IMG/VR virus record: IMGVR_UViG_3300033143_003536
Span: 1-42,817 of that record
Length of the DNA stretch: 42,817 nucleotides
From: a virus
Strand: one strand, 5' to 3'
Shown here: positions 1-42,817 of the stretch, one piece after another
Position numbering within the stretch: position 1 is the stretch's first letter
How the letters are laid out: the number at the start of each line of letters is the position of its first letter
Program-made: the position numbers and the translations under genes
Notes under the pieces: generated by a model
Seen by the model: the letters and a program-made list of their open reading frames with translations, nothing else
Told to the model about the DNA's origin: nothing
Database searches by the model: none

Positions 1-114
1 CATGATAATCTCCACCCATTTATTTCATTTTGTACATCACTGACAAATCTCTCCCTAGGTTTACCGAGAAATGTATGTAGACCTGAGTCTATCAGCCCAG
101 CAAAGAATCGTTGA
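1..114. repeat. Terminal direct repeat (left copy), circular-genome overlap
   Basis: These 114 bases are identical to the last 114 bases of the window (42704-42817). The repeat lies inside the coding sequence of the large polyvalent protein, and the reading frame continues perfectly when the ends are merged. This is what an arbitrary breakpoint in a circular or circularly permuted assembly looks like. A physical direct terminal repeat would more often fall between genes, but that is not excluded. Confidence 0.95.
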
Positions 115-2048
115 GGCAATCCTAATACTATGTTTGCTGTAGTACCTATTATATTACGTAGGTGTGTGGCAGGAGACCACAAGAGAGATGCTATTGTCCA
201 CTCAATAAACATTTCCCATTTAGTACCTTCAGTTAATTTATCTAATAGGTCAGCTATCTCAGTTGAGTCACCATCAAACTTTGCGAGCTTATCAAGCACA
301 TATTGTTTTTGCCCTGCCGTTGTATTTGGATTGTTCAAGAATGATTTGAATCGAGCGTATGTAGGGTCTATAGCATAACCTGGATTTTTTAATATATTAA
401 ATGCACGTCCCATCTCAGCAGTTACTCCTCTGTATTTATCAACAAGTTTATAATAAGTAACCTTGTTATCAGCAAGTTTTGCTAGTGCGTCCAAGCTACC
501 TGTTTTGTCACCAGCTGTTTTCAAAGTGCTTGCTTCTTTAGCAAGTACATTCATATTGTTTTGTGCTTGCTTAATAACACCAATGGTAGCAAGTACCTCT
601 TGGTCATTTAATACTTTGCCTACAGGGAAATTCAATACAGTGTTTTGGTCATACCCTAAAGCAATGGCGGCATCGAGAGATTCTGCAAAAGTAACAGTAC
701 CTCTTGTTGTAGTAAACTCTGGTATCACTACACCAAGCTCAGCTGCTTCGGCTATGATTCTCTGCTCAGTAAGAGGAGCATCAAGTGATGTATTTACCGC
801 TGTCTTTACTACAGATTTTTTTGTTGTTGCTGTTAGTATATCTTTTGTAATTTTTTTTGCTGGTACTTCGGTTACTACTTTCTTTAAGTTTAAGTTATCG
901 AGTATTTGTTTTGATGTTACTCCTGGAAGGCCTTTTGATTTTTGTACATCACTCACTAGGCGTGCGACATCTTCAGCCACCTTACCTGCAAGATTTTTAT
1001 CTTTTGCAATTACTTCAGCGGCTTGTTCAGTTGCTTTCCTTATTTCTTTGGTTACTTTTATCCCTTCGTTCTTATACATCTTCATGAAACCAGCGATAGC
1101 ATTTTTTGTTATCTTTGATTTACCTAATGTCTTAACTCCTTTTGTTGATGGTAATCCAAAATCAGAGAACTCAAGTATTGCAAAAGCATAGCCCATCGTT
1201 GCTCCGTATTTTTTTGCGAAGTCTTCATCAGCACCAACCTCAGTTAAGAATTTTTCTCCTTGCTGTGGCACAGTCCCAAAAGATTCTTCGCCTGTCATGA
1301 ATGCCATAATTGCAGAGTCAGGAGTCAATCGTATCTCATCAAGTCTTTTATTAAATTCAGCTTGTTCCTCAGAATTTCTACCATACTTACCTACCATATA
1401 AAGACCACCAACAGTCTGTGCTAAAATTTTTCCAAAATGTGCACCAGTACCAGCGGCTATCTTTCCTGGCTCTTCGATGAATGCTTCCTTTGTCCACTTC
1501 AATACTCTTCCACCATTACCTGTGTTATTAAAGTAACTACTCATCTGTGTTGTTACTGTTCCAAAATCTTCTTCGCCAAATAAAAACTTCCCTGTCTTTG
1601 TAGTAGGCTTATGTATGACATCTTTATTTTCTATTGTCTCCTGCCAGGCTCTCGGTTCCACCTCTTTTTTAGAACTATCACGAAATAAAAAGTCTCGAAA
1701 TTTTTGACCAGTCTCTTGTCTTTCAACTACACTTTGTTGAAATAAACCACGGACAGAATTAGATACACCCATTGCAGTACCAGCAAGAAACCTGTTCGTT
1801 CCTTGAAAAGCCTCTCTTGGCATACCCTTGACAGTTTCTTTTGCTATCGACTTAAAAGATACAGCCTCCTTTGCTTCAACAACACTCTTCGCATAATCTG
1901 CCTGTAAATTCTGAGTTCTTTTTAATTGGTCAAGTTTTGCTTGGTCACGTAAGACAGCTTGAGACTCAACGTAGTCACGCCGAATCTTGTTCTCCCTTAG
2001 TCGAAGAGCTGCATCTAATCTGTTTTGTTCTTCTTCTGTTAGTGCCAT
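1..2048 (-). CDS. Large polyvalent protein, N-terminal part (cut by window edge)
   Basis: The minus-strand ORF starts with ATG at 2048 (MALTEEEQNRLDAALRLREN) and has no stop before base 1. It continues in frame through the terminal repeat to a stop at 41062, giving about 1,229 aa in the merged genome. The N-terminus is charged and helical. Around residue 620 is the hydrophobic stretch LLWSPATHLRNIIG followed by a long apolar segment, a pattern I associate with large polyvalent proteins of phages, which are virion proteins carried in the capsid and often delivered with the DNA. It follows the 541-aa coiled-coil gene by 14 bp in the late operon. With no tape-measure protein present, a role as an internal or ejection protein is likely. 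No catalytic motif was recognised. No Shine-Dalgarno sequence is obvious before the start. Confidence 0.8.
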   Translation of the reverse strand, partial: MALTEEEQNRLDAALRLRENKIRRDYVESQAVLRDQAKLDQLKRTQNLQADYAKSVVEAKEAVSFKSIAKETVKGMPREAFQGTNRFLAGTAMGVSNSVRGLFQQSVVERQETGQKFRDFLFRDSSKKEVEPRAWQETIENKDVIHKPTTKTGKFLFGEEDFGTVTTQMSSYFNNTGNGGRVLKWTKEAFIEEPGKIAAGTGAHFGKILAQTVGGLYMVGKYGRNSEEQAEFNKRLDEIRLTPDSAIMAFMTGEESFGTVPQQGEKFLTEVGADEDFAKKYGATMGYAFAILEFSDFGLPSTKGVKTLGKSKITKNAIAGFMKMYKNEGIKVTKEIRKATEQAAEVIAKDKNLAGKVAEDVARLVSDVQKSKGLPGVTSKQILDNLNLKKVVTEVPAKKITKDILTATTKKSVVKTAVNTSLDAPLTEQRIIAEAAELGVVIPEFTTTRGTVTFAESLDAAIALGYDQNTVLNFPVGKVLNDQEVLATIGVIKQAQNNMNVLAKEASTLKTAGDKTGSLDALAKLADNKVTYYKLVDKYRGVTAEMGRAFNILKNPGYAIDPTYARFKSFLNNPNTTAGQKQYVLDKLAKFDGDSTEIADLLDKLTEGTKWEMFIEWTIASLLWSPATHLRNIIGTTANIVLGLPQRFFAGLIDSGLHTFLGKPRERFVSDVQNEINGWRLS

Positions 2049-2062
2049 ATGTAATTTAATTA

Positions 2063-3688
2063 TTACTCCGTTTTTGTTATTCTCAATTCTGCAACGAGAG
2101 GTGCTAGTGCGTCTGTCATTGATTGTTGCAATTCACTTACATCGTCTTTGTTCAACTCAATAGCGATACTATCTATCATGTTATTTATTTCATCGAGACT
2201 TGGGAAATTTTCTTCATCAAGAACAGGATATAATCTATCCATTCTTATTTCAAAAGCATCAAGGAAAGCTGGGAGTTTTCTCGTGTCTCCTCCAAGAGCA
2301 AGAACTGTTCTGTTTATTTGGGGTGAACCAGTACCAAAGACCGCTTCAAGTTCAAATGCCATTGCTGCTTTTGTTGTTGAATCAAGTGCTCTTGTGTTTG
2401 CACTTGCCATCAAAGTAGCAGCTGAAGCTTGAGGAGCTATGAGCCTTTCAGTTGACAGCACCTGTCCTGTGAGTGGGTCTTTTTGTACTTCCCAAATACC
2501 AGTCGTTGGTGTACCTGTAATACTGTATGTCTCAGGATTATCTTGTGCTCTGAATGAGCGGTCAATCACATCATTGATTTGTTCAAGAGATATGTTACCT
2601 GTCTGTGCTCCTGTAAATGGGTCGAAGTTTAATGTATTGAATAAGTCTAATGGACTTGCGGATGTTGGGTCTTCAAGTGCTCCGAGCAATGTAGTAATTG
2701 CCACATCTTTCTGGAAGGAAACATCTGGGTCATTCGCTGCAAGTTCTTGTTGTTTCAATTTAATGTTTAAGTCGAACTCAGTCTTCTCACGAGCAAGTCT
2801 TTCTTGTTCGGTTGATAGTCTTGCAAGGTCATTAAGTACCTGTATCTTTTCCTGTCGTGCAGATGTTGCCATGGTCATTCGTGTATTGAATAACTGGAAG
2901 TCTCTATCATTCTCAGCCTGTTCAGCTTGGAGTAACATCTGTTGCTCTTGCATATCAAGAACAGCAAGTCGTTGGATACCAGCGGCTTCCTCTGCTGAAA
3001 GAATAGAAGTCTGTATTTCAGAAGCGAATCGTTGTCGCCCTGACCTGAAACCTAACTTTACTTGTGACCCCATCCTTCGTCTGTTTGCGTCACGCTGTTC
3101 CAATCTTCGCTGGTCGAACTGTGCTTTAATTCCATCCGCTATTGAACGAGCAGTCGCTGACATTCTTAGTGTCAGCTCATCGAGTTTTAATTTATCAGCT
3201 TCAACAACAGCATCAAGTTCGTTGTACATTTTCTCTAACTCAATCTCAGCAAAAGTCTTCTCCCTTTCTTCGGGGTCTTCTATATCTCCTGCTGCCGCCT
3301 CTGCCTCTGTGATTGTTGTAGTCTGAGATTCAAGAAGAGCCGCAAGTGCAGCTTGCTTTTGTGCGAGAAGTGTTTGAGCTTCACTGAGTTGTGTTTCAAT
3401 TTTTGTTCGTTCATCAAGGTTCGTGTCAGTTGTCTCACGAGCAACACTTGAATCAACAACTGCTGGTTGTTGTGTTTTTAATAATTCGGCTGCATCTTGT
3501 GAAGCTATCTCAGCGTCACGGGCAGTCGAATCAAAAGGAGCATCTTCCATTCCAGCATCCCAAGCTTCAGGAACATAAGTACCATCCTCAAGAGACTGAT
3601 TGAAAGCATCATTCTCAGCTCTGAATTCATCAGTAACGATAGCCCCCTCAACTGGGTTGACCTCTTGTGATTTTGTAATTATCGCCAT
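2063..3688 (-). CDS. Coiled-coil internal virion protein (putative)
   Basis: 541 aa, start ATG at 3688 (MAIITKSQEVNPVEG). Residues of roughly 90-340 are dominated by long Ala/Glu/Gln/Leu helices of coiled-coil character. The C-terminal third is more mixed (PLDLFNTLNFDPFTG). There is no signal peptide or membrane segment. It sits between the fibre-like gene (5 bp upstream) and the giant polyvalent protein, the place where internal core or ejection proteins are encoded in short-tailed phages. I do not recognise a family. Internal/ejection protein is an inference from position and helical content. Confidence 0.7.
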   Translation of the reverse strand: MAIITKSQEVNPVEGAIVTDEFRAENDAFNQSLEDGTYVPEAWDAGMEDAPFDSTARDAEIASQDAAELLKTQQPAVVDSSVARETTDTNLDERTKIETQLSEAQTLLAQKQAALAALLESQTTTITEAEAAAGDIEDPEEREKTFAEIELEKMYNELDAVVEADKLKLDELTLRMSATARSIADGIKAQFDQRRLEQRDANRRRMGSQVKLGFRSGRQRFASEIQTSILSAEEAAGIQRLAVLDMQEQQMLLQAEQAENDRDFQLFNTRMTMATSARQEKIQVLNDLARLSTEQERLAREKTEFDLNIKLKQQELAANDPDVSFQKDVAITTLLGALEDPTSASPLDLFNTLNFDPFTGAQTGNISLEQINDVIDRSFRAQDNPETYSITGTPTTGIWEVQKDPLTGQVLSTERLIAPQASAATLMASANTRALDSTTKAAMAFELEAVFGTGSPQINRTVLALGGDTRKLPAFLDAFEIRMDRLYPVLDEENFPSLDEINNMIDSIAIELNKDDVSELQQSMTDALAPLVAELRITKTE

Positions 3689-3693
3689 GTCAC

Positions 3694-5490
3694 TTATGCG
3701 TTATCTCTTATAATAAATAATTCAGTAGCACTAATCGCTAATCCTATCTTACGAGATTGTGAACCAGTAACTGTTCCAATTGTTCCAGCGGCATCTTGTA
3801 AAAAATAAGTAGCCCCAACAGTAAGACCAGTAAAGCCACTAACAATTTTCCCCATTGTTACATCAGCTGCAACCCCAGCAATTTCCGCAGTGGTGATAAA
3901 GCCGACATGTGCATTTGCAAAAAAATCATCAGCAGAAGAATCTGACTTGGCAATTTCACCCTCAAGTATTTCAATTTCAGTTGTTCTAAAAGAGATGTCA
4001 TAGGTTTCTGTTGCAGTATTCCATGAAGTACCAGGGTTAGGACTAATACTTATAAACCATCCTGCTAAACCAGGGTCAGCTCTATACAATTGCCAAAGAG
4101 AACCTCCTGGACTTACTGATGACAGATGAGCGAAGTACTCAGTTGATGGCAATAAAGGAACAGGAGTATCAAAGTTAAAAGTTTTATATACAAGAACACC
4201 ACCTGAGAATGATTCACTTTTAGTTCCAAGGAGAGGACCAGTTGGATGATGGTTTGCATCAGCTAAATATATATCAACCTTCCTAACACCAGTCGCACTT
4301 GTATTACTTTGCCTTACTGAAATATTTTTAAGGAATCTTGTTGAAGCCCCAGTAATAAATGTTTGACCTAAGTCCTGTACATCACTTCTAATTGTTATTG
4401 CAGAAGAACCTTGACCTGTATCCTGTGTTGAGACTGCTTCTTCTGTCACTGAAACTGCTTGTGGTGTAGTTGAACCATCAATGTCTTCTGATGGAACAAA
4501 TGAATGCTTCTCATCAACTACAGTACCTTCACGAATTATCAATCCTTTTGTTGCAAGGTCACTATCAACATCATCTTCAGTTATAAATTTATTCGTATCA
4601 CTAGGGTCTCCTTCTGAACCAGTCAAAGCATCAATTAAATCTTGAGTGAGTTCATTGATAGGAACAACAATAAGCTCAGTTGCTGTAGAAGATGAGCCTA
4701 CTTTTACTTCATTTACTCCAGGAGTTAATGACAATTCACCAGCAACATTTGATAGATAATAAGTATCTCCTGCTAGAAGTCCTGTCTGTGTTTTGTCTAA
4801 GCCTGAAAGTAGAACTGTAAAGTTATTCCCATCAGTTCCTGCCGCCTGTGCTATCCCAACAATAACTCCAACTGACTTCGCTGAATTTGTTGCGTCTGTC
4901 TTGTACCATTCTTGGTCTGATGAATTAAAATAGACAGCGTCTCCAGCTGCAAATGTTTCTCCTGCTACCTGAGATATAATCTGTTGGTCGTAAGTTGCAG
5001 TTCCTGTTGCAGTCTTATCTACGTATCCTTTTGTAGATGCTTCGTTCGCTGCTGTTGGGTCTGCTGTTGGGAGTAATGGATTCTGCTCGAACTCGTGGAG
5101 TCCTTCGATTGTTTCATCGTTTGTCTTTCCTACGAACATGTCGTAGAAAGGAGCTGCGTTTGTAATTATAAAAGTTGAGCCACCTGCATGTGTCTTTCCT
5201 CGTGATGCGTTTGCTGCGTATGGTGCTCGAAAATCAAGACCACGAGATACACCTGTGAGTGTGTGTGTACCATCTCCGTTATCTGTAATCCCTGTCCATG
5301 AAATTATTTCTTCTCGTACTGTTCCTGGTTCTACTGTACCGAATCCAATAAGACCGAAGTCTGCCATTGTTAATGCCACACCATCTGGTGTTGCAAGACT
5401 CTGTAGTTTAATTGTTACGTCAGCTGTCCCAACTCCAGAGCCGAAGAGGAGGATTTTTTGTGCTTGAACATATTGAAAGTTATCAGCCAT
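3694..5490 (-). CDS. Tail fibre / appendage-like structural protein
   Basis: 598 aa. The N-terminal ~110 residues have the pattern of a tail-attachment module often seen in metagenomic phage fibres (IISWTGITDNGDGTHTLTGV, then RGLDF and KTHAGGSTFIITNAAPFYD). It is followed by ASTKGYVDK, common in fibre proteins. The rest is Thr/Ser/Gly-rich with short beta repeats, including two similar modules around GDAVYFNSSDQEWYK and GATYFLQDAAGTIG, and a likely beta-sandwich in the middle (SEYFAHLSSVSPGGSLW region). No chaperone/peptidase tail or enzymatic motif was recognised. It is probably the adaptor or shaft of the host-recognition appendage. The gene lies 15 bp after the nozzle-like gene. Confidence 0.75.
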   Translation of the reverse strand: MADNFQYVQAQKILLFGSGVGTADVTIKLQSLATPDGVALTMADFGLIGFGTVEPGTVREEIISWTGITDNGDGTHTLTGVSRGLDFRAPYAANASRGKTHAGGSTFIITNAAPFYDMFVGKTNDETIEGLHEFEQNPLLPTADPTAANEASTKGYVDKTATGTATYDQQIISQVAGETFAAGDAVYFNSSDQEWYKTDATNSAKSVGVIVGIAQAAGTDGNNFTVLLSGLDKTQTGLLAGDTYYLSNVAGELSLTPGVNEVKVGSSSTATELIVVPINELTQDLIDALTGSEGDPSDTNKFITEDDVDSDLATKGLIIREGTVVDEKHSFVPSEDIDGSTTPQAVSVTEEAVSTQDTGQGSSAITIRSDVQDLGQTFITGASTRFLKNISVRQSNTSATGVRKVDIYLADANHHPTGPLLGTKSESFSGGVLVYKTFNFDTPVPLLPSTEYFAHLSSVSPGGSLWQLYRADPGLAGWFISISPNPGTSWNTATETYDISFRTTEIEILEGEIAKSDSSADDFFANAHVGFITTAEIAGVAADVTMGKIVSGFTGLTVGATYFLQDAAGTIGTVTGSQSRKIGLAISATELFIIRDNA

Positions 5491-5505
5491 GATTTTATTA
5501 TACCA

Positions 5506-7278
5506 CTATTTTTTAATAAAGTTATTATCGTTTGTCGACATTGCAATGTTCCCACCTTGAGCAAGTATCTCCCACTCTTGGTCAACATCATCTGTCTCAT
5601 ATTCAACCTGAATCTCATAGAAATCTATCTTCACTGAACCCTGTATGATTCTGAATTTACGTAGATTATCTGGGTCACTGGTGAGAGAACCGAGAGGCAC
5701 CTTACCTAAAGAAGACTTACCAATACCAAGTGTCTGAGGCCCCTCGAAGATAATACTATCATCACTTCCTTCTATGGTGTTCTCAACAATAGAAGAGAAA
5801 CCAAGATAATCTATATATTCTCTGTGAGTGATAGTTGTATTCTGTCCAATGTATCCTTCAGTAAACCATTCATCAAAGCTCTTCTGCCATGAACGCTTAC
5901 CATAATTCCTATATGAAAAAGAAGCACGAGCAAGGATAGCCCCACCATTATCTTTCGTTCCATCAAATAACTTATATGTATTCGGGGAGGTTGCTGAGTG
6001 GCCAAATAGTTCTCCTCCTATAATAGCGAATCTTCCAATAGCATCTGCAAATACTTGTGGTGGTTGCCAGTGGGCACGTTCAAAGTCATAGATGTATACA
6101 CGCCCATCATCAGGAGTAGAGATAAACATCTGATTCTTAAAGTACTTCATGTGACCATTGTCGAAGTCGAGAGCACCAAACTCTGTCTTGATAGGGTCTG
6201 AAAGAGGGCGTGACTGAGGAGTACTGATGTTCTCAGCCCTACCAAGGAGGTCCATGGTCGGCTCTTCTGATATATAAACTACGTTGTTCTTTGCTTTTGC
6301 CACCAATCCTTGGGACTTTGGCCCTTGACCTGGCCCAGTTTTGAGTCTTCTTATACTTAATGTCTCATTTAATAGGTCATCACTTAACTGAAGTGCTGAT
6401 GCGTACCAGTCATTCTTCGTTCCACCTATGTACATAACATCCTCCTGTATATCCATAGACTTAGGAGCTGAATCAAGATTAAGTACAGCTCCATCCCCTG
6501 GAATTCTTGGTGATGAGAATGTAAAGTCATTATAATCAGTATTTTTTGATACATATATATCAAGTCTTTCTTTATCTCCTATCCATATCTGATTGTCGAG
6601 TACTGCAATAAGGTCGTTTGAAACATTTGAAGCTGGTGTTGTTGCTGAAGTTCTGACAGTTTGATGAACAATATCTCCTGTTGTGTGTCCTCCACCTGTT
6701 GGGTCTGGTGTTACTCCAGTCAATGTGTCTGTATTTTCACCACCTGTATATGTATACACAATTCCACCAAGCACTACTTCACGAGTACCAGCTGTTAGGA
6801 ATCCTTCTTCTGTCCAATTTCCACCATTCTCTTTCTGTATTGTATTAGCTGTCACTGCAAGCAATGTTGTAATACCTCCTGACCACATACGCAATGTATT
6901 GTCTCCGTTCACCATAAGAAGAACCTCCTCTTCTTCAGTGAAGTCCCAGGCAGTAGCAAACTCAAAAGCTGCTGAACTGAATCCGTCTTCTAATGTGTAC
7001 CATTCACCAAGATATCTATATTGAATCTCATCATTGAAAGACCTCAATGGTATCTCTTTACCAAGATTATTATTCCATTCATATGAACCTTCAACGGCAT
7101 AATCATCTACTGTATTCTCAGTGCCATCTACTGTGTATCCTTTACGTGTAGCAACTTTCTCTCCATCAGAAATGAGTACGTTCTGTGAACGGTCAACAAG
7201 AAAAGTAGCACCAATGTTTGTTACATCACGTTTGTTTCTGTATCCATTGAATTGTCTTACGAGGTGAAAATTTTTCAT
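5506..7278 (-). CDS. Tail nozzle-like beta-rich structural protein
   Basis: 590 aa, start at 7278 (MKNFHLVRQFNGYRNKRDVT). The N-terminus (LVDRSQNVLISDGEKVATRKGY) and the repeated short beta blades (NDLIAVLDNQIWIGD, NVVYISEEPTMD, KNQMFISTPDDGRVYIYD) suggest a beta-propeller-like virion protein. Proteins with this layout in podoviruses form the tail nozzle, hub or stabilisation piece. It lies 5 bp downstream of the adaptor-like gene and directly before the fibre gene, which fits. The C-terminal ~150 residues resemble a separate beta domain (FRIIQGSVKIDFYEIQVEYE). Exact family not assigned. Confidence 0.65.
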   Translation of the reverse strand: MKNFHLVRQFNGYRNKRDVTNIGATFLVDRSQNVLISDGEKVATRKGYTVDGTENTVDDYAVEGSYEWNNNLGKEIPLRSFNDEIQYRYLGEWYTLEDGFSSAAFEFATAWDFTEEEEVLLMVNGDNTLRMWSGGITTLLAVTANTIQKENGGNWTEEGFLTAGTREVVLGGIVYTYTGGENTDTLTGVTPDPTGGGHTTGDIVHQTVRTSATTPASNVSNDLIAVLDNQIWIGDKERLDIYVSKNTDYNDFTFSSPRIPGDGAVLNLDSAPKSMDIQEDVMYIGGTKNDWYASALQLSDDLLNETLSIRRLKTGPGQGPKSQGLVAKAKNNVVYISEEPTMDLLGRAENISTPQSRPLSDPIKTEFGALDFDNGHMKYFKNQMFISTPDDGRVYIYDFERAHWQPPQVFADAIGRFAIIGGELFGHSATSPNTYKLFDGTKDNGGAILARASFSYRNYGKRSWQKSFDEWFTEGYIGQNTTITHREYIDYLGFSSIVENTIEGSDDSIIFEGPQTLGIGKSSLGKVPLGSLTSDPDNLRKFRIIQGSVKIDFYEIQVEYETDDVDQEWEILAQGGNIAMSTNDNNFIKK

Positions 7279-7283
7279 ATTGG

Positions 7284-8489
7284 TTAAGGTCGTCTGTTTT
7301 GTCGTGGCATCTTATAATAATTCTGCCTCGGTTTTTCTGTCTCAGATTTATACAGTCCTTTGTATAGTCTATACATTCCAATGTTCTCAGCTGAGCCATC
7401 TCCGAACAACATACTTGAATAGAAACTGGTATCGAAGCCAGTGTCCTCACCTTGGACTTGGGGTCCAACAAGAAGCATTGCTTCATAAAGAAGAATGTTA
7501 TAAGTCTCTGTATCTAGGTTAATCAAATTAGAATCATCATCTACATTCTCTAAGAAAGCCCCAGTGAGTGCGTCTCTGAACATATACTTTGTGTAGTACA
7601 CAATTTCAAATACGGTTCCAACTTGTGCGACAATGTCATCTATTCGGTAGTCAGTATTAGCTGTTCCGTCATACGTTACAATAGGTCGTAGATAATTTAT
7701 AGCTGACACATCAGGTGAGCCAACCTGGGTTGCAATACTCCAGTCAAATCTAAATCTATTCCAACCGTTTTGTACTCCCAGTTTGTCATGAGTCTCAGTG
7801 ACTGTAACTTCCCAGTAAGCTGAAGCTCCTGAACCCCATCGTAATGTGAGGCTCGTAAACTCTGAAGCATCAGGTACCCATACTCGGACAAAGATAGCAC
7901 CAATGTTTAACTGTTCTGTTAAATCAATAGGTGTCATAGTGGAATTCTCTAAGTAGCCCTCAGTTGTGAGGCCATCTAAATCAAATCGTAGAGAGGCATT
8001 ACCTGAAACTTTATTGAGTGTATCTTCTGATAGATTCTGTGCATCTCCTCCGACTGCCCATGCACCATTACCTCCGATGCTATCCATTCTATGTAGTGTC
8101 ACTCCTGCAACCATCCCCTCCTTTGCTATGTTAAGAAATTTAATACTACTATCCATTGCTACCGTAAAGAGATTGTCTGCATCGCTTTTGTTTATATCAA
8201 ATGCTTCACCGTATGTCTGAGTAAAGTTATCGCTCTGTCTTCTATCTACCTGCGGTCTGATGTCTATGATTCTATTCCCCTTCAAGTCAACAGGTGAAGT
8301 GTACCGATACACATTGTCATACAATGGTGTATCAAGCTGACTTATTCTGCGTGTCTCGTGAGGGTCTAATCTTATGAGGACATTACGAGCAGCCTCATCC
8401 AAGAGACCATCAACATCCTGCACTTTTGAAAGTGTTGTGCCGTGTAGCTTTCTCGTTATGTCTGCTTTTAATGTTCCTACTGAATACAT
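7284..8489 (-). CDS. Head-tail adaptor-like protein with beta-sandwich insertion
   Basis: 401 aa if started at the ATG at 8489 (MYSVGTLKADITRKLHGTTL). The frame is open to 8531, but that longer start would overlap the upstream gene and adds an unlikely leader. The N-terminal ~110 residues are helical with LLDEAARNVL and RISQLDTPLYDNVYRYTSP. A central beta-sandwich of carbohydrate-binding-module type follows (LTLRWGSGASAYWEVTV and NGWNRFRFDWS). The C-terminus returns to helices (NILLYEAMLLVGPQVQG, MYRLYKGLYKSETEKPR). Helices flanking an inserted jelly-roll, upstream of the nozzle gene, suggest a tail adaptor displaying a sugar-binding-like domain. The assignment is inference. Confidence 0.6.
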   Translation of the reverse strand: MYSVGTLKADITRKLHGTTLSKVQDVDGLLDEAARNVLIRLDPHETRRISQLDTPLYDNVYRYTSPVDLKGNRIIDIRPQVDRRQSDNFTQTYGEAFDINKSDADNLFTVAMDSSIKFLNIAKEGMVAGVTLHRMDSIGGNGAWAVGGDAQNLSEDTLNKVSGNASLRFDLDGLTTEGYLENSTMTPIDLTEQLNIGAIFVRVWVPDASEFTSLTLRWGSGASAYWEVTVTETHDKLGVQNGWNRFRFDWSIATQVGSPDVSAINYLRPIVTYDGTANTDYRIDDIVAQVGTVFEIVYYTKYMFRDALTGAFLENVDDDSNLINLDTETYNILLYEAMLLVGPQVQGEDTGFDTSFYSSMLFGDGSAENIGMYRLYKGLYKSETEKPRQNYYKMPRQNRRP

Positions 8490-8490
8490 G

Positions 8491-8787
8491 TTAATTGATT
8501 TTATTATCGAGCCGTATAAGCACAGCTTCAATTCTCTGATAATTATTCTCTAACGCAATGATGCGTTGTTCAAGAATCAAACCATCTTGTACATAGAATC
8601 TATCCTCAGTTCGTAGTTCAAGTTTTTCTTCAAGGCTAGCAAGGTCTTTTTCAACACCTTGTACCCATGAACCAAGAGTGAATATTCCAACAATAAGGAC
8701 AATGATGTTTGCCATCAGCCATTTCTTAACTGACTTCTCTTCTTTTATAATTTGTTTTCCTTGTTCACACATATTAAAGTATTTCAT
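8491..8787 (-). CDS. Single-pass membrane protein with coiled coil
   Basis: 98 aa. There is one hydrophobic segment (residues ~24-42, LMANIIVLIVGIFTLGSWV) preceded by a Lys-rich N-terminus and followed by ~50 residues of coiled coil (EKDLASLEEKLELRTED, RIIALENNYQRIEAVLIRL). N-in topology is expected from the positive-inside rule. Small proteins of this build in phages act as holin-like, spanin-like or haemolysin XhlA-like factors, but it is far from the lysin gene. It overlaps the preceding 60-aa gene by 14 bp, so they are likely translationally coupled. An internal ATG (MCEQGKQ) is an alternative start. Confidence 0.65.
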   Translation of the reverse strand: MKYFNMCEQGKQIIKEEKSVKKWLMANIIVLIVGIFTLGSWVQGVEKDLASLEEKLELRTEDRFYVQDGLILEQRIIALENNYQRIEAVLIRLDNKIN

Positions 8788-8956
8788 TCTTTACCCGTTG
8801 GTAAACTGCGTAGAATTTATTACTCTTTTCCTCCATTGCAACGAACTGGTAATTATCTGTTGCTCCTGCATTAAGAGCATCAGTGAATTTTTCTTCTGAA
8901 CTTGTTTCGTTGGGCTTAAACTCAACAACTTTATACTCGTATTTTATTGTAGCCAT
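8774..8956 (-). CDS. Small DUF4177-like protein
   Basis: 60 aa (MATIKYEYKVVEFKPNETSS). The opening beta strand YEYKVVEF, a central helix and a closing strand (YQFVAMEEKSNKFYAVYQR) resemble the short DUF4177-type fold, whose function is unknown. It begins 1 bp after the 93-aa gene ends and overlaps the membrane/coiled-coil gene downstream. Family assignment is by eye and tentative. Confidence 0.6.
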   Translation of the reverse strand: MATIKYEYKVVEFKPNETSSEEKFTDALNAGATDNYQFVAMEEKSNKFYAVYQRVKNEIL

Positions 8957-8957
8957 A

Positions 8958-9239
8958 TTATTCTAAAGGATTATTACTTATTAAATACATTATGTATCTG
9001 AGTCCATCATCAACGTACTTCACATTCCCCCACGTTATTCCATCAGCAATCAAAGCATCGAAGTCTGTGTATGAACGGTCAAGAATAAAAGTAGTTTCAG
9101 AAATAGTTACACTCTCAACAGGAACAGCATCATCTTTATTATTTGTTTCAAAGTCAGAAACATCAAGAGCATTCTGAGTAGTATCAATACCAGTTACGCT
9201 GTCAGTGTTGTGATAAATTATTGATTTATATAAATACAT
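8958..9239 (-). CDS. Small hypothetical virion-region protein
   Basis: 93 aa from the ATG at 9239 (MYLYKSIIYHNTDSVTGID). A GTG six codons upstream (9257) would extend it into the preceding gene; the ATG, which begins just after that gene's stop codon, is preferred. It is acidic, with short beta strands (VESVTISETTFILDRS) and a C-terminal ITWGNVKYVDDGLRYI. No family recognised. Its place in the row of small structural genes suggests a minor virion component. Confidence 0.55.
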   Translation of the reverse strand: MYLYKSIIYHNTDSVTGIDTTQNALDVSDFETNNKDDAVPVESVTISETTFILDRSYTDFDALIADGITWGNVKYVDDGLRYIMYLISNNPLE

Positions 9240-9240
9240 A

Positions 9241-9825
9241 TTATCTTGCTTGTTCACCCCACACCAACGAAATCGAAATGTCTTCGTTCGATGAGTCTTC
9301 AGCTGTTAATAATATTGATTGGTCTGGAGCGAGTGAGTATAGCCCCATCATATTTAATTTCATATCTGGAGTAGCAAAAGTAGGAAGAAGCCATGTGTGT
9401 ACAAGATTCCCATTGTCAGTAACAGTAGGAATTTTATAAGTCTCCATCGAAGCTGGGTTATGAGTGTTCCCATTCATGTCGTGTGGAGTAAGTGCTGTCC
9501 CGTTTGCCGTAACTGTTGGGTCTTCATAAAGTCTTATGATTGCACCATTTGATAACAACACATTGATAAACAAATCATACATGTGAAAGTCAAAAGTATT
9601 TGCTGTAAGATTTTTCAATAAGAAGAATGCTGTTTCATTGTTTGTACCAATACTAATTATGTCAGTAGTAACATGGAACATCCTCCCAAGTTCAAACAAT
9701 TCCCTTGCTTGATTTTCATCTTGAACTGCAAGTCTCTTAATATCACGCACAACAACCCTGGCCTGGTCTCCTGTTGTTTGGTCTGTTATAGAAACATCTT
9801 GTGTTATTTCGCTTAAGTCAGCCAT
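9241..9825 (-). CDS. Hypothetical structural protein
   Basis: 194 aa (MADLSEITQDVSITDQTTGD). Predicted mainly beta, with motifs NETAFFLLKNLTANTFDFHM, NGAIIRLYEDPTVTANG and DQSILLTAEDSS. It has no signal peptide, membrane segment or catalytic motif. The pattern is like small jelly-roll head or decoration proteins. It shares the start MAD with the neighbouring 200-aa gene and the fibre gene, but no clear paralogy beyond that is visible. Minor virion protein by position. Confidence 0.55.
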   Translation of the reverse strand: MADLSEITQDVSITDQTTGDQARVVVRDIKRLAVQDENQARELFELGRMFHVTTDIISIGTNNETAFFLLKNLTANTFDFHMYDLFINVLLSNGAIIRLYEDPTVTANGTALTPHDMNGNTHNPASMETYKIPTVTDNGNLVHTWLLPTFATPDMKLNMMGLYSLAPDQSILLTAEDSSNEDISISLVWGEQAR

Positions 9826-9889
9826 GATTTTACTTCGCTAATCTTTGCTCGTGTTAGTACATCACTGCCACACGAACAAAGTTAGAGAA

Positions 9890-10492
9890 CTAAACCTCTA
9901 TACCATTTACAAATGCGTAAACATCTGCGTTGGCTTTGTCGTTGTTTGTTACTACAACAAGCACCTTATCTCCAGCTACAACTTCGAGGTTAGCAGGGAA
10001 TAGTACTTCCACTGAACCTGTTGATGTTGAGCCAAAGAAAGTAGCTACTGTAACTTCAGAACCAGAAGGCCCTATTTGAAGTTCACCTTTGAATTTTCCT
10101 GAAGCAGAAGCTTGAACGCTTTTTATCTTCATTGTTTTCAAAGCAGTAACAGTGTAATCCACAACGGTGTTCTCTGTACCTGGAACTCCAGCTACAACAG
10201 TACCGTACTCGTGAACTTCACCAGCAACAACTCCTTCATCTTGAATTATTACGTTGATAGAACCATCGGCATTGATGCCTAATGTATCTGTTCCATCTGT
10301 AACAACCGTAGATAGAGAACCATCCGCATTGATAACAATCGTGTTACCAGAAGCGTCCTCAACAGTTACTAGACCACGACCACTAGAGTCGATAGCCCAA
10401 TATTGCGAGGCAGTAGTTCCGTCTCCTATTTTTACCACTACATCCCCATCGGTCTCGGTGCGGATTGGTAAACTTGAATCATAGTCGGCCAT
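9890..10492 (-). CDS. Beta-rich virion protein with C-terminal jelly-roll
   Basis: 200 aa. The N-terminal half has three degenerate repeats around GNTIVINADGSLSTV, DTLGINADGSINVI and RGLVTVEDASG. These are short Asp/Gly strands typical of beta-helix or fibre shafts. The C-terminal ~90 residues form a likely jelly-roll (SVQASASGKFKGELQIG, then AGDKVLVVVTNNDKANADVY) that resembles the 131-aa gene at 10765-11160. A capsid-surface or appendage decoration role is plausible. It is preceded by a 47-bp gap rich in TAA/ATA without an obvious promoter. Confidence 0.6.
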   Translation of the reverse strand: MADYDSSLPIRTETDGDVVVKIGDGTTASQYWAIDSSGRGLVTVEDASGNTIVINADGSLSTVVTDGTDTLGINADGSINVIIQDEGVVAGEVHEYGTVVAGVPGTENTVVDYTVTALKTMKIKSVQASASGKFKGELQIGPSGSEVTVATFFGSTSTGSVEVLFPANLEVVAGDKVLVVVTNNDKANADVYAFVNGIEV

Positions 10493-10539
10493 ACTTTAAT
10501 TTCGCTTAGTTAATAATAATAATTATACCATGTTTGGTA

Positions 10540-10752
10540 TTATTCACTAACCTCTTTTCCGTTAGTTAAATCATCAATTTCTTTTCTTTTTTTAACCAAC
10601 TCTATTTCAATGTCTTTATTTGTTTCTTGGTATTTCACCATATCCTTTTTCATCTTTGCTATGTTCAGTATGTTCTTTTTCATGATGAGTTCCTGTGACT
10701 GTAAGGCTACTTCCAACTCCATGATTTGCATTTCTTTATCTTCTTCATCCAT
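10540..10752 (-). CDS. Small coiled-coil protein
   Basis: 70 aa (MDEEDKEMQIMELEVALQSQ). Nearly the whole protein is a single charged heptad-like helix ending in KKRKEIDDLTNGKEVSE. No function recognised. Its location among decoration-like genes suggests an oligomerisation or assembly factor, but nothing proves that. Confidence 0.55.
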   Translation of the reverse strand: MDEEDKEMQIMELEVALQSQELIMKKNILNIAKMKKDMVKYQETNKDIEIELVKKRKEIDDLTNGKEVSE

Positions 10753-10764
10753 ATCTTTATTTAA

Positions 10765-11160
10765 TTATGCACTTGTAATGTCGACCATATAAACTCCTCC
10801 ACTAGCAGCGTGATTCGTGGTTGCCCCATGTATCACCTTCAGTGTTATTACTTCACCAGCGAGAACTTTAATAAGCACGTCTCCTTTAAAATTTCTATCA
10901 GTCCACGCATTCTTTCCTTGCCAAACTTTTGTCGAATCTATATATAAACGCATAGTAGCATCAGTCATTATCTCACCCTGTACTTTCTTTACGAGAACTG
11001 TTTGTCCTGCCGACACTGTAAAAGAAGCAAGGATAGTCTCTGTTACTGGAACTACCGCAGGGTCTTCTCCAAAAACATACAGAGCATCGCTTTCAATGAT
11101 AGCGGTGATTGGTGACTCTTCTGTAATTGAACTGATTTTATAATTACCTAGACTTGGCAT
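10765..11160 (-). CDS. Jelly-roll virion protein
   Basis: 131 aa (MPSLGNYKISSITEESPITA). Strand pattern: ILASFTVSAGQTVLVKKVQG, then DATMRLYIDSTKVWQG, FKGDVLIKVLAGEVITLKVI and GGVYMVDITSA. The last two strands match the C-terminal half of the 200-aa neighbour (VVAGDKVLVVV and YAFVNGIEV), so the two are probable paralogues. It is likely a capsid-decoration or short-appendage protein. The upstream gene's start lies 16 bp away. Confidence 0.6.
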   Translation of the reverse strand: MPSLGNYKISSITEESPITAIIESDALYVFGEDPAVVPVTETILASFTVSAGQTVLVKKVQGEIMTDATMRLYIDSTKVWQGKNAWTDRNFKGDVLIKVLAGEVITLKVIHGATTNHAASGGVYMVDITSA

Positions 11161-11176
11161 ATTTTATTACTTAAAA

Positions 11177-11584
11177 CTATTCTTCATCTCTTGTCATAAT
11201 AATACCAACAATTCCTGCTGGGCCTATTGTTACTTCTTTCAAAGACACTCGGTATTGTTTATCTGCCACATCAAAAATAAGCCTACGCCTTACTGGGCTG
11301 AGGCCATTTGCTGCGAGATTATAACTGTGCAGTTTTACTTGTGATTCACCTGAAGTGTCAGTGTCTAAAAGAGAACCTTCAGGGTATAGGTTTGCCACAT
11401 CAGGCCCGAACTCTAATTGTAATTGCATAGAGCTTGCGGCATCAGCTGGGGAATATTCAATATATAAAGTGATAGCACTCAAAGCCTCAACGAACCCAGT
11501 ATAGTTTGTGTCATTGTAATTGTCTGTAAGCGAGGTACTTGCTGGGATGATTACTGTTGTAGGTTGATTCTTAAAGTAAGCCAT
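11177..11584 (-). CDS. Beta-rich structural protein
   Basis: 135 aa (MAYFKNQPTTVIIPASTSLT). A beta-sandwich pattern is suggested by ALSAITLYIEYSPADAASSM, LQLEFGPDVANLYPEG and YRVSLKEVTIGPAGIVGIIM. Together with the genes at 9890 and 10765 it forms a row of small sandwich proteins downstream of the capsid gene. It overlaps the 85-aa gene by 34 bp, which suggests translational coupling. The family was not recognised. Confidence 0.6.
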   Translation of the reverse strand: MAYFKNQPTTVIIPASTSLTDNYNDTNYTGFVEALSAITLYIEYSPADAASSMQLQLEFGPDVANLYPEGSLLDTDTSGESQVKLHSYNLAANGLSPVRRRLIFDVADKQYRVSLKEVTIGPAGIVGIIMTRDEE

Positions 11585-11808
11585 GTTCTTTTAATTTTAA
11601 CAAGAAACCGAGTAAATAGCGATAGCTTTTTTGGTTGCCAAAAGTCAGGCTGGAATCTTGGCTCATTCAAGTCAACGAGAAAAGGAAACCGTTTCATCAG
11701 TTTCCCCCCTTCAATATCAGACATGTCCACTGATTCATTTACATTAAGTATGTCACCGTGAAGAGTGATTGGCTTCCCTCCTACTGTTGGATTGAATACT
11801 TTTTTCAT
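11551..11808 (-). CDS. Small basic hypothetical protein
   Basis: 85 aa (MKKVFNPTVGGKPITLHGDI). The C-terminal 25 residues are strongly basic and amphipathic (SLFTRFLVKIKRTWLTLRIN). The N-terminal part is like the short strand-and-turn proteins often encoded just downstream of phage capsid genes. Its 3' end overlaps the next gene by 34 bp. Function unknown. Confidence 0.6.
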   Translation of the reverse strand: MKKVFNPTVGGKPITLHGDILNVNESVDMSDIEGGKLMKRFPFLVDLNEPRFQPDFWQPKKLSLFTRFLVKIKRTWLTLRINLQQ

Positions 11809-11826
11809 ACTTATAGATTTGTAATT

Positions 11827-11877
11827 AAATCCTTATCTCCCTACCCAGGGTCGATTCTAGGAAGGGAGGAAAGATTT
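11827..11877 (-). terminator. Hairpin after the capsid gene (attenuator or mRNA-stability element)
   Basis: In the 83-bp gap after the capsid gene, a long imperfect inverted repeat pairs about 11827-11849 with 11857-11877. The core is CTCCCT with AGGGAG, extended by AAATC with GATTT at the base. On the minus-strand transcript it is not followed by a clean U-run, so partial termination or 3'-end protection of the abundant capsid mRNA is more likely than full termination. Confidence 0.6.
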
Positions 11878-11891
11878 AATCAGTTGGGTGT

Positions 11892-12821
11892 TTACACACT
11901 ACCATCTGAACCAACGATTGCATTGTAATCCAATGCTCCTGTCATTTCTCGGAACTCACCTTTGTAGATGTAGTTGTTGTTACGTTGTAACCTCCAATCT
12001 ACTAAGTCAGTTGAAACATCTTGTCGAACCCAACGTGTTGCAGAGTGGTTGTCTCCAAGGAGGAACCAAGCTGTGTCAGAACCGCCAGCTACAGCACCTA
12101 AGTAAGGTGAAGTTGCTAGGTTGATTCCATAACGTGAGCTATAGATATTGATGTTGTTATCAGGAGTATCAGCCTGTAATTCTGAATCCAGAATTGTAGC
12201 TGCTGTCTTGAACAACGCCAACGGTACAAGAAGAGTAGCTGGGATATTACCACGAATGGTACCATCCTGTGCTTTCATCTCAGCAAGTGCGATAATCGCA
12301 GTGTTAAGTGAAGCCTCTGCTAGTACAGCTGTTATCTTATTGTCGATAGTGTCTCCGTTAAGATTAACGTGAGAGTCAGAAATCAACGACACTCCATCGG
12401 CTGTAAGTGTAGTTGAGAAAGCGTTTCGATAAAGCCCCATTGCATTTGAGTCTCGTGTAATACGAGCTGTTTCTGCCATGTCAGTAACCATCTTTTCATA
12501 CGCTCCATGCATGTTGTCATCAAAGAAGTTCTTAGGAACATCTATTGACTGTGCATAGTTCACTACGTTGAAAGTGATTTGGTTACTAATTCGAGCGTTA
12601 GCTTGAGCAACATCTTGTTCCTCTGCTCGTTCGCTCCAAAGACCTGTGCCTTTGAATACCTCCTGAATTTCAGCTGCTTTGTCTGTTGAGTCTTGCTTGA
12701 AGACCATAGGTGACTGTGCATCTACCCATCCTGGGTGCATACGTCCGTCAAACTCTTGTTTGAAAACGTCATCCAACGCAGTCTTAACTACATTGGGATT
12801 TAGTTTGCTTGAATAACTCAT
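11892..12821 (-). CDS. Major capsid protein (HK97-like)
   Basis: 309 aa (MSYSSKLNPNVVKTALDDVF). The pattern fits an HK97-fold capsid protein: an N-terminal arm, an E-loop-like stretch (GTGLWSERAEEQDVAQANAR), a spine helix (NMHGAYEKMVTDMAETARI), the segment SLISDSHVNLNGDTIDN, then helices and strands ending TDLVDWRLQRNNNYIYKGEF. Gene order scaffold-decoration-capsid supports the call. It is preceded by the decoration gene (10 bp) and followed by a strong hairpin. There is no cleaved prohead-protease signature and no protease gene, so assembly is probably scaffold-driven. Confidence 0.88.
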   Translation of the reverse strand: MSYSSKLNPNVVKTALDDVFKQEFDGRMHPGWVDAQSPMVFKQDSTDKAAEIQEVFKGTGLWSERAEEQDVAQANARISNQITFNVVNYAQSIDVPKNFFDDNMHGAYEKMVTDMAETARITRDSNAMGLYRNAFSTTLTADGVSLISDSHVNLNGDTIDNKITAVLAEASLNTAIIALAEMKAQDGTIRGNIPATLLVPLALFKTAATILDSELQADTPDNNINIYSSRYGINLATSPYLGAVAGGSDTAWFLLGDNHSATRWVRQDVSTDLVDWRLQRNNNYIYKGEFREMTGALDYNAIVGSDGSV

Positions 12822-12831
12822 AGTGATTTAT

Positions 12832-13314
12832 TTAGTCTTGAGCAGTAGCAGAACCTCGAACCTCGAAATCAATCGTGCCTTCGGCAGGACTACCATCTTT
12901 AATTGACAATCCATCGCCTACTGCATCATCCTCGTTCAGGGTGTAAACACCGCCAGCGAGAGTGAAACCTACATTGTCGTTTAGTAAAGCGAGAAGCTTA
13001 GCATCGGTGTCGATGTTAGCTGGAGTCGTTACCTTAGCTCGGTAAAGTACACCTGGAAGTGGAAGATAAACTTCTACTGTACCATCTGCTGAAGCTGTTT
13101 CATTTGAATCACTAGCTGCGATTCCGAGTACTGCTCCAATAGCTACTGTTGGTTCTGCGGTTGGAACAGGGATAGCATAGTTGCTACCAGTTCCTCCAAT
13201 CTTCACAGGTTCTCCAACAAGAATCTGAGTTGCCCCAGCTTCTGTTCGGTATACACGAGATGGAACGACATTGTGACCACCTTGGTCAACAATTTTTACA
13301 TCATTCTTTGCCAT
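12832..13314 (-). CDS. Capsid decoration protein (head-stabilising)
   Basis: 160 aa (MAKNDVKIVDQGGHNVVPSR). It is Ala/Gly/Thr-rich and all-beta, with GEPVKIGGTGSNYAIPVPTA, AIGAVLGIAASDSNETASAD and DGTVEVYLPLPGVLYRAKVT. This resembles small beta-barrel capsid-cementing proteins of the DUF2190/lambda D-like kind. It sits between the scaffold-like and capsid genes, the usual place for a decoration protein. Function is inferred from context and composition. Confidence 0.7.
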   Translation of the reverse strand: MAKNDVKIVDQGGHNVVPSRVYRTEAGATQILVGEPVKIGGTGSNYAIPVPTAEPTVAIGAVLGIAASDSNETASADGTVEVYLPLPGVLYRAKVTTPANIDTDAKLLALLNDNVGFTLAGGVYTLNEDDAVGDGLSIKDGSPAEGTIDFEVRGSATAQD

Positions 13315-13325
13315 GTTATTGAATG

Positions 13326-14033
13326 TTAATTTTTAACATCCTTCGCTGTCAGACCCCTTCTTGCTAACACTGCCTCATCGGCTGGTGATAACTTCACGGT
13401 GCCATCTGGCTGGTCAACTGCGGAGGATTCTTCACTTGCTCCTGTGCCTTGAGTAGCACTATCATTTGAGTGTTGTGCCTTCTTAATCTCATCGAGATTT
13501 TTCTGCACCCTACCTTCATTCGCAAGCAGTTTACACTTTTTTAGGTCACGTTGAATGTCTTGTATTGAATAGCCAGTATGTCGAACTGTATTGTCATAGT
13601 GGAATCTGATAAGAGTTCGTTCATCAAGGTTGCCCGAAAGGATTGAGATAACTTCCGTTATCTTATCTTCGACTAATCCTGATTTGAAATTATCAAGTTC
13701 TTCTTTAACTAAGCTCGCTGCCTGTTCACGCATTAGTTCTTGTGAGGCCTGAGTGTTCTCATGATGACTTTCTTTATTCGCTTCTTCCATCTTTTTTATC
13801 TTCTCTTTCGCAGCCATCATACCATCTTTATAATTTTTACTATCAGCTTTTTCTCTATCGAGTTGAGCTTTATAGTCGATGGTCTCATCTTTTTTTTCTT
13901 CTGTTTTTTTTAAGTCATCTGCATTCTGACCTTGTGAAGAATTATCCTTTTTCTCTGACCCTGGAGCTTTCTGGTCATCGGCATTAGGATTCGCCTTTTT
14001 GTCTTTCAACTCCGCATCGTTATTTTTTGTCAT
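13326..14033 (-). CDS. Scaffolding-like protein
   Basis: 235 aa. The N-terminal ~90 residues are extremely charged and disordered (KDKKANPNADDQKAPGSEKK and similar). A helical middle follows (MAAKEKIKKMEEANKESHHE, SLVKEELDNFKSGLVEDKIT) with a Ser/Thr-rich C-terminal section (VKLSPADEAVLARRGLTAKD). Charge, low complexity, helical content and position between portal and capsid are typical of phage scaffold proteins, which guide procapsid assembly and leave before DNA fills the head. No protease domain is present. Confidence 0.78.
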   Translation of the reverse strand: MTKNNDAELKDKKANPNADDQKAPGSEKKDNSSQGQNADDLKKTEEKKDETIDYKAQLDREKADSKNYKDGMMAAKEKIKKMEEANKESHHENTQASQELMREQAASLVKEELDNFKSGLVEDKITEVISILSGNLDERTLIRFHYDNTVRHTGYSIQDIQRDLKKCKLLANEGRVQKNLDEIKKAQHSNDSATQGTGASEESSAVDQPDGTVKLSPADEAVLARRGLTAKDVKN

Positions 14034-14054
14034 AACTTAATTGATTTTATTATA

Positions 14055-14375
14055 CTAAAGCTTTGATATGTTGTCTATTTTCTTTTCGAGGATATCTATG
14101 GTAAGCAACATGGCTTTACCAAAGAGGATATCATCGTTCGTTTTACTGTATTGATATATTCTTTTGTTCGCTACGTACTTCATTTCTTGCATCAACATCT
14201 TGTGAGTATTCAGTTTCTGTAATGCCTGTGCACCGTTCACTAATTCTTTAAGGGTTGCTTGATTTACTACATCACCACGAAAAGTCATCTTGCTATTTTC
14301 ATATCGCAAGATGTCATCTTCGGTCACTGCATTAAACAAATGCCTCAAGCACCAGTTTGCTATTATTCTTTTCAT
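14055..14375 (-). CDS. Small helical protein between portal and scaffold
   Basis: 106 aa (MKRIIANWCLRHLFNAVTED). Helical and mildly basic, with TEDDILRYENSKMTFRGDVV and KLNTHKMLMQEMKYVANKRI. I have seen this kind of small helical protein next to portal genes in podovirus-like genomes, but no function is known to me. It starts 2 bp after the portal stop. Confidence 0.65.
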   Translation of the reverse strand: MKRIIANWCLRHLFNAVTEDDILRYENSKMTFRGDVVNQATLKELVNGAQALQKLNTHKMLMQEMKYVANKRIYQYSKTNDDILFGKAMLLTIDILEKKIDNISKL

Positions 14376-14377
14376 TG

Positions 14378-16357
14378 TTATTCCATGGCACCTCCACCTC
14401 CCTCAAGAGCTGAAAGATTCTTTGAACCTGTAATCTGAGAAAGCATATTGGTGTCTACACCGCTCTGCTTTACCCCCTCTGCTCGACCTTCATCGGGGTT
14501 TGTTTGCTGTTGTGGCTGTGGTTTTTTTATGTATTTGTCTGACTCTCCTGGTTTGTAGTTTTCTATAAGGAAGTCTCGGTATACAGCTTCTTGATTTGCG
14601 AGAGGATTCTGAATCAATCTATCATATGCCTCAAGGTTAAGAGCCTTCTCAACTGCCTGTGATTTAGGGAATAGGTCATCGGCTGATACTACAATCCTGT
14701 ATTTCATCTGTCGTATCATGTCTGGATTTGCAACAATAAGTCTTGTATCTGAGTCCATACCACCCTCTTCTTCAAGCACATCGAATGACATTTCGAGTGG
14801 GTCTGTCTTACCATCGAACCTATCTGGGTCGAACTTAATCTGCTTTGTTACATTCTTTCCTTCAACAATTTCATTTGGAAGTATAAAAGATTTGAATCTT
14901 AATTTGTCTGTTACTGAGGTGAGGTTAGAAATATCAGCTACTGTTAGATGTTGGAGTATATCTCCTATCATAAGGTCTCCTATGTCCTCAACAAAGAATC
15001 GTACTTGTTTGCCAAAAAGTCCCAGTATTTTCTGTGCATTTGAGTCTGCTTTAGAGATTTCAAGGGCTGTTCTTTCACCTCCTTGTGGGAGAATACCTGA
15101 CTGGAAGGGGTCATTTGAACTCTCAACTAGACTTCTCTCCACTGTATTTAAGGTATTCATACCTGAACGTAGGTCTGAACCCTGTGTAATCGGTGCCATC
15201 TTTGAATCCTGCCTTAAGGTTACTACTGCTCCAGGAACCATAACTCCTGAATCAATATCCTCTGACCCGAAGAGTGCCATAGGTGGCATCATGTTGAGGA
15301 ATGTCCCATCGAGTATCATATTGTAAAGCACATCAACCATGTCTTGGTCTGGTGCCATCTTCTCAACCGCTGATTTGTAGTAGAAAAATCTCCCTTCATT
15401 GATAGGTTCGTACCCTGTTTTCCCGAATGGATACATCTTATCATCCCGTGGATTAGGGTTATCAGGACTCTCATCCATAGGGATATTGTTCACATATGTG
15501 AGCATGAGGTCCTCTGACCGATTGTGATACACGACAACATTTACTTGGTCTGCTTGGTTGTCATCATCCGTTGATTCAAAGAATGTATCTTCCTCCGCTA
15601 CGTAGAATATCTTTCTTCCTGGGGTTACATACTCTCGGAAGTTAGCTTTGTCGTGAAACATAGACCTCGCAGTAGAGAATGGGATGTTTCGGTTCTCAAT
15701 AAGGAAACCTTGCTTCTGAATATTGCTCTCGAAGATGTTTGCTATGTACAATTCATCTATAGGAAATAATGCCATCTGGAATCCAGAGAACAATTCATCG
15801 ACAACCTGTCGTGTAGTAATTTCTCCGTTGTCTAACTTCTGTTTTACTTCTCTTACAACATGAGCAAACTCAGTCTTCACTATCGCCGCTGGTGACATGG
15901 TCGCAGCAACCATCGAGTCAACAAATTTCTTAGCATACTCGCTGTTGTCTATCGTGTGTTTGATAAGGTCTCTCATTATTTCTGCCGCAGCTTTGTCTTC
16001 GACATCATCAGGATTTTGAGCAAATACATTTGGATATAAAATGGTTGCAGTAATATGAGCGACAATAGAAATTATTTTATTACGAGTTATAGGTCGGATG
16101 GTCTGTGCTCGCCATGACTCATCTGGGTCATCGGACCGTGGAGGTATGTAATTATTAAAAGCCCTAGCATTATCATTCTTGTACTCAACTACCGAGCGGT
16201 CATTAAATTCTCTGAACGGTTTGTTCATGAGTGCTTGTCCTTTAGAAAAATCATTTTGTACCTGAAGAATTCTCTGCTTCGTTTCTTCATCAGGTTGGAA
16301 ATCTGATTTCGGTGTGAGGATGTTTCCTTTTTTGTCTCTTATTAGTAGGCCCAACAT
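14378..16357 (-). CDS. Portal protein
   Basis: 659 aa (MLGLLIRDKKGNILTPKSDF), a size typical of podovirus portals. It shows an N-terminal clip/wing-like region (RAFNNYIPPRSDDPDESWRA, RPITRNKIISIVAHITATIL), a mid-section with MVDVLYNMILDGTFLNMMPP, and a C-terminal Pro/Gln/Gly-rich tail (KKPQPQQQTNPDEGRAEGVK). Portals form the dodecameric ring through which terminase packs DNA. It is located after terminase and before the scaffold and capsid genes. A 50-aa ORF separates it from the large terminase. Confidence 0.85.
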   Translation of the reverse strand: MLGLLIRDKKGNILTPKSDFQPDEETKQRILQVQNDFSKGQALMNKPFREFNDRSVVEYKNDNARAFNNYIPPRSDDPDESWRAQTIRPITRNKIISIVAHITATILYPNVFAQNPDDVEDKAAAEIMRDLIKHTIDNSEYAKKFVDSMVAATMSPAAIVKTEFAHVVREVKQKLDNGEITTRQVVDELFSGFQMALFPIDELYIANIFESNIQKQGFLIENRNIPFSTARSMFHDKANFREYVTPGRKIFYVAEEDTFFESTDDDNQADQVNVVVYHNRSEDLMLTYVNNIPMDESPDNPNPRDDKMYPFGKTGYEPINEGRFFYYKSAVEKMAPDQDMVDVLYNMILDGTFLNMMPPMALFGSEDIDSGVMVPGAVVTLRQDSKMAPITQGSDLRSGMNTLNTVERSLVESSNDPFQSGILPQGGERTALEISKADSNAQKILGLFGKQVRFFVEDIGDLMIGDILQHLTVADISNLTSVTDKLRFKSFILPNEIVEGKNVTKQIKFDPDRFDGKTDPLEMSFDVLEEEGGMDSDTRLIVANPDMIRQMKYRIVVSADDLFPKSQAVEKALNLEAYDRLIQNPLANQEAVYRDFLIENYKPGESDKYIKKPQPQQQTNPDEGRAEGVKQSGVDTNMLSQITGSKNLSALEGGGGAME

Positions 16358-16399
16358 ATAGTGATAGTAATTAAAAGTTAAAAATTTTTTTTTATTATA

Positions 16400-16552
16400 T
16401 TAGTACCCCATTATGTTCTTAGGATTTTCTTCATTCTCTTCATGTATATCAACAACTTCTGCTTTCGATTCTTGCTTTAAGGCATTCGAGAGGGACGTGC
16501 TCAGCACACGCTTAGTGATAATAAAGGTCTTCTGTTGTTTGGGTTCTGTCAT
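16400..16552 (-). CDS. Small hypothetical protein between terminase and portal
   Basis: 50 aa (MTEPKQQKTFIITKRVLSTS), filling the gap between the large terminase stop (16571) and the portal start (16357). The N-terminus is basic and the C-terminus acidic (VVDIHEENEENPKNIMGY). It is in the same orientation as its neighbours with 18-bp and 42-bp gaps. There is no clear Shine-Dalgarno sequence. It is probably real because the frame exactly fills the gap, but no family was recognised. Confidence 0.5.
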   Translation of the reverse strand: MTEPKQQKTFIITKRVLSTSLSNALKQESKAEVVDIHEENEENPKNIMGY

Positions 16553-16570
16553 GGTTTTATTATATCACAA

Positions 16571-18040
16571 TTATCTTTTCTGGAAATATCCTGACATTTT
16601 TTTCTTGAAAACTTTTGCGTGCTGGAAGGAGCCAGTGTTCTCTACTGCTTCAAGTTGGGAGGCTAAATTATCTATTCTGTCATCATGTCTTCCTTTTGGA
16701 AATTGGAGGAATTCTCTGCGGAGGTCTCTTTGGCTCGGTCTGAGAAAGATGACACCTGCATTGAATAGGGGCAGGAGACCACGTATACGCTGTTCTTTGG
16801 CAGTTCTGGTATTACGCTTCAACTCGTGCACTGTGAAGTACGCCATGCGTCTTTTCTGCTCTTCGATGATGTACCATTTGAGCATCTTCTGATAGGCAAC
16901 AGTCTCGATGTAGACCTCGCTTCGGTACTGATTCTGGTGCCGAAAGATAATGTCGGCAGTTTGCCCTGGGTCAAATTTTCCTGCGGTTTCTTCGACCACA
17001 TACCAGTTCGGCCCATCCGCTTGTTTGCCGACAGTAGTGATGACCGTGTTGTCACCTTTCGCTTGTCCTGTTGCTGGGTCGACAGTAGTTGTGTACCTGA
17101 GATATTGTGGCTGGATATCTTCTTCTTCAAAAGTCTTGAACATCTCTTGTCTGAACTCCTGATTCTCGGAGAGAATAGGATTCTGCTGATAGAGTGATGC
17201 CCAGTCATGAACAGTAATATTTTCTTTAATATTATTAAGTGTCGGTTTTGGAAATTTATTTGGCCATAACGCCTCACCTTCTTTTCTGTGTTCTTCATCG
17301 TGTTCCGCTATAGCTGGAAATCTAACAACATCCCATTCATCTGTGAGGGATTGTTCCTCTTTGTTATCTCCCGATTCATTAAGAACTCTACCGACAAGGT
17401 CATCGAGATGCCATCGGGTCATGATAATAATTATAACTCCTGACCCTTCGAGTCGTGTGTAGAGAGTTGATGTATACCACTCATATATTTTTTGCCTTAA
17501 GGATTGCGAGTCAGCTTCTTCTCTATTTTTTAGTGGGTCATCAATGATAGCAATCTTCGCTCCGAAGCCCGTGATGGCACCACCAACACCGACAGAGGAG
17601 TATGAGCCACCGTTAGTAGTTATCCATTTATCTTTCGCCTTTGAGTCTTTTCGGATTCTAGTTTTCGGGAAGATGGCTGGATAGTTTGGATTCGTTTGGA
17701 TGATGTCTCGGGCCTTCATGCCGAAAGACTGAGCAAGGTCGGCTGAATATGACGTAATTATAAAAGGCCACTCAGGATGTTTTCCGAGGGCATAGGTCGG
17801 GAAGAGAGTAGTGGCTGTGTGGCTCTTGCCGTGTCGTGGCGGCATTTCTAGGATGAGTCGGTATGGTTTATCCTGTTCGGCCATTTCAATGGCGTGTTCG
17901 AGCTTCTCAGCAATAACCTGATGATGCCAGTTGGCTTCATAGTTAGGGTCAATGACCTGACAAAAGTTAATGAAATTATTTCTCGCTGCACTCGTTAGAA
18001 AGTCTGATTTGTTTGGCAGCTTCTCTTTGGATGATTGCAT
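16571..18040 (-). CDS. terL: Terminase large subunit (packaging ATPase/nuclease)
   Basis: 489 aa. The N-terminal ATPase has Walker A MPPRHGKS (residues 66-73), Walker B IAIIDDP (163-169) with the catalytic acidic pair, and a coupling motif region VIIIIMTRWH (202-211). The C-terminal nuclease has TTTVDPATGQAKGDNTVITT (first metal-binding Asp) and DDRIDNLASQLE (last Asp). It cuts concatemeric DNA and drives it into the prohead through the portal. The start at 18040 has a good Shine-Dalgarno sequence (GAGGAG, six bases before ATG). It overlaps the small-subunit gene by 65 bp. Confidence 0.95.
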   Translation of the reverse strand: MQSSKEKLPNKSDFLTSAARNNFINFCQVIDPNYEANWHHQVIAEKLEHAIEMAEQDKPYRLILEMPPRHGKSHTATTLFPTYALGKHPEWPFIITSYSADLAQSFGMKARDIIQTNPNYPAIFPKTRIRKDSKAKDKWITTNGGSYSSVGVGGAITGFGAKIAIIDDPLKNREEADSQSLRQKIYEWYTSTLYTRLEGSGVIIIIMTRWHLDDLVGRVLNESGDNKEEQSLTDEWDVVRFPAIAEHDEEHRKEGEALWPNKFPKPTLNNIKENITVHDWASLYQQNPILSENQEFRQEMFKTFEEEDIQPQYLRYTTTVDPATGQAKGDNTVITTVGKQADGPNWYVVEETAGKFDPGQTADIIFRHQNQYRSEVYIETVAYQKMLKWYIIEEQKRRMAYFTVHELKRNTRTAKEQRIRGLLPLFNAGVIFLRPSQRDLRREFLQFPKGRHDDRIDNLASQLEAVENTGSFQHAKVFKKKMSGYFQKR

Positions 18041-18398
18041 TGTATTGCTCCTCGCTTACCTTAATAATATTACTTCCAGTACCTCTTCCACTTAAATCTT
18101 TGGACATTTTTGAAACTACATCAATGAAAGAGATTATGTCTTTTGTTTTTTTCTGGGACTCTATTCTTTCATCCAACATAGAAAGATAATCTGGGATTCT
18201 GGACGTTGCCCACTTTAATGTTGACGATGCGACATCTTCCATGAATCCTGGGTCTTCATATAATTTTAGTAATGTGTCGGTTGATGTTTTATTCAGCTCA
18301 GCAAATTCAGGAAGAGTTGCTGGACTTCTTTTTTTTGAGGGGGTAGCAAACCACTCTACGAATTTTTTGTAAAGGAGTTCATTAGAATCTATTTTCAT
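17976..18398 (-). CDS. terS: Terminase small subunit (putative)
   Basis: 140 aa from the ATG at 18398 (MKIDSNELLYKKFVEWFATP). The frame stays open to 18677, but the upstream part is Cys-rich translation of repeated TGTACA-type DNA and is unlikely to be protein. The N-terminal FVEWFATPSKKRSPATLPEF followed by NKTSTDTLLKLYEDPGF is a helix-turn-helix layout common in small terminase subunits, which bind the packaging site. The C-terminus is helical and overlaps the large subunit gene by 65 bp. The exact start is uncertain: AGGA abuts the ATG and no well-spaced Shine-Dalgarno sequence is seen. Confidence 0.75.
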   Translation of the reverse strand: MKIDSNELLYKKFVEWFATPSKKRSPATLPEFAELNKTSTDTLLKLYEDPGFMEDVASSTLKWATSRIPDYLSMLDERIESQKKTKDIISFIDVVSKMSKDLSGRGTGSNIIKVSEEQYNAIIQREAAKQIRLSNECSEK

Positions 18399-18591
18399 TC
18401 CTGTATTATGTATACCTTTCAATAGATTGTCAATCTTTTTTGGATTTTGGATTTTGGTTGGAGGAGAGGTACTATACGTGGCCGATTCCAGCAAAAAAAA
18501 TCCCCGTGTCCCCCCTCCGATTATACAACACATTGTACACATTGTACATTCTGTGTTACTAACACACATATATATAATGTAAAGAATAAAG

Positions 18592-18647
18592 AGCTTGACA
18601 ATGTGAAAATAAATTGTAAAACCACGGGGCAGGGCGTTTGTCAAGCT
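18592..18647. repeat. AGCTTGACA inverted repeat (possible divergent operator)
   Basis: AGCTTGACA (18592-18600) and its exact complement TGTCAAGCT (18639-18647) face each other 38 bp apart. Each contains TTGACA, one reading rightward and one leftward. The GCTTGACA core is the same as in the other early promoters. Convincing -10 boxes are missing at normal spacing, so this may be an operator or a pair of weak divergent promoters. Confidence 0.6.
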
Positions 18648-18808
18648 GTAGTATGTGGACTCGCACGCAACCGCCATTGTGCCATAATAGAAGTATGACT
18701 GATAGACACCTTGCCAATATATCTATTATGAGTTACTGCCCATATATAGGGTATATAGCTTTATATAAATAAAAAAAAAATAACATATAAATAATTATTT
18801 TATTTACC

Positions 18809-18838
18809 TTGACATACCCACACTATATATTGTGTAAT
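18809..18838 (+). promoter_or_regulatory. Candidate sigma70-like promoter
   Basis: TTGACA at 18809-18814 and TGTAAT at 18833-18838 with an 18-bp spacer. It would read rightward toward the 53-aa gene. The -35 is perfect, the -10 has one deviation from TATAAT. Weaker than the others. Confidence 0.4.
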
Positions 18839-19066
18839 TTTTCAAAAACCATTATCACACAACCTCAAAATACCCATACACCACACCACCACCACACTAT
18901 ACAAAATAAAAAACTAATTGCATAATATAATCATTATCCATAAAACAAGTATTACAATAAACACACAATACATAACCATAACACCACCACCACAACAACA
19001 ACACTTATAATGTGCAATACATAAAATAAAAATACCGCTCTACTACATGGTGCAATAGGTAAACGC

Positions 19067-19095
19067 TTGACAAAAAGCAATAAATAAATTAGTAT
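19067..19095 (+). promoter_or_regulatory. Early promoter upstream of the 53-aa gene
   Basis: TTGACA (19067-19072), 17-bp spacer, TAGTAT (19090-19095), preceded by CGC as in two other early promoters. It ends 32 bp before the ATG at 19128. Strong by consensus. Confidence 0.7.
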
Positions 19096-19127
19096 ACAAA
19101 AAGTTAAAAATAATTGACAAAAAAAAT

Positions 19128-19289
19128 ATGAAAAACTCAAAAAAAGAGTACATAAATAAATGGTTAGACCATAATGAAGTGTACAATTTATTATATAGTA
19201 ATGATAAAGAGTTAAATGATAAAATAAGTGAAACCATCGACAACCTAAATACACTTATTTTTCAAGTAGCAGAAAAAAAATATAAATAA
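19128..19289 (+). CDS. Small early protein
   Basis: 53 aa (MKNSKKEYINKWLDHNEVYN). Charged and mostly helical (DKELNDKISETIDNLNTLIF). It is bounded by its own promoter upstream and a strong hairpin terminator downstream, so it is probably a monocistronic early gene. No family was recognised. Very short phage proteins placed like this often act on host proteins, but there is no direct evidence here. Confidence 0.6.
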   Translation: MKNSKKEYINKWLDHNEVYNLLYSNDKELNDKISETIDNLNTLIFQVAEKKYK

Positions 19290-19294
19290 AAATA

Positions 19295-19340
19295 TTGTAC
19301 GCAATAATAAAAATATGAGTATTGCGTACAACAATTTTTA
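19295..19340 (+). terminator. Rho-independent terminator
   Basis: A perfect 12-bp inverted repeat (TTGTACGCAATA, 19295-19306; TATTGCGTACAA, 19320-19331) with a 13-base loop, followed by CAATTTTTA. It starts 5 bp after the stop of the 53-aa gene and precedes the next promoter. Confidence 0.75.
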
Positions 19341-19368
19341 CTTTATAAATGGCGGATACAAAAACCGC

Positions 19369-19397
19369 TTGACAAAAAAGTAAAAAAATGCTAGTCT
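19369..19397 (+). promoter_or_regulatory. Early promoter upstream of the 112-aa gene
   Basis: TTGACA (19369-19374), 17-bp spacer, TAGTCT (19392-19397). The -10 region AATGCTAGTCT recurs at 21119-21129. The 5' leader to the ATG at 19583 would be about 180 nt and includes a small hairpin (GTAGCA / TGCTAC near 19532-19549). Confidence 0.7.
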
Positions 19398-19582
19398 ATA
19401 GCAAGTTAAGAAAAACGAACACATTGACACGGTACAAAAAACAAACGCAAGGCATAAAAATATACATTATGTTATCGCCTTACTAGTTTATGTATCACAT
19501 GTGCCATAACCTACGTTTATACTTAACCATGTAGCAAGTAAGTGCTACCACATTATAAATATAGTAAGTGCAATAAGTAACC

Positions 19583-19921
19583 ATGAAAAAGGCAACTAAT
19601 TGCATTGACACGTACAATAATAAAGAAACGTTAAACGATTCCCGTTTATATAAGATAGTTTCTTTACGTGATATTGAAAGGTATATACAAAAAGAGCAAC
19701 CCTTTCAGCATTACGGCTTTGTAGGTGCTATCAACAACAAGGGCAACTTTGTAGTGATAGCGGACAGTATTACACTGTACAAAAAACAACATATCTCAAA
19801 AAAGATATATGTTAATAAAATTGTACACATTGCCAATCGCAATACAAAAATTGCACGGCAAAAATATACATATCCTATTGCCACAGCGTCAATGCTTATA
19901 CGAAAAATCATAGCGGTATAA
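19583..19921 (+). CDS. Hypothetical early protein
   Basis: 112 aa (MKKATNCIDTYNNKETLNDS). Mixed alpha/beta and basic, with LYKIVSLRDIERYIQKEQPF, HYGFVGAINNKGNFVVIADS and a Lys/Arg-rich C-terminal half (ISKKIYVNKIVHIANRNTK). The basic charge might suggest nucleic-acid binding. No family recognised. Its stop codon lies inside the triple-repeat hairpin at 19911-19941. Confidence 0.65.
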   Translation: MKKATNCIDTYNNKETLNDSRLYKIVSLRDIERYIQKEQPFQHYGFVGAINNKGNFVVIADSITLYKKQHISKKIYVNKIVHIANRNTKIARQKYTYPIATASMLIRKIIAV

Positions 19922-19941
19922 TACCGCTATGATAGCGGTAT
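19911..19941 (+). terminator. Three alternating arms forming two exclusive hairpins
   Basis: TAGCGGTAT (19911-19919), ATACCGCTA (19921-19929) and TAGCGGTAT (19933-19941). Arms 1+2 or arms 2+3 can pair, but not both. Arm 2+3 makes a perfect 9-bp hairpin with a 3-base loop followed by AATAATTATAAAAA. Arm 1 carries the end of the 112-aa gene, so a ribosome at its stop would favour hairpin 2+3. It could be a simple terminator or a translation-coupled attenuator. Confidence 0.6.
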
Positions 19942-19970
19942 AATAATTATAAAAATATTGCATTTACTAG

Positions 19971-20033
19971 GCAAACCAAGGCAAACATATATATCAGTAC
20001 TAGTCAACAATATATATGCAAACCAAGGCAAAC
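19971..20033. repeat. Direct repeats of GCAAACCAAGGCAAAC (iteron-like)
   Basis: The 16-base unit occurs exactly at 19971-19986 and 20018-20033. Each unit contains GCAAAC twice, giving four copies on one strand. Between them is an AT-rich stretch with ATATATAT inverted arms around AGTACT. The spacing and AT-rich core resemble iteron arrays of initiator- or repressor-binding sites. The 50-aa acidic gene begins 20 bp after the second copy. Confidence 0.6.
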
Positions 20034-20052
20034 CATAAACCACACCATTACA

Positions 20053-20205
20053 ATGGAAAACAAAGCAAACACCATTGAGGTAGACAACCCAAACACAACC
20101 ACGTTTGAAGACATGGCAATGTCAGCAATGATTGACGACATGGGGCTACCCGAAGACGAAGCTCAAATGATGCTCGATGATTACATGGACATGGAGATGT
20201 ACTAA
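20053..20205 (+). CDS. Very acidic small early protein
   Basis: 50 aa (MENKANTIEVDNPNTTTFED). About 14 Asp/Glu against two Lys, and nine Met, mostly in the C-terminal half (DDMGLPEDEAQMMLDDYMDM). Helical. Acidic early phage proteins of this size can mimic DNA or bind host enzymes (restriction, CRISPR or RNA polymerase inhibitors are known examples), but no sequence family was recognised, so this is only a class-level suggestion. No Shine-Dalgarno sequence before the ATG. Confidence 0.6.
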   Translation: MENKANTIEVDNPNTTTFEDMAMSAMIDDMGLPEDEAQMMLDDYMDMEMY

Positions 20206-20227
20206 AAATTAAACCAAAAATAAACAT

Positions 20228-20635
20228 ATGTACGATAAACCAAAAACTATCAAACATATGCGACACACATTAGAGCAACTAGGATACAACGTGCACAAAC
20301 ACAAAAAGATAGCACGTAACACATTGGAATTTAGTTATGGCAATACAGAATATACCATTACACCGAACAATACCAAAAAAGAACACACCGCAATGCACAC
20401 AGCCATTCTGTATCACGATACAGTAGTAGCGGATTACAACCGAACCACAGACCGCTACAAACTCAAAACAAACGGATACCAAACTAAAACAACCAAGGAA
20501 CGTATCAACGAAGCCCTACCAAATGGAGCATATATACAACAAAAAGACTTCACATGGTACTTACATACACCAAGTGAAGAGTTAGGGGTACCAACACCAT
20601 TCGATGAAATAGAAAATAAGTGGATAGAGATATAG
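20228..20635 (+). CDS. Hypothetical early protein
   Basis: 135 aa (MYDKPKTIKHMRHTLEQLGY). There are strands with YGNTEYTITPNN and AILYHDTVVADYNRTTDRYK, followed by LKTNGYQTKTTKERINEALP and YIQQKDFTWYLHTPSE. The string TNGYxTxTTKxRINxAL is a pattern I recall from small uncharacterised early proteins of several phages, with unknown function. It is followed by the DUF2958 gene 21 bp downstream. Confidence 0.65.
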   Translation: MYDKPKTIKHMRHTLEQLGYNVHKHKKIARNTLEFSYGNTEYTITPNNTKKEHTAMHTAILYHDTVVADYNRTTDRYKLKTNGYQTKTTKERINEALPNGAYIQQKDFTWYLHTPSEELGVPTPFDEIENKWIEI

Positions 20636-20656
20636 AATAATAAATAAATAATAATA

Positions 20657-20980
20657 ATGAAGCTACTTACAAAAGAGCTTGAAAAAAGATTCAAGCAAGT
20701 AGGGAGCCAAGAGAAAATTAAAGACCCAATAGTAATTGCAAAGTTTTTCAACCCGTACAACCAACAAAATAAATGGTACGCAACAGAATACAATGCAAAA
20801 CAAAAAATATTCTTTGGATATGTGTCGCTATTTAACGACACGACATGCAACGAGTGGGGCTATTTTTCACTTGAGGAACTACAACAAATAAGATTACCAT
20901 TCAACACCACATTAGAACGAGATTTATACACGGGCGAAAAACCCATATCAAAAATGAAGGAACGAGATGGCATAGTGTAG
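20657..20980 (+). CDS. DUF2958 family protein
   Basis: 107 aa. It opens MKLLTKELEKRFKQVGSQEK and continues with DPIVIAKFFNP, KWYATEYNAKQKIFFGYVSL, WGYFSLEELQQIRLPF and TLERDLYTG. This matches the DUF2958 pattern (start KLLTxELxKR, KFFxP, WYATE, GYFSLxEL, ERDL). DUF2958 is widespread on plasmids and phages, often near replication or conjugation genes, and its function is not established. Length is typical for the family. Confidence 0.85.
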   Translation: MKLLTKELEKRFKQVGSQEKIKDPIVIAKFFNPYNQQNKWYATEYNAKQKIFFGYVSLFNDTTCNEWGYFSLEELQQIRLPFNTTLERDLYTGEKPISKMKERDGIV

Positions 20981-20991
20981 ACAACACAACA

Positions 20992-21067
20992 GTGATACAC
21001 ACAATGTGTGATACGTGATAAAAGAATTTTGAGGGTTCAGTTACGTATCACACATTGTGTGTATCAC
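20992..21067. repeat. Perfect 25-bp inverted repeat
   Basis: The arms 20992-21016 and 21043-21067 are exact reverse complements, with a 26-bp spacer. Each arm is itself close to palindromic (CACACAATGTGTG core, flanked by ATAC/GTAT). It lies directly downstream of the DUF2958 gene and upstream of the next promoter. There is no T-run, so it is more likely an operator or protein-binding site than a plain terminator; as RNA it would form a very stable hairpin. Confidence 0.8.
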
Positions 21068-21087
21068 ACACAATAACTGGTAGGTGG

Positions 21088-21134
21088 AATAGAGACTAGC
21101 TTGACAAACACAATGAAAAATGCTAGTCTCTATT
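21088..21134 (+). promoter_or_regulatory. Promoter of the accessory operon with built-in operator
   Basis: TTGACA (21101-21106), 17-bp spacer, TAGTCT (21124-21129). A perfect 13-bp inverted repeat, AATAGAGACTAGC (21088-21100) and GCTAGTCTCTATT (21122-21134), sits just upstream of the -35 and across the -10. A dimeric repressor bound there would block RNA polymerase. The transcript would begin near 21136, leaving a leader of about 240 nt before the first gene at 21374. Confidence 0.75.
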
Positions 21135-21273
21135 TAGCACCGACAAATTGATACACAGAAATGTGTATACAATGATGAGGAAGATAGTTATTAAAATTAA
21201 AAAATAAAACTATCCACGGGGTACGTACACGACAGTGGTTATAAGTAAATGCAACCCTACCACTTATCATTAT

Positions 21274-21335
21274 TGTATACACGTTTGTGTGTACCACACA
21301 CATATGTATACACGTTTGTGTGTACCACACACATA
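21274..21335. repeat. Two perfect tandem 31-bp repeats
   Basis: 21274-21304 and 21305-21335 are identical and abut. Each unit starts TGTATACACGTTTGTG and contains the self-complementary TGTGTGTACCACACACA, so each can form a hairpin. They lie in the leader of the accessory operon, 39 bp before the first gene. A related shorter motif (ATACACA / TGTGTAT) is upstream near 21154. Candidate regulator-binding or RNA elements. Confidence 0.8.
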
Positions 21336-21373
21336 AAGGTCGACATTAGCAACACAACAACAACCATAAAAAA

Positions 21374-21835
21374 GTGAATAACACACAACGTAAAATGCTC
21401 GATGGTATTTACAGTGAACAGTTACAAACTAGGCTTCACGAGTACCAAAGTTTACGTGCTAGGGGTTATGAAAAAATAGAGCGAGAGCTTGAAGTAAAAG
21501 AAAACAACGACAACGTAACATTCAAGCGAGTGAAAAAAGACTTATCGAAATCACTTAAAGAATATACGGCACTTAAAGCAACGCTCGACAAAAAAGGTTT
21601 CAATGCGGACTATGAGTTTACCTCATACAGCTCGACAATAGATGACTTGATAAAAAGAATTACATTGTCAGTGAAACGAAGCCATACAAAACTCTTAGCA
21701 CATAACGAAGAGACAGCAGACAAGGTAGACAAGTATCATATAGTAAAGCAGGAAGTACGTATGAAAATTTACGGACTTGATATGACACTTGATGAAGTGA
21801 GGAAAGAGGTCGACAAATATATTAAAAATATATAA
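21374..21835 (+). CDS. Helical hypothetical protein, first gene of accessory operon
   Basis: 153 aa with a GTG start (MNNTQRKMLDGIYSEQLQTR); the ATG at residue 8 is an alternative. Almost entirely charged helix (EYQSLRARGYEKIERELEVK, KKDLSKSLKEYTALKATLDK, LDEVRKEVDKYIKNI). No family recognised. It is the first of three small helical proteins placed directly before the CobS-like ATPase, which may indicate a functional link. Confidence 0.65.
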   Translation: MNNTQRKMLDGIYSEQLQTRLHEYQSLRARGYEKIERELEVKENNDNVTFKRVKKDLSKSLKEYTALKATLDKKGFNADYEFTSYSSTIDDLIKRITLSVKRSHTKLLAHNEETADKVDKYHIVKQEVRMKIYGLDMTLDEVRKEVDKYIKNI

Positions 21836-21844
21836 CAACACACA

Positions 21845-22171
21845 ATGAAGAGACTTGAAAGTATAGTAAAAGAATTTGAGGAAAAAACAAAAATTGAACG
21901 AGGAAAACTCAAAACCATAGAGAGATTTGAGTGCATGTTATCCTCACAAGCACAAGCTCTCATTCATGCAGGTGAGATGTCAAAGCTACGTCCATTGATA
22001 GAAAATATTGTCAATGACATGGCACGGCGAACAAGCCTTGCATACGTAGACTTAACAGATAAAGAAAAAGAAAAATACAGACCGCACGTATACTCAATCT
22101 TACAGCACACCGAGTACGTATTGAAACATACAATGCAACCAGTTATAGAAATGTTAAAGTTAAAAGATTAA
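21845..22171 (+). CDS. Helical hypothetical protein
   Basis: 108 aa (MKRLESIVKEFEEKTKIERG). Charged helices throughout, with FECMLSSQAQALIHAGEMSK and LADKEKE-like turn (LTDKEKEKYRPHVYSILQHT). Starts 9 bp after the previous gene. Function unknown. Confidence 0.65.
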   Translation: MKRLESIVKEFEEKTKIERGKLKTIERFECMLSSQAQALIHAGEMSKLRPLIENIVNDMARRTSLAYVDLTDKEKEKYRPHVYSILQHTEYVLKHTMQPVIEMLKLKD

Positions 22172-22172
22172 G

Positions 22173-22589
22173 ATGAAAAAGAACAACAACATACCAACAC
22201 CATACTATTCATCACCATCAGACATAGGTGGAGAAAAGAAACCTATACCACCACCAGAAAAACCAAGCAGGATTGATGTACTAGGCGATGACATAGAAAG
22301 GTTACAAGATATTGCCAATGATTCAGATGACAACGGCATGACCGAGTCATACTGTAAACTGATAGCAACTTTCTTAGGGCAGGTGAACACGGCATATAAT
22401 GATAGCAATTTTCAAGAGTCAACAAGAGACAAAAGAATAATGACCAACAACTTAGAAATGTTATTGATGTCAACCATCATGGTACAAAAAGTAAACATAG
22501 AATTGTACACAGCAACCAGAAAAATACTTAACCATGGAATGCAAGAGCTAGGAAAATTATTAGACATGAAGATAGATGAACTAAATTAA
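22173..22589 (+). CDS. Hypothetical protein upstream of the AAA+ gene
   Basis: 138 aa. A Pro-rich N-terminus (NNIPTPYYSSPSDIGGEKK, PIPPPEKPSR) is followed by helices (DIERLQDIANDSDDNGMTES, NLEMLLMSTIMVQKVNIELY). The Pro-rich tail could be a docking segment. The stop codon directly abuts the start of the AAA+ ATPase gene (22590), suggesting tight coupling. Confidence 0.65.
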   Translation: MKKNNNIPTPYYSSPSDIGGEKKPIPPPEKPSRIDVLGDDIERLQDIANDSDDNGMTESYCKLIATFLGQVNTAYNDSNFQESTRDKRIMTNNLEMLLMSTIMVQKVNIELYTATRKILNHGMQELGKLLDMKIDELN

Positions 22590-23570
22590 ATGGAGACATT
22601 ACAAAAAATTGGTAATGTCTATGTTAAAGCAAGTAACCTTAAAGTATTGAAGACATGTATTGAAATTAACGAACCCGTCTTATTGCAAGGGCAAACGGGA
22701 ACGGGGAAGACACTGTTAGTTTCAAACTTAGCGAGCAATCAACCGACACACACCAAACTTATCAGGGTCTCATTGAACGGCAACACATCAACCGAAGAAA
22801 TTATTGGGAGATGGTTAGTAGAAAATGGCACCACAGTGTGGCAAGACGGGGTACTTATCACAGCGATGAAGTTAGGATATTGGATAGTGTTCGATGAGAT
22901 TAACTCCGCACTACCAGAAATTCTTTTCACATTGCACTCTCTCTTAGATGATGAGAGGGCAGTGAGACTAGCAGAAAAAGATAATGAGTATGTGAAAGCA
23001 CACAAAAACTTTAGATTCTTTGCGACAATGAACCCACCCGATGAGTACGCAGGTACCAAGGAGATGAACAAGGCATTGCTATCACGATTCAATACCGTGA
23101 TTAACATAGATATACCAGATGAGGGTACCGAGAGTACTCTTATCCAAGAGCAAACAGAAATCACACCATCACAAGCTACCAAGTTAGTGATGATGGCAAC
23201 ACAACTTAGAGAAGCGAAAAAGAAAGAAGATATTTTCTACTACTGTTCGACAAGGGACTTAGTACACGCAGGAAAATTATTGAGAAAGAAAATACCAATT
23301 AAACATGCGGTACTCTTTGCGATACTCAATAAGATGGGAGAGCAAGAGCAGACAGTAGTAAAAACATTGATAGAGAAGACACTAACGCTACCCGATGATG
23401 AGATACGGAGTTACAGTGAACTTAAAGAACAGTACGATAAACTCACGAGCGAGACAGCACAACGAGAGACAGAAATTAAAATGCTCAAACAGAAACTAGC
23501 GAACATCAGTGAAGATGTTATCGAACAGATGAGAGGGGTATTATTAAGTAGAAGCGAGAAGGGATTATAG
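22590..23570 (+). CDS. CobS/MoxR-like AAA+ ATPase
   Basis: 326 aa. Walker A GQTGTGKT (34-41), Walker B WIVFDEIN (98-105), sensor-1 FFATMNPP (143-150), and LLSRF with the probable arginine finger (Arg166). The TMNPPDEYAGTKEMN stretch is typical of the MoxR/CobS/AAA_5 branch. The C-terminal ~80 residues form a coiled coil (SELKEQYDKLTSETAQRETE). This group works as a hexameric remodeller with VWA-domain partners; in cobaltochelatase CobS acts with CobT. A CobT-like VWA gene follows 201 bp later with one small coiled-coil gene between. No CobN is present, so the client is unknown. Confidence 0.9.
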   Translation: METLQKIGNVYVKASNLKVLKTCIEINEPVLLQGQTGTGKTLLVSNLASNQPTHTKLIRVSLNGNTSTEEIIGRWLVENGTTVWQDGVLITAMKLGYWIVFDEINSALPEILFTLHSLLDDERAVRLAEKDNEYVKAHKNFRFFATMNPPDEYAGTKEMNKALLSRFNTVINIDIPDEGTESTLIQEQTEITPSQATKLVMMATQLREAKKKEDIFYYCSTRDLVHAGKLLRKKIPIKHAVLFAILNKMGEQEQTVVKTLIEKTLTLPDDEIRSYSELKEQYDKLTSETAQRETEIKMLKQKLANISEDVIEQMRGVLLSRSEKGL

Positions 23571-23571
23571 T

Positions 23572-23766
23572 ATGAACAACAACAAAGATAAATCAAAAGT
23601 AGTAGAAATGCTAATTGAAAAAGTAAAAGAAAAAGAAGACAAGTATGTGAACGAGTGGATTGAGGTAGTAAAAGCACAAGAAGAAATCCTTAATAGAGCA
23701 CAAGCCGAAGGACTTGATATAAAAAGATTAACAGAAAAAATGAAAGAGAAGTACGAAACAAAATAA
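23572..23766 (+). CDS. Small coiled-coil protein between AAA+ and VWA genes
   Basis: 64 aa (MNNNKDKSKVVEMLIEKVKE). A single highly charged helix (EDKYVNEWIEVVKAQEEILN, RLTEKMKEKYETK). It may be a subunit or adaptor of the AAA+/VWA pair because it is sandwiched between them with 1-4 bp gaps. No family recognised. Confidence 0.65.
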   Translation: MNNNKDKSKVVEMLIEKVKEKEDKYVNEWIEVVKAQEEILNRAQAEGLDIKRLTEKMKEKYETK

Positions 23767-23770
23767 TATT

Positions 23771-24691
23771 ATGAACAAGGCAACATTCAATGCCAAGCTC
23801 ATATCAGTGATGAAAGATAACATGTTCGACCGAGAAATTGGACACCAACGCAGTGGGAAATTAAACAGTCGAGCATTATTCAAAGCAGGTTTTTCAAGTA
23901 AGTTATTCAAGAAAAAGTTAGAGCGGAAAGGAAAAAATTACACGCTCTCTTTACTTGTTGACTGTTCAGGTTCAATGGCAGGTTCAAAAATGAGACACGC
24001 TATTGATTCAACAGTAGACTTGATGAAAGCGTTTGATAAAATACCGACACTTAAATATGAGGTAGTAGGATTCAACACGTTTGACTTTGAAATCAAACCA
24101 TATGAGGTAGGCAAGGGCATAAAAAGTATAGAAGATGAAAGAAAAATAAGAGCATTGATGGGTAAGATATCAAGTGGAGGAGGAGGTGATAGCGTATACT
24201 TTATTGAAGATATGACCGACAGAAAACTCTATCCACCACCTATCTTAATAGGGCAAGAAGCATACGAAAAGAAATGGAACGAGCTTAAAGGATTAGGGCA
24301 TGAGTTAGACACCGAGCACACATGTCAGGGGAATTGTGATGGGTATACAATCGAGCGAGCAGTTGAGAGACTTAAGAAAACACACCCGACTACCACTGGC
24401 AAGGAAGGAAAGATAATGATAGTGATGTCAGATGGCAGACCGAGTTTTGATAACTCACTTAATTGGTACATAGACGGAGACAAAAAGAAACGCAAGTACT
24501 TAGACATTAACCTTAAAGATACAGTAGATAGAGCAATCAGGAACGAACACATTGCATTCGTAGGGGTAGGGATACAAACAGATATTGTATTCAACTATTA
24601 CCCGAAAGAGAATTGTGTTGCAGTCGAAGACACCGATGAACTCTACGGAGCGATAGCGAAATTACTAGACAAACATATCAAAAGAAAATGA
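23771..24691 (+). CDS. CobT-like VWA-domain protein
   Basis: 306 aa. The N-terminus has GHQRSGKLNSRALFKAGFSS, like the segment preceding the VWA domain in CobT. The MIDAS metal site is complete: LLVDCSGSM (D64, S66, S68), NCDGYTIERAVERL (D190/T193) and IMIVMSDGRPSFDN (D221). The C-terminal strand IAFVGVGIQTDIV is also CobT-like. The usual acidic N-terminal region of CobT is absent, so it is a shorter form. VWA proteins of this type recruit substrates to MoxR/CobS-type ATPases; the neighbour at 22590 is the evident partner. About 30 residues (DRKLYPPPILIGQEAYEKKW) are inserted before the third motif. Confidence 0.88.
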   Translation: MNKATFNAKLISVMKDNMFDREIGHQRSGKLNSRALFKAGFSSKLFKKKLERKGKNYTLSLLVDCSGSMAGSKMRHAIDSTVDLMKAFDKIPTLKYEVVGFNTFDFEIKPYEVGKGIKSIEDERKIRALMGKISSGGGGDSVYFIEDMTDRKLYPPPILIGQEAYEKKWNELKGLGHELDTEHTCQGNCDGYTIERAVERLKKTHPTTTGKEGKIMIVMSDGRPSFDNSLNWYIDGDKKKRKYLDINLKDTVDRAIRNEHIAFVGVGIQTDIVFNYYPKENCVAVEDTDELYGAIAKLLDKHIKRK

Positions 24692-24846
24692 CAATAGAAT
24701 ACTATAAGTACCTTGAAGAACTTAGGGAGAGTGGAGAGACTAACATGTGGGGAGCGACACCATATCTCATGAGGAGATTCGGGGTAGACAGAAAAAAAGC
24801 GAGCGAGATTTTACTAGCATGGATAGATAGCAAGAAAAAAGTATGA
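24688..24846 (+). CDS. Small helical phage protein
   Basis: 52 aa (MTIEYYKYLEELRESGETNM). The segment PYLMRRFGVDRKKASEILLA WIDS resembles a short three-helix protein common in tailed phages (pattern YLxxxFGLxxxxAxxIxxxW), of unknown function. Its ATG overlaps the stop of the VWA gene (ATGA), and its stop overlaps the next start, so the three are translationally coupled. Confidence 0.7.
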   Translation: MTIEYYKYLEELRESGETNMWGATPYLMRRFGVDRKKASEILLAWIDSKKKV

Positions 24847-25139
24847 CAACAGAAGTAAGAAACGTAAAAGTAACCGATGAGTTTCAGGATATGACCGAGA
24901 GATTAGTTGTTGAACTTGCGAGCAGGGCACCTATAAATAGAAAGCACTATGACATTGTAAGCGATGGGCTTGTTGAAATGTTTGGTAAAGAATTTGGAGA
25001 GTTAGAAACAAGAGAGTACCTTAGATATAAAATGAGGGTAGCAATAAGAGAAGGGGTAGACTTTGGATTCGAGATACCACAGCCGAGTAATATTATGAGT
25101 ATAAGAAGAAACAAACATGAAGATACAAGTAGAGATTGA
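24843..25139 (+). CDS. Hypothetical protein
   Basis: 98 aa (MTTEVRNVKVTDEFQDMTER). Helical, mixed charge (VELASRAPINRKHYDIVSDG, ETREYLRYKMRVAIREGVDF). Coupled at both ends by overlaps (ATGA at the start; 23 bp overlap with the following gene). Function unknown. Confidence 0.65.
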   Translation: MTTEVRNVKVTDEFQDMTERLVVELASRAPINRKHYDIVSDGLVEMFGKEFGELETREYLRYKMRVAIREGVDFGFEIPQPSNIMSIRRNKHEDTSRD

Positions 25140-25539
25140 TGACACGCTTGAAGAACGTGTAGTAATGGCGAACGAAGAGGTGAAAGACTTAGCTATCACA
25201 GCAATCATGGAGTACCGAGGAGCGAGTAGTGATACTATCATTGATACTATCTATGACCGCACGGGAGAGATAGCCGACAGTAACGTACCCGTGTACACCA
25301 AAGAGATTGATGACATATGGTACCTACATAAAATAGAATTAGTGGACGCATATAATGAGGTAGACTTTGGTGATGACCCAATGGAAAATAATGGAGCCAC
25401 CGCTATCTACTGTTACGTTGAAGCAAAGATGGGAGAGTATGTTGAGAGCATCAGAAAATTTATTGATGGTGAGTGGGAAGAGTTAGATAAACAAATGAGT
25501 GAGGAAGATATGAGGGAATTTATAAAGAGGAAGATATGA
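25117..25539 (+). CDS. Acidic hypothetical protein
   Basis: 140 aa (MKIQVEIDDTLEERVVMANE). Helical and acidic, with TIIDTIYDRTGEIADSNVPV, FGDDPMENNGATAIYCYVEA and EWEELDKQMSEEDMREFIKR. The spacing of helices is like small uncharacterised early phage proteins. It overlaps both neighbours by a few bases. Confidence 0.65.
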   Translation: MKIQVEIDDTLEERVVMANEEVKDLAITAIMEYRGASSDTIIDTIYDRTGEIADSNVPVYTKEIDDIWYLHKIELVDAYNEVDFGDDPMENNGATAIYCYVEAKMGEYVESIRKFIDGEWEELDKQMSEEDMREFIKRKI

Positions 25540-26096
25540 TAATAACAAAGACATGTAAACTTGATGAGTGTGGTAAGACATTCGAGTATGAAAACACACA
25601 AGGGCAATCACGCCGTGCCTTTTGTGATGATGTGTGCAGAAATAAATACAACAACATAAAGAATAGGGGTAAGAAATATTATGAAGCTGGCAATGCACGA
25701 CAGCAAGAGAGGTGTGGTGTGTATGAACCAGAAAAAATTGAGTGCCTCATATGCCGTGATGACAAAAAAGAAAACAGATACTTTCATAAACTTGGGGCAC
25801 ACATATATAATTATCATGGAGTCTTATCGAGAGAGTACCGAAAGAAATATGGGCTTGATATTAAGAGGGGTCAGGTGTCAAAGACCTTAAAACATACGCT
25901 TGCTACCAATGTCAAAGATAACTATGACAAGGTAGTGGCAGACAATTTGGTACGAGGTGGCAAGGCTACCCGTTTCAAGAAAGGTGATGAGGGAATAGGA
26001 AAATATAAAAGGTCGAAGCAAACCATGAAGAGATTAAAACAACAGAGCTTTATTAAGAAAGACAACAACAACAATGAACAAGAAAATAATAGTTGA
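25536..26096 (+). CDS. Zinc-finger protein with Ros/MucR-like domain
   Basis: 186 aa with two probable zinc sites. The first is CKLDECGKTFEY ... FCDDVCRNKY (residues ~6-39), a zinc-ribbon-like site. The second is IECLICRDDKK ... FHKLGAHIYNYHGVLSREYR (residues ~63-100), matching the Ros/MucR pattern of C-x2-C, HxxxxH and a following YRxKYGL. Ros/MucR proteins bind DNA and regulate transcription. The C-terminal ~70 residues are very basic and may strengthen nucleic-acid binding. It may regulate phage operons, such as the inverted-repeat promoters, but no evidence ties it to a site. Confidence 0.75.
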   Translation: MIITKTCKLDECGKTFEYENTQGQSRRAFCDDVCRNKYNNIKNRGKKYYEAGNARQQERCGVYEPEKIECLICRDDKKENRYFHKLGAHIYNYHGVLSREYRKKYGLDIKRGQVSKTLKHTLATNVKDNYDKVVADNLVRGGKATRFKKGDEGIGKYKRSKQTMKRLKQQSFIKKDNNNNEQENNS

Positions 26097-26232
26097 CATG
26101 GGTCAGGGAGACTTGGAAGAGATGGCACATGATGACATGGTAGAATTTAATTGGAGTTTTCCTGTTGAAGGGAGCAAGACAGATGAGTGGGTCGATGTAA
26201 AAATTATCCACAGTAATACCTTAGATTTATGA
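26074..26232 (+). CDS. Small hypothetical protein
   Basis: 52 aa (MNKKIIVDMGQGDLEEMAHD). Begins inside the 3' end of the Ros-like gene (23 bp overlap) and its stop overlaps the next ATG (ATGA). Acidic middle, beta-like C-terminus (EWVDVKIIHSNTLDL). A perfect DnaA-box sequence (TTATCCACA) lies inside at 26204-26212, probably by chance. No family. Confidence 0.55.
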   Translation: MNKKIIVDMGQGDLEEMAHDDMVEFNWSFPVEGSKTDEWVDVKIIHSNTLDL

Positions 26233-26336
26233 GCACAGTAGCAGTAATAGAAAATCTTATTATATTCTTTTCAGCCATACTTTTTGGTATGACATTAAGA
26301 TATTTACACGATAGATACTATGACAAAAAAAACTAA
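26229..26336 (+). CDS. Tiny membrane protein
   Basis: 35 aa (MSTVAVIENLIIFFSAILFG). One hydrophobic segment (residues ~5-24) followed by a basic tail (RYLHDRYYDKKN). It is coupled by ATGA to the gene before and overlaps the gene after by 17 bp, which supports real translation. Function unknown. Confidence 0.55.
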   Translation: MSTVAVIENLIIFFSAILFGMTLRYLHDRYYDKKN

Positions 26337-26505
26337 ATACTTCACAGTCAATGTAGTTGAAACAAACTTTGGCTACGTGAAGGTGAAGGCAGAAACAGAA
26401 GAGGAAGCACTCGCAGGGGCACTTGATGTAGTGGAAGATGGCAATGCTATATGGGGTGATGGTGAAACAGTAGTAGATAGGGTGACAGGATTCTATGAAC
26501 TATAA
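26320..26505 (+). CDS. Small DpnD/PcfM-like protein (tentative)
   Basis: 61 aa (MTKKTKYFTVNVVETNFGYV). Pattern of a short beta-alpha-beta unit: FTVNVVETNFGYVKVKAETE, EEALAGALDVVEDG. This resembles the DpnD/PcfM small-protein family seen on phages and plasmids, whose role is unclear. It is the last gene before the promoter at 26515. Confidence 0.6.
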   Translation: MTKKTKYFTVNVVETNFGYVKVKAETEEEALAGALDVVEDGNAIWGDGETVVDRVTGFYEL

Positions 26506-26514
26506 ATTAAACGC

Positions 26515-26554
26515 TTGACATGTCATACGATAGGCATATAATAATTGTATGACA
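26515..26554 (+). promoter_or_regulatory. Strong internal promoter with overlapping operator
   Basis: TTGACA (26515-26520), 16-bp spacer, TATAAT (26537-26542): both boxes perfect. The 5' flank AACGC is shared with other early promoters. Inverted arms TGTCATAC (26521-26528) and GTATGACA (26547-26554) flank the -10, a classical repressor-site arrangement. It drives the genes from 26576 onward. Confidence 0.85.
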
Positions 26555-26575
26555 GGTCGAGAGAGGAGAGAGTTG

Positions 26576-26725
26576 ATGAAGAGAGTGCGTTCACTTAAAG
26601 CACCAGTGTGGTACAAAAATGGTGAAGGTAAACGTACAAGGTCGACAACACAAGAAGCCTATAACAGAGCAATAGGTGAAGCTTTACTAGCGATAGAAGA
26701 TTACTACGAAGAGCAATGGGATTAA
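26576..26725 (+). CDS. Small basic protein, first gene after internal promoter
   Basis: 49 aa from the ATG at 26576 (MKRVRSLKAPVWYKNGEGKR). This start has AGGAG seven bases upstream. A longer form from the ATG at 26549 (58 aa) would begin at or next to the predicted transcription start, so it would need leaderless translation; the shorter form is preferred. Basic N-terminal half (RVRSLKAPVWYKNGEGKRTR), acidic C-terminus (EDYYEEQWD). Overlaps the next gene by 10 bp. No family recognised. Confidence 0.6.
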   Translation: MKRVRSLKAPVWYKNGEGKRTRSTTQEAYNRAIGEALLAIEDYYEEQWD

Positions 26726-27021
26726 GACAACACATACTAGATATTTTTGGAGGGAAGAAGGTAGAAATTATAGATGACAATGAAGCAATCAAAGTTGTGC
26801 AAGTTTTGTTGCACGATAAGATTGACTTTACTTTGTCACATATATCAACAGACACAGAGCAACGTGACTGTCTTATGGCAGTTTATTACAGCAAAAAATT
26901 AGGGAAGAATATTATTATAGATGAGGAGTTTCCGAAAAATTTTGTGAAGGTAGAAGATTTTATTAACAGACTAATATCAACACAGAAAGAAACAATGCTC
27001 ATCAAAGAACAACTTAAATAA
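26716..27021 (+). CDS. Hypothetical protein
   Basis: 101 aa (MGLRQHILDIFGGKKVEIID). Mixed helix/strand; EAIKVVQVLLHDKIDFTLSH and KNIIIDEEFPKNFVKVEDFI are notable. Its start overlaps the upstream stop. No recognised domain. Confidence 0.65.
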   Translation: MGLRQHILDIFGGKKVEIIDDNEAIKVVQVLLHDKIDFTLSHISTDTEQRDCLMAVYYSKKLGKNIIIDEEFPKNFVKVEDFINRLISTQKETMLIKEQLK

Positions 27022-27024
27022 AAT

Positions 27025-27336
27025 ATGAAATACAAAATGAGTGAGAGCGGACTTGTTTCTGCAACAGCAGAGGTAACGTCCGAGAGTATTATATTACTCG
27101 ACTTGATAGGTAAGAGAGCAGAGTTAAAAGTACCAGTAAAAAAAGAGGTGGTAAAGAGACCATACAGAACAAGCAAGAAGAAAGTGGACTGTCGGGTATG
27201 TGGTAAGACATGTAAGGAACATGGACTGCTACTACACATGACAAGAATGCACGGGGAAGGCAAAAATAATAACAAACATGAAGAGGAAAATATACTACCT
27301 AACGGAGAGTCAGATAAATATGGTCGAAGATATTAA
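27025..27336 (+). CDS. C2H2-type zinc-finger protein
   Basis: 103 aa. The finger CRVCGKTCKEHGLLLHMTRM H (C-x2-C-x9-H-x4-H) is clear at residues ~56-75. It is preceded by a basic linker (KKEVVKRPYRTSKKKVD) and followed by a Glu/Asn-rich tail. C2H2 fingers are uncommon in phages and usually bind DNA or protein. The 3' end overlaps the RHH gene at 27278 by 59 bp. Confidence 0.7.
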   Translation: MKYKMSESGLVSATAEVTSESIILLDLIGKRAELKVPVKKEVVKRPYRTSKKKVDCRVCGKTCKEHGLLLHMTRMHGEGKNNNKHEEENILPNGESDKYGRRY

Positions 27337-27430
27337 GAAGCGTGAGGACTTTCCCTCTAATTCAGAGGCAGTACGAAGGGCTATAATTTTTTATCACAAA
27401 CATGGAGAAACCAATACCAAAGACAATTAA
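27278..27430 (+). CDS. Ribbon-helix-helix protein, small
   Basis: 50 aa (MKRKIYYLTESQINMVEDIK). The layout of a short N-terminal strand (KIYYLTES), helix (QINMVEDIKKRE) and helix (SNSEAVRRAIIFYHKH) with SEAVRRA is a typical ribbon-helix-helix DNA-binding fold. It overlaps the zinc-finger gene (59 bp) and the next RHH gene (29 bp). It is paralogous to the N-terminus of the 159-aa protein that follows. RHH dimers commonly bind short inverted repeats in their own promoters; the operator at 26515-26554 is a possible target. Confidence 0.7.
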   Translation: MKRKIYYLTESQINMVEDIKKREDFPSNSEAVRRAIIFYHKHGETNTKDN

Positions 27431-27881
27431 ATTCAAGCAGGTACAGATAAACATGATGAATGAAATCATGGAACGTAAAGGGTTCATGTCTATCAGTGAG
27501 GTGGTGAGGAACGCAGTGTCTTTGTACCATGCGAGTGTGTTCAAAGATTATGTTGAACAACGAAGAGCCTCACAAGCAATGAGTAACAAGACACCAGAAG
27601 AACGAGCGGAGTTTGAAGTTAAAAAGAGAGAAGCTAAAAAGAAATTCGCAAAAGAAAGTAGAGAAGAAGAAGGGCGTAGCATATGTAACACACTTGATGG
27701 CGACCTCATAGAGCCAGAAGGAGGTAAGGGTAGTGTGATGTGTAAGTATTCTAATTTTGTGGTGGTTCAGGGTGAGGTAGAGATATCATATCAGACTGTA
27801 CCAATAGCACAGTTAGAGCCGACACATATTGCAAGACAGTACGACCCATCGAGAGAAGAGATAGAAGAGATTATTAAATAG
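27402..27881 (+). CDS. Ribbon-helix-helix protein with C-terminal extension
   Basis: 159 aa. The N-terminal ~45 residues (KTIKFKQVQINMMNEIMERK, then SISEVVRNAVSLYHASVF) form an RHH domain clearly related to the upstream 50-aa protein. The middle is a charged helix (EFEVKKREAKKKFAKESREE), and the C-terminus (MCKYSNFVVVQGEVEISYQT) is beta-rich. Probable transcriptional regulator or partition-like DNA-binding protein. It overlaps the preceding gene by 29 bp. Confidence 0.72.
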   Translation: MEKPIPKTIKFKQVQINMMNEIMERKGFMSISEVVRNAVSLYHASVFKDYVEQRRASQAMSNKTPEERAEFEVKKREAKKKFAKESREEEGRSICNTLDGDLIEPEGGKGSVMCKYSNFVVVQGEVEISYQTVPIAQLEPTHIARQYDPSREEIEEIIK

Positions 27882-27892
27882 TAAAATATATT

Positions 27893-28765
27893 ATGAACAG
27901 TCAAAAAGGAAGTGGAGAGGTGATAGTATCTTTAGTGGTAGCTATCTTTGTTATCGGACTTGTTTTATTCAATGCGTTTTCAGTGAAGGTACTACCATCA
28001 GAGGTAGCAATCATCATCGACATGTATGGAAGTGACAAGGGGGTACAGATAGAGACACTACCTACAGGTAGAAATTTTTACAACGTGATAACTCATGATG
28101 TGATTACCTACCCAGCATACATCCAGCAAGGACAGTACGAAGACATGAGCTTTCAAGATGTTGATGGTCTTATTCTTGGTGCAGATATCTCAATCGACTA
28201 CAAATTTGTAGAAGAGAATATACCACAGCTTTACTTAGAGTACCGCAAAGGACCGAGCACTATCATTAGCACATACTTTCCAACATGGATAAAGAATGCG
28301 TTAGTGCAACAGGCAAGCAAGTATCAAGTTGATGAAGTGTATGGTTCAAAGAAAGAAGAATTCAGACAGTCAGTACTAACACAGTTACGTGAAGAGTTTG
28401 GAGCGAAGGGAATACACATAGACAATCTTTACTTCACGAATGGGATAGAGATACCATCGAGTGTTAAGTCACGTATCAATGCAAAGATTGAAGCGACACA
28501 GCTAGCCCAACAGAAAGAGAATGAATTGCAGGCAACACAAGCAGACGTTGAGAAGCAAGTGGCAGTCGAAGAAGGTAAGGCACGGTCACGTATCATCGAA
28601 GCAGAGTCACGAGCACGAGCCAACACTATACTTAGCAACTCACTTACAGCAAACGTATTACGATTCAAAGAACTAGAGAACGATGTACTATGGATGGAAG
28701 CATGGGATGGAAAGGTACCAGTAACAGTACTAGGTGCAGACACAGGTGTACTACTTAATCGGTAG
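27893..28765 (+). CDS. SPFH/prohibitin-like membrane protein
   Basis: 290 aa. A single N-terminal membrane anchor (residues ~9-29, EVIVSLVVAIFVIGLVLFN) is followed by a Band-7/SPFH domain (KVLPSEVAIIIDMYGSDKGV, TLPTGRNFYNVITHD, GADISIDYKFVEENI, EEFGAKGIHIDNLYFTNG). A long Ala/Glu/Gln coiled coil follows (~210-255, QKENELQATQADVEKQVAVE). This is the full layout of prohibitin/HflK-like proteins that assemble into membrane rings, organise membrane microdomains or control proteases such as FtsH. In a phage it could act on host membrane proteolysis, envelope integrity or superinfection. Phage SPFH proteins are known but functionally poorly understood. Confidence 0.85.
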   Translation: MNSQKGSGEVIVSLVVAIFVIGLVLFNAFSVKVLPSEVAIIIDMYGSDKGVQIETLPTGRNFYNVITHDVITYPAYIQQGQYEDMSFQDVDGLILGADISIDYKFVEENIPQLYLEYRKGPSTIISTYFPTWIKNALVQQASKYQVDEVYGSKKEEFRQSVLTQLREEFGAKGIHIDNLYFTNGIEIPSSVKSRINAKIEATQLAQQKENELQATQADVEKQVAVEEGKARSRIIEAESRARANTILSNSLTANVLRFKELENDVLWMEAWDGKVPVTVLGADTGVLLNR

Positions 28766-28766
28766 T

Positions 28767-29027
28767 ATGTTAGATAAAATGTTCAAAGGGTATGGCAGAA
28801 AAATAAAAGACACACGGGTTCACGAAGAAGAAAAGAAATTCAGATGTGATTCATGTGGTGATGAGATAGACAGGCGTGGAATTATAAAAGTCTACGCACA
28901 ACATCCATCAAGAGTGTACTCATCAGGTCTACCTTGCAGAATGAATTACAAAATTAGTTTGTGCAAGAAAAAGGAATGTTGGGAACGTATCAACAAAAGC
29001 GTATTAGATATTATTCTTAGTAATTAA
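28767..29027 (+). CDS. Zinc-ribbon protein
   Basis: 86 aa from the ATG at 28767, directly after the SPFH stop codon; a GTG upstream (28734) would overlap that gene and is not preferred. It has RCDSCGDEIDRRG (CxxC) and a second Cys pair CRMNYKISLCKKKEC, so it probably binds one zinc ion. N-terminal basic segment (FKGYGRKIKDTR). Function unknown. Confidence 0.65.
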   Translation: MLDKMFKGYGRKIKDTRVHEEEKKFRCDSCGDEIDRRGIIKVYAQHPSRVYSSGLPCRMNYKISLCKKKECWERINKSVLDIILSN

Positions 29028-29036
29028 AATAAATAT

Positions 29037-29225
29037 ATGACATATACACAACCAACGGTAGAGCAATTACGTACAATGGAACTGCATACATATATAAATA
29101 TCAGTGAATATACTTTAATTATGAGGGTAGTAGATGGATGGATATATTATGACACTACACCTAGCGGAGTTGAAAGTGATAATGATACTGTCACTGCTAC
29201 ATTCGTACCAGATAAAATAGATTAA
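29037..29225 (+). CDS. Small hypothetical protein
   Basis: 62 aa (MTYTQPTVEQLRTMELHTYI). Short strands (NISEYTLIMRVVDGWIYYDT, DTVTATFVPDKID) suggest a small beta fold. No family recognised. Confidence 0.55.
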   Translation: MTYTQPTVEQLRTMELHTYINISEYTLIMRVVDGWIYYDTTPSGVESDNDTVTATFVPDKID

Positions 29226-29230
29226 ACATC

Positions 29231-29599
29231 ATGAGCGGTAAAAGAAATTGGGGGGAGGAGAGGATGGATGGACATGTACCACCCCCTATTTCTGATACCA
29301 ATCCACCACTGAACATTGGCAGACCACCATCAAAAGTTTGGAAGAAGAAATACAAATGCAAGAGACTGAAAGGAGACCATGACTTTGCACCAGACAAGAT
29401 AGAGATGTGGCACTTCACTCACAGCAAAGGGTATGTAGCGTACGCAATATGGAAGTGTGAAGGATGTGGTAAGCCTGTACAAGAGAGTTATTCACCAAAG
29501 ATGGAGTCGATGGGCCCATCTTGGGACAGGTTTAGTGGCACACACGAAAAATTATTAGCGAAGAGCAGATACAAATTATATGAAAAAAGAGAAAGGTAA
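29231..29599 (+). CDS. Zinc-binding hypothetical protein
   Basis: 122 aa. Pro-rich N-terminus (VPPPISDTNPPLNIGRPPS), then KYKCKRLKGDHDF with WHFTHSKGYVAYAIWKCEGC and GKPVQESYSPKME. The CxxC (KCEGC), with His and Cys before it, suggests a metal site. Basic C-terminus (KLLAKSRYKLYEKRER) overlaps the following membrane-protein gene by 20 bp. Confidence 0.6.
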   Translation: MSGKRNWGEERMDGHVPPPISDTNPPLNIGRPPSKVWKKKYKCKRLKGDHDFAPDKIEMWHFTHSKGYVAYAIWKCEGCGKPVQESYSPKMESMGPSWDRFSGTHEKLLAKSRYKLYEKRER

Positions 29600-29975
29600 A
29601 GTTTTAGAGTATCTTGATACTCACATGGGAGTCGTAGAGAAAGAATTAAAAGATGGGAAGAAACGCCTACCATTTATCATTGCGTTTCTTGTGGTACAGG
29701 TAATAACATCACTCGTTGGTATGAGAGCCATATCATTTATCGCTCTTATTACGATGCTTGGTATCGTAGCTTATGACTTGTTCATTGCTATACCACGGAT
29801 AAAATTATCAATGGGTAGAGTTGAAGGGTGTATTGATACACTGTATATACTTGGCTTAGTTGATGATGAACCACTAAAGGGTGGCAAGAAAGATAAGAAA
29901 GATAAGTCTATGAGCATGTGGCAGAGAATGAAAGAAAAATTAGTCGCAAAGAACTATGGAGTGTCGCAGGTGTAG
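29580..29975 (+). CDS. Membrane protein with two transmembrane segments
   Basis: 131 aa. Two hydrophobic segments (about residues 30-47, FIIAFLVVQVITSLVGMR, and 50-70, ISFIALITMLGIVAYDLF) form a hairpin, with basic cytoplasmic ends (KGGKKDKKDKSMSMWQRMKE). No family recognised. Together with the SPFH protein and the small membrane proteins it shows that this operon is aimed partly at the cell envelope. Confidence 0.65.
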   Translation: MKKEKGKVLEYLDTHMGVVEKELKDGKKRLPFIIAFLVVQVITSLVGMRAISFIALITMLGIVAYDLFIAIPRIKLSMGRVEGCIDTLYILGLVDDEPLKGGKKDKKDKSMSMWQRMKEKLVAKNYGVSQV

Positions 29976-30315
29976 GGCTACTATCTATTCAGGATGGAGT
30001 TTCTGCCCTCATTGTGGCATCAGAAAAAGAAAGAGAGGTGGCATAACATGGGACGAGAAAGAAACAGGATGCCCCGTGTGCCAGAAACCAGTGTTGCCTT
30101 CGGGTATTAAGAACCATGCGAATGGCATGGCACGTACAGAATATACACAGGGTATTACCACAGAGCATGTGAAGTTTTGTTTAGATAATGATATTGGAAA
30201 ATGGAAGAAGAATATAAAACTATCAAAGAAGGGAAGAGCGACATCAGATTCATACGCAAAGAATACAAAAAAAGCAGGTTGGGTTACGGCTATCTTAACG
30301 ATGATGGGTCGATAG
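29956..30315 (+). CDS. Double zinc-ribbon protein
   Basis: 119 aa. There is an N-terminal zinc ribbon CRRCRATIYSGWSFCPHCG (residues 3-21) and a second site GCPVCQKPVLPSGIKNH ... HVKFC. The C-terminal ~38 codons overlap the next gene by 115 bp in another frame. The composition of that tail (KLSKKGRATSDSYAKN) is weaker than the overlapping gene's, so the functional part of this protein is probably residues 1-85. Possibly DNA- or RNA-binding. Confidence 0.65.
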   Translation: MECRRCRATIYSGWSFCPHCGIRKRKRGGITWDEKETGCPVCQKPVLPSGIKNHANGMARTEYTQGITTEHVKFCLDNDIGKWKKNIKLSKKGRATSDSYAKNTKKAGWVTAILTMMGR

Positions 30316-30461
30316 GACTTATCAGGTGCCCTAATGTAAACTGTGGAAGGGAGAACTACGCTATAAATGTACCATCAGGAGTGTGCACATGGTGTGGATT
30401 TAATAGTAATATAGTAAAAGAATATGACAGCAAAAAAAATAGCAGAAAACAAACCAAGTAA
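30201..30461 (+). CDS. Zinc-ribbon protein overlapping its neighbour
   Basis: 86 aa (MEEEYKTIKEGKSDIRFIRK). YGYLNDDGSIGLIRCPNVNC (CxxxxC) followed by SGVCTWCGFNSN (CxxC) makes a four-cysteine zinc ribbon. It overlaps the upstream zinc-ribbon gene by 115 bp in a different frame and the next gene by 38 bp. Composition looks like a real protein throughout. Confidence 0.6.
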   Translation: MEEEYKTIKEGKSDIRFIRKEYKKSRLGYGYLNDDGSIGLIRCPNVNCGRENYAINVPSGVCTWCGFNSNIVKEYDSKKNSRKQTK

Positions 30462-30858
30462 AGATGGTTCTTACCATCAGAAAGAAATTGATAAGACAGT
30501 AGCAAGTGTTAAAAAAATAATGGGAGGAAAGAAAGGGAAAGGATTTATAGTTGTTGCCTCACCAGATGGTGAGAATAATATTGACTTACAAATTGTTGCA
30601 CACAATGTCAATGGTGTGTTCGTTAAGGAAGTATTGAACACTACAGTTGATGACTTAGCAAAAAGTCAGGTGGATTTAGATGAAGACTGTGACTGTCGTA
30701 ACTGTCGAGACAATAAAAATAGAGGAGACAAGATGTTACAAGTGATGGAGTTGTTAGAAAATATGAACAAGAAGGAGGACTTTGATAAGAGAGAGGAAGA
30801 CATAAGCAAAAACTTCAACAGTCTCATTAAAAAATTAAGGAGAAATAACCATGACTAA
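30424..30858 (+). CDS. Hypothetical protein, paralogue of the next gene
   Basis: 144 aa. The central part (GKGFIVVASPDGENNIDLQI, VAHNVNGVFVKEVLNTTVDD) matches the 81-aa gene that follows (GGFVIVANFDHMEGTIKVTA, SAHNMPLGAIEEAVERSL). The C-terminal CDCRNCRDNKNRGDKM carries a small Cys cluster and then a charged coiled coil. It is probably a tandem duplication. Function unknown. Confidence 0.65.
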   Translation: MTAKKIAENKPSKDGSYHQKEIDKTVASVKKIMGGKKGKGFIVVASPDGENNIDLQIVAHNVNGVFVKEVLNTTVDDLAKSQVDLDEDCDCRNCRDNKNRGDKMLQVMELLENMNKKEDFDKREEDISKNFNSLIKKLRRNNHD

Positions 30859-31096
30859 GCACAAATACACAGAAGATGTGGCACATGTACCTAACGACAT
30901 AGCAAAATCAGAAGCGATTGATTTAATTGATGGGGTCTTTGACAAGAAGAAAGGTACTGGTGGTTTTGTTATTGTTGCAAACTTTGACCACATGGAGGGG
31001 ACTATTAAAGTTACTGCATCAGCACACAACATGCCACTTGGTGCAATAGAAGAAGCCGTTGAAAGGTCTCTCAAAAATTTTAACAAATCAAAATAA
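30851..31096 (+). CDS. Hypothetical protein, paralogue of the previous gene
   Basis: 81 aa (MTKHKYTEDVAHVPNDIAKS). See the 144-aa gene for the shared motif; here the Cys cluster and coiled-coil tail are missing. The start has a good Shine-Dalgarno sequence (AAGGAG, eight bases before ATG) within the end of the preceding gene. Small alpha/beta domain. Confidence 0.65.
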   Translation: MTKHKYTEDVAHVPNDIAKSEAIDLIDGVFDKKKGTGGFVIVANFDHMEGTIKVTASAHNMPLGAIEEAVERSLKNFNKSK

Positions 31097-31101
31097 AAAA
31101 T

Positions 31102-31350
31102 ATGTTAGCATTATTTATAGTGATTATTATTGTAGTAGCCATCGGATGGTTGAGCTACTTAGCAGGAATAGACCATGCAAACAGAGAAATACGAATGGCC
31201 GAGCGATTACGACTGGCCGAACAACGAGGTAGAGATAGCCACAAATACAACTACAACGCAGGGACAGGCAGTGGAGACAAAATCTCCAATGCCAAACCCC
31301 GTCATGATAAGCCACTGCCACCTGACGGACGTGGCCCTTACGATTACTAA
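31102..31350 (+). CDS. Small membrane-anchored protein (overlaps the next gene)
   Basis: 82 aa. N-terminal membrane segment (residues ~2-22, LALFIVIIIVVAIGWLSYLA) followed by a charged helix (HANREIRMAERLRLAEQRGR) and a Gly/Pro-rich tail (KPLPPDGRGPYDY). A type-II topology with a charged stalk is like an inner-membrane spanin, but the lysin is elsewhere in the genome. It overlaps the next gene by 176 bp in another frame. Confidence 0.55.
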   Translation: MLALFIVIIIVVAIGWLSYLAGIDHANREIRMAERLRLAEQRGRDSHKYNYNAGTGSGDKISNAKPRHDKPLPPDGRGPYDY

Positions 31351-31405
31351 TGGAGTTCTTGTTATAATGGTATTATTATTATTAGCAGTTAGATTAAGAA
31401 AATAA
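31175..31405 (+). CDS. Tail-anchored small protein in +1 frame
   Basis: 76 aa (MQTEKYEWPSDYDWPNNEVE). Its start has AGGA about seven bases upstream. A hydrophilic N-terminal part is followed by a C-terminal hydrophobic segment (ITNGVLVIMVLLLLAVRLRK), i.e. a tail anchor. It lies out of frame within the membrane-anchored gene at 31102. There is no lipobox or signal peptide, so it is not a classical outer-membrane spanin. Either one of the two frames is spurious, or they form a nested pair. Confidence 0.5.
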   Translation: MQTEKYEWPSDYDWPNNEVEIATNTTTTQGQAVETKSPMPNPVMISHCHLTDVALTITNGVLVIMVLLLLAVRLRK

Positions 31406-31406
31406 T

Positions 31407-31727
31407 ATGGATGATAAAAAAAAAGAGAAGGTGCATTGGATGGCAATCTCAAAGGAAGACAAGGAGTATACCAAGCTCACCTGTTATCGCAGCGTGAACA
31501 TCGAAGCCTTTGTTAATGCTATAGAAAGAGAGAATGTTATTATGGGTATCAATTTTGATGGAAGTAATATATGTTTTGTTCTTGATGATAAGCCAAAAGA
31601 AGAAGAGAAAGAACTACCACGAGGTGAGGATGATAAGTCTATAGTAAGTGGGGACCCCATCACCGTGATAAAAGATAAAGATAATCCCTTTAAGAATAAA
31701 AAGAAACATGGAGGAGGAAGGAAGTAA
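31407..31727 (+). CDS. Hypothetical protein
   Basis: 106 aa (MDDKKKEKVHWMAISKEDKE). Has YRSVNIEAFVNAIERENVIM and GINFDGSNICFVLDDKPKEE, then a charged tail ending in KKKHGGGRK. No family was recognised. It directly precedes the three-helix RNA region; its stop codon is at the left border of the first arm. Confidence 0.6.
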   Translation: MDDKKKEKVHWMAISKEDKEYTKLTCYRSVNIEAFVNAIERENVIMGINFDGSNICFVLDDKPKEEEKELPRGEDDKSIVSGDPITVIKDKDNPFKNKKKHGGGRK

Positions 31728-32114
31728 GTAGTTCCCACCACGCCCACCCCGATGGAATTTATTTATTATTATTATTTTTAATGTGATAGATTATTCTGGC
31801 AATATTTCAAACATTTTGTATTTGGGTCGGAGTGGGCATGGTGGGAGTTACTCTCCTCTCATCCTCAATCAATTTATTATTTAATATTTAATAGGCCTTC
31901 CCCGACCGATTAAATTCTTCAAAATTTGTAATGTAGTTGATTGAGGGTTAGAGGGGAGTACATAATATTGGTTAGCAGAATCAGGGGGGTAGAATAGTGA
32001 TAAGGTAACACCCGTCTTACAAGGCATAGAATGAGGAGGTAGGTACTTATGCTCATCAGATGGAATTTGGGTAACCACAAATCCCAATTCACTCCTCTGA
32101 GTCTGCTAATCAAT
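31728..32114 (+). ncRNA. Candidate structured non-coding RNA with three long helices
   Basis: A gene-poor ~390-nt segment holds three consecutive inverted repeats. Helix A pairs 31728-31752 with 31827-31851 (25 positions: 21 Watson-Crick, two G-U, two C-A mismatches). Helix B pairs 31849-31872 with 31937-31960 (24 positions: 21 Watson-Crick, two G-U, one mismatch). Helix C pairs 31967-31984 with 32097-32114 (18 positions: 16 Watson-Crick, one G-U, one mismatch). A' and B touch, and C starts six bases after B', so the helices could stack on each other. Loops of 74, 64 and 112 nt hold further small hairpins (e.g. ATTTG / CAAAT, 32065-32082). The type is not recognised; its phage setting close to a tRNA-like gene recalls large ornate phage RNAs, but no family match can be claimed. 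Confidence 0.6.
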
Positions 32115-32117
32115 TAA
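32049..32117 (+). CDS. Mini-ORF inside the structured RNA (possible leader peptide)
   Basis: 22 codons (MLIRWNLGNHKSQFTPLSLL). It is preceded by the best Shine-Dalgarno sequence in the region (AGGAGGT, 32034-32040, eight bases before ATG). Its stop codon abuts AAAGGAG, the ribosome site of the 38-aa gene at 32130. GAGGAG (32033-32038) can pair with CTCCTC (32092-32097), so its own ribosome site can be hidden. Translation is not proven. Confidence 0.35.
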   Translation: MLIRWNLGNHKSQFTPLSLLIN

Positions 32118-32129
32118 AGGAGAAAAGAA

Positions 32130-32246
32130 ATGAAGATGAAAGCAAAGGATTACAGAGTGATTGTGTACCAAGCAATAACATTCGTAGTTATGATGGTTAT
32201 GTTTGGATATTGGATGGACTTTTGTATGTATAGATGTATCTATTAA
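32130..32246 (+). CDS. Tiny membrane protein
   Basis: 38 aa (MKMKAKDYRVIVYQAITFVV). Basic N-terminus followed by a hydrophobic segment (IVYQAITFVVMMVMFGYW) and a Cys-containing tail (DFCMYRCIY). Good Shine-Dalgarno sequence (AAAGGAG, eight bases upstream). It lies immediately after the structured RNA region, so that region may control it. No family recognised. Confidence 0.6.
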   Translation: MKMKAKDYRVIVYQAITFVVMMVMFGYWMDFCMYRCIY

Positions 32247-32260
32247 AAGGAGAGACAGAG

Positions 32261-32464
32261 ATGAGAACGTGTGACCAGTGTAAGCAACTGATATACGACA
32301 ATGAACACTTCGTGTATCATGACAATAAATTTTATCATAAGAGTTATTGCTATGGTCTTTCAAAACAAGAACATCATAGAGTATCTACTCGTAATGCCAT
32401 ACAAGCATCACAAGATATAGATGACTATGATGCAGATGATGAGAACTTGGGAGATGTTCTTTAA
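32261..32464 (+). CDS. LIM-like zinc-binding protein
   Basis: 67 aa from the ATG at 32261, which has AAAGGAGAG nearby; an upstream start at 32234 lies inside the previous gene. RTCDQCKQLIYDNEHFVYHD then KFYHKSYCYGL places CxxC, His and HxxxC as in half of a LIM-type zinc finger. Acidic C-terminus (DIDDYDADDENLGDVL). A strong hairpin follows the stop codon. Confidence 0.65.
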   Translation: MRTCDQCKQLIYDNEHFVYHDNKFYHKSYCYGLSKQEHHRVSTRNAIQASQDIDDYDADDENLGDVL

Positions 32465-32473
32465 GAAAAACCT

Positions 32474-32506
32474 GGACATTCACTTGTATGAATGTCCATA
32501 TTTATT
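32474..32506 (+). terminator. Hairpin terminator before the tRNA-like gene
   Basis: A perfect 9-bp stem GGACATTCA (32474-32482) and TGAATGTCC (32489-32497) with a 6-base loop, followed by ATATTTATT. It begins 9 bp after the LIM-like gene stop codon. The U-run is interrupted, so termination may be partial. Confidence 0.6.
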
Positions 32507-32510
32507 CATG

Positions 32511-32609
32511 GCCAAGGAAAATGCACGGTGACATTGCCATCTACGAGGTGGAGATTACAGATAGCTAGTCTATGTCTGTATGTAGTAGGTTCAACTCCTA
32601 TCCTTGGCT
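32511..32609 (+). tRNA. tRNA-like gene with long variable arm, isotype uncertain
   Basis: Acceptor stem GCCAAGG (32511-32517) with CCTTGGC (32602-32608). T-arm GTAGG TTCAACT CCTAT (32585-32601) with a canonical T-loop. D-arm AATG / CATT with a GG-containing loop. The variable region folds into a ~9-bp arm (TACAG/CTGTA plus ATAG/CTAT). The anticodon arm is imperfect: the canonical 7-base loop CTACGAG would give anticodon ACG (Arg), with only four paired positions and no base at position 26. Alternatively CCATC/GGTGG pairs but leaves a 5-base loop. A long variable arm is normal for Leu, Ser and Tyr but not Arg, so it may be a divergent or decayed tRNA or a tRNA mimic. CCA is not encoded. Confidence 0.5.
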
Positions 32610-32633
32610 CACTTATTATTTAATAAAATTATT

Positions 32634-33008
32634 ATGGAATCAAAATGTTGTAAAGCGTATGGAGGTTGTGAGAAATGTTATGGCAAGGGTTATAGCACAC
32701 AGTTAGAGCATTATAGTGGCAGAGGTGAGTTTGATATGGGACAAGCAGGTGTTGAAATACATGAACAAGCCCCTTATTATCTACCATGTAGTTGTGATAG
32801 AGGTAAACAGATTAAAGAATTACTGGAACATACAGTACTCAAAGGGGAACGAAGAAGAATAATCTCTCAAATAAAGGAAGAGGTGATATCTAATTTTAGG
32901 ATAGGTTTCTTACGACAGTGGTTGAATGAGGATAGGATTACAGAACCAAGTAAGATGGTAACTAATGAGGATATTATTAGTTGGTTAGGAGATACAAGAA
33001 AACGCTAA
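32634..33008 (+). CDS. Zinc-finger hypothetical protein
   Basis: 124 aa from the ATG at 32634; a TTG at 32604 lies within the tRNA-like acceptor stem and is not a likely start. ESKCCKAYGGCEKCYGKGYS is a Cys-rich DnaJ-like CxxCxGxG-style half site, with a later YYLPCSCDRGKQ. Probably one structural zinc ion. The helical C-terminus ends SWLGDTRKR. Its stop codon is 2 bp from the convergent RecU-like gene stop, leaving no room for a terminator between the two operons. Confidence 0.65.
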   Translation: MESKCCKAYGGCEKCYGKGYSTQLEHYSGRGEFDMGQAGVEIHEQAPYYLPCSCDRGKQIKELLEHTVLKGERRRIISQIKEEVISNFRIGFLRQWLNEDRITEPSKMVTNEDIISWLGDTRKR

Positions 33009-33010
33009 CA

Positions 33011-33457
33011 CTATAGCCTTGGTGTGTATTCAGACTTTTCTTTTCTTCCACGTTTTTCAAATCTTATTACTAAGCCTATTTGTTTTGCTCTCTCTTGAGT
33101 GAGAGATTTTCTAAAACTAGAGCTTTCTCTCTCTGATACAAAGTCATCAACATCTATCATTATAAATTCATTGCATCCTCTGATGTAGTATTGTATGACA
33201 ACATAGGCATCAACGGATGACAATATAAAACAATCAAATGGTTTCTCCCCTCGTGAATCATCTGGTATCTTGAACGGCAAGTTGCCATGTTTCGCTGCCA
33301 TAAGTGCTGCAATCTGATGGTCTTTGACTGCATTAAAAGGAAGAGCATGTCCTCCATGAGTTATCTTTAACTCAAAAGCGGCACTGCCTGATACATATTT
33401 ATGTCGTAGCCAGCGTGTGAATTTTATTTGGAAATCTTTTTCAGCGTATCTATTCAT
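33011..33457 (-). CDS. RecU-like Holliday-junction resolvase / PD-(D/E)XK nuclease
   Basis: 148 aa. The motif AAFELK (E29-x-K31) followed by FNAVKDHQIAALMAAKHG is the RecU/archaeal-resolvase pattern (E-x-K, then HQI). The second half has FDCFILSSVDAYVVIQYYI and a strand-turn-strand. Such enzymes cut Holliday junctions or process branched DNA before packaging. It is the last gene of the replication cluster, 22 bp after the helicase. The fold assignment is confident, and RecU over other PD-(D/E)XK nucleases is likely but not certain. Confidence 0.75.
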   Translation of the reverse strand: MNRYAEKDFQIKFTRWLRHKYVSGSAAFELKITHGGHALPFNAVKDHQIAALMAAKHGNLPFKIPDDSRGEKPFDCFILSSVDAYVVIQYYIRGCNEFIMIDVDDFVSERESSSFRKSLTQERAKQIGLVIRFEKRGRKEKSEYTPRL

Positions 33458-33479
33458 ATTAGTTCATCGTTTATTCATT

Positions 33480-34682
33480 TTATTCATCTTTCATGAGAGT
33501 CATGTGGAAATCCTTACGTTCTACTGCTACCCTTTGGTACACTTTCTCATCGACAGTACCCTTTACTACTAAGTAAACATATAGATTTTTCTTTGGGTTA
33601 TCTATTCTTTGAATTCGACCCAGTCCCTGTAAGTATTCTACTAACCCGAAGTCTAATGAGTAGAAGCACATCACTGGACATTCTTTAAGTTCCCAACCTG
33701 TACATGTTTTGGCCTGTGCCAGTAAGACGTACTTATCTTTCTTCTTTAGTTCTTCTATTACTTTCCCCTGGTCTACATGGCGTGAGCCATTTATTATATA
33801 AACCTCGAAGCCTTTGTGTTCTAACTCTACCTTGAGCATGTCTATCTCTGCGTTGTATCTGCACACTACTATGAGTTTCTCATGCTCCTCCGCAAGAGAA
33901 ATTACACGTCCTGTCTTGTCACTCTCTGGATATCTGGTGTCTTCATACTCATTACCTTTGATAGTACCACCACATATCTGATGGTGCTTGCCGTATCTTA
34001 CAAGAGGTGCAAGCTCATCGGCAATCTTGAACTCTTTTTTTTGTTGTGCTGTGACAGCAAAGTATTCAACTTCATGTACCTGTTCTGGAACATCAACACA
34101 ATCTTCAAGCTTTACCACGTTGCCAAAGACACGCATCACCTTCGCTAATTTCTCTGCTATCTCTGGTTTTGCTACTGATATAAACCTGTGTCCCATTTTC
34201 ATTTCAACAAAAAACTCTCTCTTGAATGAGGGGTATGACAATCTCTTTCCTTCTATGTCAAGTAGTTTGTTGGCTTGAAAAATATTCCACGGTGTGCTCC
34301 TGTACGGGGTGGCCGTAAGAAGATACCTGTATTCTATATCCCATTTATTAAGATACTTCTGCATAGTCTTATTCATTTGGGACTTCATGCCGAAATGAAA
34401 ATGTGATTCATCTATGACAAGAGTCTTGCAATCTTCAAGCTCATCCCAAAATTTTTTGAACTCTTCTTTTGTATACAAGCTATAGCCTACCTCGCTGTAT
34501 TTTTTTAGTTCTATCTCCCAGCCTAGCTTTAATCCTTTGGGTACCACATAAATAGTATGACCACCTGCTTTGTTTGCAAGTGTAATGGCAGTGATTGTCT
34601 TACCCGTACCTGTCCCGTGGGCTAGTAGATATCTGTGTGGAAATTTATCTACTAATGCTTGTTGATGTTTGTATAATTTCAT
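33480..34682 (-). CDS. SF2 (SNF2/DEAD-like) helicase
   Basis: 400 aa. Motif I GTGTGKT (23-29), motif II DESH (91-94), motif III TATPYR (123-128), and a second RecA-like half with LIVVCRYNAEIDMLKVEL, AQAKTCTGWELKE and motif VI QGLGRIQRIDN. This is a compact SNF2-type helicase/translocase as found in many phages near replication genes, probably remodelling DNA ends, forks or bound proteins. It starts 8 bp after the AAA+ gene ends. Confidence 0.9.
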   Translation of the reverse strand: MKLYKHQQALVDKFPHRYLLAHGTGTGKTITAITLANKAGGHTIYVVPKGLKLGWEIELKKYSEVGYSLYTKEEFKKFWDELEDCKTLVIDESHFHFGMKSQMNKTMQKYLNKWDIEYRYLLTATPYRSTPWNIFQANKLLDIEGKRLSYPSFKREFFVEMKMGHRFISVAKPEIAEKLAKVMRVFGNVVKLEDCVDVPEQVHEVEYFAVTAQQKKEFKIADELAPLVRYGKHHQICGGTIKGNEYEDTRYPESDKTGRVISLAEEHEKLIVVCRYNAEIDMLKVELEHKGFEVYIINGSRHVDQGKVIEELKKKDKYVLLAQAKTCTGWELKECPVMCFYSLDFGLVEYLQGLGRIQRIDNPKKNLYVYLVVKGTVDEKVYQRVAVERKDFHMTLMKDE

Positions 34683-34690
34683 ATTAAATA

Positions 34691-36004
34691 TTACATGTTC
34701 CTGAACTCCTCGTTGGCACAGTCAACACCTTCATCATCACCATCTTTGTATGGCACCTGATTATAAAAGCCACTGTTTGCACCACTGTATGATGATGTCT
34801 TAGCCTCTGTAAATTCATCCTCTGCATCGAGGTCAACTTCTACTGGTGTTACATTTTCATATTTACACACAATTTCTTTGAATCTTTTTTCCATCTCCCA
34901 TGTATAACTTGAACCATCTCCTACTTTTCTTTTCACAAGGCCTAGAACATTAAGGTCTTCGAGCCAATTCAAGATTGTTCTTGTTGGATAGTTCATTTCT
35001 TTTGCTACTCCACTTGTTGTTGCTGTCTTATATTTTGCGAGTACTTTCATTGCGGTCTTTCTTTGTTTAGGAATTGAATCCAAACACACCTTGTATAAAA
35101 TATCTCTCACTATCTGAGTTGCTTCTCCATCATATTGAACCATGAGCATTGACCCCAATGAAAAAACTTGAGCCGCAATTCTCATAGGCATTTCTGGTGA
35201 CAGTACCAACTCCATCTCTCCATGGTAATCTCTCTTCACCGCTGACCGTGCCATTGAAGCGAAGTCAGTGAGTTGTATAATCTCATCACGTAAATCTTTT
35301 GGTATCTCTGGTACCTTACTTCCTTTTCCTAATTTTTCTGTGCGGATATATGTGAGGTACTCGTTCACATCACGTTGCAAACTCTTTCTCATCTCCTCCA
35401 TCTTCCCTTGATTATCAAAAGCTCTTAGTGTGGTCTTGATTCTATCCTGTTCTGGAAGGGTATAGTACAACATACGAGTACCCATGGATGAGAACTTTGC
35501 AGCGACTACATGTATCTCCTCGGTACAGGCCGCAATAAGATTGAGCTTTGCATTTGGACCCCACTCTAATTTGTCTCCCATACCTGTGTGCTTTACGAAG
35601 TGACCATCATATATTTCTCGAAGCTGACCCATGATGTTTGCTTGCTTCTCGTTCTGTAATGAAAGGATGGATGTAAAGTCTTTCATAATCATTGTCCCAC
35701 GGGTACCGATTTGCAGTAAGAGAGATGTATCAGAACCACGCCTCACTGCACCAGAAAGAAACGTATTCTCTGTGAGTTGTGATACTTGGTGTACACCTTT
35801 GACTCCAAGTAGTGTGTTGACTAGCTCTGACTTACCTGAAGAGGAACCACCAACAAGCATCATCCACAAGGCATCTGTACCTTTCACATTTATGTCACAC
35901 ATACAAGCAATGAGGACATTTATTACCCTATCATCCTCAAGGTAATAGACTTCTTTGAATCTATCCTTGAGTTGCTCGATGGTGGTTATCTTCTCTCTCT
36001 TCAT
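34691..36004 (-). CDS. AAA+ ATPase with winged helix (replicative helicase/initiator-like)
   Basis: 437 aa. Walker A GGSSSGKS (52-59), a helix with LIACMCDINV before it, a TFLSG motif, Walker B-like TMIMKDFTSIL and a sensor-like NLIAACTEEI. The C-terminal winged-helix-turn-helix is clear (KTATTSGVAKEMNYPTRTIL NWLEDLNVLGLV). AAA+ motors with such tails act as replicative helicases or initiator/loader proteins (MCM-like or phage helicase families). With a primase zinc finger next door and no DnaB-like helicase elsewhere, it is the best candidate for the phage replicative motor. AGGT lies five bases before the ATG. Confidence 0.75.
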   Translation of the reverse strand: MKREKITTIEQLKDRFKEVYYLEDDRVINVLIACMCDINVKGTDALWMMLVGGSSSGKSELVNTLLGVKGVHQVSQLTENTFLSGAVRRGSDTSLLLQIGTRGTMIMKDFTSILSLQNEKQANIMGQLREIYDGHFVKHTGMGDKLEWGPNAKLNLIAACTEEIHVVAAKFSSMGTRMLYYTLPEQDRIKTTLRAFDNQGKMEEMRKSLQRDVNEYLTYIRTEKLGKGSKVPEIPKDLRDEIIQLTDFASMARSAVKRDYHGEMELVLSPEMPMRIAAQVFSLGSMLMVQYDGEATQIVRDILYKVCLDSIPKQRKTAMKVLAKYKTATTSGVAKEMNYPTRTILNWLEDLNVLGLVKRKVGDGSSYTWEMEKRFKEIVCKYENVTPVEVDLDAEDEFTEAKTSSYSGANSGFYNQVPYKDGDDEGVDCANEEFRNM

Positions 36005-36085
36005 ATCAACCTAATAAAGACCCACACACAACTGTCTCGGACAGCATAACGCATAGGCCTTTATTAACTGGCAATCTCTTATAGT

Positions 36086-36649
36086 TTAACATAATTCTTT
36101 CACAGCAGTTAGAAAGTCACAGCTCTTCAGGTACATGTAGATAGCAATCGAATCGAAACTTCCACACCCACCGAAGCAGTGCACTTTATTTTGTTTTTTA
36201 TATAGATGTAATGATGGTGTTTTCTCTGAATGAAATGGACATATAATGTCGCTCCCTCTGTTATCAAAAGTAAGAAATGCTGTAATGGGATGTGCCCTCG
36301 CTCTCTCTATATCTTCCTGTGTTATTCTTTCCATCCCTTTCTTTGGTGGTCGTGCTATTTTTTGAATCCTTTTATATTTTTCTATCTCATGGTTCGCTTG
36401 TGACATAGGTCTCCTCACATACTCATATAAAATCCGTGCCTCAGTGTCATCATCGTACCACTCCTCTTTTATCTTGTGCTCTAATTTTAAGAGCCAGTCT
36501 AATTTCTGCCTCTCTTCCTCTATCTTGTCATCAAGTAAACCGATGAACCCTTTGAATTTATATATGCTTACCAGTTCATACTCACTTGTGCTATTTCTTT
36601 TTTGGCTTGGAGAACTGAATGCTGATTTGTACAACTCGTTCATCTGCAT
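36086..36649 (-). CDS. DNA primase zinc-binding domain protein (no catalytic domain)
   Basis: 187 aa. A ~125-residue helical N-terminus is followed by a CHC2-type primase zinc domain: DIICPFHSEKTPSLHLY (C137, H140) and KVHCFGGCGSFDSIAIYMYL (C158, C162). It ends there; no TOPRIM or polymerase domain follows and none is found elsewhere in the genome. The usual CHC2 spacing is CxxC, here CxxxC. Domain order is reversed from DnaG (zinc domain last). It may recruit host primase or give sequence specificity to the AAA+ helicase downstream (81-bp gap). Confidence 0.75.
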   Translation of the reverse strand: MQMNELYKSAFSSPSQKRNSTSEYELVSIYKFKGFIGLLDDKIEEERQKLDWLLKLEHKIKEEWYDDDTEARILYEYVRRPMSQANHEIEKYKRIQKIARPPKKGMERITQEDIERARAHPITAFLTFDNRGSDIICPFHSEKTPSLHLYKKQNKVHCFGGCGSFDSIAIYMYLKSCDFLTAVKELC

Positions 36650-36791
36650 CTTCTTTTATTTTATCTTGTGCTTGGGCTTCTGTTCTATAGATGTATACTC
36701 GACCTGTATCACCTGCTATCATTGGCCTTCCTCTTTCGTCTGCGATTGCGTAGGCGACAACGGTGGCTTTTGGTGTAGTTTTCTTTGCCAT
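36591..36791 (-). CDS. Small hypothetical protein
   Basis: 66 aa (MAKKTTPKATVVAYAIADER). Short strand-rich protein with basic ends (VYIYRTEAQAQDKIKEDADE, IQFSKPKKK). Overlaps the primase-ZBD gene by 59 bp and the upstream zinc-finger gene by 73 bp in other frames, so all three would be translationally coupled. No family. Confidence 0.55.
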   Translation of the reverse strand: MAKKTTPKATVVAYAIADERGRPMIAGDTGRVYIYRTEAQAQDKIKEDADERVVQISIQFSKPKKK

Positions 36792-36949
36792 TTTTTAATA
36801 TTCTCGTTACTTATAACTGCTAATTTTTCTCGACACTCGGTACAGTATATCCCAGGTGGTGACATCTCTGACTTGTTACTACAGGTAGAGATGTCACACT
36901 CCCTTGTGGGATGTAGCTTGACCTTCTTAACTCGTTTCCTCCGAACCAT
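36719..36949 (-). CDS. Small zinc-finger protein, first gene of the replication operon
   Basis: 76 aa (MVRRKRVKKVKLHPTRECDI). A very basic N-terminus precedes CDISTCSNKSE ... GIYCTECREKL, a four-cysteine zinc site. A tail rich in Pro/Gln/Ser follows (KPPLSPTQSQTKEEGQ). Possibly DNA-binding. A strong ribosome site (AAGGTGAT) lies 13 bp upstream and is better placed for a 45-codon overlapping ORF at 36957, so the effective start is not settled. Confidence 0.55.
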   Translation of the reverse strand: MVRRKRVKKVKLHPTRECDISTCSNKSEMSPPGIYCTECREKLAVISNENIKKWQRKLHQKPPLSPTQSQTKEEGQ

Positions 36950-37007
36950 CCGTACATGATATCACCTTTACTTTTCTTGTCCTAATTTTTACATGTATAT
37001 GGCTATA

Positions 37008-37036
37008 AATATAGACAGATTAAATGTTATCCACAA
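37008..37036 (-). promoter_or_regulatory. Candidate promoter of the replication operon
   Basis: On the minus strand, TTGTGG (37036-37031), a 17-bp spacer and TATATT (37013-37008). The -35 is weak. The -35 box overlaps the DnaA box, so DnaA binding could block or activate it. Confidence 0.45.
37027..37035 (+). promoter_or_regulatory. Perfect DnaA box
   Basis: TTATCCACA matches the consensus DnaA box exactly. It lies in the 126-bp intergenic region between the divergent replication and HTH/ssDNA-binding operons and overlaps the minus-strand -35. Other exact copies exist at 26204 and 40717, both inside genes. A role in origin firing or in sensing host DnaA is possible. Confidence 0.6.
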
Positions 37037-37041
37037 GTTAA

Positions 37042-37069
37042 TTGACATACACGCTAACTGTAATATAAT
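37042..37069 (+). promoter_or_regulatory. Strong promoter giving a leaderless transcript
   Basis: TTGACA (37042-37047), 16-bp spacer, TATAAT (37064-37069), both perfect. Transcription should begin about 6-7 bases after the -10, at or next to the ATG at 37076. No ribosome-binding sequence is available before that ATG. Confidence 0.85.
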
Positions 37070-37075
37070 GGCACG

Positions 37076-37261
37076 ATGGCATTAAAGAAAGACGACATCG
37101 CTCATATTAGAAATAACATCATCTTTGATTTATATTCAAACGGTGATTTCTCTAAAGCTGACATAGCGAGAGTGATGAATATTTCACGCCAACTGGTCGA
37201 TAACATTATTAAAGAAAGCGGAGTCTTGAGGATTCGAGACTTTGGAATAAGATTAAAATAA
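37076..37261 (+). CDS. Small HTH regulator, leaderless
   Basis: 61 aa (MALKKDDIAHIRNNIIFDLY). The helix-turn-helix SKADIARVMNISRQLVDNII (residues ~26-45) resembles Hin/invertase-type or transposase-like HTH modules. The start codon coincides with the predicted transcription start. A small HTH protein expressed from a leaderless mRNA beside a divergent promoter is what an autoregulator of the replication switch would look like. This is inference. Confidence 0.7.
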   Translation: MALKKDDIAHIRNNIIFDLYSNGDFSKADIARVMNISRQLVDNIIKESGVLRIRDFGIRLK

Positions 37262-37271
37262 ATAAATATAT

Positions 37272-37661
37272 ATGATGGCAGAAAAAAAAGATGATTTGTT
37301 TAATGATGAGAATGTACCAGAAAGTAACTGGTTCAAGTTCGACAAAGTTGGTGACAGGGTATCAGGTATACTCGTTGAAGTAACTGACAAAGAAGGTAAG
37401 GGAGATTTCCCTGCACAAAGAGTATTCGATTTGAAACAAGATGATGGAACTATTATCCATGTAGGAATTTCTCTTAAGAAAGACTATGTGATAGGACGTG
37501 CGAATACTGCAAAGATGGGTGATACTGTTGGCTTTGAATTCAAGAAAATAATTGAACCAAAAGTAAAAGGGTATCAACCAGCAAAGAGTATTGAAGTATA
37601 CGTAAAGCACAACGAAGAAATCCCTGAAGGCGATGATGCTAGCTGGGGAGATGAGAAGTAA
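37272..37661 (+). CDS. OB-fold ssDNA-binding-like protein
   Basis: 129 aa, ATG at 37272 or the next codon. The strand pattern KVGDRVSGILVEVTDKEGKG, RVFDLKQDDGTIIHVGISL, GDTVGFEFKKIIEPKVKGYQ with a short acidic tail (PEGDDASWGDEK) fits a phage single-stranded-DNA-binding protein: OB-fold core plus acidic C-terminus that recruits partner proteins. It lies 10 bp after the HTH gene and ahead of a recombination nuclease, which supports the call. Confidence 0.65.
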   Translation: MMAEKKDDLFNDENVPESNWFKFDKVGDRVSGILVEVTDKEGKGDFPAQRVFDLKQDDGTIIHVGISLKKDYVIGRANTAKMGDTVGFEFKKIIEPKVKGYQPAKSIEVYVKHNEEIPEGDDASWGDEK

Positions 37662-37662
37662 A

Positions 37663-37854
37663 ATGAATCATAAACAGAAAATAAAACTTGCCCGTAAGAT
37701 GCGTAGACATGATGAATTCATGAAAGGCATACCTCTCTTTCAGTCTGATGAGTGGGAGAGAATGACAGGGGCACGTAGAAAAAAACAATTAAATGCTATA
37801 CACAAAACCAACAAGAGAACAGCAAGCGTGGGACATACGAAAACAGATAGATAA
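37663..37854 (+). CDS. Small basic protein
   Basis: 63 aa from the ATG at 37663, the first ATG after the preceding stop; an in-frame ATG at 37633 lies inside the preceding gene. Very basic (HKQKIKLARKMRRHDEFMKG, TGARRKKQLNAIHKTNKRTA), so probably DNA- or RNA-binding. It overlaps the nuclease gene by 62 bp in another frame. Confidence 0.6.
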   Translation: MNHKQKIKLARKMRRHDEFMKGIPLFQSDEWERMTGARRKKQLNAIHKTNKRTASVGHTKTDR

Positions 37855-38653
37855 GTATGTGTCAGGAAAGATTGAAGCAGACCATGGTGTGTGGGGACAT
37901 GAGTACATACTCCCTTCTGGTAAGAGGGTGAAGTCTGTTACCTCAAAGCTCATCATCGAGAAGCCTCACCTTAGAAAGTGGGCTGTTGTTAAAGGGGTAG
38001 AGTGGATGGAGAAAGAAGATAGGTTCAACAAACTTAAGACAGCTGATGACACCTATAGGAAAGAATTACTCACAGGTGCTTCGCTTGCTCATACAGACAT
38101 TCGAGATGAGGCAGGATTCGTAGGAACTTCTGCCCACAACATCATCGAAGAATACCTTAAGGTGTGGATTGATACAGGCTCACAGCCTAGTGATATTAGA
38201 AAGTTCGCACCGAAGGGTACTGACCCACGAGCTATAGCGGCCATACGCAGTGCCGAGAGACTCTTTACTAAACACGATGTACTTCCCGTAGCAACAGAGA
38301 TGTTAGTTGGTACTGACAAGTGGGGAGGCATAGCAGGTACACTAGACCTGTTAGCATTCTTTGGAGATAAGTTGTACGTTAGTGACTGGAAGACTTCCAA
38401 CGCTGTGGCAGATGATTATGCTATTCAAGTTTCTGCATACATGTATGCGTTCTTGGATATGACACAACACAGGATACCAGTAGCTGGATGCAACTTAGTA
38501 AAACTTTCAAAGGATTACGATAAGATAGAATTGTATGACATTCCATACCCCACCAGAGCCTTTAGAGCATACAAAAATATCTCAGGTGTCTATGACTGGC
38601 TTGAAAACAAGAAGAAAAAGTTAGTTAAACATAAAAAAACTAAAAAAATATGA
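37793..38653 (+). CDS. RecB/Cas4-like PD-(D/E)XK nuclease
   Basis: 286 aa. All five motifs of the Cas4/RecB-type nuclease can be placed: GTSAHNIIEEYL (His115), ATEML (Glu169), AGTLDLLAFF (Asp185), YVSDWKTS (Asp198, Lys200) and QVSAYMYAF (Gln212). No Cas genes or CRISPR array are nearby, so this is a stand-alone phage nuclease, probably an exonuclease for recombination or end processing working with the ssDNA-binding-like protein. The C-terminal tail is Lys-rich (KKKKLVKHKKTKKI). There are no iron-sulphur cysteines of the Cas4 type. Confidence 0.85.
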   Translation: MLYTKPTREQQAWDIRKQIDKYVSGKIEADHGVWGHEYILPSGKRVKSVTSKLIIEKPHLRKWAVVKGVEWMEKEDRFNKLKTADDTYRKELLTGASLAHTDIRDEAGFVGTSAHNIIEEYLKVWIDTGSQPSDIRKFAPKGTDPRAIAAIRSAERLFTKHDVLPVATEMLVGTDKWGGIAGTLDLLAFFGDKLYVSDWKTSNAVADDYAIQVSAYMYAFLDMTQHRIPVAGCNLVKLSKDYDKIELYDIPYPTRAFRAYKNISGVYDWLENKKKKLVKHKKTKKI

Positions 38654-38955
38654 ATGACTTGAATGATACAATAATACAGCCAACAATAGGGAGGGTTGTT
38701 TATTACAAAAGTTACGGAACCCCAGGAGGTGAGTATCCATCAGTTGATAGGGCAGCAATTATTACAGAAGTTAAAAGCCTTACTATTGTAAGTCTTTGTG
38801 TTTTAAGCCCTGAAGGATTCTTCTTCAATAAAGATGTTGAGCAAGGAAAAGAAGGAGGTCACTGGGACTGGATGCCGTTCCAAAAAGACCAAGCTGCTCG
38901 ACTCGCAAAAGAGAACAAAGATGAGGTGATAGGTGGTTCTGAAGTAGCTAGCTAA
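38650..38955 (+). CDS. Hypothetical phage protein
   Basis: 101 aa. Starts in ATGA overlap with the nuclease stop. The pattern TIGRVVYYKSYGTPGGEYPS, AAIITEVKSL, SLCVLSPEGFFFNKDVEQG and GGHWDWMPFQKDQ is one I recall from many phage genomes (a ~90-residue SH3-like protein of unknown function). Location in the replication operon suggests an accessory role. Confidence 0.7.
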   Translation: MNDLNDTIIQPTIGRVVYYKSYGTPGGEYPSVDRAAIITEVKSLTIVSLCVLSPEGFFFNKDVEQGKEGGHWDWMPFQKDQAARLAKENKDEVIGGSEVAS

Positions 38956-38956
38956 T

Positions 38957-39265
38957 ATGACTACTAAAAAAGAAATGGAGGTTATGCTTGCTCGTTATGC
39001 AGATGCTAAGCGTGCCGAAAAGAAAATCAAAGCAGACCTTGATGAACTTAAGCCTGTCATACTTGACTATATGCAAGATGATGGTACTGAGGAACTTGAG
39101 TCTGAGTATGGTACATTCACCATACAAAACAGAAGGACTTGGACATTCTCTCTTGCGGTCGAAAGTGAAGAGAAGGTGCTTAAGAACTTAAAGAAGATAG
39201 AACAACAAGAAGGTACTGCTACCTCGGAAGAGAAAGCTAGTCTTTATTTTAAGGCGGCTGAGTAG
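38957..39265 (+). CDS. Gp157-like/helical hypothetical protein
   Basis: 102 aa. N-terminal helix (MEVMLARYADAKRAEKKIKA), then LKPVILDYMQDDGTEELESE and YGTFTIQNRRTWTFS. This layout, a helical region and then a small beta part, resembles phage proteins related to siphovirus Gp157. The resemblance is loose. Last gene of the plus-strand operon; a bidirectional terminator follows. Confidence 0.55.
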   Translation: MTTKKEMEVMLARYADAKRAEKKIKADLDELKPVILDYMQDDGTEELESEYGTFTIQNRRTWTFSLAVESEEKVLKNLKKIEQQEGTATSEEKASLYFKAAE

Positions 39266-39296
39266 TACAAGTTATGTAACACGTATTTATGCAAAC

Positions 39297-39328
39297 AAAA
39301 AAGGCACGTAGTAATACGTGTCTTTTTT
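39297..39328. terminator. Bidirectional rho-independent terminator
   Basis: A-run (39297-39302), stem GGCACGTA (39303-39310) with TACGTGTC (39315-39322), GTAA loop, T-run (39323-39328). With an A-tract before and a T-tract after, it can stop transcription on both strands. It separates the convergent replication (plus) and late/lysis (minus) operons. Confidence 0.85.
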
Positions 39329-39445
39329 GATAGAGCATAAAAATGATTACCACACCATTTTACATCAACAACTGTTTCCTTAGTGGAAACAAAAATATGT
39401 GTAGTAGAGGTGAGAGAGATACCTCCCTACCCCCACAGTATACCA

Positions 39446-39556
39446 TTAGTCTTTCTCTTCTTCAACTTCGTCCTCTTTCTTTTCTTCTACTTTTTCTACT
39501 GGTTTAGGAGCTGGTTTACCTCCTGCATTTGCTGGGTTTGGTTTATATTCTGACAT
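39446..39556 (-). CDS. Short acidic protein at the end of the lysis cassette
   Basis: 36 aa (MSEYKPNPANAGGKPAPKPV, then EKVEEKKEDEVEEEKD). Pro-rich N-terminus and Glu/Lys-rich tail, no hydrophobic part. It starts right after the holin-like stop. May be a virion decoration or a spurious ORF. No family. Confidence 0.4.
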   Translation of the reverse strand: MSEYKPNPANAGGKPAPKPVEKVEEKKEDEVEEEKD

Positions 39557-39557
39557 A

Positions 39558-39722
39558 TTAACTTGTTTTAATTTTAATAAAGTTTACTAATAACATAAGC
39601 ACGGCACCTATAGTAAGGTTAGCAACATCAGGGAACATGTCAATCAACACTGGAATTCCGAATACTACCAATCCTATTAATGCTTTCTGTACTCCTTTTG
39701 ATAGTGAATATTTTTTCTCCAT
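39558..39722 (-). CDS. Holin-like membrane protein
   Basis: 54 aa (MEKKYSLSKGVQKALIGLVV). Two hydrophobic segments (residues ~14-30, ALIGLVVFGIPVLIDMF, and ~33-48, VANLTIGAVLMLLVNF) separated by a short turn, with charged ends. This matches a class II holin, which forms the lesions that let endolysin reach the cell wall. It is three genes from the lysin in the same operon. Confidence 0.7.
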   Translation of the reverse strand: MEKKYSLSKGVQKALIGLVVFGIPVLIDMFPDVANLTIGAVLMLLVNFIKIKTS

Positions 39723-39726
39723 AGTT

Positions 39727-39927
39727 TTATTTGTTACGACTAAGAAGTTTTCCTAACGCCTCAAGTTTTTTTTGCAATTTTTTTTCAAAGGCTATAACTT
39801 TCTTATTCCTCTTTTCTCCTCCACCCACTGCATCAATGAACACGCTACCCTTTCTTAGTTTGTCTACCTTATCCTGACCTATCATCCTAGCAAGTGGTGA
39901 TTTTATTTTCTTATTTTTTATTGCCAT
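39727..39927 (-). CDS. Small basic hypothetical protein
   Basis: 66 aa (MAIKNKKIKSPLARMIGQDK). Lys-rich helix at the C-terminus (IAFEKKLQKKLEALGKLLSR). It lies between lysin and holin-like genes. Possibly a virion or lysis accessory protein. No family recognised. Confidence 0.6.
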   Translation of the reverse strand: MAIKNKKIKSPLARMIGQDKVDKLRKGSVFIDAVGGGEKRNKKVIAFEKKLQKKLEALGKLLSRNK

Positions 39928-39932
39928 GATAT

Positions 39933-41060
39933 TTATATTAACTCATAAATAGGTGTATCGACTGACACCTTTAATCTGTCTGCAACGAACTCTGCATATT
40001 TTCTGGGATGATTGTTATCACTACTCGGAGCATAGAAATTAAAGAACTCACGCAGTGTCATAGTCTTATCTTTATTAAGATACGCATTACTTCTACCATC
40101 CGCTGCTATCTGTAACTGAAAGAGTAATGCTTTCCACCCCTCTTCGTATGTGCTAAACACTGCATAGCCACCCTCTGTTCCTGATTGATACTTACTCCAT
40201 CTGAGGTTGCCAGGATTCAGATTTCTGTAAGAGCGTGAGCCAACATACCAGCCTTCAAATTCTTTGATTGCTTCTGCCCATATATCTAACTTAGATACAG
40301 GCTTATTTTCTTTGCTCTTAAGAGAAAGAATCAGTTGTATAACTTTAAGTTTCAAAGTAAGTAACATCATGAGAACTCGTGGGTGTGCGACTATGTCATC
40401 AACATGAGGTTTGAGGATAGCATTTGCGATTGCTCTGTTACCATCGGGTGCATACATATCAAGCTCTTTGTAATACGGTATGTCTACAATGCACTGACCT
40501 TTAGGGTCAGGTCTTTTTGTATTGCAGTTATGTGGAACTGGAGTCATGTCCATCGGGTCAACAACTAAGATACCACGTCTCTTGAGTCTGTTTTTATATA
40601 TATGCCGTAGTTCATGAGTAAGGATACGAACAAAACTTTGTGTTGAGCCTGGGTGCATCTCAATGAATTCTGTTCCTGGCTGTACCTCTGACCACCGTGC
40701 CCAGTTTCCAAGTATCTTATCCACACTATTCACACCTTTGTACACAGGGTCAGTTACCCATATGGTTTGTTTGTCATCGTAACAGAAGACAACACAATGA
40801 TAGAGGTCAAAGTTAATACCAGACTTTCTTAATTGTTCTTTGACACCATCGAGTCCAAATACTTCTACTTGCTTTCCTCCTGTGATAGTACGAATACCAA
40901 AGCTCTTAAAGAATAGTCCAATGTCTGTTTCAATCTGCGAGAAGCTTAAAGTAATACCAAGTGAATCATCCTCGAACCTTGATACCTCATCAATCCCATC
41001 AGAGAAATTGATATCAGCATCCACTTTGTTTTTTATGAGAAGTATTCTAAAGTCATTCAT
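39933..41060 (-). CDS. Lysin: metallopeptidase-like and lysozyme-like domains
   Basis: 375 aa. The middle carries HELRH (149-153), a canonical HExxH zinc-protease motif, within SFVRILTHELRHIYKNRLKR. The C-terminal ~115 residues contain AEAIKEFEGW, RNLNPGNLRWSKY, GYAVFSTYEEGWKALLFQ and YAPSSDNNHPRKYAEFVADR, a typical phage lysozyme-like peptidoglycan-hydrolase domain. The N-terminal 130 residues (DLYHCVVFCYDDKQTIWVTD) are beta-rich. Between the domains is a hydrophobic stretch (~229-247, VLMMLLTLKLKVIQLILSL). It could be an endolysin or a virion-borne lysin. Its gene follows the giant virion gene by 1 bp and leads the lysis cassette. Confidence 0.82.
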   Translation of the reverse strand: MNDFRILLIKNKVDADINFSDGIDEVSRFEDDSLGITLSFSQIETDIGLFFKSFGIRTITGGKQVEVFGLDGVKEQLRKSGINFDLYHCVVFCYDDKQTIWVTDPVYKGVNSVDKILGNWARWSEVQPGTEFIEMHPGSTQSFVRILTHELRHIYKNRLKRRGILVVDPMDMTPVPHNCNTKRPDPKGQCIVDIPYYKELDMYAPDGNRAIANAILKPHVDDIVAHPRVLMMLLTLKLKVIQLILSLKSKENKPVSKLDIWAEAIKEFEGWYVGSRSYRNLNPGNLRWSKYQSGTEGGYAVFSTYEEGWKALLFQLQIAADGRSNAYLNKDKTMTLREFFNFYAPSSDNNHPRKYAEFVADRLKVSVDTPIYELI

Positions 41061-41061
41061 A

Positions 41062-42817
41062 TTATTTTTCTAAACCTAATGCTTCTAATGCTTTTGGCAT
41101 AAGACTTTCAGCTTCTGATTCGCTCAAGCCCATATTTCTTAAAGTTTCTCTTACTTCACTATTAACTTCTTTTCCTGGAACTAGAGTATCTTTTACTGTC
41201 TTTTTTACTAACGCCGACATCTCCTTAAAAGCCTGTTGTTTTTCAGTGATGTTTAATTTTTGGAATGTTTCTGTTGTAACAACCTTGGTTGCCATTGTAT
41301 AAAACATTTTCCCTGATACTTCTCTTATTGCATAATATTCTTCATCACTAAGGTCTTCATTGTAAGCTCTACGTTGAGGGAAGCTGTATACATATTCAGC
41401 TCGTTCCATCTCAAGGTCGAGAACATCATTGTTTACTGGTATACCAATAGAAGGATAGATAAGTCTCTTCACTACATTACCTCCTCGTACTAACGGTTCA
41501 CCATATACATTTGTACGTGGATGTAAATTATCTGATAGTCCAGGAATCTTTGAATAGAACATATCTTTAAGACTTGCAGTCTCCCTAATTGTTGGGTCGA
41601 TAGCACGAGCCGTAAGAGGAATGAAACTTGGGATTGGCATCATCGCCAATTCAGCCATAGTCTTCTTTGCTCTATCACTAAGAGCTGCATCCTTCTCACC
41701 TTCTTTACCTTCAACATCAGGATTCATTATGAGTGTCATGATTTTATCAACACCTTCAAGGAAGGTTTTGTCTTTCATATTGTTATAGGTACCCAACATG
41801 ACACGACTCATAGCATTCGTTAATTTTTCTGGAAGCTCACCCTCTGGGTCTTTCATATCATCCATTGCATCAGCCATGATAGCTGAGTTAATAATAATAT
41901 CAGCTACTGGACTAAGGGTATTGAATGGAATCCACTTTTCTCCAACCTTAATACTATAAGGTGGGTGCTGTCTCCAAAAAGCATCACGTTCATCTGGGTC
42001 TAATGGTGCTTCGAGAACAATATTACCCTCCTGTCTCATAGGTATAAATGCGATAGTGGCAGCAACCGCTCCAGTTATAACATTCGCCATTGAATCAATC
42101 CTCTCACCTGACATTGCTGGATTTTTGAAACCACCCTTAACAAAGCCTGAATCTTTTTTCAGTAAACCTAATGGAGTAAAATCTAATGACCGCAAGAAAA
42201 TATTTACTGGTGTCCTAAAGAAAGGGATAGCAACCTTAGTAGTCGGAACTTCATTACGCATCTTTGTAATTATTCCAGCCCACTTACCTGGAATATCTTT
42301 CTGGAAAAGAAGCATGTCTGCCTCCTCTCTTGATTTCTTGAGTAGGTCTGCACTTGGTTCTTCTATTAGTCTAGCGAACTCATCAATATATTCTTTACTA
42401 CCATACTTAAATTTCTTAGAAGCTTCTCTACCTATCAGTGTGTGTAGTGCACCATGTTCAGCATAAGTTCTTAATACTGAATCTTCAACACCTAAAGCTC
42501 TAAATGAACCACGTATTTTTGGCCCAACGAAATCTAATGATTTATCAAAAGCCTTAAGAGGTTTGTAATATTTACCTTTTGGGTCACGATACAACCTACC
42601 TTTAATTTTCTGTCCACCAGCAACAACGTCTTGTGTTAATTTCTTCTTAAGAGCGTGGTTCTCATCTCTCCATGCTAGTCTCATCTCACTACCAGCTGAG
42701 TCCCATGATAATCTCCACCCATTTATTTCATTTTGTACATCACTGACAAATCTCTCCCTAGGTTTACCGAGAAATGTATGTAGACCTGAGTCTATCAGCC
42801 CAGCAAAGAATCGTTGA
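41062..42817 (-). CDS. Large polyvalent protein, C-terminal part (cut by window edge)
   Basis: This is the continuation of the gene at 1-2048; the frame is open from 42817 down to the TAA at 41062-41064, and the last 114 bases duplicate 1-114. Visible features are an apolar segment (VITGAVAATIAFIPM), the string PFNTLSPVADIIINSAIMAD, and a C-terminal section with GLSDNLHPRTNVYGEP and a charged helical tail. These resemble the C-terminal domain found in many phage large polyvalent proteins. An internal ATG at 42684 is not a plausible true start because the frame is open far upstream. The lysin gene begins 1 bp after the stop, suggesting cotranscription. Probable virion/ejection protein; function inferred from family resemblance and position only. 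Confidence 0.8.
   Translation of the reverse strand, partial: QRFFAGLIDSGLHTFLGKPRERFVSDVQNEINGWRLSWDSAGSEMRLAWRDENHALKKKLTQDVVAGGQKIKGRLYRDPKGKYYKPLKAFDKSLDFVGPKIRGSFRALGVEDSVLRTYAEHGALHTLIGREASKKFKYGSKEYIDEFARLIEEPSADLLKKSREEADMLLFQKDIPGKWAGIITKMRNEVPTTKVAIPFFRTPVNIFLRSLDFTPLGLLKKDSGFVKGGFKNPAMSGERIDSMANVITGAVAATIAFIPMRQEGNIVLEAPLDPDERDAFWRQHPPYSIKVGEKWIPFNTLSPVADIIINSAIMADAMDDMKDPEGELPEKLTNAMSRVMLGTYNNMKDKTFLEGVDKIMTLIMNPDVEGKEGEKDAALSDRAKKTMAELAMMPIPSFIPLTARAIDPTIRETASLKDMFYSKIPGLSDNLHPRTNVYGEPLVRGGNVVKRLIYPSIGIPVNNDVLDLEMERAEYVYSFPQRRAYNEDLSDEEYYAIREVSGKMFYTMATKVVTTETFQKLNITEKQQAFKEMSALVKKTVKDTLVPGKEVNSEVRETLRNMGLSESEAESLMPKALEALGLEK
42704..42817. repeat. Terminal direct repeat (right copy)
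   Basis: Exact copy of 1-114. Merging the copies gives a unique genome of about 42,703 bp and rejoins the gene at 1-2048 (minus) with the one at 41062-42817 (minus). Confidence 0.95.

Follow-up and report, generated by a model that had tools for sequence, protein, structure and literature searches.

What is the role of three long inverted repeats that follow each other, almost without spacing, in the early operon of a phage? They had been described, from the letters of the DNA, as an RNA region of about 390 nt encoding no convincing protein, in a setting comparable to that of large ornate phage RNAs such as GOLLD and ROOL. The region was analysed within the window, i.e. the whole stretch of DNA under study, a viral record 42,817 bases long that is linear in IMG/VR. 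The three hairpins, here indicated as A, B and C, are real, far beyond chance; their most likely function is ordinary, and their form is unusual.

Genome setting

The window belongs to an orphan tailed phage, where the following landmarks were recognized:

11892-12821, structural genes (mainly minus strand), major head protein
16571-18040, structural genes (mainly minus strand), terminase large subunit
from about 21.4 kb to 33 kb, + strand, long early operon made up of short ORFs
33480-34682, minus strand, helicase, in the convergent block after the early operon
36086-36649, minus strand, primase zinc finger, in the same convergent block

No close IMG/VR relative was found for any of the proteins used as bait, the best matches reaching 41-42% identity for the helicase and 45-46% for the terminase.

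Within the early operon, a CobS/MoxR-like ATPase precedes a protein whose CobT-like matches are weak (22590-24691 of the window), and two adjacent ORFs, 30424-30858 and 30851-31096, contain a related stretch (KKG-GF-V-A...AHN, 30% identity) of no credible family. The leader of the operon carries two further very strong inverted repeats (20992-21067 and 21149-21296), made of units that resemble TGATACACA. A sigma-70-like promoter (TTGACA...TAGTCT) separates the two, and tandem copies occur at about 21271-21335. These leader repeats look like operators or iterons.

Geometry and significance of the hairpins

The succession of three long imperfect stems was confirmed between 31727 and 32114:

31727-31852, + strand, hairpin A, with an AT-rich loop of 72 nt
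31849-31960, + strand, hairpin B, with an AT-rich loop of 60 nt, its first 4 nt being common with the end of A
31967-32114, + strand, hairpin C, with a loop of 100 nt

The arms of helix A (31727-31753 and 31826-31852) face each other over 27 positions, corresponding to 22 Watson-Crick pairs, 3 G-U pairs and 2 C-A mismatches. Helix B (31849-31874 and 31935-31960) has 26 positions, with 22 Watson-Crick pairs, 3 G-U and 1 C-U, and helix C (31967-31990 and 32091-32114) has 24, with 20 Watson-Crick pairs, 3 G-U and 1 A-G. The lengths of 25, 24 and 18 bp given in the original prediction need revision for helix C, which is longer than the 18 bp assigned to it; the overlap between A and B is real and measures 4 nt (31849-31852) instead of 3, and the gap of 6 nt between B and C was found as described.

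The 5' arm of B is similar to the 3' arm of C; a similarity of this level is attained by 0.0005 of shuffles, in one comparison out of seven. A switch of the two hairpins by way of these arms was considered and is not favoured, since the duplexes that it would form (-13.7 and -22.9 kcal/mol) are much less stable than the native duplexes (-36.8 and -33.6 kcal/mol).

Stems were searched over the window by a finder allowing G-U pairs, with a span of up to 260 and a threshold score of 30. Only five stems in the whole 42.8 kb score at least 30, and A, B and C are three of these; the best stem in 60 whole-window dinucleotide shuffles scores 26.9, less than any of the three. RNA folding of 31720-32125 yielded a z value of -7.0 for the + strand and one of -7.9 for the minus strand, and none of 100 shuffles folds as well. 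On the + strand, mean pair probabilities are 0.73, 0.92 and 0.94 for A, B and C respectively, and remain nearly the same in a context of 1.07 kb. The loops do not fold more stably than their own shuffles (z of -1.3, +0.1 and +0.5 for A, B and C), which indicates that the stems, and not the loops, appear to matter.

These results bear on the explanation that the stems arose by chance or as functionless by-products of inverted duplications. The similarity between the arms of B and C might be taken as a trace of such events, and no homologue shows that the stems have been kept. However, no shuffled window out of 60 reaches the weakest stem, three stems in a row occupy one single spacer, and their deviations are biased towards G-U pairs; this origin is accordingly regarded as improbable.

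Strand and coding potential

Taking the three stems together in the + sense, that of the operon, deviations from Watson-Crick pairing include 9 G-U against 2 A-C, a small sample for which a one-sided sign test gives a value of about 0.03. The excess noted at first sight for B and C holds, each helix having 3 G-U pairs against a single other mismatch, and both reach the stem threshold on the + strand only. Helix A behaves differently, scoring 37.3 on the minus strand and 34.1 on the + strand; it gains in regularity on the latter strand's complement, the minus strand, because both its internal mismatches are C-A. On the whole, the G-U deviations favour an RNA read with the operon on the + strand, within the limits of a small sample.

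No convincing protein is encoded, as initially proposed: the largest internal ORFs, of 68 and 64 aa, lie on the minus strand and start from TTG. The purine bias shown on the + strand by the coding neighbours is lost within the segment, where the AT skew is -0.07 as compared to +0.25. The description of the region as a non-coding and strongly structured segment of a phage early operon is thus supported, and its reading from the + strand is probable.

Long repeats of this kind could also work as DNA, by extruding cruciforms or by binding proteins in replication, recombination or packaging. The better score of helix A on the minus strand would agree with this, as would the strong palindromes present elsewhere in the window, at 20992-21296, which resemble protein sites. 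Against a DNA element stand loops of 60-100 nt, too long for easy cruciforms, deviations in B and C that are of the G-U type in the operon sense, and the exact fit of the hairpins to an operon spacer, described below; such a role is given a low probability.

Relation to the neighbouring genes

Around the hairpins, the end of the operon is organized as follows:

31407-31727, + strand, upstream ORF of 106 aa, of no known family
32117-32123, + strand, ribosome-binding site AAAGGAG, read by eye, directly 3' of helix C
32130-32246, + strand, downstream ORF of 38 aa, hydrophobic, with no Pfam match
32261-32464, + strand, second small ORF, of 67 aa when its start is the one behind its own ribosome-binding site, or 76 aa from the first ATG
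32473-32498, both strands, two-way intrinsic-terminator-like hairpin closing the operon
32510-32609, + strand, degenerate tRNA-like structure, best matching tRNA-Sec at 25.4 bits (gathering score 47)

The TAA stop codon of the upstream ORF occupies 31725-31727, its last base being the first base of helix A. At the other end, the AAAGGAG site following helix C is unpaired in the predicted fold; the hydrophobic ORF that it precedes probably encodes a membrane microprotein. This exact fit from stop codon to ribosome-binding site, together with the loss of the purine bias, identifies the segment as an operon spacer filled completely by the three hairpins. No intrinsic terminator (GC-rich stem, short loop, U-run) was found within 31727-32114, and the terminator-like hairpin is located about 360 nt downstream of the helices.

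The tRNA-like gene that had been placed downstream of the segment corresponds to a structure actually present at 32510-32609, featuring a perfect acceptor stem, a good T arm and a long hairpin resembling a variable arm. Its D and anticodon arms are poor, its score is below the gathering level, ARAGORN at default settings calls no tRNA there, and it lies beyond the terminator. This degenerate element is probably separate from the hairpins.

A candidate processing element in the operon transcript

The reading preferred here, at a probability of about 45%, is that the segment is an intercistronic element of the mRNA that host RNase III probably cleaves and that insulates two tiny genes at the 3' end of the operon. 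The early operon mRNA, read from the + strand, would contain an untranslated spacer of 390 nt folding into three adjacent long hairpins, and each stem, exceeding two helical turns, is a putative substrate of the host enzyme. Cleavage would divide the polycistronic mRNA into a long upstream message, whose 3' end would be protected, and a short message with the two small ORFs that precede the terminator at 32473-32498. Helix C ends just before the next ribosome-binding site, leaving it free; as helix A starts at the stop codon, terminating ribosomes would open its base. In this way the element would determine how abundant and how long-lived the upstream messages are in relation to the downstream ones.

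Bacterial RNase III readily accepts stems of this length as substrates, and sites of this kind are used in the transcripts of T7 and lambda. An RNase III site was defined as a near-perfect stem of at least 20 bp within a transcribed spacer: the three stems comprise 24-27 positions each, and transcription of the spacer is deduced from gene order. The proposed processing is further supported by the exact fit to the spacer of a co-directional operon, by three stems that rank among the window's five strongest, are unreached by shuffles and pair robustly in the 1.07-kb context, by the 9:2 ratio of G-U to A-C in the + sense, with B and C above threshold on that strand only, and by the position of the terminator. 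Unstructured loops are expected if the stems are what matters. Distant relatives also have single long-stem hairpins in gaps between longer ORFs. On the other side, cleavage would need no more than one long hairpin, yet three are present; moreover, helix A scores higher on the minus strand, and the 9:2 ratio comes from a small sample.

As in the RNase III sites of T7 and lambda, long stem-loops without a U-run are found here in a spacer of a phage polycistronic mRNA, near gene ends. The T7 and lambda sites are single irregular hairpins, whereas the window has three side by side, with stems of 24-27 positions and loops of 60-100 nt, and their cleavage is putative. If processing does take place, this would be an unusually elaborate mRNA spacer, with three full-length double-stranded stems in series insulating two microprotein genes, carried by a phage without a close relative in the collections searched.

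Comparison with known phage RNAs

Alternatively, the same structure could be a discrete non-coding RNA, about 390 nt long, that is excised from the operon transcript and acts in trans, its three arms binding a protein or a host RNA during infection. A strong and compact structure with almost no spacers, the lack of coding capacity, and a length and phage setting like those of other phage non-coding RNAs are in its favour. To be set against these are the lack of a match in Rfam, loops not structured beyond chance, promoter-like sites that are as frequent in shuffles, the missing terminator inside the segment, and the lack of any homologue in the collections searched. A trans-acting RNA is judged less likely than a processing element.

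In particular, no match was obtained in the window at the gathering score of Rfam 15, and neither GOLLD nor ROOL appeared at E values up to 5. The matches to miRNA families produced by relaxed E values are what any long hairpin yields, and nothing credible was among them. ROOL has been described as a highly complex RNA containing multiple pseudoknots, and GOLLD and ROOL often occur close to tRNA islands (PMC12286853). The window shares with them a non-coding phage RNA located near a tRNA-like sequence. A member of these families would be expected to have a large, multi-branched and pseudoknotted fold; the fold predicted here, from nested pairs, consists of three simple hairpins. A single degenerate tRNA-like element is found nearby, beyond the terminator, and no tRNA was called. 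The likeness to these families, suggested by the setting in the original prediction, is thus unsupported.

A DNA similarity search of phages and plasmids gave no match to the segment, and a 20-mer taken from the junction between A and B had none in IMG/VR. Homologues of the segment were absent from every collection searched, also when the neighbouring proteins were used as bait in IMG/VR. A match of 29 nt to the same junction in contigs G008 and G009 (E of 0.001) falls in a coding-dense, GC-rich region without stems, and was attributed to chance.

Hairpin arrays in related phages

Long stems with loops of at least 30 nt were searched in relatives and in six unrelated phage stretches, most of which have none or one. 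Two GC-rich contigs, G007 and G008, whose terminases are related to that of the window (45-46% identity), contain instead arrays of 5 and 6 adjacent long hairpins, respectively, which include three permuted tRNAs:

L026 4020-4746, minus strand, hairpin array of G007
L026 4234-4406, minus strand, permuted Arg(UCU) tRNA hairpin, G007
L028 17470-18324, minus strand, hairpin array of G008
L028 17666-17816, minus strand, permuted Lys(CUU) tRNA hairpin, G008
L028 18162-18324, minus strand, permuted Gly(UCC) tRNA hairpin, G008

Each array lies at the end of a tRNA series with about 20 members, encoded on the same strand as the array, and G007 also has a tmRNA. Within its outer arms, each hairpin carries the flanks GGUUGUAA...GUUACUUC...UAUCGCC, with small variations. 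The outer arms covary: arms of the same hairpin pair at 12.5 of 14 positions, as compared to 8.2 when arms are swapped, and as many as four standard pair types occur at a position. In 3 of the 11 hairpins the enclosed sequence is a circularly permuted tRNA, with its 3' half first, while the remaining ones bracket other RNAs, either structured or short. ARAGORN calls the permuted tRNAs, as full cloverleaves, only after rotation (in the trial construct, the Lys acceptor is without its first pair); unrotated and shuffled cargo gave no call. By an exact pattern, the motif together with a hairpin was found only in G007 and G008 across IMG/VR and the GTDB representatives, the other matches being without a hairpin. 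RNA ligase and RtcB families were not found in G000, G007 and G008, with the proviso that PF09511 gave nothing in control genomes either.

Could hairpins A, B and C be a member or a relic of such arrays, each stem bracketing a cargo RNA to be released or circularised? Back-to-back long stems, long loops, bases shared at junctions and a neighbouring tRNA or tRNA-like element are common to the window and to these terminase-related phages and, among the sequences scanned, clusters of adjacent long-loop stems occur in the window and in the G007 and G008 arrays only. The arrays, however, are characterized by conserved flanks and structured cargo, including permuted tRNAs, and the window has neither: a descriptor scan of both strands for GGUUGUAA, GUUACUUC and UAUCGCC with paired outer arms found none, the loops of A, B and C gave no tRNA call when rotated, on both strands, and loops A and B are short AT-rich sequences. 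Such a kinship has a small probability. It is also very doubtful that the hairpins are part of a wider class of phage tandem-hairpin arrays, from which the bracketed RNAs would be cut out and possibly circularised.

Permuted tRNA genes were listed for archaea and algae, and for no bacteria, in a 2014 review (PMC4033280), so that the arrays pose the question of how a bacterial phage would mature permuted tRNAs. In the literature naming both permuted tRNA and phage, titles and abstracts report no phage case.

The single long-stem, long-loop hairpins of distant relatives, located in gaps between longer ORFs, were found at 7300-7429 of L021 (also delimited as 7297-7432) and at 8966-9077 of L022. 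Beside the former, at about 7515-7565 of L021 (contig G005), a very short tmRNA-like tRNA structure (GGGGGGTGATT...GGCGTTCGAATCGCC...CCCCCGCCA) can be recognized by eye.
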